The translations under genes were made by a program, and so were the position numbers. A model generated the notes under the pieces. It was not told where the DNA came from. It did not search any database and saw only the letters and a program-made list of their open reading frames with translations. Positions 1 through 41,783 of a DNA stretch of 41,783 bases are shown here, piece by piece. The stretch comes from an uncultured Flavobacteriales bacterium (GTDB taxonomy: Bacteria; Bacteroidota; Bacteroidia; Flavobacteriales_G; Salibacteraceae), in assembly GCA_913062955.1 (NCBI GenBank), contig CAJXZP010000033.1, positions 1 to 41,783 on the forward strand. The letters run 5' to 3'. The stretch's first letter is position 1. Every line of letters starts with the position of its first letter.

Positions 1-477
1 GATGTAAACGGAATTTGGGGTGGTTACCAAGGTGAAGGCGCCAAAACGGTTATTGCTTCGAAGGCATATGCCAAAATCTCGATGCGTTTGGTTCCCGATC
101 AAGATCCAGATGAAATTACCGAATTGTTTACGAAACATTTTGAAAGTATTGCTCCTTCAAGTGTAAAAGTAAAAGTAACTGCACATCATGGGGGACAGCC
201 TTACGTTTCGCCAACAGATTCTATTGCGTATGCAGCGGCTAGTAAAGCCATGGAAGAAGCGTTTGGTAAGAAACCAATTCCAGTGCGTTCGGGAGGGTCT
301 ATTCCAATTGTTTCTCTGTTTGAAAAAGAATTAGGGATGAAAACTATTTTGTTTGGTTTTGGATTGGATTCGGATGCTATTCACTCTCCAAATGAACATT
401 ATGGATTGTTTAATTTCTATAAGGGAATTGAAACCATTCCTTATTTCTACAAGCACTTCACAGAAATGAAGAAGTAA
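1..477 (+). CDS. M20 family dipeptidase, C-terminal 158 codons (5' truncated)
   Basis: The reading frame is open from base 1, so the gene starts before the window; the first visible residues are DVNGIWGGYQGEGAKT. The visible part covers the end of the dimerisation domain and the last part of the catalytic domain of a zinc-dependent M20 (ArgE/DapE/carnosinase-like) peptidase. Family marks are the HHGG segment, the SGGSIPIV segment and the GLDSDAIHSPNE segment, whose His is the usual last metal ligand. M20 dipeptidases cut dipeptides in the cytoplasm or periplasm; the N-terminal signal, which would decide the location, is missing. The gene ends at TAA and is followed 21 bases later by a hairpin terminator. 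Substrate cannot be told from this fragment. Confidence 0.88.
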   Translation, partial: DVNGIWGGYQGEGAKTVIASKAYAKISMRLVPDQDPDEITELFTKHFESIAPSSVKVKVTAHHGGQPYVSPTDSIAYAAASKAMEEAFGKKPIPVRSGGSIPIVSLFEKELGMKTILFGFGLDSDAIHSPNEHYGLFNFYKGIETIPYFYKHFTEMKK

Positions 478-498
478 GATTTTTCTTTTAAATAGTAG

Positions 499-529
499 AA
501 AGCCTCACCGGAAATGTGGGGCTTTTTTT
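499..529 (+). terminator. Rho-independent terminator of the M20 peptidase gene
   Basis: Stem AGCCTCAC/GTGGGGCT (8 bp, one G-T pair) with loop CGGAAAT followed by a run of seven T. It lies just after the M20 stop codon. A nearly identical hairpin sits at 1254-1285. Confidence 0.85.
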
Positions 530-540
530 GTGAGGTATTT

Positions 541-645
541 TGGCATCTCCCCGAATCATGGAAAACATGAATCGGGGCCACGCTTTCCACTATATCTTTT
601 GTCGTTCCTCCAAAAGGATGCCGCTGCAATCGTTAATGCAGACCA
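541..645 (-). ncRNA. Candidate structured RNA element, copy A (minus strand)
   Basis: Read on the minus strand this stretch shares long blocks with 1471-1580: GCATTA, GCAGCGGCATCCTTTT and AAAAGATAtAGtGGA-AGC. An inner stem pairs 594-601 with 611-619. Towards its 3' end is a strong hairpin, 549-560 against 566-577 (CCCCGA/TCGGGG core, one mismatch). GGCATC at the 5' side could also pair with GATGCC at the 3' end. No ORF worth keeping covers it. I recall similar sequence downstream of genes in other Flavobacteriia, but I cannot name an RNA family with certainty. It could be an independent RNA or a DNA-level repeat. Confidence 0.5.
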
Positions 646-760
646 CCCTTTCAGGCTTAATTGTATCTAGATTATTTCCAAATTGATTGAATTGGAACTA
701 GGGGGTGTTGTTTAGGTATGACCGCTACTCTATTGATAATGAAATAATTACGCGGAAGTA

Positions 761-793
761 TTTTTGCTTTTTGTTTTTTTTAGCATAGATTTG
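761..793 (+). promoter_or_regulatory. Bacteroidota-type promoter before the small lipoprotein
   Basis: A -33-like TTG ending at 766 and a -7 box TAGATTTG at 786-793, separated by 19 bases, fit the Bacteroidota consensus TTG-N17-20-TAnnTTTG. The start codon lies about 36 bases further on. Confidence 0.55.
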
Positions 794-829
794 GTTTGAA
801 ATTAGTAACCATTAAAATCTAGTGTCAGG

Positions 830-1228
830 ATGAATAAGTCCCTACTAAAATATTTATTAATTGGGGTTGTTACCCCTATTTTGATAGGCTGCAGTGAACC
901 CCGACTTGATAGCAGTAAGTGGCATGTAATAGCATTAACCCCCGTTACTGAAACCGGTTTAGATAGTCTGAGTTTGGTGGAAATCGTTTTGCTTTCAAAT
1001 ATGGACTCCTTAAATGAACCAAAAATGTTACTATTAGAAAACGGAAGTATTTCCATTCTGACTGCAAATAATGAAGTTCTGATCAAGGAGGATTTCGAAA
1101 TTAAGGAGGAATTGAAAAACGGACGATACGAAATAAGGATTGGTGATAACGATGCAATTTTCAGTACTAAAAAAGGAGATTCATACCTAATAGTCAATAA
1201 TGGACGCTATCAGTTAAAAAGATTTTAA
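830..1228 (+). CDS. Small predicted lipoprotein of unknown function (132 aa)
   Basis: The protein begins with a lysine-containing N-terminus, a hydrophobic stretch and a lipobox ILIGC, so Cys21 is the likely lipidated residue and the protein should be membrane-anchored. The rest, about 110 residues, is rich in alternating hydrophobic strands (LLENGSISIL, YEIRIGDNDAIF, SYLIVNNGRYQL), which suggests a small beta-sandwich or lipocalin-like fold; this is inference, as I do not recognise the family. It has its own promoter upstream and a terminator 26 bases downstream, so it looks like a single-gene unit. An opposite-strand frame over the same bases has no start context or family features and is taken as a shadow. 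Confidence 0.7.
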   Translation: MNKSLLKYLLIGVVTPILIGCSEPRLDSSKWHVIALTPVTETGLDSLSLVEIVLLSNMDSLNEPKMLLLENGSISILTANNEVLIKEDFEIKEELKNGRYEIRIGDNDAIFSTKKGDSYLIVNNGRYQLKRF

Positions 1229-1253
1229 ATAACGAATTATCTTCCTAATTAGG

Positions 1254-1285
1254 AAAGCCTCACAGGAGAATGTGGGGCGTTTTTG
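1254..1285 (+). terminator. Rho-independent terminator of the small lipoprotein gene
   Basis: Hairpin AGCCTCAC / GTGGGGC with loop AGGAGAAT, followed by GTTTTTG. It closely resembles the terminator at 499-529 in stem, loop and flank. Confidence 0.75.
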
Positions 1286-1347
1286 TGTGCGGTTTTTAAG
1301 GTCAATCTTCTCCTATCTCCTTTAACTCAAATTGCGTCTTGTTCTTA

Positions 1348-1430
1348 GGAGAACGGTTTTTTGTTATGGGTGGTAACAGAATTCGGATTTTGTAGGTACT
1401 ATTAGTGGACGAACGAAAACCGTATTCTCC
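1348..1430 (+). repeat. Long-range inverted repeat next to structured element copy B
   Basis: GGAGAACGGTTTT at 1348-1360 is complementary to AAAACCGTATTCTCC at 1416-1430 except for a two-base bulge; about 55 bases lie between. It may be the 5' part of a larger structured RNA that includes 1471-1580. The rest of the 1286-1470 stretch holds no gene that I can support. Confidence 0.4.
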
Positions 1431-1470
1431 CTTGGGCCTGTGCGGAGTAATTTGTGTTAGAAGTAGTAAA

Positions 1471-1580
1471 AAGGCCCGCATTAGGGATAGCAGCGGCATC
1501 CTTTTTCCTTTTTTTGGAGGAAAAAGATACAGCGGAGAGCCCGACCTTTGGATGAGGAACGAAGCTAAGGGAATGCCCAA
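1471..1580 (+). ncRNA. Candidate structured RNA element, copy B (plus strand)
   Basis: This stretch matches copy A (541-645, other strand) in blocks GCATTA, GCAGCGGCATCCTTTT and AAAAGATAcAGcGGAgAGC. The inner stem 1498-1508 with 1519-1528 (TTTTTCC with GGAAAAA) is replaced in copy A by TTTTG with CAAAA, so the bases change on both sides while pairing is kept. GGCAT near 1495 could pair with ATGCC near 1573. Short frames exist on both strands but have low-complexity, unfamily-like products. It is not itself followed by a T-run on the plus strand; the next hairpin (1594-1630) serves the opposite strand. Confidence 0.5.
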
Positions 1581-1593
1581 GAAAAAATAATAA

Positions 1594-1630
1594 GACAAAA
1601 AAACAGGATCCACATATGTGAATCCTGTTT
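1594..1630 (-). terminator. Rho-independent terminator of the beta-helix lipoprotein gene
   Basis: A 14-bp stem with one mismatch (AAACAGGATtCACA against its complement) and a two-base loop, followed on the minus strand by a run of seven T. It lies about 50 bases after the stop codon at 1678. Confidence 0.85.
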
Positions 1631-1677
1631 CTATCGGAGTTTCTATATATTAGGGATATACAGAATTTTTAGTCTAG

Positions 1678-2955
1678 TTAAAGAGTTGCCGTCCAATTGG
1701 CTGTCCAGTCGTCACCAGAGGTAACTGCACCAATGTAGTTCGCAGAGTTGAACCAAGTTCCTAAGGTAGATGGATCAGTAGACTCAGAACCGGTGTATGT
1801 TCCAACATATCCGTTTAGGAAAGAGGTATCCGTGACCCCGTTTTTAGCATCGTTTTCAAATTTGTCACAACTTTTCCAAGCGTTCGCATTCGTAGTAGAG
1901 GAGATAGATGAAGTAACCAGTAAAGAACCATCGTTCATGTTGTCTTCCGTTTGAGTGGATGGAGATTCATCCGAAACTCTATAGCCATGTTTTGGGGCAT
2001 TAATAACGATAGCATTATAGATTTTACCTTTAGTTCCTGCTCTTAAACGGAAACCGGTGTTTGATCCATCTCCATCATCCATTAACATCACAGTGATGTT
2101 GGATAAAGTAGGGTTTGAAAATGGGGTAGCTGCGTTATCATCACCGTTGTTGTCACATTCAAAACCTCTATCTCCTTTGTCGGTATGTTGGTTCACCACT
2201 AAAAATTGTCCGTTTCCAGTCCAACCTTGAGTCCAATCAAATGAGTCATCGTGGTTTCCTGTAGATACACAGTAACGGATGCTTACCGATCCTCCAAAGA
2301 ATTCGAAACCATCGTCTGCACCTCTATACGCTTGTAGGTAAGATACATCGGTGCCTGAACCTACTCCTTGGAATGCAAAACCATTTAATTCGTTATCCGT
2401 ACCTAAAATACGACCCGCATACTCCACTCGGATATATTTCATCATCCCTGAGTTATCGTCAGATTCGTTACCACCGTAAGTTCCAGTTCCTCCTTCACCT
2501 TCAGCAGTACCCCCTGTTACATTAATAGGAGCGTAACCGTTAATAATAATTCCTCCCCAATCACCAGGAGTAGGGTTTGATTTGATAGTCGTAAATACAA
2601 TAGGAGCGTTAGCGGTTCCTTCGGCCATTATTTTTCCTCCTTGAGCAATCGCTAAAAATGGAGTTGTGCCATCATCTGCCGCTTTAATAGTGGTTCCAGC
2701 TTCAATCGTTAAAGTACTCCCCTCTTTTACAAATACACCCGCTGATAATAACCAGTTTTGGGATGCCGTAAATGTGTAATTTGTGTTGATGGTTCCCACT
2801 ACTTTTTTGTAAGAGTTTCCGTCAATATCTACATCTGTTACCGTGTATGTTTTGGTGTCTGTGTTTGTTGTTTCATCCTCATCCTTTTTACATGAAGACA
2901 ATCCTAGAACGGCAGTTAAAGCAAATAATCCTGCGATTTGTGTAAATTTTTTCAT
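1678..2955 (-). CDS. Beta-helix-like surface lipoprotein, TonB receptor partner (425 aa)
   Basis: I start at the ATG at 2955 rather than further upstream, because it gives a proper signal peptide ending in the lipobox LSSC, with Cys22 lipidated and an acidic KKDEDE stretch behind it, a pattern linked in Bacteroidota to export to the cell surface. The mature part has repeated short strands and turns (a right-handed beta-helix-like pattern) with many Asp, Gly and Asn; motifs such as LTIEAGTTIKA, WGGIIINGYAPIN and DDGFEFFGG are typical of a Bacteroidota family found beside TonB receptors. The receptor gene lies upstream on the same strand, 195 bases away with a terminator between them. The ligand is unknown; a SusD-like capture role is inference. 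Confidence 0.75.
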   Translation of the reverse strand: MKKFTQIAGLFALTAVLGLSSCKKDEDETTNTDTKTYTVTDVDIDGNSYKKVVGTINTNYTFTASQNWLLSAGVFVKEGSTLTIEAGTTIKAADDGTTPFLAIAQGGKIMAEGTANAPIVFTTIKSNPTPGDWGGIIINGYAPINVTGGTAEGEGGTGTYGGNESDDNSGMMKYIRVEYAGRILGTDNELNGFAFQGVGSGTDVSYLQAYRGADDGFEFFGGSVSIRYCVSTGNHDDSFDWTQGWTGNGQFLVVNQHTDKGDRGFECDNNGDDNAATPFSNPTLSNITVMLMDDGDGSNTGFRLRAGTKGKIYNAIVINAPKHGYRVSDESPSTQTEDNMNDGSLLVTSSISSTTNANAWKSCDKFENDAKNGVTDTSFLNGYVGTYTGSESTDPSTLGTWFNSANYIGAVTSGDDWTANWTATL

Positions 2956-3100
2956 TTCGAATTTTGTTTGTTTTTTTCGTTTTAAACTTTGATGCAAATA
3001 ACGGGTGCACTTGTTATTTTGGACTTAAGCCATCATTAACGAATGTTTACTAAAACCCAACTTATGTTAAGGAATTGTTGCCTTGAAAAATAGGGGCGAG

Positions 3101-3131
3101 TAAAAAGTCCCGTTACCCATATAGGTAACGG
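3101..3131 (-). terminator. Rho-independent terminator of the TonB receptor gene
   Basis: Perfect 8-bp stem CCGTTACC (3110-3117) and GGTAACGG (3124-3131) with a six-base loop; read on the minus strand it is followed by GACTTTTTA. It separates the receptor from the downstream lipoprotein gene, which must then have its own promoter or depend on read-through. Confidence 0.75.
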
Positions 3132-3150
3132 CCCCATTGTTTTGTACGTG

Positions 3151-6003
3151 TTAATTTCCAAAGATCTTGTACACCAAAGTAGCGCCAACATCTATCCCTT
3201 TTTGATACGAATCAACAAGTGTGTTTTTGTTGCCTTGTGTAGACTCTTGTTCTACTTGAATTTCTGGATTTAACAGGTTGTTGGCCGATACATTAAACTG
3301 CCAGTGTGGACCTAAATCATTTTTCCACGTGAAGTTTAAAGTATGGATGGCTTGTTCATAGGCATCTCCAATGTTTTGACGACCTACCGCATAGAGTCTT
3401 CTGCTAAAATAGTTATAAGAAAGGGTAGCGGATGTTTTATACTTTTCTGTAAATCGTTTTTCATACATTAAATCAGCATTGGCTAAAATGGGAGATGCAC
3501 CTTGCAATGGTCGGTTAGGATTGTTTGCGGTAACTCCCTTGGTAATGTCAATTTCAACAGTAGAGTAGATGTAAGAAAAGTTACCTCCTACCCCAAAGTT
3601 TCTGAATGGCGAATCGGTAGCGACAAAATTCCTGAATTTCTTGATGAACTCTAATTCGACTCCATAGGCTTGGGCCGACTTGGCATTTTGATAGGTTAAT
3701 AAGATTCCAGAGGCCGAACCTACCGTAACCTGTTCAATAGGTTGATCAATCATTCTACCAAACACCGTGACCGAATATAAATCTCCGGAATTAGGGTAGC
3801 GTTCAAATCGTAAATCAATATTGGTATTACTCGAGTTTTTTAATAAGGGGTTACCTTGTTTTACTTTACCGCCAAAGAATTCCCGATACTGAAATGGAGC
3901 TAACTCTTTAAAGTTTGGTCGGGTAACGGTTTGAGACGCTACAAAACGTAAAGAAGACTTTTTGTTGGGCGAATATTTAAAAGAAACCATGGGTAAAATA
4001 CTCAAGGTATCAATCACTTCCTTTTGAATATATTCCGGGTCTAATGGACTTGATTGGCTTCGGTATCTAATTTCTTGGTAACTTTTTTCAACTCGAACAC
4101 CAGCGTTAGCATACCATTTGGTATTAAAGTGGTAATCTATAGAACCATATCCAGAATGTAAATAAAGAGCACCTTCGGTGGCCGACTCTGGACGAGATTC
4201 CTCCCGTTGGCTAAAATATTCTAAGGCGTGGTTTTCGTTATTTATATAGTGGTCCGGGTTATCCGCATCCACGTTTTCAAAACCATTAGCGGGATTGATA
4301 CCTTTTAAATTATGCGAGTAAAATTTGAAATCTTGAGCTCTATTTTTTATTCGACCCTGGTAACCACCCGTAACCGTCATTAAGGGCTTATTGGAGGAGT
4401 CTGATTGGATCACATATTTCCCATTTATAGCAAAGTTAATTTCGCTCTCTTCCAAGTACATGTAATACCGATGTTGATCTGCTACGTTGTCTGTTAAGAA
4501 TCGGTATTTCGTTCTATCGGTTGACCCCGGCTCATGCGTCCAAATTAATTGACGTCTGTCGGGTTCTTTACTTCCTGTGACTTGATACGCTGTATACCAA
4601 TCTAAAGTCAGTTTATCATCCATTAATTTATGAGAACCCAAAATTTGGTTTGACCATAACTTGTTTTGAACCCACGTATATCTTCTGGAAAAAACATCTC
4701 CTAAGTTGTCATAATCCCAATGATAACCATCTGTTTCTCTCACATCGTTATCCGAAAGGTTTACAAACAAGGTGTTGAATTTAATATTGTTATTGGTATT
4801 GAATCGGTAATACAATGACCCTAAACCAGAGGTTCGTGTACTTTGAACACTTGAGTTATAGGTGTAGTCGATCAGGGTAGCATCTTGCGCATTCACAACT
4901 CGATGTATTCCAGAAAGATTATGCGACTTGTTTTCGAACGATCCTAATACTAGAAACCCAAATCCTTTTGTATTCTCTTCTTTTCCGTAAAAGTTACCTA
5001 GGTTAAAACCAAACTTGGAGTTTGCCGGAGCTTTAATGGTACTTGGGTTAAAGTTTTTTTCGAAAGGAATACCCGGATATGTCGGGTTTCTAGTTGGATC
5101 ATCACTATTATATAGTGTGGTATTGGGATGGTCCATGTCATTAAAAGTGGCGTTTAACGCACTTGGAACGGAACGAGTACCATCATCAAAACCAAAGTAA
5201 TCCGTAGCCCCACCGGTATAAGTCATGGCGTTTTTTCCCGTGGTTAGGGAATTAATACCTAATCCTCCATATACATTGAACGTCTTTTTTTCGGGATAGT
5301 CTTTGGTGTTGATGTTAATGGATGCGCCTGATACATCACCCATTTGATTTGGGGTGAATGTTTTGGCTACCGTTAAACTCTGAACCACCGAGGTTGGAAT
5401 AATATCCAAGGGGATTACTTTTTTATCTGGATCTGGACTCGGTAATGGAATCCCATTTAGGTACGCATTGTTGTAACGATCACCAAGTCCACGTACCAAT
5501 ATGCTTCCGGCTCCCGCTTGCGATATGCCCGACATTTTTGATAAGCCTTCTTGGACATCACTGGCTCCTTTTTTAGATAACTCTTTGGCTCCAATTTTTT
5601 CTTCCAAACCGGTAGCTTCTTGTCGTTCCATCATCAATGCCGATTCAGATTCACGGCTTTTCTTGGCCACTACTTGCACCGCTTTTAAGGAGAATGATTT
5701 TTGACGCATTTCAAAATTCAAAGAATACATTTCTCCTTCTTTTACATGCACTGTTAAAGTGTCTGCCTCGTAACCTGTAAAACTCACCACTACTTGATGT
5801 ATCCCGGCCGGAACACTGATTTGGTAATTCCCGTCAAAATCGGTCATTCCTCCCGTAGTCGTTCCTACTAAATATACACTGGCAAATGGTACAGGTTCCT
5901 TCTTCCCATCTAACATTTCTGTCACCACTCCCTTAATGGTTCCATTTGCTACTCCTGCTAACGCGAACGCTAATCCCCAAAATAATAATCCGATTTTTTT
6001 CAT
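3151..6003 (-). CDS. TonB-dependent outer membrane receptor with carboxypeptidase-regulatory-like domain (950 aa)
   Basis: The order of parts is: a signal peptide ending near residue 21 (GVANG); a CarboxypepD_reg-like beta-sandwich at about 22-95 (GVVTEMLDG, TDFDGNYQISVPAG); a plug at about 125-240 with VRGLGDRYNNAYLNGIPLP and the GASININTKD end; then a long outer-membrane barrel with many aromatic strands, ending in VGATLVYKIFGN. It imports a ligand too large for porins, using TonB-ExbBD energy. It is followed by a beta-helix lipoprotein on the same strand and is divergent from a two-component system. No SusD homologue is adjacent, so the lipoprotein is the likely partner. The ligand cannot be read from sequence; phosphate- or phosphoester-linked uptake is only a guess from the neighbouring PhoB/PhoR-like pair. 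Confidence 0.9.
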   Translation of the reverse strand: MKKIGLLFWGLAFALAGVANGTIKGVVTEMLDGKKEPVPFASVYLVGTTTGGMTDFDGNYQISVPAGIHQVVVSFTGYEADTLTVHVKEGEMYSLNFEMRQKSFSLKAVQVVAKKSRESESALMMERQEATGLEEKIGAKELSKKGASDVQEGLSKMSGISQAGAGSILVRGLGDRYNNAYLNGIPLPSPDPDKKVIPLDIIPTSVVQSLTVAKTFTPNQMGDVSGASININTKDYPEKKTFNVYGGLGINSLTTGKNAMTYTGGATDYFGFDDGTRSVPSALNATFNDMDHPNTTLYNSDDPTRNPTYPGIPFEKNFNPSTIKAPANSKFGFNLGNFYGKEENTKGFGFLVLGSFENKSHNLSGIHRVVNAQDATLIDYTYNSSVQSTRTSGLGSLYYRFNTNNNIKFNTLFVNLSDNDVRETDGYHWDYDNLGDVFSRRYTWVQNKLWSNQILGSHKLMDDKLTLDWYTAYQVTGSKEPDRRQLIWTHEPGSTDRTKYRFLTDNVADQHRYYMYLEESEINFAINGKYVIQSDSSNKPLMTVTGGYQGRIKNRAQDFKFYSHNLKGINPANGFENVDADNPDHYINNENHALEYFSQREESRPESATEGALYLHSGYGSIDYHFNTKWYANAGVRVEKSYQEIRYRSQSSPLDPEYIQKEVIDTLSILPMVSFKYSPNKKSSLRFVASQTVTRPNFKELAPFQYREFFGGKVKQGNPLLKNSSNTNIDLRFERYPNSGDLYSVTVFGRMIDQPIEQVTVGSASGILLTYQNAKSAQAYGVELEFIKKFRNFVATDSPFRNFGVGGNFSYIYSTVEIDITKGVTANNPNRPLQGASPILANADLMYEKRFTEKYKTSATLSYNYFSRRLYAVGRQNIGDAYEQAIHTLNFTWKNDLGPHWQFNVSANNLLNPEIQVEQESTQGNKNTLVDSYQKGIDVGATLVYKIFGN

Positions 6004-6069
6004 TGGTGTATCTATAAATACAGAATTCTTAAAGGCTGGTTATAATTTTAAATACCCTTAAATGTGCGG

Positions 6070-6077
6070 CAAAAGAA
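6070..6077 (-). promoter_or_regulatory. Possible -7 box for the TonB receptor gene
   Basis: On the minus strand TTCTTTTG matches TAnnTTTG at all but one position and lies about 67 bases before the receptor ATG. No -33 TTG is found at the normal distance; the 11-bp repeats at 6100-6126 sit there instead, as expected for an activator-dependent promoter. Confidence 0.35.
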
Positions 6078-6099
6078 CGCCTCGAATAAGACCTCTAGC

Positions 6100-6126
6100 T
6101 TAAGACTGCTTTAAGTTTGGGTTAAC
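6100..6126. promoter_or_regulatory. Three direct repeats with an 11-bp period, operator candidate
   Basis: TTAAG starts at 6100, TTAAG at 6111 and TTAAC at 6122, exactly 11 bases apart, in the region shared by the receptor and the response regulator gene. OmpR/PhoB-family regulators bind direct repeats with an 11-bp period, so this is a plausible site for the regulator encoded at 6247. Confidence 0.45.
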
Positions 6127-6214
6127 TAAATCGAGGTATGTTAAGCCAATATTAAATTTATTACTTTGATCAGTGGCAACCTGTAAATTCAGTTTTATGT
6201 AAATGTTAATACGC

Positions 6215-6222
6215 TAATTTTG
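6215..6222 (+). promoter_or_regulatory. -7 box for the response regulator operon
   Basis: TAATTTTG fits TAnnTTTG and lies 24 bases before the ATG. No TTG is found 17-20 bases upstream, so the promoter may need an activator. Confidence 0.45.
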
Positions 6223-6246
6223 GAGTGTTTTAAAAACTAAAATTTA

Positions 6247-6918
6247 ATGAAGAATCATAAAATTCTTTTAGTGGATGATGATCCAGACATCCTAGAGTTT
6301 ATTGAATATAACCTTAAAAAGGAAGGGTTTGAAGTAGCCACGGCAAACAATGGTTTGGATGCCGTTAAATTGGCGCAGTCCATTCAGCCCGATTTAATTC
6401 TACTCGATGTAATGATGCCCGAATTGGATGGGGTAGAAACCTGTGCTAGAATTAGAGAAATCGATGCCTTAAAGCATTCTAGGATTGCGTTTTTAACGGC
6501 TAGAGGCGAAGATTATTCTCAAATTGCAGGTTTTGAAGCTGGTGGAGATGATTACATTTTGAAGCCCGTTAAACCTCGGGTTTTAGTGAGTCGTATTAAG
6601 GCCTTGTTAAGACGGAATATTGGGGGAGATGTAGCGGAAGAGAATACTTCAGGAATTCATATAGACCGGGAAAAATATGAGGTAAATAAAGACGGTACGA
6701 GTATCTCCTTACCTAGAAAAGAATTTGAATTGTTAGACTTATTAATGTCTAAGCAAGGCAAAGTATTTACCCGTGAGGTAATTTTATCTGCCGTTTGGGG
6801 AGAAGAAGTGGTGGTAGGCGATCGCACCATTGATGTCCATATTCGTAAATTGAGAGAGAAATTGGGGAACGAATTTATTACCACTATTAAAGGGGTGGGT
6901 TATAAGTTTACTGCTTAA
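6247..6918 (+). CDS. OmpR/PhoB-family response regulator (223 aa)
   Basis: The N-terminal receiver domain (about 1-120) has the acidic pair in LLVDDD, the phospho-acceptor Asp54 in LILLDVMMPE, the Thr in FLTARGE and the Lys in ILKPVKP. The C-terminal winged-helix domain (about 130-223) has the LPRKEFELL, RTIDVHIRKLREKL and GVGYKF segments. It should be phosphorylated by the kinase encoded 21 bases downstream and bind DNA as a dimer on direct repeats. It is close in layout to PhoB of phosphate regulons, but several Bacteroidota regulators look alike, so I do not give it a symbol. The divergent TonB receptor is a likely target because the spacing between the genes holds an 11-bp repeat. Confidence 0.9.
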   Translation: MKNHKILLVDDDPDILEFIEYNLKKEGFEVATANNGLDAVKLAQSIQPDLILLDVMMPELDGVETCARIREIDALKHSRIAFLTARGEDYSQIAGFEAGGDDYILKPVKPRVLVSRIKALLRRNIGGDVAEENTSGIHIDREKYEVNKDGTSISLPRKEFELLDLLMSKQGKVFTREVILSAVWGEEVVVGDRTIDVHIRKLREKLGNEFITTIKGVGYKFTA

Positions 6919-6939
6919 TAGCCTTTCTTTGCCAAAGTG

Positions 6940-7983
6940 ATGAAAGAAGAATCTCCCCATGACATAGCTAGAAAGTTATCCTTTTATATTTACGGATTAC
7001 TCTCTATTGTACTCCTTCCATTTGTAATGTTCTTTACAGATGGTTGGTTACCTATTGCGGTTTTCGCATCCATTATGTTGATTGCATTTTATGGGATATG
7101 GCGTTTAATAAAAGGGAATATCGAATTCTTCATTTACCGAAGAATAAAATTGATTTACAAAACCATTTCTCGATTAAAAACAGATGCATTTCCCCAAGAG
7201 GAAATGGACTTTAAGCAAGATATTATAGGGCACGTAAATAAAGATGTTGTTTCTTGGGCTCGTCAAAGCACCCATGAAATTGAACAATTAAAAGAACAAG
7301 CCAAATACAGAAAGGAGTTTATTGGGAATCTCGCACACGAACTTAGAACTCCAGCTTTTAACATGCAGGGGTATTTGTTAACCTTGTTAGAGGGAGGGTT
7401 AGAAGATCCTAATATCAACACCAAATATTTAGCCCGTGCCGATAAGAATTTGGATCGGTTGATTTACCTCATAAATGATTTAGATAAAATTTCAAGGCTG
7501 GAAGCGGGTGAAGACCCATTGGAAATGACCGTTTTTGATTTAAGTGATTTCGTATTGGAAATGGCCGATTATCAAGAGGACCGAGCCTCCAAAAAAGAGA
7601 TCTCGATAAAAGTAGAAACCGCAAAAAAAGCTTTGTTGGTGGAGGCGGATAAAGAAAAGGTATCCCAGGTCATTACTAATTTATTGACCAATGCGATTCG
7701 TTATGGTAAAAATGGTGGGTTTATTAAGGTGCGTTTCTATGATATGGCCGATAATATTTTGATTGAAATTGAAGATGATGGTGTGGGAATATCTGAAAAG
7801 AGTTTACCTCGTTTGTTTGAACGATTTTATAGAGTAGATAAGTCACGATCTCGAAACGCGGGTGGCTCGGGACTAGGTTTGGCCATTGTAAAGCATATTA
7901 TTGAATCGCACGACCAAACAATTAATGTAAGAAGTGAATTGGGCGAAGGGTCTGTTTTCTCTTTTACTTTAAAAAAGGCGTAA
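6940..7983 (+). CDS. Membrane sensor histidine kinase, PhoR-like (347 aa)
   Basis: I start at the ATG at 6940; a GTG lies one codon before. Two transmembrane segments lie at about 14-33 and 36-55 with almost no periplasmic loop, so it has no obvious extracellular sensor domain and may sense in the membrane or through a partner protein. A short linker leads to the DHp domain with the phospho-acceptor His133 in NLAHELRTP. The ATPase domain has the N box NLLTNAIRYG, G1 box EDDGVGIS, F box LFERFYRVD and G2 box GGSGLGLAIVKH. There is no PAS domain. It forms an operon with the response regulator. PhoR-like architecture fits, but the signal is not shown by the sequence. Confidence 0.9.
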   Translation: MKEESPHDIARKLSFYIYGLLSIVLLPFVMFFTDGWLPIAVFASIMLIAFYGIWRLIKGNIEFFIYRRIKLIYKTISRLKTDAFPQEEMDFKQDIIGHVNKDVVSWARQSTHEIEQLKEQAKYRKEFIGNLAHELRTPAFNMQGYLLTLLEGGLEDPNINTKYLARADKNLDRLIYLINDLDKISRLEAGEDPLEMTVFDLSDFVLEMADYQEDRASKKEISIKVETAKKALLVEADKEKVSQVITNLLTNAIRYGKNGGFIKVRFYDMADNILIEIEDDGVGISEKSLPRLFERFYRVDKSRSRNAGGSGLGLAIVKHIIESHDQTINVRSELGEGSVFSFTLKKA

Positions 7984-8031
7984 ACACTTAGGTTTATCTT
8001 AATTTTACGGATTAAAACGGTACTGAAATCG

Positions 8032-8039
8032 TATATTTG
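8032..8039 (+). promoter_or_regulatory. -7 box directly before the Sua5 gene
   Basis: TATATTTG is a full match to TAnnTTTG and ends only six bases before the ATG at 8046. Transcription would begin at or next to the start codon, giving a leaderless or nearly leaderless mRNA. No -33 TTG is present at the usual distance. Confidence 0.55.
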
Positions 8040-8045
8040 CACCCC

Positions 8046-9011
8046 ATGGCAGAAGTAGGTACAGATATAAAAGTTGCAAAAGAAGCATTAGAAAAGGGTG
8101 GCTTAGTCGCTATTCCAACGGAAACAGTTTACGGTTTAGCTGCGAATGCATTTGACGAAGAGGCGGTTATGAAGATCTTTCAAGTAAAGGATAGACCTTC
8201 ATTTGATCCATTAATTGTGCATGTGTCAAGCCTTAGCTTCGCAGAAAAGATTGTAGAAGAAATTCCTGAATCGGCCAGAAAACTGGCAAAAGCCTTTTGG
8301 CCGGGCCCATTAACATTGGTTTTAAAGAAAAACGATAGGATTCCTTTATCTGTTACCTCAGGTATGGATACCGTAGGAGTGAGAGTTCCTAATCATCCCA
8401 TTTCTTTAGCTTTAATTAAGGCCTTAGACTTTCCTTTGGCAGCACCTAGTGCAAATCCATTTGGATATACCAGTCCGACCCAAGCATTTCACGTAAACAA
8501 TCAATTAGGCTCTAAAGTAGATTATATACTAGATGGTGGGAATTGTAAAGTAGGTATTGAATCTACTATTGTAAGTTGTGTAGATGATAAAGTGGTGGTT
8601 CTTCGATTAGGTGGTTTAACCGTAGAAGAAGTAGAAAAAGCACTTGGACGACCCGTAGATGATGTGGAAACTTCCAGTGATAAACCCACCGCTCCAGGTA
8701 TGCTAACGGCACATTACAATCCAGGGAAAAAAATCATTATTGGTAATATTGATCACAACCTAAAGAAATTTCCAAGAGCTAGAGTTGGGGTTTTAGCCTT
8801 TAAAAGAACCTTTAAGAATCTAAATATTACGAAGCAATTTGCGCTTTCTCCAAAAGGGGATATGCAAGAAGCAGCTAAGAATTTGTTTGGGTCTTTACGT
8901 AAGTTAGATACACGTGCGGTTGAGTTTATTCTTACCGAAGAAGTACCTAATGAGGGACTTGGGCGCGCAATTAACGATCGTCTTTTACGCGCCTCCCAGA
9001 AGAAAAAATAA
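8046..9011 (+). CDS. L-threonylcarbamoyladenylate synthase, Sua5 type (321 aa)
   Basis: The enzyme makes threonylcarbamoyl-AMP from threonine, bicarbonate and ATP, the first step of the t6A37 modification in tRNAs reading ANN codons. The YrdC-like domain at about 1-190 has the IPTETVYGLAANA start, KDRPSFDPLIVHV, the WPGPLTLVLK stretch and APSANPFGYTSPT. A PTAPGMLTAHYNP linker leads into the C-terminal Sua5 domain, so this is the long Sua5 form rather than short TsaC. The ATG at 8046 is preferred to an in-frame TTG at 8037, which lies inside the -7 box. Its stop codon abuts the stop of the convergent MazG-like gene with no bases between. Confidence 0.93.
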   Translation: MAEVGTDIKVAKEALEKGGLVAIPTETVYGLAANAFDEEAVMKIFQVKDRPSFDPLIVHVSSLSFAEKIVEEIPESARKLAKAFWPGPLTLVLKKNDRIPLSVTSGMDTVGVRVPNHPISLALIKALDFPLAAPSANPFGYTSPTQAFHVNNQLGSKVDYILDGGNCKVGIESTIVSCVDDKVVVLRLGGLTVEEVEKALGRPVDDVETSSDKPTAPGMLTAHYNPGKKIIIGNIDHNLKKFPRARVGVLAFKRTFKNLNITKQFALSPKGDMQEAAKNLFGSLRKLDTRAVEFILTEEVPNEGLGRAINDRLLRASQKKK

Positions 9012-9341
9012 TTACTTGAGTTTAGGATTGTTTTGATGACGATCCTTATCTCTTTTTGTTTTTACCATCATTTTATCTTGGAATGCTTTTTCTAGATCAA
9101 CCCCTGTTTGGTTGGCTAAACAAATAGCTACAAAAATAACATCCGCCAGTTCTTCACCGAGATCCTTGTTTTTGTCCGATTCTTTTTCACTTTGTTCGCC
9201 ATATCTACGCGCTATAATTCGGGCAACTTCACCCACTTCCTCGGTAAGTTGTGCCATGTTTGTTAATTCGTTAAAGTAGCGAACGCCAACATTTTTGATC
9301 CATTCGTCTACTTGGTGTTGAATTTCTGTAAATCCAGCCAT
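9012..9341 (-). CDS. MazG-like nucleotide pyrophosphohydrolase (109 aa)
   Basis: A single all-alpha MazG-type domain. The metal-binding pattern is seen as EEVGEVARIIARRYG followed by LGEELADVIFVAICLAN, i.e. an ExxE pair and an ExxD pair. Members of this group cleave nucleoside triphosphates to monophosphate and pyrophosphate and are thought to clear abnormal nucleotides; the exact substrate is not visible. The start codon lies one base after the stop of dtd upstream on the same strand, so the two are very probably cotranscribed and translationally coupled, pairing removal of D-aminoacyl-tRNA with nucleotide clean-up. Confidence 0.87.
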   Translation of the reverse strand: MAGFTEIQHQVDEWIKNVGVRYFNELTNMAQLTEEVGEVARIIARRYGEQSEKESDKNKDLGEELADVIFVAICLANQTGVDLEKAFQDKMMVKTKRDKDRHQNNPKLK

Positions 9342-9342
9342 T

Positions 9343-9795
9343 TTATTCTTTGTTTTTGGTGTCTAAAAATAGTGTTACCGGACCATCATTGGTCTGGGTA
9401 ATCTGCATGTGAGCTCCAAACTGCCCAGATTGTATGGGTTGATCCAGTTGATGAAACAGGGCATCAATAAATTTTTCGTAAAGGTTTTGTGCGTGGTCCG
9501 GTTTAGCGGCCTTGATATAGGAAGGTCTATTCCCCTTTTTTGTTTTTGCAAGCAAGGTGAATTGACTGATAACCAGGATATTTCCCTTTGCTTCTTTAAT
9601 GTTTAGGTTCATTTTATCATTTTCATCCGAGAAAATTCGAAGCTTGCAAACCTTTTCAACCAACCAGTTGAGATCTTCTAGGGTATCCGCTTCTTCGATA
9701 CCCAAAAGAAGTGTGAATCCTTGTTTTATTTTTCCAATAACCTTTTGGTTAACGATTACTTCTGCTTTGGAAACTCGTTGAATAATGGTACGCAT
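9343..9795 (-). CDS. dtd: D-aminoacyl-tRNA deacylase (150 aa)
   Basis: The whole length fits the DTD family (about 145-150 residues): start MRTIIQRVSKAEVIV, the catalytic SQFTLLA segment, RPSYIKAA and the GPVT motif near the C-terminus (NDGPVTLFL). The enzyme removes D-amino acids, and wrongly attached glycine, from tRNAs in the cytoplasm. It is followed one base later by a MazG-like gene. A perfect inverted repeat touches its start codon (9796-9819) and a -7 box overlaps that repeat. The aspartate kinase gene lies 44 bases upstream on the same strand, so read-through from it is possible. Confidence 0.93.
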   Translation of the reverse strand: MRTIIQRVSKAEVIVNQKVIGKIKQGFTLLLGIEEADTLEDLNWLVEKVCKLRIFSDENDKMNLNIKEAKGNILVISQFTLLAKTKKGNRPSYIKAAKPDHAQNLYEKFIDALFHQLDQPIQSGQFGAHMQITQTNDGPVTLFLDTKNKE

Positions 9796-9819
9796 ATTTG
9801 AAATTGAATGATTTCAAAT
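9796..9819 (-). promoter_or_regulatory. Perfect inverted repeat and -7 box at the dtd start
   Basis: ATTTGAAAT and ATTTCAAAT flank a six-base loop and end exactly where the dtd ATG begins. On the minus strand the sequence TAAATTTG (9815-9822) matches the -7 consensus, so the repeat lies across the probable transcription start. It may be an operator or a short 5' hairpin; no -33 TTG is seen. Confidence 0.4.
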
Positions 9820-9839
9820 TTACTTCAAATACATGCGCA

Positions 9840-11126
9840 TTAAGAGTTCTTCTGGTTTTCTTTTTCACCGAGCAATACCCGGTAGGTTTCTCTTGTTTTT
9901 TGCTCCATAAATACCACTCGGTCCGTATTCAATTCCTTGATAATAGAATCGTTGTAATGACGAATGGTAATTAGTTCTGCATTTGTATTATACTTTACTT
10001 GGAATATTTCTTTCAAATCTTCCATTAGAGCTAATAATCGCCATTCTAAATTATGAACAGCAACCGTAAAATGAATAGCAGAATTCTGCATGATATCAAT
10101 CTTGACTTTGTGTTTAGAGAATATCTCAAATATGTGGCTCAAATGTTCTTCTACAATGAACGAAAGATCACGGGTAGCTATGGTTATTAACCATTGTCCT
10201 TTTTGATTAATGTAGGATGGAATCTCCGTATTGGTGATGGCATCCTTACTTATCAAAGTTCCAAGTGCCTCTGGAGCTACAAATGACTTGACCCACATTT
10301 TTATTTCCTTTCGTTGCAAAGGTTGGATCGTTCTGGGGTGAATAACCGAAGCACCGTAATAGGCTAATTCAATGGCTTCGTGGTAAGAAACTTCGTTTAG
10401 CTTAACTGCATTCGGATATATACGAGGATCCGCATTTAATACCCCAGGAACATCCTTCCATATGATCATGGTATGGGCGTTGAGGCAATTGGCGAAAATA
10501 GCAGCCGAATAATCGGAACCTTCTCTACCTAAAGTAGTGGTGTGGTTGTTTTGATCAGAGGCAATAAATCCTTGTGTAATGATCACGCTGTTTTCCGACA
10601 CATTGGGCATCAATTGGGATTTAATTAAACGCTCCGTATCTGCCCAATTAATGCGGCCTTCTTTGTGATTACTATCCGTCTTTATCAGATTTCTTGCATC
10701 TACCCAAATGGAGTTTAAACCACTACATTTTAAATGATTGTCAATAATTAATGTACTCGATAACTCTCCAATGGAAACCACTTGATCATACAGTTTATCC
10801 GGATTTCCAGTAAACTTTTTACCCGAGAGGGATCTAACATCTGTAAAAAGATGGGCGATGTGCTCTTTTAGCCAAGTACGATCGAGTTGGAATAAGGAAT
10901 CAATAATTCCATAATGGAAGGTATTGAAGGTGGTAATATGTTGGTCTAATTTCCCATCATTGGTAATTATGGAGTGATGAATAGCTTCCAATGCATTGGT
11001 GGATTTTCCCATGGCCGAAATAATGACCACCAAAGGTTGCCGTTTATACATGTTCAGAATCGTTGTAACGTTTCTTACTGCATCTGCATCTTTTACAGAA
11101 GCTCCTCCAAATTTAAATACTTGCAT
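9840..11126 (-). CDS. lysC: Aspartate kinase, monofunctional (428 aa)
   Basis: Phosphorylates aspartate, the first step towards lysine, threonine, methionine and diaminopimelate. I start at the ATG at 11126, which gives the canonical MQVFKFGGASVKD opening; the upstream extension is not family-like. The kinase domain runs to about 290 with VVIISAMGKSTN, TLGREGSDYSAAIFA and IWKDVPGVLNADPRI. The rest has weak ACT-type regulatory folding (ITIATRDLSFIVEEHL; IDIMQNSAIHFTVAV). There is no homoserine dehydrogenase fusion. Bacteroidota often carry more than one aspartokinase, so the symbol is by function, not by paralogue. A -7 box is at 11147-11154. Confidence 0.88.
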   Translation of the reverse strand: MQVFKFGGASVKDADAVRNVTTILNMYKRQPLVVIISAMGKSTNALEAIHHSIITNDGKLDQHITTFNTFHYGIIDSLFQLDRTWLKEHIAHLFTDVRSLSGKKFTGNPDKLYDQVVSIGELSSTLIIDNHLKCSGLNSIWVDARNLIKTDSNHKEGRINWADTERLIKSQLMPNVSENSVIITQGFIASDQNNHTTTLGREGSDYSAAIFANCLNAHTMIIWKDVPGVLNADPRIYPNAVKLNEVSYHEAIELAYYGASVIHPRTIQPLQRKEIKMWVKSFVAPEALGTLISKDAITNTEIPSYINQKGQWLITIATRDLSFIVEEHLSHIFEIFSKHKVKIDIMQNSAIHFTVAVHNLEWRLLALMEDLKEIFQVKYNTNAELITIRHYNDSIIKELNTDRVVFMEQKTRETYRVLLGEKENQKNS

Positions 11127-11146
11127 GACCCATTTTTTAAAGACCA

Positions 11147-11154
11147 CAAAAATA
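11147..11154 (-). promoter_or_regulatory. -7 box for the aspartate kinase gene
   Basis: On the minus strand TATTTTTG matches TAnnTTTG, about 20 bases before the ATG. No TTG is found at the -33 distance. Confidence 0.4.
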
Positions 11155-11200
11155 ATATGAAACCCTTTGGTATGAGTATCTTATAATCGTGAAAAAAGCA

Positions 11201-11222
11201 AATAAATGGGTTAACATTTATT
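11201..11222. repeat. Inverted repeat between lysC and the BI-1 gene
   Basis: AATAAATG, loop GGTTAA, CATTTATT: a perfect 8-bp inverted repeat in the divergent promoter region. It has no T-run on either side long enough for a terminator, so an operator is the simplest reading, with low certainty. Confidence 0.3.
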
Positions 11223-11284
11223 AAGAGGTATACCCCATACATATATTCTAGAAATTACTCAACTTTGCCTGTTAATTTTACACC

Positions 11285-12013
11285 ATGAGAGAATCTTCAA
11301 ATCCCATATTAAATACCAAAGCTTTTAATAAAGCTGCAGCTACCTTAAATGATAATCAGGTAATGACTGTTGGAGGTACCATTCAGAAAACATTTATTTT
11401 AACGGCTTTAGTGTTCGCTGGAGCCTTGTATTCTTGGGCTAACCCAAGTACTGTATTGCTTTTAGTGGGTGCCATAGGTGCATTGGTTGTTGGGTTAATA
11501 ACAGCGTTTAAACCGACCTCGGCTCCTGTTACGGCACCTGTTTTTTCGGTGCTGCAAGGGTTGTTTTTGGGAGGGATATCCTTAATTATTAGTCAACAAA
11601 CGGGATCTGGTAATAGTGTTATTCAAGCCATAACCTTGACCATTGGAGTTTTGTTTTTAATGCTGTTTTTGTACAGTTCGGGAATTATTAAGGTGACAGA
11701 AAAGTTAAGAATGGGGGTGGTGGCCGCTACCGGTGCCATTGCATTAATGTATGTAATGAACTTTGTGATGAGCTTTTTTGGAGCTGCGTTTTTTACCTTG
11801 GCGGATACATCCATGATGGCCATTGGAATCAATTTAGTCATTGTGGGTGTCGCTGCATTTAATTTATTGTTGGATTTTGATTTTATTGATAAGGCCGCTG
11901 CTGCTCGTGCTCCAAAAGCCATGGAGTGGTACGGTGCATTTGGATTAATGGTTACCCTAGTTTGGTTGTATATTGAATTATTGAAACTGCTTTCGCGTTT
12001 AAACAGAGATTAA
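11285..12013 (+). CDS. Bax inhibitor-1 / YccA-like membrane protein (242 aa)
   Basis: An N-terminal soluble stretch of about 35 residues is followed by about seven hydrophobic segments, as in the BI-1/YccA superfamily. The N-terminal pattern NPILNTKAFNKAAA and TMTVGGTIQKTFILTAL-like start resemble the bacterial YccA/BI-1 branch (COG4760 type). Proteins of the wider superfamily are pH-sensitive calcium-leak channels; for this branch the role in bacteria is not established. Its stop overlaps the start of the next gene by one base (TAATG), which indicates translational coupling to a periplasmic thioredoxin-fold lipoprotein. Confidence 0.85.
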   Translation: MRESSNPILNTKAFNKAAATLNDNQVMTVGGTIQKTFILTALVFAGALYSWANPSTVLLLVGAIGALVVGLITAFKPTSAPVTAPVFSVLQGLFLGGISLIISQQTGSGNSVIQAITLTIGVLFLMLFLYSSGIIKVTEKLRMGVVAATGAIALMYVMNFVMSFFGAAFFTLADTSMMAIGINLVIVGVAAFNLLLDFDFIDKAAAARAPKAMEWYGAFGLMVTLVWLYIELLKLLSRLNRD

Positions 12014-13695
12014 TGAGAAGAGGAAATTTAAATATAGGATTAGGTTTGGTGATTTCACTAAGCCTTTTTTCTTGTGTATCTGAAAACCAAGAAAAGGAAG
12101 GTCCTTTTAAGGACGTCATTGATTTTAAAAAAGAAATCTCCTTGAAATCGGGCGGTTTGAAAAAAACCATTCATTCTACGGACCAAGTAGAATCCAAAAT
12201 AATCAAGGATCCGAACTGGAACGTGGAGCTCCAGCCCTTTTTGGAAGCCGACTTTAATTCATCTGCAAATCAGGAGAGTTATATCCGAACAGAAACAAAA
12301 GGTCAACTTTCTCCTTGGAGAGATGTATCCTGGGTGAGTACTAATGAAAAATTACCTGTTAAATCGGCTGTTTATCGTTTTGTAGATAGTACGTGTGTGG
12401 GTGTCATTTTGGAAGTGAGAAAATTAACGGCAGCCTATTCAATGGATGAAACGCTGGTGTATTTGCCCAGTTCTGGTTACACCATTAGTAATCATCAAGA
12501 CCTAAGTAATATGAATGAGAATTCATTCTTTTTGTCGGGCCAATTTATGGACGAACCTCAACCATGGAGAATGTTTTTTGACATTGGAGAACAGATTGTT
12601 CCGGTTAATTTTAATATGTCCGTAAAGGGAAATACCAAAATTTTGGAATTTGTTCAAGGTAAAGAATCGTTTAAAGTGGTGGCTTTACAAACTGATTCAG
12701 GGTATTTTGCAGAAATGCCCGTTTTTCAGTCTTATATTTTATTTGATATAAAAGACACAGAACTGAAGGGAACCTTTCATAATCTAGACAAAGGTCCCGA
12801 TTATATTATTCCTTTGTCTGCTAATAAATTGCCCTATGAGATGGTTTATGGTTTGCGTCCAGATGAGGTATTGGCCGATTATTCAGGTAAATGGGAAACC
12901 GTTTTTTATGGGAATGGAGATTCAACTTCGGCCATTGGATTATTTGAACGAATGGGGGATGATTTAATCGGAACCTTTGCTACAGAAACCGGTGATTATC
13001 GATTCTTGCAAGGAAAAGTGGTGGGTGATAGTTTTTCATTAAGTACGTTTGATGGTTCGCACTTGTTCCTTTTTACAGGGAAATTGATGGGGGAGAACAT
13101 AACGGAAGGTCACTTTTATTCGGGGACCCATCACCAGGAGAAATGGGGAGCTGTTCGAAATAATGATTTTGAATTAATAGATCCGAATTCAATGACCACC
13201 CTTCAAAATGAGGAGGTTAAATTTGATTTTTCTTTCCCAAATTTAGAGGGTGAATATGTATCCTTATCGGATAAGAAATACCAGAATAAAGTGATTATTT
13301 TGCAAATATTGGGTTCCTGGTGTCCCAATTGTATGGATGAGACCCGTTACTTTAAAGAACTGTACGATGCTTATCAAGTGGATGGATTGGAAATTATTGG
13401 TTTAGCATTCGAGCGTAGTACAGATTTTGAGGTGGCTAAAGCGGCTTTGAAAAAGTCCACTTTAGATTTGAAGGTTCCTTACCCCATGCTTATTGCAGGT
13501 ACTCCTAAGGAGTCGTCAAAAGCATTACCCATGATTACGCCTATAAAATCGTATCCAACTTCCATTTTTATTAATAGAGCAGGAAAAGTGGTGAAAATTC
13601 ATACGGGGTTTTATGGACCCAGTACGGGGAAGTTTTATGACGATTATCGTGCAGAAACTGAGGTCTTTATTAAAGCCCTTTTACTAGAAAAATAG
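12013..13695 (+). CDS. TlpA-like thioredoxin-fold lipoprotein (560 aa)
   Basis: A signal peptide ends in the lipobox SLFSC (Cys21), so the protein is anchored on the periplasmic side. The C-terminal domain at about 405-555 is TlpA/AhpC-TSA-like: FSFPNLEGEYVSLSD, the redox motif WCPNC (Cys437 and Cys440) and the cis-Pro region SYPTSIFINRAGKV. The first 400 residues are a large, strand-rich region that I do not recognise; it is much longer than in simple TlpA proteins. The likely role is thiol-disulfide exchange with envelope proteins. Coupled to the BI-1-like gene by a one-base overlap. Known TlpA/ResA-type proteins reduce cytochrome or copper-site cysteines; nothing here points to a particular substrate. 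Confidence 0.82.
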   Translation: MRRGNLNIGLGLVISLSLFSCVSENQEKEGPFKDVIDFKKEISLKSGGLKKTIHSTDQVESKIIKDPNWNVELQPFLEADFNSSANQESYIRTETKGQLSPWRDVSWVSTNEKLPVKSAVYRFVDSTCVGVILEVRKLTAAYSMDETLVYLPSSGYTISNHQDLSNMNENSFFLSGQFMDEPQPWRMFFDIGEQIVPVNFNMSVKGNTKILEFVQGKESFKVVALQTDSGYFAEMPVFQSYILFDIKDTELKGTFHNLDKGPDYIIPLSANKLPYEMVYGLRPDEVLADYSGKWETVFYGNGDSTSAIGLFERMGDDLIGTFATETGDYRFLQGKVVGDSFSLSTFDGSHLFLFTGKLMGENITEGHFYSGTHHQEKWGAVRNNDFELIDPNSMTTLQNEEVKFDFSFPNLEGEYVSLSDKKYQNKVIILQILGSWCPNCMDETRYFKELYDAYQVDGLEIIGLAFERSTDFEVAKAALKKSTLDLKVPYPMLIAGTPKESSKALPMITPIKSYPTSIFINRAGKVVKIHTGFYGPSTGKFYDDYRAETEVFIKALLLEK

Positions 13696-13874
13696 ACCCG
13701 TATTTTAGCAATTTAGCGTTATTGTTATTCATGCATACTATTATTAGTCAGGCTTTTGCAAAAATGTAATGCAAACGAGTTATTTCTTTGTTTGACCCCT
13801 TTATTTTTTGCACCTTTGTTGGCTTACAGTGTTTTTCTGGTCTTTAAAACGGAAAAACACGTGAAATTTTGCAT

Positions 13875-15695
13875 ATGATAGTTTCAACGACAAAGTCTCC
13901 ACATTCATTTCATGTTCCTGTGATGGGAATTGCATTTACCATTGATTCACCTATTAAGGTTGCTCATTTTGGTATCTCATCCGTCATATCACTGGTTGAT
14001 GATGAATTGATGGAGCAAATGCGAGGGTTTCACTCGAAGGAGAATAACTACGATTATGAACCGATAACTAAGAAAGATGAGGATTTTAGAGCACGTAGAA
14101 CTGCCGCTTATTTAAATTTGGTTAATAAAATCGTGAAGAGAAATTTTCAAAGAGTTCAACAAAGTGAATTTACACCGGAGAGTGAGATTACAAAGTATTT
14201 TGAAATGCTTCCACCCGACTCATCCATAGTGGAAGTGTATGCTAGAATGTTGGAGTTGCCCATAGGAAATGAGAAGTCAAAGCTTCAAAAAAGTCTACGG
14301 GAGTGCATGCGTCCGGGAAGTATTGATGTAAACATCATGACCAAATTGGATCGGGTTACGTATGCAAAGAAAGATGCATTGCCTATCGAGTTCAATGACG
14401 CACATGCTGCGTTAAGAGGTTATGCCCATAGTGATTTAGATTCCTCGATTATTTTTTCAGCAGGTATGAATCCAAGATTGTATTCCTATATATCCGCTTT
14501 TGAAGATTTCTTCCCGAATTCGGAAGGGAGTCTTAAGAAACGTATTGTTTTAAAAGTAAGTGATTATAGATCCTCTTTGATTCAAGGTAAATTTTTAGCC
14601 AAAAAAGGATTATGGGTATCTGAATACAGAATTGAATCCGGGCTCAATTGTGGCGGACATGCATTCGCCTCGGATGGTTTTCTAATGGGGCCAATTTTGG
14701 ACCAGTTTAGAACGAGTAAAAAAGAATTGATTTCCTCGGTGCACACGATTTTAGTCGATGCACTTGAAAAAGTGAAGAGATTTATCCCGGCAGCACCTAT
14801 GTCTATGATGGTTACCGCTCAAGGTGGAGTTGGAACTACCGAAGAACATAAATTTTTGACCGATCATTATGGAATGGATTCTGTGGGGTGGGGATCACCA
14901 ATGTTATTGGTGCCTGAGGTAACCACGGTAGATACACCTACTCGGAATTTATTGTTGAAGGCGCGGGAAAAAGATTTGTATTTGAGTAATATTTCTCCCC
15001 TGGGAATTCCGTTTAATTCATTGAGGGGGAATACGCAAGATGCGATAAAACTTCAAAAAATTGCGGATGGTCGCCCCGGTTCTTCTTGTCCTTTGAGTTA
15101 CTTGGTATCGAGTAAAGAATTTACAGAAAAAGCGATTTGTACAGCTTCTAGACAATATCAAAAACATAAGCTGAAAGCTTTAGATGCTTTAGATTTAGCA
15201 AAAGTAGAGTATAAAAAGCAATTTGATAAAATCACGGAAAAATCCTGTATTTGCGTTGGTTTAGGTACTTCTGCGGTTCAAGTAAATCATTTGGAGAATA
15301 AGGTTAGAGGAGAGGGTATTTCAATTTGTCCAGGCCCTAATATGGCTTATTTTGATGAGGTGATTTCTTTAAAGAAAATGGCGAATCATATTTATGGGAA
15401 GATTAACATTTTAGGGGATAATTACCGTCCAAATATGTTTGTGAAAGAAATAGGTCTGTATGTGGATTATTTGGAAAACAAGATTAAAGAAGTTTCTGAG
15501 CCCATAGATAAACAAATAAAATACTTCAATACTTTTCAAAAGAACATGGAAGAAGGAATATCTTATTATAAGAATTTATTCTCGGATGTAATGAAAAATT
15601 CGGAAAGTGTAAAAACAAAAATTGCGGCCGAAATTGATGAAATGGAAGCTAAATTGGAAGCGTTAAAAGCAGAACTGGCTTTAGCCATTGCTTAA
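13875..15695 (+). CDS. Uncharacterised protein resembling an FMN TIM-barrel enzyme (nitronate monooxygenase-like), with Cys-rich C-terminus (606 aa)
   Basis: I take ATG 13875 as start; an in-frame TTG lies two codons upstream. Three segments recall the nitronate monooxygenase / 2-nitropropane dioxygenase fold in order: an N-terminal PVMGIAFTIDSPIKVAHFGI stretch, GLNCGGHAF at 256-264 (compare GxEAGGHxG), and AQGGVG at 315-320 followed by DSVGWGSPMLLVPE at 335-348 (compare the GGI and GTRFLxTxE segments that hold the FMN phosphate). It is far longer than typical members. Cys405, 422, 458, 460 and 485 lie in the C-terminal half and could hold a metal cluster. The last 80 residues are a charged coiled coil. 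The gene stands alone between a 180-base gap and a strong terminator. I recall homologues only as hypothetical proteins; the enzyme assignment is inference. Confidence 0.6.
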   Translation: MIVSTTKSPHSFHVPVMGIAFTIDSPIKVAHFGISSVISLVDDELMEQMRGFHSKENNYDYEPITKKDEDFRARRTAAYLNLVNKIVKRNFQRVQQSEFTPESEITKYFEMLPPDSSIVEVYARMLELPIGNEKSKLQKSLRECMRPGSIDVNIMTKLDRVTYAKKDALPIEFNDAHAALRGYAHSDLDSSIIFSAGMNPRLYSYISAFEDFFPNSEGSLKKRIVLKVSDYRSSLIQGKFLAKKGLWVSEYRIESGLNCGGHAFASDGFLMGPILDQFRTSKKELISSVHTILVDALEKVKRFIPAAPMSMMVTAQGGVGTTEEHKFLTDHYGMDSVGWGSPMLLVPEVTTVDTPTRNLLLKAREKDLYLSNISPLGIPFNSLRGNTQDAIKLQKIADGRPGSSCPLSYLVSSKEFTEKAICTASRQYQKHKLKALDALDLAKVEYKKQFDKITEKSCICVGLGTSAVQVNHLENKVRGEGISICPGPNMAYFDEVISLKKMANHIYGKINILGDNYRPNMFVKEIGLYVDYLENKIKEVSEPIDKQIKYFNTFQKNMEEGISYYKNLFSDVMKNSESVKTKIAAEIDEMEAKLEALKAELALAIA

Positions 15696-15716
15696 CAAGT
15701 CTTTAATGGTTTTGAA

Positions 15717-15748
15717 AAAGAGCTTACTCCGGTAAGCTCTTTTTTTTG
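15717..15748 (+). terminator. Rho-independent terminator after the NMO-like gene
   Basis: Stem AAGAGCTTAC/GTAAGCTCTT with a TCCG loop and a run of eight T. Confidence 0.92.
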
Positions 15749-16023
15749 TTTAATTTTTCTGATCTGATAGGATTTCATTAAGCAGTTTCATGTGTAAAAT
15801 AATAAATAGGTGTTTAAGATATGAATTTGGTCAATTCCCGTTCTGTTTTCATTTCTTCAAATCGAGAGTCTGTTTTTTAAAATTTGAGCATTCTCAAAGG
15901 GTAGATTTCCCAATATACTTTTTGTGGATACTATTTGGATGTATTAAATGATCGGTAATGTTTGGGTTTATGGAATGTATTTAACTAGATTTGAATTGTT
16001 TATGAGGTGTGAATCTAGGGATT
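15749..16023. other. Non-coding stretch, no feature recognised
   Basis: Between two terminators pointing towards each other. A TAGATTTG occurs near 15986 but no gene follows it; the only frame that starts nearby runs through the tRNA terminator and the tRNA antisense strand, so I do not call it. Confidence 0.5.
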
Positions 16024-16060
16024 GGACAAAAAAAAGACCGCTTATTACTAAGCGGTCTTT
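16024..16060 (-). terminator. Rho-independent terminator of tRNA-Phe
   Basis: Perfect 12-bp stem AAAGACCGCTTA (16033-16044) and TAAGCGGTCTTT (16049-16060), loop of four bases, followed on the minus strand by a T-run. It starts four bases after the tRNA 3' end. Confidence 0.9.
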
Positions 16061-16064
16061 GAAG

Positions 16065-16137
16065 TGGTGCCTCCAGGAATCGAACCAGGGACACATGGAT
16101 TTTCAGTCCATTGCTCTACCAACTGAGCTAAGGCACC
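16065..16137 (-). tRNA. tRNA-Phe (anticodon GAA)
   Basis: 73 bases fold into a full cloverleaf on the minus strand: acceptor GGTGCCT/AGGCACC, D arm GCTC/GAGC, anticodon arm ATGGA-CTGAAAA-TCCAT with GAA, T arm CCTGG-TTCGATT-CCTGG, discriminator A. CCA is not encoded. It has its own promoter and terminator, so it is a single-gene transcript. Confidence 0.98.
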
Positions 16138-16170
16138 TCCGTGTGTTGTGCGTTGCTGCTCAACGGGCGA

Positions 16171-16199
16171 CAAAAGTACGTATGTTTTTTGGATTACAA
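16171..16199 (-). promoter_or_regulatory. Promoter of tRNA-Phe
   Basis: On the minus strand TTG, 18 bases, TACTTTTG: a full match to the Bacteroidota promoter TTG-N17-20-TAnnTTTG. The tRNA 5' end lies about 34 bases downstream. This is the clearest promoter in the window. Confidence 0.8.
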
Positions 16200-16237
16200 A
16201 TACTTTTCTGAAAATATTTTTATTTAATTTCAAATCG

Positions 16238-16245
16238 TAGATTTG
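16238..16245 (+). promoter_or_regulatory. -7 box of the coaX operon
   Basis: TAGATTTG fits TAnnTTTG and ends 15 bases before the coaX ATG, so the leader would be about 10 bases. No -33 TTG is seen. Confidence 0.5.
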
Positions 16246-16260
16246 TGGAATACAATAGCT

Positions 16261-16992
16261 ATGAATTTAGTACTAGATATAGGAAATACCAATGTGAAGG
16301 CTGCCATTTTTCAAAATGGTAATTTAACAGAAAAGAAATCCGTGAGTTTGGGTGATCTCGGTAACGTGATTGATAAGTTGATTTTTGAATTTTCGGTTTC
16401 GAAAATCATTGTTTCGAGCGTTTCCGCTACCAAAGAAGAATTAGAGGTTTTAATAGATAATCGAGTTCCATGGTTGTGGTTGGATAATACCATTCAACTT
16501 CCAATAAGTGTAGAGTACCAATCCCTGGAGACTTTGGGGGTGGATCGTTTGGCAGGACTTATGGGAGTGTTTGAAGAGTACCCTAAAAAAAATGTGCTTG
16601 TCATTGATTGTGGCACTTGTATTACTTATGATTTGTTAACGTATGATAACCGATATTTTGGAGGAGCTATTTCTCCTGGAGTAGGGATTCGTTATAAATC
16701 GTTAAATAAATTCACGAAAAACTTACCGTTTCTTACGCCTAAATTTGAACCGTCTTTAATTGGTCAGACCACGGAAGATTCTATGCATTCGGGCGTTATT
16801 AAAGGGGTGACCTACGAAATGAATGGTGCGATAAATGCCTATAATGAAAGGTTTGGAAACCTGGTTGTAGTAATTACAGGAGGGGACTCTGTAAATTTTG
16901 CTAACGAAGTAAAAAACACCACTTTTGCAGACCTGAATTTGATCCTTGTTGGATTGAATAAAATATTAGAATATCATTATCAAAACGCCTAG
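16261..16992 (+). CDS. coaX: Type III pantothenate kinase (243 aa)
   Basis: Phosphorylates pantothenate, the first step of coenzyme A synthesis. The ASKHA-fold marks are the phosphate-1 loop LDIGNTNVKAA at the N-terminus, GVDRLAGLMG near 95, and VIDCGTCITYDL with the second Asp. Length is normal for CoaX. I start at ATG 16261; an upstream in-frame TTG at 16243 lies in the -7 box. It is the first gene of a run through at least the CorC-like gene; the next gene seems to begin inside the coaX 3' end. Confidence 0.95.
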   Translation: MNLVLDIGNTNVKAAIFQNGNLTEKKSVSLGDLGNVIDKLIFEFSVSKIIVSSVSATKEELEVLIDNRVPWLWLDNTIQLPISVEYQSLETLGVDRLAGLMGVFEEYPKKNVLVIDCGTCITYDLLTYDNRYFGGAISPGVGIRYKSLNKFTKNLPFLTPKFEPSLIGQTTEDSMHSGVIKGVTYEMNGAINAYNERFGNLVVVITGGDSVNFANEVKNTTFADLNLILVGLNKILEYHYQNA

Positions 16993-18331
16993 ATTAATAG
17001 CTGCATTAGTTTTATTGTTTCTAAGCATAACTTCGGTTTTTGCACAAAATAATATCACCAGTTCTCCATACTCTCTTTTTGGGATTGGTGACCCATTGGA
17101 ATTGAATAATACCATGGGTTTGTCTATGGGAGATGTTAAATATGCCATGGATCGTCCGTTCTATTTAAATACGGCCAACCCGGCAAGTTATGCATCCCTA
17201 AATGCAGCCACATTTTCATTGGGAGCAATGTTGAATAGAACACGAACCTTTAATGAGGATACAAGTCAAGATAACGATAATGGTACTTTACGATATTTTG
17301 GTCTGGGAATACCCATCACCAAAAAGATCGGAATCTCGCTTGGTGCTAAACCGTATACCTCTTTTGGTTATGGGATTCAGGTAGAATCACCCAATCAAGC
17401 TCAAGGGGCTATGTTTAGTCGGTATGAAGGCCAAGGGGGAATGAGTATTTTGCATGCGGGTATGGGATATGAGCTTTTTTCAGATTCGGCAAGTAAACTA
17501 ACCATTGGATCGAATTTGAATTATTATTTCGGAAATAAAGAGCAGATTACATTGAATAATTTGGAGCAAATTCCAGGGGCTCTTAATGCGGCTTTTATTG
17601 AAAAGTCGGTGACTGGTGATTTTGCCTTTGATTTTGGCGTTTTGTATGCGATGCATTTGTCGGAAATGTTAAATTCAAAAACGAATAACACGAATACCCT
17701 AACCCTGGGTGGTACCTATTCCTTAGGGACTCATTTGAAATCGCGTTTTGAATCTTTTGCTGGTGCTTTTTATTATAATGGAATTCGAGGTTTTGTGATT
17801 ACCGACACACTTCGGTATTCGCAAGATACTACGGGGATTTATTTACCGGAGAAAATTGGTTTGGGATTGAATTACGAGTTTTTTAACCGAACTTCGAGAA
17901 GCATGCTTGTTGTCGAAGCAAATTTCGAACATTATGCATGGAGTAAATTAACCATCAATGAATCTCCAACTGATTTATCTAATTCTAATCAGTTTAGCTT
18001 AGGGTTACAATTTGTTCCAAATGCGGATGCTAAACGTGAATTCTTCCAAGCCATGCGTTACCGTGTAGGTGGGAAATACAAATCAACCCGAATTAATTTG
18101 GGGGGAGAACCTTTAACGGATATATCTGCATCCATAGGGTTTGGCATACCTCTTGTGAAGTCTAAGTCAATCTATCCTTCGTCTTCCACATTTGATTTTG
18201 GAGTTACGGTTGGAAACAGAGGTACCGTAAAGGGTGGGTTAATAAGAGAGCAATACACAAATATTTATTTAGGACTTTCTTTGTCTCCTAGTTATTGGGA
18301 TAGATGGTTCAAAAAACGAAAAATCAATTAG
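16976..18331 (+). CDS. Predicted outer membrane beta-barrel protein with apparent ATT/ATC start (about 451 aa)
   Basis: The frame has no ATG near its start. A TTG at 17015 would leave only a stub of signal peptide, but the frame is open back to a stop at 16967, and reading from ATT 16976 gives IKTPRLIAALVLLFLSITSVFAQ-like sequence: basic start, hydrophobic core and an FAQ cleavage site. A non-canonical ATT or ATC start, overlapping the coaX end, is therefore likely. The mature protein begins NNITSSPYSLFGIGDP and continues with strands typical of Bacteroidota outer-membrane barrels (FSLGAMLNRTRTF, GISLGAKPYTSFGYGI, the C-terminal YLGLSLSPSYWDRWF). This family usually sits between coaX and lptC in related genomes, as I recall. 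Its function is unknown; a lipid or hydrophobic-compound channel is possible. Confidence 0.72.
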   Translation: MIKTPRLIAALVLLFLSITSVFAQNNITSSPYSLFGIGDPLELNNTMGLSMGDVKYAMDRPFYLNTANPASYASLNAATFSLGAMLNRTRTFNEDTSQDNDNGTLRYFGLGIPITKKIGISLGAKPYTSFGYGIQVESPNQAQGAMFSRYEGQGGMSILHAGMGYELFSDSASKLTIGSNLNYYFGNKEQITLNNLEQIPGALNAAFIEKSVTGDFAFDFGVLYAMHLSEMLNSKTNNTNTLTLGGTYSLGTHLKSRFESFAGAFYYNGIRGFVITDTLRYSQDTTGIYLPEKIGLGLNYEFFNRTSRSMLVVEANFEHYAWSKLTINESPTDLSNSNQFSLGLQFVPNADAKREFFQAMRYRVGGKYKSTRINLGGEPLTDISASIGFGIPLVKSKSIYPSSSTFDFGVTVGNRGTVKGGLIREQYTNIYLGLSLSPSYWDRWFKKRKIN

Positions 18332-18335
18332 TATC

Positions 18336-19640
18336 ATGAAAAAGCAATGGTTTACAATCGCACTGGTTCTCCTTTCCGTGGCTTCATTTGGCCAAAAGTA
18401 TGGATCGACTCCTGAGGATAGTTTAACATGTTTGGAAAATACTTCTTTATACAAGGAGTTTTATAAGCAAAAAAATTATGTGGATGCTAGAGGGCCTTGG
18501 GCAAAAGCGGTGGCTGTATGTCCTAAGTCAAGTAAGAATTTATATATAAAAGGGGCTACTATGTATAAAAACTTCATCGCTAAAGAGAAGGATGAAGCAA
18601 AGAAACTGTTATTGGTGGATACCCTTATGTGGATTTATGATACCCGTATCGTAAATTATGGACAAAAGGGAAATGTACTCGGTAGAAAAGGGGTTGATTT
18701 AGCTCGTTTTGATAAGTCTAAAGCAAAAGAAGCGTATGATATGTTGGCGGAATCGTTTGAATTAGAGGGAAATAAATCAAAAAAAGCGGTGATTACCACC
18801 TATTACCAAATTGCCGAGAAATTGGTGAAAAAGAAAGAGTTGGAAACAACTGTTTTATTTGAGCTATTCCCTAAGTTACAGGCCGTAATAGTTCATAATA
18901 TCCAAAGTGCTAAATCGGAAGCAGATAAATCTAAATGGCTCAACGTAGCGGCAATTTGTGAGCAAATTTTTTCAAAATATGCGGGTTGCCCCGAGTTATT
19001 GGAAATATACACTCCCAAGTTTGAGGCAAACCCAACCGATACCAATGTTCTTGTGCAAATTATTGCTTTCTTTAGTAAAAGTGATTGTACCTCGGAAGAG
19101 TTATTCTTAAAAGCTTCGATGTCTTTGGATAAAATAAAACCTTCTGCAATTTCCAAATTTGGGATTGGTAGATCTTTATTGAAAAAAGAACGTTTTTCTG
19201 AGGCAATCGGTTATTTTAAACAGGCCGCTGAATTATCTGAAACTAAAGTAGGGAAAATCAATAGTTATAAATACATCGCTTTAACCCAGTTTAATTTAAA
19301 GAAATATGCAAGTGCAAAGTCTTATGCGCTTAAAATGATTGCTTTGGATCCAAATAATGCAGATGGGTATATGATTATTGGAGATGCCTACATGTATGGT
19401 TCTAGAACCGTAGGTGAAAACTCCTGCGAACAAGCGGGTGGTTATTGGGCCGCTCCTGCAAAGTATGCTAAAGCAAAGGCTTTAAATCCGGAGTTAGCGT
19501 CTAAAGCAAATAAAAAAATCGCTTCTTGTAAAGAACAGTACCCGAAGAAAGCAGATTGTTTCTTTTACAATATTGTAGATGGGCAAACTTTACATATTGG
19601 GGGATGGATAAATGAAGATGTTACAGTTCATACCCATTAA
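18336..19640 (+). CDS. Periplasmic TPR-repeat protein (434 aa)
   Basis: A signal peptide (MKKQWFTIALVLLSVASFGQ) is followed by helical TPR-like repeats; the clearest pair spans about 285-350 (FSEAIGYFKQAAELSETKVGKINSYKY-like, then YASAKSYALKMIALDPNNADGYMIIGDAYM-like units). Cysteines at several places (CLEN, CPKSSK, CPELLEI, CEQ, CKEQYPKKADC) suggest disulfides in the periplasm. It starts five bases after the upstream barrel gene, and lptC begins two bases after its stop. A scaffold role in envelope assembly is likely from the context, but no partner is shown. Confidence 0.8.
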   Translation: MKKQWFTIALVLLSVASFGQKYGSTPEDSLTCLENTSLYKEFYKQKNYVDARGPWAKAVAVCPKSSKNLYIKGATMYKNFIAKEKDEAKKLLLVDTLMWIYDTRIVNYGQKGNVLGRKGVDLARFDKSKAKEAYDMLAESFELEGNKSKKAVITTYYQIAEKLVKKKELETTVLFELFPKLQAVIVHNIQSAKSEADKSKWLNVAAICEQIFSKYAGCPELLEIYTPKFEANPTDTNVLVQIIAFFSKSDCTSEELFLKASMSLDKIKPSAISKFGIGRSLLKKERFSEAIGYFKQAAELSETKVGKINSYKYIALTQFNLKKYASAKSYALKMIALDPNNADGYMIIGDAYMYGSRTVGENSCEQAGGYWAAPAKYAKAKALNPELASKANKKIASCKEQYPKKADCFFYNIVDGQTLHIGGWINEDVTVHTH

Positions 19641-19641
19641 A

Positions 19642-20229
19642 ATGAGATATAATATAAAAGTCCTTAGTACGAAAGTACTAGGGGCTTTTGCGTTTATTCT
19701 ATTGGGCTTGGTCACCATTGGGTGCAATACCAATTCACTAGATGATATGGAACAGTTTGTGACTGACGGGAAACTAAAACCAGAGTCCACTAGTCGAAAC
19801 TTAAAGGTCGTTTGGTCGGACTCCGGAAGAGTGAAAATGGTTATGAAAGCTCCATTGGTGGAAAGGTTTGCTTTGCCGGGGGAGGATCCTTACGATCTTA
19901 TGCCCGAAGGAATGAGAGTGAATTTTTTGGACTCTTTAGGTAATGAGGAAGCGAATGTAACCTGTGAACATGCCATTTATTACCCCAAAAAAAACATCTT
20001 GGTTCTGACCAAAAATGTTCAGGTTCTTAATTTGGAAGGAGATAAATTAAATAGTGAATATTTAGTTTGGAATTCCAAAACGGAAAAAATCACCTCCAAT
20101 GACTTTGTGAAAATCACAACGGGTGACGAAATTATGTATGGCCATGGGTTTGAGGCAGATCAGGATTTAACCAATTATCACATACGAAATATTAAGGGAA
20201 TTATTTCAATAGACGATGAAGACATATAA
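19642..20229 (+). CDS. lptC: LptC-like lipopolysaccharide transport lipoprotein (195 aa)
   Basis: I start at ATG 19642, just after the TPR stop codon; an earlier in-frame ATG at 19612 would overlap that gene by 29 bases. A hydrophobic helix ends in the lipobox VTIGC (Cys28), as in Bacteroidota LptC, while E. coli LptC keeps an uncleaved helix. The rest is one beta-jellyroll LptC domain with the SGRVKMVMKAPLVERF, MRVNFLDSLGN, ATV/VTCEHAIYYPKKNILVLTKNVQV and LNSEYLVWNSKTEKI blocks. LptC bridges the inner-membrane LptBFG extractor to LptA on the way to the outer membrane. Neighbours are envelope genes, which fits. Confidence 0.87.
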   Translation: MRYNIKVLSTKVLGAFAFILLGLVTIGCNTNSLDDMEQFVTDGKLKPESTSRNLKVVWSDSGRVKMVMKAPLVERFALPGEDPYDLMPEGMRVNFLDSLGNEEANVTCEHAIYYPKKNILVLTKNVQVLNLEGDKLNSEYLVWNSKTEKITSNDFVKITTGDEIMYGHGFEADQDLTNYHIRNIKGIISIDDEDI

Positions 20230-20416
20230 TAGAATAATGGAAATTTTCTGGTTGGTTCTCGGAATTGTTGTTCTGGGTTTTGCTACCTACCTATACTTTA
20301 CCGAATCTGAATTTGATAAGTTGAGATACATGTACTTGGCAGGTTCTATGGCCATTTTGTTATCCGTATTCAGAATTGTTTATCGGAAATACTTGAATGA
20401 GGAGCCCCGGAAATAA
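20216..20416 (+). CDS. Small two-helix membrane protein (59-66 aa)
   Basis: Two hydrophobic segments (about IFWLVLGIVVLGFATYLYF and YMYLAGSMAILLSVFRIVY) joined by a charged loop. It may start at 20216, overlapping the lptC end by 14 bases, or at ATG 20237, which gives 59 residues; the longer form has a more basic N-terminus. Position between lptC and the CorC-like gene is one I recall as common in Flavobacteriia. Function unknown. Confidence 0.65.
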   Translation: MKTYNRIMEIFWLVLGIVVLGFATYLYFTESEFDKLRYMYLAGSMAILLSVFRIVYRKYLNEEPRK

Positions 20417-20457
20417 TTCAAAATTATTTCCTTAAATTTGAAGGTGTAACAACGACT

Positions 20458-21723
20458 ATGGAAAGTGATCCGTTTCTTATTATAATAATTTCTCTTGTTT
20501 TCTCTGCTTTTTTCTCCGGAATTGAAATCGCCTTTATTTCTGCGAATAAACTGAAGATTGAAGTTGACAAAAATAAAGGGGAGCTAGCCTTTGTTTTTTT
20601 TGCGAAAATATTAAAACATCCATCTCGGTTTATTACTGCGATGTTATTAGGAAATAATGTTTCCCTAGTGTTGTATGGGTTGGCAATGGGTGCCGTTCTT
20701 ACTCCTGTAATTGATCAAGTAACTCAAAATAGTGTTTTAGTTCTTCTTTTACAAACCCTAATATCTACCATCGCAATATTGATTATCGCAGAATTTTTAC
20801 CAAAGGTGGTTTTTAGCCAGAATCCAAATAGGAGTTTGAAAATTTTTGCTTTACCGGTCTTTATTACCTACTACTTGTTCTACCCATTTGTCACTTTTGT
20901 GAATTGGTGCAGTAATTTCATTTTCAAGTTTATTTTGCGGATTGAAGTTTCGGAAGAAAAATTGGAATACGGTTTGGTGGATTTGGATCACTACCTACGC
21001 GAAATTTCAGCTGGAAATATGGAACAGGAAGAATTGGACAATGAGATTCAATTGATGCAAAATGTGTTAGAGTTTAATTCGGTTAAAGCGCGTGAATGTA
21101 TGGTTCCAAGGAATGAGTTGGTGGCCATTGAAATTCATGATGATATCCCTAGGTTACGTCATAAGTTTTTGGATAGTGGACACTCTAAAGTGGTCGTGTA
21201 TAGAAGTACTATTGATCAAATTATTGGGTATGTGCATTCCAATGATTTATATGGTAAGCCAACTACAATAAAAAATGTTATTCGCCCAATTTTAGTAGTT
21301 CCTGAAACGATGCCTGCAGATGACCTTATGAGTACTTTCATTAAAAAACGCCAGAGTATGGCTGTGGTTGTGGATGAGTTTGGAGGGACTTCCGGTATTT
21401 TAACCCTAGAGGATATTGTGGAAGAAATTTTCGGGGAAATTGAGGACGAACATGATAAAGATGAATTTCAGGAACGAAAAATTTCTGATAATGAATACCT
21501 GCTTAGTTCTCGTTTGGAAATAGATTATATTAACGAAGAATTTGATTTGAATTTACCAAAAAGCGATAATTATGAAACTTTGGCAGGTTTGATTATTGAA
21601 CATTTTGAGTCTATTCCGTCCAAAGGAGATCGTATTGTTATTGATAATTTCATGTTTGATATTTTGTCTGTTTCGGATAATAAAATCAATGAAGTGAAGC
21701 TTACCCTAAGGCCCATAAATTAA
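20458..21723 (+). CDS. CorC/HlyC-family membrane protein with CBS domains (421 aa)
   Basis: N-terminal DUF21/CNNM-type membrane domain of about 175 residues (FSGIEIAFISANK, FITAMLLGNNVSLVLYG, IIAEFLPKVVFSQNPN), then two CBS motifs at about 205-320 (ARECMVPRNELVAIE; VVDEFGGTSGILTLEDIVEEIFGEIEDEHD) and a C-terminal CorC_HlyC domain (about 335-415) with the YETLAGLIIE segment. Members export magnesium or other divalent ions or modulate such transport; the Bacteroidota gliding protein GldE belongs to the same family, and I cannot exclude that this is GldE or a paralogue. It ends a run of envelope genes; the PpiD-like gene follows 72 bases on. Confidence 0.85.
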   Translation: MESDPFLIIIISLVFSAFFSGIEIAFISANKLKIEVDKNKGELAFVFFAKILKHPSRFITAMLLGNNVSLVLYGLAMGAVLTPVIDQVTQNSVLVLLLQTLISTIAILIIAEFLPKVVFSQNPNRSLKIFALPVFITYYLFYPFVTFVNWCSNFIFKFILRIEVSEEKLEYGLVDLDHYLREISAGNMEQEELDNEIQLMQNVLEFNSVKARECMVPRNELVAIEIHDDIPRLRHKFLDSGHSKVVVYRSTIDQIIGYVHSNDLYGKPTTIKNVIRPILVVPETMPADDLMSTFIKKRQSMAVVVDEFGGTSGILTLEDIVEEIFGEIEDEHDKDEFQERKISDNEYLLSSRLEIDYINEEFDLNLPKSDNYETLAGLIIEHFESIPSKGDRIVIDNFMFDILSVSDNKINEVKLTLRPIN

Positions 21724-21795
21724 GAAGCTAAATAGTACGCTTATAATAATTTAGAATTCTTATATTCGCAGCCCAACAAAAAAAAGGAAAATACA

Positions 21796-23913
21796 ATGGC
21801 CGCAATTGGATCAATTAGACAACATTCAGGATTATTAATCGGAATTATTGGTAGTGCAATGCTACTTTTTGTATTAGGTGGTGCTTTAGAGTCAACTAGT
21901 GCGTTCTTTTCTGGAGGAAATAATGTAGTAGGTGAAATCAATGGAAAGAAAGTTTCTTACCAAGACTTTGAACTTAGAGTCGCTAAATTAGAAGCTAATT
22001 CAAATGGAAGTTTGTCCGAAGAACAACGTCAGCAATTGCGTGAGCAAGTGTGGAGCGATATGGTAAAGGAAGAGATTCTTGGAAATGAATACGATGCTTT
22101 GGGTTTATCTGTTACAGATGAGGAACTCGTTAACATTATTAAAAATGATAATAACAACCCGACTCTTAGACAATACTTTTCAGATCCTCAAACGGGGCAG
22201 GTAGTGGCGAGTTATGCAAATCCAGATGGGTCTTTAAATGGTGCTGCGGTAATAACCTATTTGCAACAAGTAGTATATGCAGATGGTGAAAACTCTGCGG
22301 AAGCACGTACCTCATGGGAAAGCTTTAGAGAAAATTATTTGCGTAAACCTGCAGTAGATGCAAAGTATGCCGCATTAATTTCTAAAAGTGTTTTTACCAC
22401 GGATGTAGAAATGGAGAGAAGTCAACTTGATCAGAATAGTAGAATTTCTTTTAGTTATGTTTCTTCGTTTTACAATGATATTCCAAACGAGTCCATCGAA
22501 GTTTCGGATGCGGATTTGAAAGAATATTACAATGCGCATAAGAACGAATCTAGCTTTGAACAAGCTGAAAAGAATAGTTCTATGACTTTCGTGAGTTTTG
22601 ACGTGATTGCATCTCCAGAGGATAAAGAAGTTTTAGCGGCAGAATTAGCTGATTTAAAAAAATCTTTTGAAAATTCAAAGGAGGATACATTGTATATCAA
22701 TGAAAATGCGGATACCCCTTTTAACGTTAAATGGCACACACAAGGATTATTTCCTCCTACACAAGATACTTCCATAATTAATGAAGAAGTAGGAACTGTT
22801 GTAGGGCCATTCTTAAACGGACAAAAATTTGAATTGGTAAAAGTTTTGAGAAAGTCTATGCGTCCAGATTCAGCCATGGCTAGTCATATATTATTGCAAT
22901 CTCAAACAGGCGATTTAACAGCTGTGAAAGCTCAAATTGATAGTTTGAAAGCAGCGATAGAAGGTGGAGCTGATTTTGCGGAATTGGCTACTGAATTATC
23001 TTCGGATCAGGGTTCTGCTACCAAAGGTGGTGACCTAGGTTGGTTTACAGAAGGGCAAATGGTTCCTGCTTTTAACGATGCTTGTTTTGAAGGTAAAGTA
23101 GGTGATCTATCCGTAGTGACTACGCAATTTGGTATGCACTTAATCAAAATTACGGATCAAACAGAATTGAAATCAAAAGTACTGGTTGGAATTGTTGATA
23201 ATACCATTGAGCCAAGTCAAAAGTCTTACGAGTTAGCTTACAATGAAGCGAGTACTTTTGCAATTACCAATAGTACTGCCGAAAGTTTTTCTGAGGCTTC
23301 TGCTAATCTAAATGCGATTGAAGCTCCTAATTTGCGTCCAAATGATATGACAGTTATGGGTAGGCCAAATACGAGAGAGGTTGTTCGTTGGGTTTTTGAG
23401 GCCGATTTAGGAGATGTTTCTATGGTGTTTGAAATAGGAAATCAGTTTATGGTGGCTTTGGTAACTGAAATTCGTGAAAAAGGGATTCTTCCTTTAGAAA
23501 TGGTGAGAGAGCAAGTGCGTCAGTCTGTATTAAACGAAAAGAAAGCGAAATTACTCATGGCTAAAATGACTGGAACTACGGTAGAGGAAGTGGCTTCTGC
23601 TATAGGTGGTTCAGTACAGCCAGCTAAAGATATTACATTTAGTTCTTTCAGTATCCCTGGTTTAGGTAACGAGCAAAAGTTACTAGGTAATGCTTTCGGT
23701 TTGGATGCAAATGAAACTTCTGAGGCTATTGAGGGTGAAAGAGGTGTTTATGTACTTAGAGTGGATGCTAAAAACATTCCTGCTGAAACGCCTGTTGCCG
23801 AAGGTACTCGCCAAGGTTTAATGGCTGCGTTTTCTAGTAGAGCTAACTACGAGCCATTTAACGCGTTGAAAAATAATGCGGACATTACAGATAACAGATA
23901 TTCTTTCTTCTAA
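21796..23913 (+). CDS. Membrane-anchored peptidyl-prolyl isomerase, PpiD-like (705 aa)
   Basis: A single N-terminal helix (LLIGIIGSAMLLFVLGGAL) anchors the protein in the inner membrane without cleavage. SurA-N-like helices follow at about 45-200 (GEINGKKVSYQDFE; EEQRQQLREQVWSDMVKEE). A parvulin PPIC domain lies at about 355-455 with SHILLQSQ, GADFAELATELSSDQGSATKGGDLGWF and FGMHLIKITDQ. A second, degenerate region follows before the C-terminus. It assists folding of secreted and outer-membrane proteins at the periplasmic face. A -7-like TATATTCG lies at 21761-21768, so it may have its own promoter. Terminator just downstream. Confidence 0.9.
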   Translation: MAAIGSIRQHSGLLIGIIGSAMLLFVLGGALESTSAFFSGGNNVVGEINGKKVSYQDFELRVAKLEANSNGSLSEEQRQQLREQVWSDMVKEEILGNEYDALGLSVTDEELVNIIKNDNNNPTLRQYFSDPQTGQVVASYANPDGSLNGAAVITYLQQVVYADGENSAEARTSWESFRENYLRKPAVDAKYAALISKSVFTTDVEMERSQLDQNSRISFSYVSSFYNDIPNESIEVSDADLKEYYNAHKNESSFEQAEKNSSMTFVSFDVIASPEDKEVLAAELADLKKSFENSKEDTLYINENADTPFNVKWHTQGLFPPTQDTSIINEEVGTVVGPFLNGQKFELVKVLRKSMRPDSAMASHILLQSQTGDLTAVKAQIDSLKAAIEGGADFAELATELSSDQGSATKGGDLGWFTEGQMVPAFNDACFEGKVGDLSVVTTQFGMHLIKITDQTELKSKVLVGIVDNTIEPSQKSYELAYNEASTFAITNSTAESFSEASANLNAIEAPNLRPNDMTVMGRPNTREVVRWVFEADLGDVSMVFEIGNQFMVALVTEIREKGILPLEMVREQVRQSVLNEKKAKLLMAKMTGTTVEEVASAIGGSVQPAKDITFSSFSIPGLGNEQKLLGNAFGLDANETSEAIEGERGVYVLRVDAKNIPAETPVAEGTRQGLMAAFSSRANYEPFNALKNNADITDNRYSFF

Positions 23914-23931
23914 AGAATAAAGTATTTTTTT

Positions 23932-23962
23932 AAGGGCCGTGAGTTAACTCACGGCCTTTTTT
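23932..23962 (+). terminator. Rho-independent terminator of the PpiD-like gene
   Basis: Stem GGCCGTGAG/CTCACGGCC, loop TTAA, then six T. Ends the envelope gene run. Confidence 0.92.
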
Positions 23963-24015
23963 ATGCTTTAAAATTTGATTTCAATTCCGTATGTTTACTT
24001 CTTAATACTTATTCA

Positions 24016-24750
24016 ATGTCTAAAAGAAATTTATTAATTGTAAGTACTTCAACAGTACACGGGTTACCCTATTTGTCTTACCTAAAAAAAGAGGTGGTCA
24101 AACACTTTGCGGGCTGTAAAGAGATTGTTTTTATTCCTTTTGCCCGACCAGGCGGTGTTTCTTGGGATGATTATACGCAAGTGGCCAGAAACTTTTTTGA
24201 ATCTTTGGATATTTCCGTTAAAGGAATTCATGAATTCGATCATCCGGTAAATGCGCTGAAGGACGCACAAGGAGTCTTTACAGGAGGGGGGAATACCTTT
24301 GTACTGTTAAAGGAAATGCATGAGCAGGACCTCCTAAAGCCATTACGATCTTGCATCTCGGATGGTATGCCTTATATGGGAACCAGTGCGGGGAGTAACT
24401 TGACCGGAATGACCGTGAATAATACAAATGATATGCCTATTGTTTACCCACCATCATTCGAAGCTTTGGGTGTAATACCATTTAATATCAATCCGCATTA
24501 TTTGGATCCGGATCCTTCTTCCAAGCATATGGGTGAAACTCGAGAAACACGAATAAAGGAATATTTGGTGTTTAATAACCTACCTGTGGTTGGCTTGCGT
24601 GAGGGTTCGTTTTTGGAAGTTAAGGGAAACGAGATTCAATTGAAAGGGGAGTTAAGCATGCGAATGTTTGAAAAAGGTAAAACTCCTTATGAGGTGGAGC
24701 CAGGCGCTGACATTTCCTTTTTGTTAAATGGAACAAGTAGAATTGATTAA
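24016..24750 (+). CDS. pepE: Dipeptidase E, aspartyl dipeptidase (244 aa)
   Basis: Cytoplasmic serine peptidase of family S51, which cleaves dipeptides with N-terminal Asp. The nucleophile is Ser124 in GTSAGSN, after the GGGNTFVLL segment; the catalytic His is His161 in NPHYLD, and the DPDPSSKHMGETRETRIKE block is characteristic. Full family length. The next gene starts 11 bases after its stop and is probably in the same operon. Confidence 0.93.
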   Translation: MSKRNLLIVSTSTVHGLPYLSYLKKEVVKHFAGCKEIVFIPFARPGGVSWDDYTQVARNFFESLDISVKGIHEFDHPVNALKDAQGVFTGGGNTFVLLKEMHEQDLLKPLRSCISDGMPYMGTSAGSNLTGMTVNNTNDMPIVYPPSFEALGVIPFNINPHYLDPDPSSKHMGETRETRIKEYLVFNNLPVVGLREGSFLEVKGNEIQLKGELSMRMFEKGKTPYEVEPGADISFLLNGTSRID

Positions 24751-24761
24751 AATATTTGGAT

Positions 24762-25445
24762 ATGAAAATTGGGGTGTTATTATCTGGAAGTGGCGTATAT
24801 GATGGATCCGAAATCCAAGAAACAGTTTTTACGGTATTAGCCATTGCCGATCATGGAGCGGAAGTGTTGTTTATGGCACCCAATATAGATCAGATGCACG
24901 TAATTAATCATTTCACAGGCGAGCAGATGAACGAAAATCGAAACGTATTGACGGAATCGGCTAGGATTGCTCGTGGGGATATCGAGGATTTGGTCAATAT
25001 TAACGTGAATGATTTTGATGCACTGGTTATACCCGGTGGTTTTGGTACGGCCAAAAATCATACGACTTGGGCAGTAAATGGTCCAGAGGCCGAAATTAAT
25101 GAAGAAGTAAAATCGTTAATTCTAAACTGTTTAAGAAGCGGGAAACCGATTGCGGCTTTGTGTATGGGTCCAACTACGGTGGCTAAAGCTTTAGAAGGTA
25201 GTGAGTTTCAGGCTAAACTTTCGGTAGGAACAACTTCCGAAAAATCGCCTTACGATATTAAAGCGATAGCGGAAGGGATAAATGCCACAGGGGCTGAACA
25301 TATTTTATGTTCCGTAAAGGAAGTGAGTGTGGACCAAAACCTAAGAATTGTTTGTGCACCTTGTTACATGATGGAGGCATCCGTATTGAACGTAAATGAT
25401 AATGTGAAGCAGGCAATAGATCAGTTGTTTCTGTTTTTGAAATAA
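24762..25445 (+). CDS. elbB: ElbB-type glyoxalase of the DJ-1/PfpI family (227 aa)
   Basis: Begins MKIGVLLSGSGVYDGSEIQE as in ElbB proteins; ATG 24762 is preferred over an in-frame TTG two codons earlier. The active-site Cys134 lies in IAALCMGPTTVAKAL, and the VIPGGFGTAKN segment forms the nucleophile-elbow region. E. coli ElbB is a glyoxalase once tied to isoprenoid synthesis; the physiological substrate is open. It follows pepE closely and may be cotranscribed. Confidence 0.9.
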   Translation: MKIGVLLSGSGVYDGSEIQETVFTVLAIADHGAEVLFMAPNIDQMHVINHFTGEQMNENRNVLTESARIARGDIEDLVNINVNDFDALVIPGGFGTAKNHTTWAVNGPEAEINEEVKSLILNCLRSGKPIAALCMGPTTVAKALEGSEFQAKLSVGTTSEKSPYDIKAIAEGINATGAEHILCSVKEVSVDQNLRIVCAPCYMMEASVLNVNDNVKQAIDQLFLFLK

Positions 25446-25538
25446 GAAATGCTATATATTCTAAAGACCTTAGGTTAAGAAATCGTCATTATTGTTAGGT
25501 GTGCTGTAAATTAAGTAGTTATATTGGTTATTAGTTGC

Positions 25539-25546
25539 TATATTTG
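25539..25546 (+). promoter_or_regulatory. -7 box before the secreted barrel-like protein gene
   Basis: TATATTTG matches TAnnTTTG, 21 bases before the ATG at 25568. No TTG lies 17-20 bases upstream. Confidence 0.45.
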
Positions 25547-25567
25547 TGAGTCCCAAGACAAAATATT

Positions 25568-26410
25568 ATGAAAAATATTCTACTAAATTCTATCGCATTA
25601 ACTCTTTTTATGATTGTTGGTATTTCTGTTTTCTCTCAGGATAAGATTTATAAAACTAATTCGGAAGTGATCCTTTGTAAAATTACTGAGGTAGCCGAAG
25701 AGGAAGTAAAATATACAACAGAAACTACTGGGAATATTGTTTATGTAATAGACGTGGACCGTATTGAAAAGATAGTCCTAGAAAATGGTAAAGAGTTAAC
25801 TTTTAATGTGCGGATGGATGATCCCGAGTTGTATGCTCATCAATCACCTAATGCATTTAAATTTGGTCTGTTTTCGCCTCTAACAGGCGCTATTAGTGTC
25901 GGGTACGAAAGGTCCTTAAGTCCTGGGAAAAGCTTGGAAGGTACTCTTGGTATTATTGGTATCGGCAGAGATATAGATGGCGTAGACCCTAAAGGAGCTT
26001 ACATTAAAGCTGGTATGAAGTTTATTTTAAGACCTGATTTTACTTTAAAGGGAATGAAATATTCACATCAACTGAATGGGTGGTATTTTAAACCAGAATT
26101 TGATTTTTCATTTTACCAAAGTGATGCATATTCTAATAATTGGGGCTACGCAACTAATACATCTAGAAAAAACATTGCCGCTGGTGCTTTTATTTTGAAT
26201 TTCGGAAAACAAATGGTATTGAGTAATATTTTCTTAGTCGATTTGTATGTGGGTGTCGGTTATGGAGCAGATAATAATGGGGATGATGGATATGATCCAA
26301 ATACTGGTGCTTATGAATATACCAGTCCTTATCACTATGGATTTGTTATGGGACAGGATGTTCCATTGGCTGCTACTGCGGGTTTGAGAATTGGTTTCTT
26401 GACCAAATAG
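25568..26410 (+). CDS. Secreted protein with small N-terminal domain and predicted outer-membrane barrel (280 aa)
   Basis: Signal peptide of about 23 residues ending at VFSQ. A small strand-rich domain follows (about 24-78: KTNSEVILCKITEVAEEEVKY, VDRIEKIVLENGKEL), then a glycine- and tyrosine-rich barrel-like part from about 95 (FKFGLFSPLTGAISVGYERSL to ATAGLRIGFLTK). I do not recognise a family with known function. The N-terminal domain resembles that of the 30204-30815 product. It has its own -7 box upstream and a weak terminator downstream, so it looks monocistronic. Confidence 0.72.
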   Translation: MKNILLNSIALTLFMIVGISVFSQDKIYKTNSEVILCKITEVAEEEVKYTTETTGNIVYVIDVDRIEKIVLENGKELTFNVRMDDPELYAHQSPNAFKFGLFSPLTGAISVGYERSLSPGKSLEGTLGIIGIGRDIDGVDPKGAYIKAGMKFILRPDFTLKGMKYSHQLNGWYFKPEFDFSFYQSDAYSNNWGYATNTSRKNIAAGAFILNFGKQMVLSNIFLVDLYVGVGYGADNNGDDGYDPNTGAYEYTSPYHYGFVMGQDVPLAATAGLRIGFLTK

Positions 26411-26433
26411 AATACAATTAATTTTTGGTTAAA

Positions 26434-26462
26434 AAGCTCGGTTTTACTGGGCATTTTTTTTT
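26434..26462 (+). terminator. Weak Rho-independent terminator after 26410
   Basis: GCTCGG with CTGGGC (two wobble pairs), loop TTTTA, then a run of eight T. The stem is weak but the T-run and position fit. Confidence 0.5.
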
Positions 26463-26635
26463 GTGTAATTACACCTAATTTTTGCTACCAATAGGTCCCA
26501 ATTGTTGTTGGTATGAATACTGTGTGTTGCTTAGAAAGTTGATGAACCACTTACTAAAGTGGAGGCGATACTTTTTTACTGCTTGATAATTAAGCATTTC
26601 CCTTCAACTATTAACTTCGAAACAGAAGATTTTGG

Positions 26636-27565
26636 TTACTTGTACTTCACCTTTAAATCATCATCGTTATACATCATGAGGTAGTTGTTATATCTGTTTT
26701 CCGATATTTCACCGGCTTCTAGTGCGCTTTTAATCGCACAACCTGGTTCATTAATATGGACACAGTTATTGAACTTGCAATCACCCAGGAACTTTTTCAT
26801 TTCAATAAAATAATGAGCTAAGTGCTCTTTATCTATATCAATCATTCCAAAACTTCGTAATCCAGGAGTATCGATTAATCGGGCTCCAAAATCGGTGAAG
26901 TGCATTTCAGCAAATGTGGTGGTATGACGACCTTTATCGTTGTACTCCGAAATTTCATCCACCCAAAGTTCTAAATCGCTATCTAATGCGTTTATTAAAG
27001 AAGATTTTCCGACACCTGATTGTCCTGTAAAAAGAGTTGTTTTGTCTTTCATTAACTCCTTCAACGCATTAACTCCAGTTCCAGTTTCTGCAGAAGTGGA
27101 CAGCATTTCGTATCCAATAGGACCATAGATGCCAATTAATTCGTCAAAACGATCTTCGTCCTTCTCTTCGTAAATATCTACTTTGTTGAACGCCAAAATA
27201 ACGGGAATGCCATACGCTTCAGCAGTGGCCAAAACACGATCGACAAACCCAAGAGGGGTACGAGGCATAACTACCGTAAGTACCACAACAATTTGGTCAA
27301 TATTAGAGGCGATAATGTGCGATTCCTTACTTAAGTTAGTTGCTTTACGGATCAAATAGTTTTTTCGAGGAATCAATTCAGTAATTACCGCTTCGTCTTC
27401 ATCGCTATTTAAAACCATTACTTGATCACCAACCGTAATTGGATTAGTAGTTCGGATCCCTTTGATCCGAAACTTCCCTTTTAATCGCGCACTAATGGTA
27501 TCGCCATTATCCATTCGAACTTCGTACCAACTACCGGTAGATTTTATAACATATCCTTGCGTCAT
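26636..27565 (-). CDS. rsgA: Small ribosomal subunit biogenesis GTPase RsgA (309 aa)
   Basis: A circularly permuted GTPase that checks late 30S subunits. Order: N-terminal OB fold (about 1-70, MTQGYVIKSTGSWYEV), G4 NKVD (127-130), G1 GQSGVGKS (181-188), G3 DTPG (232-235), then a zinc site from Cys263, Cys268, His270 and Cys276. ATG 27565 matches the usual start; a further ATG 24 bases upstream would add eight residues. The 225-base stretch to the convergent upstream neighbour shows nothing beyond the terminator at 26434. Confidence 0.95.
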   Translation of the reverse strand: MTQGYVIKSTGSWYEVRMDNGDTISARLKGKFRIKGIRTTNPITVGDQVMVLNSDEDEAVITELIPRKNYLIRKATNLSKESHIIASNIDQIVVVLTVVMPRTPLGFVDRVLATAEAYGIPVILAFNKVDIYEEKDEDRFDELIGIYGPIGYEMLSTSAETGTGVNALKELMKDKTTLFTGQSGVGKSSLINALDSDLELWVDEISEYNDKGRHTTTFAEMHFTDFGARLIDTPGLRSFGMIDIDKEHLAHYFIEMKKFLGDCKFNNCVHINEPGCAIKSALEAGEISENRYNNYLMMYNDDDLKVKYK

Positions 27566-27631
27566 ATTCACTTTCAGATTGAACTTCAAAAGTAGGCTAT
27601 CCGAAGGAGTAAAAAAGCCACTTTGAATCTG

Positions 27632-27639
27632 TATTTTTG
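27632..27639 (+). promoter_or_regulatory. -7 box of the gldA operon
   Basis: TATTTTTG fits TAnnTTTG and lies about 20 bases before the gldA ATG. No -33 TTG at the normal distance. Confidence 0.4.
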
Positions 27640-27659
27640 AGGCCTAGATTTTTTTCATT

Positions 27660-28571
27660 ATGTCGATATCCATTAAAAATATTACCAAGGTTTACGGAGA
27701 ACAAATAGCGGTAAACAATGTTTCTTTTGAAATAACAGAAGGGGAAATAGTCGGGTTCCTAGGACCCAACGGTGCCGGGAAATCCACCTTGATGAAAATC
27801 ATTACAGGTTACCTGCCTCAAACCAAGGGGGAAGTAAAGGTAATGGGGTTGGAAATGGCCGAAGATGCCTTGGCCTTAAAGCGGCAAATTGGATACTTAC
27901 CCGAGCATAATCCGCTGTATTTGGAAATGTATGTTTGGGAATTTTTAGAATTTGTGGCGGAGTTGACCAATGTGAAGAATAAAAAGAAGCGCATTAAGGA
28001 AGTCATTGAATTAGTTGGTTTAGGGAAAGAACAAAACAAAGTCATTGAAAGTCTTTCTAAAGGTTACCGTCAACGTGTGGGTTTGGCTCACGCTATTTTA
28101 CATGATCCTAAGGTGCTTATTCTGGATGAACCAACCACAGGGTTGGATCCCAATCAGATTGTAGATATCCGTAACTTGATCCGAGAAATTGGAAAGAACA
28201 AAACCGTGATGTTATCCACCCATATTATGCAGGAAGTAGAAGCTATCTGTAGTCGTGTGGTGATTATCAATGAAGGTAATATTGTCGCAGATAGAGCGAT
28301 TGAGAATATCCATGAAATTTATGAAGGTTATCGAATCGTGAAGGTTCAATTCGATAAACCGATAGATCTGGATGCCTTTAGGAATATTGAAGATGTACTC
28401 AACGTAACTCTGGTGGCAGATAATACTTACGAATTCAAAACACCTTCTAGTGTGGAGGTACGTGCTCGGATTTTTTCTTTAGCCGTAGAGTTAGATCTTG
28501 TGGTATTGGAGCTTTCGTTGGTTGAAAAACAATTGGAACAGGTATTTCACGATTTGACACAGAAAAAATAA
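27660..28571 (+). CDS. gldA: ABC transporter ATP-binding protein, GldA-like (303 aa)
   Basis: Walker A GPNGAGKST (35-43), signature LSKGYRQ (132-138), Walker B VLILDEP (152-158), and the D and H loops in TGLDPNQ and STHIMQE. The IGYLPEHNPLYLEMYVWEFL stretch and the C-terminal regulatory region of about 80 residues are typical of Bacteroidota GldA, the ATPase of the GldAFG transporter needed for gliding. GldF and GldG are not in the window, which agrees with gldA often standing apart. Other GldA-like ATPases exist, so the symbol is probable, not certain. A methyltransferase gene follows 12 bases downstream. Confidence 0.78.
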   Translation: MSISIKNITKVYGEQIAVNNVSFEITEGEIVGFLGPNGAGKSTLMKIITGYLPQTKGEVKVMGLEMAEDALALKRQIGYLPEHNPLYLEMYVWEFLEFVAELTNVKNKKKRIKEVIELVGLGKEQNKVIESLSKGYRQRVGLAHAILHDPKVLILDEPTTGLDPNQIVDIRNLIREIGKNKTVMLSTHIMQEVEAICSRVVIINEGNIVADRAIENIHEIYEGYRIVKVQFDKPIDLDAFRNIEDVLNVTLVADNTYEFKTPSSVEVRARIFSLAVELDLVVLELSLVEKQLEQVFHDLTQKK

Positions 28572-28583
28572 ACTTTTGATGGG

Positions 28584-29240
28584 ATGAATTCGAATCAATT
28601 AAAATGGAGGTTTAATTTAGTTGGTCGTTTCTATAATCCAGTAAAAAGGTTGGTTTTGGGAACTACTCCCGAAGCCGTAATTGGAAAAACCATTAAAGAA
28701 CTAGAAACATTTCATAATGTACTAGTTGTGGGTGGAGGAGCCGATAATTGTGTGTCAGAATTAATTCAAAATCAAAAATCAAAAAAAATTACTCTAGTGG
28801 ATGTATCGGCTACCTTGCTGGAGGAGGCGAAAGTTCGAATCCAAAATCGGAATACTTCAAAAGTCGATATTGCCCTGATTAATTGTGCATTCTTAGACTT
28901 TGAATCCACTAAAAAGTTTGATCTCGTTATCTTTCCATTTTACTTGGATTTGTTTTCAGATCAAGAAGTGCATCAAAATATTATGCATGTTAGCTCCAAA
29001 CTCAACAACATGGGAAAGGTTTTGATAATTGACTTTTCGTCTTCGAAAAAGCAAAGTTTTATAAACCAGGTGAAAGTAGCTTTATTGTATGCGTTATTCC
29101 TTCCAATTTCTGGAACCTTTCGGTTGGCGATACCGAATTATTACCTGCTGTTTTCTACATTTGATTTTCAATTAATTCGAGAAAGAACTCATGCTTCGAG
29201 ACTTTATAATTCCCAAATTTTCCAATACAGAGAGGTCTAA
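28584..29240 (+). CDS. Predicted class I SAM-dependent methyltransferase (218 aa)
   Basis: Motif I VLVVGGGADNCV (a glycine-rich SAM loop), followed by the acidic end of strand 2 (ITLVDVSATLLEEAK) and the KFDLVIFPFYLDLF stretch equivalent to motif IV. An N-terminal MNSNQLKWRFNLVGRFYNPVKR stretch resembles membrane-surface lipid or quinone methyltransferases, and the hydrophobic patch near 160-185 (VALLYALFLPISG) may bind the membrane. Substrate unknown. It sits with gldA as an operon and runs convergent to the UbiA-like gene, whose stop overlaps its own. Confidence 0.72.
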   Translation: MNSNQLKWRFNLVGRFYNPVKRLVLGTTPEAVIGKTIKELETFHNVLVVGGGADNCVSELIQNQKSKKITLVDVSATLLEEAKVRIQNRNTSKVDIALINCAFLDFESTKKFDLVIFPFYLDLFSDQEVHQNIMHVSSKLNNMGKVLIIDFSSSKKQSFINQVKVALLYALFLPISGTFRLAIPNYYLLFSTFDFQLIRERTHASRLYNSQIFQYREV

Positions 29241-30217
29241 AAGGAAATTAAAATCTGGGTAATGGTAATTATTGCAAATTGAAATACCATGGTTCCTTCT
29301 AACATATAGGCATTGAATAAGGGGGCATTGTATTTCTTGAATTTTTCAATCATATAGACCGCCCAAAGATGTGAAACAACAACCGCTAAACAAATGGCCA
29401 AGTGGATGGTGTCGGAAGTGAAAAACTGGTAGAAAGTAATTAGGGGAGCTATGAAAAGTAAGACTTTAGATAAAAGTAAAGCCTGATCCGATCCTAAAAT
29501 TATAGGAATGGTTTTCAAGGACCATTTCTTGTCTATTCGTACATCCCTCACATCGAATGGAATGGTGACGGCCAAAATAAATAGAAATCGCTGTACCCCT
29601 AATAATAGAATGTCGTTTAAAAGAAATTCATTACTTAAGAGAAGTGGGATGCTTGAGGTGGTTACGGTAACTACCGTTGAAATGGCGTAAATTTTCAATC
29701 CTGGAATATCACGTAAGCGTTTCCATCCATTTCCAGTAGGGATGAGAGGTAAGGAATAGGTGATAGCTACTATTCCAAGTGGAATTAGTAATTGAAATAT
29801 TTCTTGGGATAACTGAAAAGTGAAAATCAAACTCCCTAATAAACCTATAATGACAGATCCTCTTGCAATGTTTGGATTTTTAGATACGGATTTTTGGGAG
29901 GGAGAGTATTCAATTGGAAGAGTTAATCGTAACCCAATGAGTCGATGCAAGGGATAAAGAAATAACGTAGAGAAAAAAATAAAAGCTAGATAATTCCAAT
30001 CAAATTGGTAACTACCCACAGTCATGTAAGTCGCTATGGTAATGGCTAAAATGGGGAGAGCCACATAGCTATTACTATGCGCTAGTCGAAGGAAAAAAAG
30101 CTTGGACGGATTTTTCTTTTTTTTATGCGAATGTCCAGAATGATTGGAGTGATCATGCATCAGTTTCATCTCCTTTAAAAAAGAGGGTTTCGGAGGAATG
30201 TCTTTATTTGGATCCAT
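29237..30217 (-). CDS. UbiA-like polytopic membrane protein lacking the first Asp motif (326 aa)
   Basis: About eight or nine hydrophobic segments. The second prenyltransferase Asp motif is kept: DVRDVRID (Asp222, 225, 229) followed by WSLKTIPIILG. The first NDxxDxxxD motif is not visible; the equivalent place after the second helix reads FLYPLHRLIGLRL. An N-terminal cytoplasmic tail carries five His between 21 and 31 (HDHSNHSGHSH) and then KKKK. I start at ATG 30217; a TTG two codons earlier is less likely. Loss of one motif argues against ordinary prenyl transfer, though a reduced or altered activity is possible. It overlaps the upstream gene by 14 bases (same strand) and the convergent methyltransferase by four. 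Confidence 0.7.
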   Translation of the reverse strand: MDPNKDIPPKPSFLKEMKLMHDHSNHSGHSHKKKKNPSKLFFLRLAHSNSYVALPILAITIATYMTVGSYQFDWNYLAFIFFSTLFLYPLHRLIGLRLTLPIEYSPSQKSVSKNPNIARGSVIIGLLGSLIFTFQLSQEIFQLLIPLGIVAITYSLPLIPTGNGWKRLRDIPGLKIYAISTVVTVTTSSIPLLLSNEFLLNDILLLGVQRFLFILAVTIPFDVRDVRIDKKWSLKTIPIILGSDQALLLSKVLLFIAPLITFYQFFTSDTIHLAICLAVVVSHLWAVYMIEKFKKYNAPLFNAYMLEGTMVFQFAIITITQILISF

Positions 30218-30815
30218 GCGCAACTATTACCCCGAAGAAGGTTCCAACCGCACTACTGGCTAATGCATAAAATGCTTTTTTTGTTCGTGCTATTTTAATA
30301 TATCCTTCTTGGTAAGCTGGACTCGATAAAATGGAGACCGAACGATTGGATAGGTTGTTGATTTTTACAGGAGAAACCGCAGAACCAATGGTATAGATTA
30401 GAGGGACTCCTGCAACGTAAGCCCCATCATTAAGAACGTACCCAAATACTCCCCCAAATATTAACCCGCCAATAGCACTTACTCTAGGGTGATAGTTTTG
30501 AATAGCATCTTGTTCTCCCAAAATGAAAAAATGCATTTCTTCAATAGTTAGGAAAAATTCTTTTTCCGCATTACGTACGTATAGGGTGTCTGATACTCCT
30601 GAAGCATAATTTATTTTAAAAATCTCACTGGATTCAAATTCCTTTAATTTGGTGTTTTTCTTCTTTGTCACCTCAATTTTTGTAATGAGTACCGTGCTAT
30701 TAAGGACTTTCCCTATACGGGTCTTCCCATCCAAGAAAGTAAGGGTGTCTTGAGCAATAACAGTGGAGGCCACAAAGATGGAAATCAATAAAAGGAGAAG
30801 GTGGTAAATGCGCAT
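30204..30815 (-). CDS. Secreted or membrane protein of unknown function (203 aa)
   Basis: I start at ATG 30815 (MRIYHLLLLLISIFVASTVIAQ, a signal peptide); an earlier in-frame TTG is rejected because it disrupts the signal. The mature N-terminus (DTLTFLDGKTRIGKVLNS; SEIFKINYASGVSDTLY) resembles the small domain of the 25568-26410 product. Two hydrophobic, glycine-rich stretches follow (SAIGGLIFGGVFGYVLNDGAYV; ASSAVGTFFGVIVA), which may be membrane helices or hairpins. The stop region overlaps the start of the UbiA-like gene by 14 bases, so the two are translationally coupled. No function can be assigned. Confidence 0.65.
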   Translation of the reverse strand: MRIYHLLLLLISIFVASTVIAQDTLTFLDGKTRIGKVLNSTVLITKIEVTKKKNTKLKEFESSEIFKINYASGVSDTLYVRNAEKEFFLTIEEMHFFILGEQDAIQNYHPRVSAIGGLIFGGVFGYVLNDGAYVAGVPLIYTIGSAVSPVKINNLSNRSVSILSSPAYQEGYIKIARTKKAFYALASSAVGTFFGVIVAHGSK

Positions 30816-30936
30816 TTGTTTTGCTGAAAATTTCGCCAAAGATAGATTAATTGGTCTATCCTAAAAATCATTTTTTGTGGCTCAAATTCTTTGATTTATG
30901 CAATAGGGAAATTGTTTTTTGCGACCGCTAAAATGT

Positions 30937-30944
30937 TAATTTTG
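30937..30944 (+). promoter_or_regulatory. -7 box of gcvP
   Basis: TAATTTTG fits TAnnTTTG, 38 bases before the ATG. A TTG at 30919-30921 is 15 bases upstream, a little short of the usual spacing. No riboswitch-like structure is visible in the 143-base gap. Confidence 0.45.
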
Positions 30945-30982
30945 TGGACTTCTAAAAATGGAAATAATTTTTAAATCGCTTT

Positions 30983-33829
30983 ATGGAATATAGAAATTTC
31001 ACAAGACGTCATGTAGGTGTAAACGACTACAATGAAGGTCAAATGCTTGATTACTTAGGGTATGAAAATATTGATGAATTAATTGAGGAAACTATTCCGA
31101 CCAGCATTCGTTTAGAAAACCCTATTTCTGTAGGGAAGGGAATGAGTGAGTTGGAATACGGAAAACATATTACAGCATTAGCCAATAAGAATAAACAATT
31201 CCGTTCCTATATTGGAATGGGGTATTACAATACGATTACTCCTGCGGTAATTCAAAGAAATGTTTTTGAAAACCCAGGGTGGTACACTGCCTATACTCCT
31301 TATCAGGCAGAAATTGCTCAAGGTAGATTAGAGGCTTTGTTGAATTTTCAAACGATGATTGTTGATTTAACTGGTTTGCCCTTGGCAAATGCCAGTTTGT
31401 TAGATGAAGCCACAGCGGCATCCGAGGCGATGTTAATGTTCTTTCATTTACGTTCTAGAAAGGAAGAAAAAGCCGGTGTAAATAAATTCTTTGTGGAGGA
31501 AAATATGTTCCCGCAAACTATCGATGTAATTGTTTCACATGCAAATGCCTCGGGAATTGAACTGGTATTTGGTGATCATGCATCTTTTAAAGGGGATGAT
31601 TCTTTCTTTGGTGCAATTGTTCAATATCCAGCTGCTACTGGAAATATTGATAATTATAAAGACTTCGCAAAAACCATGAACGAAGTCGGAATCAAGTTAG
31701 CCGTAGCCTCTGATTTGATGGCTTTAGCGCAACTGGAAGAACCCGGTTCTTGGGGAGCAGATTGTGTGGTAGGTAACTCGCAAAGAATGGGAGTGCCAGT
31801 AGGATATGGTGGTCCCCATGCGGCATTTATTGCAACCAAAGACGCGTATAAAAGAAATCTTCCAGGTCGAATTATTGGAATTTCTCAAGATGCAGATGGA
31901 CGTCCTGCTTATCGTATGTCCTTGCAAACTCGTGAACAACATATAAAAAGAGAAAAAGCAACTTCAAATATTTGTACGGCTCAAGCTTTATTAGCTGTAA
32001 TGGCAAGTTTTTATGCGGTATACCATGGCCAAGATGGAATAAAATCAATTACCTCATTGGTGCATGCCAAAGCGGTGACTTTAAATGATGGAATTACCGA
32101 TGCTGGATTTAAATCCATGAACACATCGTTTTTTGATACCCTTTCTTTTGAGGCATCTGCAGATCAATTGGCAGAAGTTAAAAAGAAGGCAGAAGCGAAA
32201 GAAATCAACTTTCGTTATTTTGAGGGTGGTTTTGGTTTAAGTGCCGATGAAACGATGACTTTGGAGGATATTAATGATATCCTTACACTTTTAGGTGCAA
32301 AAGAAGTGTCTTCTTTATCCGAGTCTTCTGCTATTCCTGCAGAATTAAAACGGAGTACAGATTTTATGACCCATGAGGTATTTAAAAGGTATCACTCTGA
32401 AACGGAAATGATGCGTTACTTAAAGAAATTAGAGAATCGTGATATGTCACTGACGCACTCTATGATTTCTTTGGGTTCTTGTACCATGAAATTGAATGCG
32501 GCTAGTGAAATGATGCCGTTAAGTAATCCGGGACTCTTAAATATCCACCCATTTGTACCAAAAAATCAAGTGCAAGGTTATTTAGAAATGATCAATGAAT
32601 TGGATAAGGATTTGTCTGATATTACCGGTTTTGCTAAAATGAGTTTCCAACCTAATTCAGGAGCTCAGGGGGAGTATACGGGTTTGAAAGTAATTCAAGC
32701 TTACCATAAGGACAACAACCATATGGATAGAAACCTATGTCTGATTCCTGCTTCTGCTCACGGTACTAACCCTGCTTCTGCGGTTATGGCAGGAATGAAG
32801 GTGATGATCATTAAGAGTTTAGAAAATGGAAATATTGATGTAAACGATTTACGCGAGAAAGCGGAAGCGAATAAAGATACTTTAGCTGCGTTAATGATTA
32901 CCTATCCAAGTACGCATGGAGTTTATGAAGCTTCGGTAAAAGAAATTATGGATATTATTCATGGTAACGGTGGGTTAGTTTATATGGACGGTGCGAACAT
33001 GAATGCACAAGTGGGTTTAACCTCTCCAGGAAATATTGGAGCAGATGTATGTCACTTGAACTTACATAAAACCTTTGCTATTCCTCATGGTGGGGGTGGG
33101 CCGGGTATGGGCCCCATTGGGGTCGTTGAAAAACTTGTACCTTTCTTACCTAATCACAAAGTGGTAGAAGTAAGTGGAGATAAAGGAATTCATGCGGTAA
33201 GTGCAGCGCAATTTGGTAGTGGATTAATTCTAGCCATTTCTTACGGTTATATCAAAATGTTAGGAACTGCCGGTTTAGAGAAATCCACCAAAGTGGCGAT
33301 CCTTAACGCAAATTATATGCGTAAACATTTTGAAGAAAATGGTTTCGACCTTTTATATAAAGGTGAAAAAGGTTGTGTAGCGCATGAGATGATAATTGAT
33401 TTCCGTAAGTATAAAACAGATGGTGTTGAAGTGGTAGATGTGGCTAAACGTTTAATGGATTATGGATTCCATGCGCCAACGGTTTCTTTCCCAGTAGTGG
33501 GTACCCTAATGATTGAACCCACCGAAAGTGAATCGAAAGCGGAGTTGGATCGATTTATTCTAGCCTTATCTTTAATAAAGAAAGAGATTGAAGCGGTAGC
33601 GGATGGATCTGTGGACAAAGCAGATAATGTTTTGAAAAATGCACCGCATACCGCTAGAATGGTTTCTTACGATGATTGGACCAAGCCTTATTCGAGAAAA
33701 GAAGCTGCATATCCTGTAGATTACCTTCTGGATGCCAAGTTTTGGCCACATGTGCGTAGAATAGATGATGCATATGGAGATCGGAATTTGATTTGTAGTT
33801 GTCTTCCAGTATCGGCTTACGAGGCCTAA
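30983..33829 (+). CDS. gcvP: Glycine dehydrogenase (decarboxylating), P protein (948 aa)
   Basis: PLP enzyme of the glycine cleavage system: decarboxylates glycine and loads the aminomethyl group on the H protein lipoyl arm. It is the long, fused form with both halves. N-terminal marks are RRHVGVND, GMGYYNTITPAVI and the TPYQAEIAQGRLEALLNFQT block; the catalytic half has SLGSCTMKLNAASEM, FQPNSGAQGEYTGL, the HGTNPASA segment and Lys696 in NLHKTFAIPHGGGGPG, which holds PLP. The other glycine-cleavage genes are not in the window. A terminator follows 20 bases after the stop. Confidence 0.97.
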   Translation: MEYRNFTRRHVGVNDYNEGQMLDYLGYENIDELIEETIPTSIRLENPISVGKGMSELEYGKHITALANKNKQFRSYIGMGYYNTITPAVIQRNVFENPGWYTAYTPYQAEIAQGRLEALLNFQTMIVDLTGLPLANASLLDEATAASEAMLMFFHLRSRKEEKAGVNKFFVEENMFPQTIDVIVSHANASGIELVFGDHASFKGDDSFFGAIVQYPAATGNIDNYKDFAKTMNEVGIKLAVASDLMALAQLEEPGSWGADCVVGNSQRMGVPVGYGGPHAAFIATKDAYKRNLPGRIIGISQDADGRPAYRMSLQTREQHIKREKATSNICTAQALLAVMASFYAVYHGQDGIKSITSLVHAKAVTLNDGITDAGFKSMNTSFFDTLSFEASADQLAEVKKKAEAKEINFRYFEGGFGLSADETMTLEDINDILTLLGAKEVSSLSESSAIPAELKRSTDFMTHEVFKRYHSETEMMRYLKKLENRDMSLTHSMISLGSCTMKLNAASEMMPLSNPGLLNIHPFVPKNQVQGYLEMINELDKDLSDITGFAKMSFQPNSGAQGEYTGLKVIQAYHKDNNHMDRNLCLIPASAHGTNPASAVMAGMKVMIIKSLENGNIDVNDLREKAEANKDTLAALMITYPSTHGVYEASVKEIMDIIHGNGGLVYMDGANMNAQVGLTSPGNIGADVCHLNLHKTFAIPHGGGGPGMGPIGVVEKLVPFLPNHKVVEVSGDKGIHAVSAAQFGSGLILAISYGYIKMLGTAGLEKSTKVAILNANYMRKHFEENGFDLLYKGEKGCVAHEMIIDFRKYKTDGVEVVDVAKRLMDYGFHAPTVSFPVVGTLMIEPTESESKAELDRFILALSLIKKEIEAVADGSVDKADNVLKNAPHTARMVSYDDWTKPYSRKEAAYPVDYLLDAKFWPHVRRIDDAYGDRNLICSCLPVSAYEA

Positions 33830-33848
33830 TTGAAATAAATGAAAATTT

Positions 33849-33876
33849 AGAGAGCGGCTAAAAACCGCTCTCTTTT
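33849..33876 (+). terminator. Rho-independent terminator of gcvP
   Basis: Perfect stem GAGAGCGG/CCGCTCTC, loop of seven bases, then TTTT. The T-run is short. Confidence 0.75.
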
Positions 33877-33892
33877 CAATATAACCTACATT

Positions 33893-35953
33893 ATGAAAAT
33901 GAGAAAATACGTTTTACTAATCCTTTTTACAGGAACATTTTTGGGTGTGAATGCACAATTTCAAAAATCCTCAGCTAAATCGTCCGCTCAAAGGAATTTG
34001 GATTTTAAGGTAAATGAAAATATTTTAAAAAGCCAACATCAAAGAGCTTCCTCTATAGATACCATTTGGTTTAATGATTTTTCAGATACGTCCGAATGGT
34101 CTTTTCAGGGAGGAGTAAACCAATGGACGGTTGACTCCAATCTTTCACAAAGTTTAATCAACCAAGGGTTTGATCCCGTATTGATGTCTAATTCTGGTGG
34201 CAGGTTTGCGTATATTGATTCAGACGGAGCGGGTGGAGGACAAACTCAAGATGCCACTATCCATTTTTTGGATTCCATTGATTGTAGCCTTTACCCTAAT
34301 GTTCAGTTGGTTTTCGAAACTTATTTCAGAAAGTTCAATGATGTTCGGGAAGTATTGGTTTCCAATGATGACGGTGTTTCTTGGGATACTATAGCGGTGT
34401 TGTCTCAATTTGGGACGTCTACCACAAGTCCTAATCCTTATACGGAGGTCGTAGATATCTCTGCATTTGCAGGAGGAAATTCCAATGTGCAGATTAAGTT
34501 CCATTATAAAGGTGCGTACGATTGGTTTTGGGCTATTGATGACGTGATGTTGCAACCAGTTCCAAATAATGAATTGGAATTGACTCAAGAGTTTTACAAC
34601 GGGATAATGGATCAAACATATCGTACATTTTATTCGATGATCCCAAAAAGACAAGCCGATTCAGCGATTATCAATTTTGGAGCCTCGGTTCAAAATAATG
34701 GCGTGTTAGATCAAACGAATACCCAAGTTTCGGTAGTGGTGAAATTTGAGGGTAATTCCATTCATTCAGACACCACTATAAATGATAGTTTGGTTGCAGG
34801 AGATATGCAACACTATAATTTCCCTATGGCCTTTGCCCTCGACAGTGGTTTAGGTGTTTATGATCTAAGAATGACCGTTTTTTCGGATTCTGCGGATGCC
34901 TTATTTAGGAATAATGAAATTACGCAGAGTTTTGAGGTTTCTAGCTACCAATATAGAAGGGATAACGATACCGTAAACTCGGATAATTGGTTTGATGTAA
35001 ATCAATCATTAGAGATGTTAGTGCGTTACGAGGTTTATACAGAAGATTCAATAGTTGCCTTATCTACCTATTTCCCTTTTAATTACATTACCGGCAGAGG
35101 ATTGATCGAAGGAGACTCTATCTCTTACTTTGTTTATGAGTCGGCCAATTTAAATACGCCAGTTTCTGAAAACAGTAACTATGTACTAACGGCTGCAGAT
35201 GTAAACTCATGGGTTACGCTTCCCTTGCCAAAGGTGAAGTTAGAACCGGGTATGTATTATGTAGGCTTTAAATTGAATGGCAGCTCTGGCTCAGTAGGTA
35301 CGAATGCCGTAATAAATAGTCATACGGCTCCGTTAACGGTTTTGTTACGTATGGACGCCACTTCAAGTAACTCTCCTTGGCAAACAACAACGGCTTTTAT
35401 GCCTTTTGTACGCATGTTTACCCATTCTGATAGTGCATGTAGAGATGTAAATATTGGGATTGAATTTACCGTAATTGACTCCTTGGAAATTGGGCAAATC
35501 CATTCGAATGTTGTGGGAACCGGTGCTGCGCCCTATATCTATTCATGGAATGGCCCAAACGGTTTTACCTCAAGTAGTCAGAATATTTCGAACTTATTAG
35601 ACACCGGGATATATATATTAGAGGTGAATGATGTATTTGGTTGCTCGGCTATTGACTCTGTAGCTGTTTCGGGCACTGTAAATGTGGTAGAAATGGATAT
35701 TAATAATAATTTCAATGTATTTCCAAATCCAGTTTCTACAAAGGTTTATGTGACTGGGAAAATAACGGAATCTGGATATTTTCAGATCAATGTAGTGAAC
35801 ATGTTGGGGATGAATGTCTATTCAAATCGTTCGTTTTATAGTGGCGATCTGGAGGCTGAAATTGACCTTACTACTTGTAATTCAGGGATGTATTTAATAC
35901 ACGTGTCCGTTGGAGATAAAATTATGTGTACTATTCCTGTTATCAAGAATTAA
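33893..35953 (+). CDS. Secreted protein with type IX sorting domain (686 aa)
   Basis: Signal peptide ending at GVNAQ. A jellyroll-like domain at about 55-225 (choice-of-anchor J type: DTIWFNDFSDTSEW, WFWAIDDVMLQPV), then a middle region of beta-sandwiches to about 500, then a SprB-like repeat (APYIYSWNGPNGF, TGIYILEVNDVFGC) at about 530-590, and a C-terminal T9SS domain of about 75 residues with FNVFPNPVS, VVNMLGMNVYS and GMYLIHV. It should cross the outer membrane by the type IX system and be attached to the surface or released. It starts only 17 bases after the gcvP terminator, so its promoter must overlap that region or it depends on read-through. Function unknown. Confidence 0.83.
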   Translation: MKMRKYVLLILFTGTFLGVNAQFQKSSAKSSAQRNLDFKVNENILKSQHQRASSIDTIWFNDFSDTSEWSFQGGVNQWTVDSNLSQSLINQGFDPVLMSNSGGRFAYIDSDGAGGGQTQDATIHFLDSIDCSLYPNVQLVFETYFRKFNDVREVLVSNDDGVSWDTIAVLSQFGTSTTSPNPYTEVVDISAFAGGNSNVQIKFHYKGAYDWFWAIDDVMLQPVPNNELELTQEFYNGIMDQTYRTFYSMIPKRQADSAIINFGASVQNNGVLDQTNTQVSVVVKFEGNSIHSDTTINDSLVAGDMQHYNFPMAFALDSGLGVYDLRMTVFSDSADALFRNNEITQSFEVSSYQYRRDNDTVNSDNWFDVNQSLEMLVRYEVYTEDSIVALSTYFPFNYITGRGLIEGDSISYFVYESANLNTPVSENSNYVLTAADVNSWVTLPLPKVKLEPGMYYVGFKLNGSSGSVGTNAVINSHTAPLTVLLRMDATSSNSPWQTTTAFMPFVRMFTHSDSACRDVNIGIEFTVIDSLEIGQIHSNVVGTGAAPYIYSWNGPNGFTSSSQNISNLLDTGIYILEVNDVFGCSAIDSVAVSGTVNVVEMDINNNFNVFPNPVSTKVYVTGKITESGYFQINVVNMLGMNVYSNRSFYSGDLEAEIDLTTCNSGMYLIHVSVGDKIMCTIPVIKN

Positions 35954-36071
35954 TAATGGGAATAGGTTCAAAACAAACGGTATCGTAGTTCGGATACGTA
36001 ATTTCTGATAAAAATTAACGCAAAATTAGCAGTAAATAGGAGGCGCTTTCCAATTATTCTGATGGGAATGG

Positions 36072-36102
36072 TTGGAGCATGTACTTTATCGGGCTATATT
36101 TG
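36072..36102 (+). promoter_or_regulatory. Promoter of the second secreted protein gene
   Basis: TTG at 36072-36074, 20 bases, TATATTTG at 36095-36102: a full match to TTG-N17-20-TAnnTTTG. It leaves a leader of roughly 25 bases. Confidence 0.7.
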
Positions 36103-36133
36103 GTGCCTGAATAATAAAATTAATTAACAAGTT

Positions 36134-38254
36134 ATGAAAAAAACATACTTAGCGGGATTGTTTCTAGCAGCGTCTAGTGCATTTGCCCAAGTCGGTGTAC
36201 AACAGCAGCCATTATCAATGGACGGGGAATTTTCCTCAATCAACACGCAAAATGCTTCAAGAGCTTCAAGAGCAGCAGGTGATACTGTGTTTTATGATGG
36301 TTTTGAAGGAACATCAAACTGGGTAGTTAATAACGGTCCAGCAGGTGCTACTGCAAATAATGGATGGCAAATTTCTAGTGTCGCAGGAACAAATTTGGGT
36401 TCTTGGTTTTTTGCAAATACAAGAATGTCATCTACTGGAGGTGGAAATTATGCTGTTTTGGTTCCAGACGATGCAACTTTAGCAACTCCTCCTTCTTTAA
36501 TGGGGTCTATTATTACTACAGCAAGTGCTATTGATATTAGTGCGTATACAGGTACACTTTCAATGTCCTATGAAAAATATGGTGCAAGGTATTATGATAC
36601 TCTTTACTTAGAAGTAAGTAATGATATGGTGAACTGGATAGAGCTAGATGATAATACGAGTTTTCCAATTTTAACAGCAGCATCAAATTATATCTTGCCT
36701 AACCCAACACGTACTGATTTATTTTTACCAAGTAGTGTAGTTAATCAAGATTCACTTTACATTAGATTCCGTTGGGGAGCTACTTTTGTGAGTACTACTC
36801 CTGGTGTAAACACTCCTGGTGTTGGATACGGTTTCTTTGTGGATGATGTAATTGTTCGTGAAGTAGAAGATAACGATCTTCAACTGGAGCAAACAGCATT
36901 TTTTGATGATGTAAGAATATTATACTCTTGGTACTTTGGTGATATGCCAGCTAGACAAGCAGCTGCAGATACTCTTTCTTTTTCTGCAACGTATTCGAAT
37001 AAAGGGAATAATAATGCCACTAACACTAGATTAGAGCTTGTTGTTTCTGGTCAAGATTCTGAAACTTTAACTTCTACCTCTGTGAGTGTAGGTGCAGGTG
37101 ATTTAGCGGATACTGCTAGAACTGCAAACTATATAATGGATCAAGGTCAAGGTACATATACCTTTACTTGGAACATCGTTTCAGATTCGGTAGATGCTAC
37201 TCCTGATAACAATACTAAATCAATTGATTTAGTAGTAACGGATAATGTGTATTCTATGGCTCCTCTTCCTGTTTCTGCTGCTGGTGGAACAGGTAAAGGT
37301 GGTACCGATGAACAATATACTCTTACGCAAGATTATTACATTATGACTACGGATACCATTAACGCTATTGGAGTTGCATTTGATTCTGATTGGAGTAGAG
37401 AAGGAGCATTATTTTCTTTGTCTCTTGTAAACAGATCGAATGATGTAGTTGTTGCTGAAACTGATTATTACACCAGTACTTCAGAAATGATTTTAGATTC
37501 TGTTATTTATTTCCCAACCCTAACCCAAGCGGAGATACTTCCGGGTACGTATGAGGTAAGATTAGAGTTATTATCTAATGATTCTCTTTTTGTAGTTACT
37601 TGTGTGGATCCAGAGTCTCCAATTGAGCCTACTGGAACAGGAACTTTTTTCTCTAGAACTACTCTAGCATTTGGAGGTGGGTCATTTATTGAAGACATGG
37701 CTTATTTGACTATGAAGAATAACGATAATGTTGTTTGTGATGCAAATGCTAGCGTAACAGGTACTGTAAAGGATAATGAGCCTGATTATTATGGTGCAAT
37801 TACAATTGATAACGTATCTGATTTAGAAGGTCCAATTTTCACTTACGAGTGGACAGGTCCAAGTTTTGCTTCTACGGATAAAGATTTAACGAATTTAACA
37901 ACTCAAGGTCTTTACACTGTTGTTGTGACCGATGTAAATCGTTGTACTGCTACTATGGACTTTAATGTTGCTGGTAATGTAAGCGTTAGTGATATCGAGT
38001 TTGAAGGTTCTGTATCTTTATTCCCGAATCCAAATAACGGAAACTTCCAATTATCATTAGAAGGTGTTGAAGCAGGTGCTTACACTTTAAATGTTAAAAA
38101 TGTATTAGGTCAATCAGTATTCGTTAAAAGCATCAACGTTACTGTAAACCATACGGAAAGTGTTGAAGTATCAAACTTATCAAAAGGAATTTATTTCATG
38201 GAAATCGAAAATAACGCAGGACAAAAATCTGTTGTTAACTTCGTAGTGGAGTAA
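36134..38254 (+). CDS. Secreted paralogue with type IX sorting domain (706 aa)
   Basis: Same layout as the preceding gene: signal peptide (MKKTYLAGLFLAASSAFAQ), choice-of-anchor J-like domain at about 50-250 (DTVFYDGFEGTSNW; YGFFVDDVIVREV), middle beta-sandwich region, SprB-like repeat (IFTYEWTGPSF; GLYTVVVTDVNRC) at about 565-615, and a T9SS C-terminal domain with VSLFPNPNNGNFQ, VKNVLGQSVF and GIYFMEI. Alignable blocks (DMPARQA in this one, MIPKRQA in the other) show that they are tandem duplicates that have diverged. Own strong promoter and bidirectional-looking terminator. Codon use here (many GCT, ACT and GGT) differs somewhat from the neighbour and would fit high expression. Confidence 0.85.
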   Translation: MKKTYLAGLFLAASSAFAQVGVQQQPLSMDGEFSSINTQNASRASRAAGDTVFYDGFEGTSNWVVNNGPAGATANNGWQISSVAGTNLGSWFFANTRMSSTGGGNYAVLVPDDATLATPPSLMGSIITTASAIDISAYTGTLSMSYEKYGARYYDTLYLEVSNDMVNWIELDDNTSFPILTAASNYILPNPTRTDLFLPSSVVNQDSLYIRFRWGATFVSTTPGVNTPGVGYGFFVDDVIVREVEDNDLQLEQTAFFDDVRILYSWYFGDMPARQAAADTLSFSATYSNKGNNNATNTRLELVVSGQDSETLTSTSVSVGAGDLADTARTANYIMDQGQGTYTFTWNIVSDSVDATPDNNTKSIDLVVTDNVYSMAPLPVSAAGGTGKGGTDEQYTLTQDYYIMTTDTINAIGVAFDSDWSREGALFSLSLVNRSNDVVVAETDYYTSTSEMILDSVIYFPTLTQAEILPGTYEVRLELLSNDSLFVVTCVDPESPIEPTGTGTFFSRTTLAFGGGSFIEDMAYLTMKNNDNVVCDANASVTGTVKDNEPDYYGAITIDNVSDLEGPIFTYEWTGPSFASTDKDLTNLTTQGLYTVVVTDVNRCTATMDFNVAGNVSVSDIEFEGSVSLFPNPNNGNFQLSLEGVEAGAYTLNVKNVLGQSVFVKSINVTVNHTESVEVSNLSKGIYFMEIENNAGQKSVVNFVVE

Positions 38255-38271
38255 ATAGAATTTGAAAATTC

Positions 38272-38308
38272 AAAAACCTCAAGAGTATTTACTCTTGAGG
38301 TTTTTTTT
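38272..38308. terminator. Strong, probably bidirectional terminator
   Basis: Perfect 14-bp stem AAACCTCAAGAGTA with its complement, two-base loop, eight T on the plus side and five T on the minus side. It lies between the convergent secreted-protein gene and the mlaF gene. Confidence 0.9.
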
Positions 38309-38392
38309 GTTTTATACATTTTGTGGCACATCAATAGGTGTCCGAATTTTCGGAAACAGGGAGTAACAATGGATGGTTAGATTGAATTAAAC

Positions 38393-39148
38393 TTACTTCG
38401 CTTTATCTCGAATTGCTTTCATGAAATTGGATGCATAAATGAAATCTGTAAGTTCTTTGTTTTCGGTATTTAGTATATCCGTCTTAGATCCATTCCAAAA
38501 TTTCTTCCCCTGATGTAAAAACATGATGTTATCACCGATTTCCAATACCGAGTTCATGTCATGGGTAATAACCATGGTGGTTATGTTATACTCATAGGTA
38601 ATTTCACTTATGAGTTGATCTATTAAAATGGCCGTCTGTGGGTCTAATCCGGAATTTGGTTCGTCACAAAACAAGTACTTTGGTTTCATCGATATTGCTC
38701 TGGCTATCCCTACACGTTTTTTCATACCTCCAGATAACTCATCTGGGTAAAGCGACTTAACGCCATGTAAGTTAACTCGTTCCAAACAAAAATCCACGCG
38801 GTTTGCCATTTCCTTGTTGGTTTTGTTAGAAAATACACGCAGTGCAAATTTTACATTTTCCTCCACGGTCATGGAGTCAAATAAAGCGCCTCCTTGAAAT
38901 AAGAAACCAATACTTTGTCTAAGCTCGGCTTTTTGTTTTCGAGTCATGTCCCAAAAGCTTTGCCCGTCATACTTTACCACTCCTGAGTTGGGTTGTTGTA
39001 AACCAACGATACATTTGGTCATAGTCGTTTTACCTGAACCACTCGCTCCAATAACCAGGTTGTTCTTCCCCTTTTCAAATTGAAAGGAAATATCATCCAA
39101 GACCGTTTTATCCCCAAAAGATTTAATAAGATTTCTTATCTCGATCAT
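38393..39148 (-). CDS. mlaF: ABC transporter ATP-binding protein, MlaF-like (251 aa)
   Basis: Walker A GASGSGKTT, signature LSGGMKKRV, Walker B YLFCDEPNSGLD and the H-loop THDMNSV, with the FLFQGGALFDSMTVEENV block typical of MlaF. It powers phospholipid traffic between the inner and outer membranes together with MlaE. Start overlaps the mlaE end by four bases (ATGA), so both are translated together. No MCE-domain (MlaD) gene is adjacent within the window, so the substrate-holding partner must be encoded elsewhere. Family is clear; the direction of lipid transport is not. Confidence 0.87.
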   Translation of the reverse strand: MIEIRNLIKSFGDKTVLDDISFQFEKGKNNLVIGASGSGKTTMTKCIVGLQQPNSGVVKYDGQSFWDMTRKQKAELRQSIGFLFQGGALFDSMTVEENVKFALRVFSNKTNKEMANRVDFCLERVNLHGVKSLYPDELSGGMKKRVGIARAISMKPKYLFCDEPNSGLDPQTAILIDQLISEITYEYNITTMVITHDMNSVLEIGDNIMFLHQGKKFWNGSKTDILNTENKELTDFIYASNFMKAIRDKAK

Positions 39149-39885
39149 AACAGAAGCATTTGGGTAAGTACGTAATTAAGTCCTAGAATAACAATACTAC
39201 TTTGGACAACGGATTTCGTACTTGCTTTGGCAACCTCCATCGAGCCGCCTTTAACATGATACCCGAAATAGGCAGGTACGGAAGTGATTACGAAACCAAA
39301 AACCACGGATTTAATCATGCTATAGGCATAATCAAATGCTTCGAAATCGTATTGAATTCCATATTCATAATCGTAGGGGGTAATGGCTCCGGTTCCTACA
39401 CCAGCAACGAAACCGCCTCCAATAGATAAGAAGATACTCAGGGTGATTAAAAAGGGGTTTAAAAGAACTAAAGCGATTATTTTGGGTTGAACCAAAAAAC
39501 TAGCCGAATTAATACCCATAATTTCAATGGCATCAATTTGTTCCGTTACCCGCATTGTTCCTAGTTGGGATGATATACTAGATCCAATTTTGCCGACTAA
39601 AATTAATGCGACTATCGTAGGTGAAAACTCCAGAATTACAGATTCTCGAACAGCGAAACCAACGGTATATAACGGAATGATACCTCCCCCAGTATTAGAA
39701 GCCGTTTGAATAGTAATTACCGCACCCATAAAGAACGAGATGATGGCCACAATAGGAAGAGAATTCACTCCTAAATTGATCATTTCGTCCAAGATGTTTT
39801 GACGGAACATTTTCCATTTTTCGGGTCGTGAAAACACCTTGTTAAGGAAAATAGTATAGGAACCAAGACTGTAAAGAAACTTCAT
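39145..39885 (-). CDS. mlaE: MlaE-family ABC permease (246 aa)
   Basis: About five transmembrane segments with the MlaE/YrbE signature: NSLPIVAIISFFMGAVITIQTA, SVILEFSPTIVALILVGKIGSSISSQLGTMRVTEQIDAIEIMGINS, and the GFVITSVPAYFGYHVKGGSMEVAKASTKSVVQS end. It is the membrane partner of MlaF. First gene of the pair; the 184-base stretch upstream to the plus-strand lipoprotein holds the divergent promoters, but no clear -33/-7 pair. Confidence 0.87.
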   Translation of the reverse strand: MKFLYSLGSYTIFLNKVFSRPEKWKMFRQNILDEMINLGVNSLPIVAIISFFMGAVITIQTASNTGGGIIPLYTVGFAVRESVILEFSPTIVALILVGKIGSSISSQLGTMRVTEQIDAIEIMGINSASFLVQPKIIALVLLNPFLITLSIFLSIGGGFVAGVGTGAITPYDYEYGIQYDFEAFDYAYSMIKSVVFGFVITSVPAYFGYHVKGGSMEVAKASTKSVVQSSIVILGLNYVLTQMLLL

Positions 39886-40069
39886 TAATTTATTACGTAT
39901 TGTGTAAATTTACATTGTCAAACGAAAGTAAAACACAGAATGAAATAAATATACGTTAATGGAATATTCTACCAATATTTATGTGTTAATAGAGATAAAG
40001 CAGAATTTTGGGGTTTTTAGTCGGTAGTACGAATTAAATCGTTTTTTTTGTTGAAATTTTTAAGGAGTA

Positions 40070-40201
40070 ATGAATAGAATTAAATGCCTTGTTTTGGTTG
40101 GAGTAATTTTTTTGGGGCCAATCCTTTTGCAAGGATGTGCCGCAAAGAAAAAATGTCATCCTCCATGTCCTACATGGCAAAAAAAGAAGCATAAAAGGTA
40201 A
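40070..40201 (+). CDS. Tiny Cys-rich lipoprotein (43 aa), not long enough for most ORF filters
   Basis: An ATG at 40070 is preceded by TAAGGAGTA, a purine-rich AGGAG at the right distance and rare in this genome. The frame gives MNRIKCLVLVGVIFLGPILLQGC, a lipoprotein signal ending in the lipobox LLQGC (Cys23), then AAKKKCHPPCPTWQKKKHKR. The stop TAA shares no base with, but directly abuts, the ATG of the SprT-like gene at 40202. After processing, only 21 residues remain, with Cys-His-Pro-Pro-Cys, so it could bind metal or act as a small envelope signal. Similar tiny Cys-Pro lipoproteins are known to me from Bacteroidota near this locus only as unnamed proteins. Confidence 0.7.
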   Translation: MNRIKCLVLVGVIFLGPILLQGCAAKKKCHPPCPTWQKKKHKR

Positions 40202-40822
40202 ATGCAGTCAGAACGATTTTTAGAAAATTTAAAAAACCATGTCCCCGAGGACGCGATTCCGTTAATATGGAATTTGATTAAGGATTTTGATTTTACCCTC
40301 ACGGTTACCAATGAACGTAAAACGAAGCATGGGGATTATCGAATGCCATTAAGGTCAGGAGAGTCCCATAAAATCAGTGTGAATGGAACTTTAAATCCCT
40401 ATGCATTTTTGCTGACTTACGTCCATGAAATTGCACATATGCATACGTTTGAATTGTATGGTCGAAAAGTGAGTCCACACGGAAAGGAATGGAAAAGAAC
40501 TTTTAGAAATATTGCGAAACCTTTTCTGAAAGTGGGGATTTGGCCGAAGGATGTAAATATTGCCTTAAAGCAATATTTTATTAATCCAAAGGCGAGTAGT
40601 GGCGGAGATATTGACCTGACAAGGGTATTAAGGAATTATGATCCGCATCCTGAATTGCACTTGGAAGATTTGGAAGAAGGGGAAGTATTCTCAACGGATG
40701 AATTGAATGAACGATTATTTGTCAAAGGAGCTAAAAGAAGAACAAGATATTTGTGTAAGGAAATTGCAACCAGTAGAGAATATACGGTTCATAGCCTGGC
40801 CAAAGTATTTATAAGAATTTGA
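40202..40822 (+). CDS. SprT-like zinc metalloprotein (206 aa)
   Basis: HEIAH at 75-79 in YVHEIAHMHTFELYG, followed by a further His in SPHGKEWKRTFRNIA, gives a zinc-peptidase-like site of the SprT/Spartan type. E. coli SprT and eukaryotic Spartan share this fold; Spartan digests DNA-protein crosslinks, but the bacterial role is not established. A TRYLC Cys near the C-terminus is a single one, not a full zinc finger. Abuts the tiny lipoprotein upstream and starts the manC-like gene one base after its stop, so it is part of an operon. Confidence 0.85.
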   Translation: MQSERFLENLKNHVPEDAIPLIWNLIKDFDFTLTVTNERKTKHGDYRMPLRSGESHKISVNGTLNPYAFLLTYVHEIAHMHTFELYGRKVSPHGKEWKRTFRNIAKPFLKVGIWPKDVNIALKQYFINPKASSGGDIDLTRVLRNYDPHPELHLEDLEEGEVFSTDELNERLFVKGAKRRTRYLCKEIATSREYTVHSLAKVFIRI

Positions 40823-40823
40823 A

Positions 40824-41783
40824 ATGAATAAGAATAATTACGTGGTCATTATGGCCGGTGGGGTTGGAAGTAGATTTTGGCCCAAAAGCACGGAGAAGAA
40901 TCCGAAACAGTTTTTAGATGTTTTAGGTGTAGGAAGATCATTGATTCAACTAACGTTTGACCGGTTTAATGCCTTTATTCCGGAAGAAAATATTTTGGTA
41001 GTTACGAACGAGCAATATGTAGATTTAGTAAAAGAACAGCTCCCCAGAATATTATCTACGAATATTCTGGCCGAACCGGTAATGCGGAATACTGCTCCGT
41101 GTGTGGCATATGCCGTAAAAAAAATTGAGTCAATAAACCCACATGCAGTAATGATTGTAACTCCCGCAGATCACCTTATTTCGAAGGTGGATGTGTTTTA
41201 TGAGGTCATGAAAAAGGGTTTGGAGTTCGTTAAAACTAATTCGGATATTCTAACTATTGGGATTGAACCTGATAGACCCAATACGGGATATGGATATATA
41301 GAATATGCGAAGACCGCTAATTCGAAAATAAATATTCCTGTAGAAGTGCAGCAGTTTAAGGAGAAACCTAATTTAAAAACAGCCAAAGAATATTTGGCTC
41401 ACGGAAACTTTAGTTGGAACTCAGGTATGTTTTTATGGAGTTTAAAAACCATAACAGATAGTTTTATTAAAAACGCTCCAGATGTGATTAAGTGCTTTTA
41501 TTCCGATAAGTTGGTGTATGGAACATCCGGGGAAAAGGATTTTATTTCTAAAGTATATAGCACTAGCCCGTCTATTTCTATTGACTACGCCATTCTTGAA
41601 AAGGCAGATAATGTGAAGGTGATTAATACGGATATTGGATGGAGCGACATTGGAACTTGGGTGTCATTACAAAACCATATAAACAAATCTGTAAAGGGCA
41701 ATTTTATTATTTCAGGCGATGTTTTACTTCAAGATTCAACGGGTAATATTGTTGGTACAGTAGGTACAACAACATACTTTACA
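40824..41783 (+). CDS. manC: Mannose-1-phosphate guanylyltransferase (3' truncated by the window)
   Basis: The frame is open from ATG 40824 to the window end, 320 codons. It makes GDP-mannose from GTP and mannose-1-phosphate, for sugar-linked envelope polymers. The nucleotide-binding signature MAGGVGSRFWPKS...NPKQF is intact, as are the EPVMRNTAPCVAYA block, VTPADHLI, QFKEKP, the NFSWNSGMFLW segment and DIGWSDIGTW. Bacteroidota versions are about 350 residues without the isomerase domain of bifunctional ManC; the visible length fits that, but the end is missing. It begins one base after the SprT stop. Confidence 0.93.
   Translation, partial: MNKNNYVVIMAGGVGSRFWPKSTEKNPKQFLDVLGVGRSLIQLTFDRFNAFIPEENILVVTNEQYVDLVKEQLPRILSTNILAEPVMRNTAPCVAYAVKKIESINPHAVMIVTPADHLISKVDVFYEVMKKGLEFVKTNSDILTIGIEPDRPNTGYGYIEYAKTANSKINIPVEVQQFKEKPNLKTAKEYLAHGNFSWNSGMFLWSLKTITDSFIKNAPDVIKCFYSDKLVYGTSGEKDFISKVYSTSPSISIDYAILEKADNVKVINTDIGWSDIGTWVSLQNHINKSVKGNFIISGDVLLQDSTGNIVGTVGTTTYFT

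Follow-up and report, generated by a model that had tools for sequence, protein, structure and literature searches.

The described proteins closest to the family reported here are FabX, the PfaD-type enoyl reductases, FabK, and the nitronate monooxygenases (NMOs). FabK and the NMOs (PF03060) have an FMN-type barrel fold with a GGH loop, and PfaD and the trans-acting enoyl reductases of polyunsaturated fatty acid (PUFA) and trans-AT polyketide synthases have a barrel with extra helical parts; the family shares these features. PfaD-type enoyl reductases use NAD(P)H and are not known to have a cluster domain, and we know of no cysteine subdomain in FabK or the NMOs. FabX (HP0773; PDB 7e1q, 9lt5, and 9lt8) is the FMN/[4Fe-4S] decanoyl-ACP dehydrogenase/isomerase of Helicobacter pylori. 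According to the parts of its published description used here (PMC8626469), it carries FMN and a [4Fe-4S] cluster on an NMO-type barrel, dehydrogenates decanoyl-ACP by means of His182 and the flavin, stores an electron on the cluster, and reduces oxygen, with its cluster domain standing where FabK has an NAD(P)H motif. The FMN contacts and cluster ligands of FabX given below come from the same parts of that paper (PMC8626469), and the consulted part of another (PMC11300592) reports a FabX homologue at about 40% identity from gut Bacteroidales.

The window analyzed here, the whole 41,783 nucleotides of contig CAJXZP010000033.1 from an uncultured Flavobacteriales bacterium, contains a gene for a FabX-like protein, which the earlier note had taken for an NMO-like enzyme with a cysteine-rich C-terminal half and a terminal coiled coil. 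Its features are as follows, with residues counted from the TTG start codon (the numbers of the earlier note, counted from the ATG at 13875, plus 2).

13791..13818, + strand: possible Bacteroidota-type promoter, TTTG ... CACCTTTG, judged by eye
13869..15695, + strand: gene of the FabX-like protein, a single open reading frame (ORF) of 608 amino acids from TTG (606 amino acids from the alternative ATG at 13875)
13995..14306, + strand: helical insertion, residues 43 to 146, between barrel strands 1 and 2 (predicted secondary structure; strands assigned by eye)
14634..14660, + strand: ESGLNCGGH (256 to 264), equivalent of FabX E175...S179-G-G-H182, conserved in 94 to 96 of 96 rows per position (by eye and hhalign)
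14820..14828, + strand: QGG (318 to 320), invariant in 96 of 96 rows, with G319-G320 equivalent to the FMN contact G220-G221 of FabX (hhalign)
14886..14897, + strand: GW-G/A-S/T (340 to 343), equivalent of the FMN contact Q240-M-A-T243 of FabX (conservation and hhalign)
14994..15005, + strand: SPLG (376 to 379), equivalent of FabX SPVG (hhalign and conservation)
15087..15089, + strand: Cys407, invariant, aligned with the FabX cluster ligand C300 (hhalign)
15138..15140, + strand: Cys424, invariant, probable cluster ligand with an uncertain FabX partner
15246..15254, + strand: Cys460-x-Cys462, invariant, probable cluster ligands (by eye and predicted helix order)
15327..15341, + strand: CPGPN (487 to 491), equivalent of FabX F339-T-G-A-N (conservation; PGPN/TGAN register in hhalign)
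15435..15689, + strand: C-terminal three-helix bundle, residues 523 to 607 (predicted structure and bundle matches)
15714..15745, + strand: intrinsic terminator-like hairpin directly 3' of the gene, 14 pairs with a T tail

Translation of the ORF bears out the order GLNCGGHAF (258 to 266), AQGGVG (317 to 322), and DSVGWGSPMLLVPE (337 to 350), which had been likened to the FMN-binding segments of NMOs, and the five C-terminal cysteines first numbered 405, 422, 458, 460, and 485 are C407, C424, C460, C462, and C487. The protein does exceed an NMO of 350 residues by about 250. Approximately 100 of these extra residues make up the insertion and approximately 90 the C-terminal tail, with limits set by eye on the predicted secondary structure. 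The insertion carries the highly conserved EITKYFEM (106 to 113). Residues 72 to 164, mostly helical insertion, match weakly phrog_11970, of unknown function (E 1.9e-4; PHROGs).

Structure prediction with AlphaFold2 on 54 sequences (pLDDT 91.1, pTM 0.92) gave an alternating strand-helix barrel with an insertion at about residues 43 to 146, a loop-and-helix subdomain at about 400 to 515, and three helices at 523 to 607. The predicted fold is an NMO-type (NMO-superfamily) TIM barrel, as a reading as an NMO-like enzyme demands. Among solved structures, Foldseek placed PfaD (4z9r, E 2.1e-10) first and two FabX entries (3.1e-10 and 4.0e-10) next, with other trans-acting enoyl reductases, FabK, and NMOs below these three. 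Whole-length TM-scores are low, being 0.33 for PfaD and, for FabX, 0.38 to 0.42 over the query and 0.59 to 0.66 over the target (0.41 and 0.64 for 9lt8).

VIA-align, in turn, ranks five FabX entries first (Z 25.1 to 26.6, rmsd 3.1 to 3.3, 323 to 338 residues), the best match being H. pylori FabX at a Z of 26.6. PfaD follows with at most 24.3 (24.3 for 4yx6), then FabK with at most 23.6 and the enoyl-reductase regions of fatty acid synthases with at most 23.4. Entries whose titles name a nitronate monooxygenase, a nitroalkane oxidase, or a 2-nitropropane dioxygenase score 19.6 to 22.6, and FabK and the NMOs together span 19.6 to 23.6. The best FabX entries stand about 2 Z units above the best PfaD entry, and the weakest FabX entry differs from that PfaD entry by 0.8, a tie where 1 Z unit counts as one. 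The PfaD-type entries superimpose with an rmsd of 7.4 Å (4yx6 and 4z9r) or 4.7 Å (6lkc). For FabX 9lt5, 332 of 363 residues are aligned, so that the alignment must take in 66 or more of the 97 residues that make up the iron-sulfur subdomain (267 to 363). The best match in a viral fold library is one COG2070 protein (E 1.5e-3). The C-terminal half folded alone (pTM 0.65) gave no FabX match; the matches listed are mostly helical bundles with Z up to 12.7, below the Z of about 13 that is typical of such bundle matches. What had been proposed as a C-terminal coiled coil is predicted to consist of three long helices, for which the matches are antiparallel three-helix bundles.

Searches of Pfam, NCBIfam, PHROGs, and PDB sequences returned no convincing match to the FabX-like protein. 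The candidates FadA (E 0.017) and DUF4455 (E 0.49) in Pfam and EpsA (E 0.053) in NCBIfam are weak. The Pfam family Apolipoprotein was matched by 8 of 54 members (best E 6e-4), and a PDB profile search retrieved 10 apolipoprotein A-I sequences (E 0.16 to 0.72) over the tail only; the Apolipoprotein match was read as an amphipathic-helix resemblance in the tail. The window protein has no match to PF03060 up to E 1 in a first Pfam scan or E 10 in a second, and PF03060 is absent among the matches listed for 54 members (25 of 57 families). FabX is absent up to E 10 from phmmer/hmmsearch searches of the PDB sequences, and similarity to it is visible only from profile to profile, not in single-sequence searches.

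H. pylori FabX and five homologues from Bacteroidota at about 40% identity, a degree of sequence homology to FabX that the family does not show, made up the FabX profile. The uncut family profile matches it weakly (probability 21%, P 0.001; hhalign). The core, from which insertion 43-146 and the tail were removed, matches it with a score of 44.1 (probability 70%, P 4e-5), compared with 24.4 for the best of 100 column shuffles and 21.8 and 22.2 for reversed profiles. Residues 311 to 515 alone score 31.8 (maximum of 100 shuffles, 22.9). Against a mixed set of seven FabK/NMO members the core scores 30.6. Against single sequences it scores 24.1 to 32.5 for six FabX proteins (26.0 for H. pylori FabX, slightly over the shuffle maximum) and 13.2 to 24.1 for seven FabK/NMO proteins. 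Among the families compared, FabX thus comes closest, though the margin is modest, and the VIA-align ranking together with the profile scores (44.1 versus 30.6) makes it, rather than an NMO, the nearest known relative. Of the NMO-like assignment, the superfamily barrel stands, but the place of the nearest relative passes to FabX.

Members of the family are present in 142 of 395 sampled Bacteroidota genomes (counting the source genome, and G347, which is represented by a 138-residue fragment only), in 15 of 60 genomes of a set of relatives (source genome counted), in 3 of 143 genomes from the class of a gammaproteobacterium, and in 6 of 99 from the class of an Omnitrophota genome. Sixty-one named loci, a sample found with short peptide patterns of the query, carry labels of ten phylum-level groups, Bacteroidota, Ignavibacteriota, Balneolota, Rhodothermota, Omnitrophota, Zixibacteria, Planctomycetota, Chlamydiota, Gemmatimonadota, and Pseudomonadota, with a few loci bearing no phylum-level label. 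Pairwise identity is 41 to 99% (median, 49%) in an alignment of 96 rows, which represent the fetched loci (relatives' set, phylum sample, and named loci) rather than every match among the 395 genomes, and from which 12 of 107 BLAST rows were left out (six identical copies and six fragments). A 58-row tree mostly follows the phyla, with 10 label changes where the minimum possible is 9. The distribution is patchy and mostly single copy, with no evident operon. This is a widespread, strongly conserved, and real family for which a name was found nowhere in the databases and literature searched: no paper was found on an NMO with iron-sulfur in Bacteroidetes, and no mention of the family was recognized in the titles and abstract openings of the FabX literature.

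The family and FabX have in common the barrel fold, a cysteine-bearing C-terminal subdomain built around an SPxG turn, the catalytic-histidine loop (x-GGH), the FMN loops, and a terminal xGxN loop at the flavin. The catalytic histidine that follows GG in FabX (H182) is matched by H264, and E256, G262, G263, H264, N155, G319, G320, and G340 are invariant in all 96 rows. By eye, N155 appears to correspond to N99 of FabX, and a helix aligned with the ACP-binding helix alpha-7 of FabX keeps R234 (96/96), K241 (86/96), and K245 (90/96). In the GW-G/A-S/T motif, G340 and W341 are present in all 96 rows, G342 in 78 (alanine in 17), and S343 in 55 (threonine in 41). The SPVG of FabX lies just past the point where its iron-sulfur subdomain begins, and the region where an NAD(P)H site as in FabK and PfaD would be expected aligned to the cluster domain of FabX instead. 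The family differs from FabX in its length (608 versus 363 residues), in the 104-residue insertion and the extra C-terminal helical bundle, in a flavin loop that is one residue longer before CGGH, and in having Cys261 at the position of FabX Ser179, Cys487 at that of Phe339, and Gly340 at that of Gln240.

The window protein contains seven cysteines. Six of them (C261, C407, C424, C460, C462, and C487) occur in every one of the 96 rows, and the seventh (C146) is not conserved. All five cysteines of the C-terminal half are therefore kept throughout the aligned members, and C261 joins them, although the earlier note did not list it despite its place within the GLNCGGHAF motif. Six of the seven cysteines fall on just 61 invariant columns (hypergeometric P 5e-6, a rough figure since the rows are related), so their conservation exceeds chance. 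In the rows left out of the alignment, the six cysteines are conserved wherever the site is covered. The five C-terminal cysteines are separated by 16, 35, 1, and 24 residues, a spacing that does not match the C-x3-C-x3-C-x11-C of the FabX cluster ligands.

Of these cysteines, C407 pairs with C300 of FabX. By eye, C460-I-C-V-G-L corresponds to C320-I-A-D-G-L of FabX, because in both proteins the helix that begins at this cysteine is followed directly by the loop that contacts the flavin (FTGAN in FabX; CPGPN in the family, preceded by a predicted helix at 461 to 472). This pairing is provisional, as the hhalign paths instead place FabX C320 beside C424, which by order would pair with C304 or C308. 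In the register of FTGAN and CPGPN, Cys487 would lie at the flavin. By eye and in the hhalign register, C261 and C487 probably occupy positions whose FabX equivalents, S179 and F339, touch FMN, and these extra conserved cysteines suggest a modified chemistry.

The genome content was compared with that expected for unsaturated fatty acid synthesis. FabX, at E 1e-30, occurs in 5 of the 395 Bacteroidota genomes, none of which has a match to the desaturase family PF00487 (0/5, Fisher P 0.013), and this exclusion fits, as expected, an alternative route to unsaturated fatty acids. The family, in contrast, coexists with desaturases: PF00487 is matched in 111 of 142 family genomes and 116 of 253 others (Fisher P 2.6e-10, a positive association; the 227 genomes are all matches at E 1e-3, and 224 pass the cut-off). 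FabX itself is found in none of the 142 family genomes (P 0.16, with just 5 FabX genomes). The idea that the family replaces other unsaturated fatty acid routes is not supported, since it does not simply replace desaturases that are present in 111 of its 142 genomes, and with this coexistence genome content gives no pointer to unsaturated fatty acid synthesis.

Outside Bacteroidota, a PF00487 match is missing in 9 of 13 family genomes (completeness not given), and 10 of the same 13 have some PF03060 match, 6 of them over the cut-off. The three gammaproteobacterial family genomes have FabA matches below the cut-off only, and 76 of the 143 genomes of the class lack one over it anyway. A FabX search of eight family genomes returned matches in three (30 to 39% identity over parts, E 4e-12 or weaker), which we read as FabK/NMO proteins. 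In the source genome, three PF03060 matches fall on two genes, and neither gene passes the FabX threshold of E 1e-30.

Among the loci examined, neither a neighbor gene that recurs across phyla nor a lipid gene as a recurrent neighbor was seen. Within the fetched flanks, bioB-like genes occur in 11 of 61 loci and thiC-like genes in 15 of 61 (named by eye). In one Omnitrophota locus (L046:4664-9476), the family gene lies between a divergent bioB-like and a convergent thiC-like gene; as an operon clue, the order of bioB, family gene, and thiC in Omnitrophota fits no defensible mechanism.

Taken together, the invariant cysteines, the NMO-type barrel, and FabX as the best match make a flavo-iron-sulfur enzyme plausible. 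We favor, with moderate confidence, a flavin and iron-sulfur oxidoreductase on the FabX plan that acts on an acyl thioester, and we propose an FMN/[Fe-S] acyl-thioester dehydrogenase that may also be an isomerase. We infer both cofactors, the ligating cysteines, the substrate, and which way the electrons flow as follows. FMN would sit in the TIM barrel, where His264 would take the alpha proton from an acyl thioester (acyl-ACP or acyl-CoA) and a hydride would pass to the flavin. An [Fe-S] cluster in the 400-490 subdomain, with C407, C424, C460, and C462 as the likeliest four ligands, would store or pass on one electron, and an enoyl thioester, possibly isomerized, would result. C261 and C487 would flank the flavin and could tune it or join the redox cycle. 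It is speculative, and improbable on balance, that next to the iron-sulfur cluster they act as a redox-active pair of thiols or are joined to the flavin as a covalent cysteinyl-FMN; if so, this would be a flavin/thiol/iron-sulfur enzyme with a reaction new to the NMO superfamily, possibly on a lipid-bound substrate.

The same parts could also run in reverse, as a ferredoxin-fed enoyl-thioester reductase in which the cluster would be the electron inlet to FMN and would replace the NAD(P)H site of FabK and PfaD. Since the cluster domain of FabX replaces the NAD(P)H motif of FabK, according to the parts of the FabX paper used here (PMC8626469), the same geometry could serve reduction, and the next fold matches are PfaD, the fatty acid synthase enoyl-reductase regions, and FabK. 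Oxoacid:ferredoxin oxidoreductase-like genes (named by eye) also lie near the family gene in 5 of 61 loci, in Omnitrophota, but this proximity is probably due to chance, FabX itself runs as a dehydrogenase, and the core scores lower against the mixed FabK/NMO set. A ferredoxin-driven reductase is a serious rival, if an unlikely one.

Two further readings concern the cysteines. They may hold zinc or form a structural site in place of an iron-sulfur cluster, as their spacing matches no cluster motif that we know of and C-x-C pairs are frequent in zinc sites; the subdomain nevertheless aligns with the cluster subdomain of FabX in its order and in the SPxG, CP, and xGPN/TGAN landmarks, and a zinc or structural site is unlikely. 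If the cysteines were structural in a true NMO or a similar flavin oxygenase that detoxifies nitronates, the shared superfamily fold (Z 19.6 to 22.6 for nitronate and nitroalkane entries) would follow, and a patchy, mostly single-copy spread with no evident operon would suit a detoxification gene. FabX is closer by both fold and profile, however, the Pfam matches of the window protein do not include PF03060, and six invariant cysteines are atypical of NMOs and, to our knowledge, no feature of these enzymes, all of which renders this reading very unlikely.

Under the favored reading, as an acyl-thioester dehydrogenase on the FabX plan, the family is no undescribed kind of enzyme, since FabX already joins FMN with [4Fe-4S] on the same barrel. 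The earlier claim of an undescribed flavo-iron-sulfur enzyme therefore survives for the family, which is named nowhere in our searches, but not for the combination of cofactors. What is new is a family that has no name, is deeply conserved, and differs in its active site, set apart from FabX by its cysteine spacing, two invariant cysteines at FMN-contact positions, a helical insertion of about 100 residues, and the C-terminal helical bundle. The cysteine spacing, the change of Gln240 to glycine, the lack of a FabX match for the C-terminal half, and the putative status of the cofactors argue against filing it as FabX, and it is most probably a separate family beside FabX that works like it. About a third of the sampled Bacteroidota genomes and scattered phyla thus carry a probable redox enzyme that Pfam and NCBIfam do not name, and its placement near FabX gives a testable cofactor set, catalytic residue, and substrate class for a protein that is blank in sequence searches. 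Should acyl thioesters be its substrates, bacterial lipid metabolism would have one more flavo-iron-sulfur enzyme, often present alongside desaturases, and a role of C261 and C487 at the flavin, if real, would widen the range of reactions in the NMO superfamily.

Within the window, the gene appears to be transcribed alone, as suggested by the hairpin at 15714-15745, the end of the upstream ORF at 13695, and a downstream ORF that is probably spurious. This ORF (15948-16211, 87 amino acids) overlaps a minus-strand tRNA-Phe gene (16064-16137) and, on the same strand as the tRNA, a terminator-like hairpin (16060-16033), and is therefore probably no gene. The upstream promoter candidate resembles the Bacteroidota consensus by eye, and the string TTTTTTGCACCTTTG upstream of the gene is also found upstream of its homologue at locus L003. 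The upstream ORF (12013-13695) encodes a 560-amino-acid protein in which a thioredoxin/AhpC-TSA domain is confined to residues 405 to 532, close to the end, with no Pfam match up to E 1 outside these residues. Plasmid and phage searches gave no match that would indicate mobile carriage of the FabX-like gene.

Elsewhere in the family, the gene is broken across two ORFs at one locus (L099:7977-9781), one genome (G152) carries a full-length copy and, at a different place, a degraded second one with stops, and another (G209) has two full copies. Closely similar copies from Zunongwangia, Mesonia, Salegentibacter, and Leeuwenhoekiella (L082, L083, L084, L086, L087, L094, and L095) share one long branch of the tree, with different neighbors at L094, and are candidates for recent transfer among Flavobacteriaceae.
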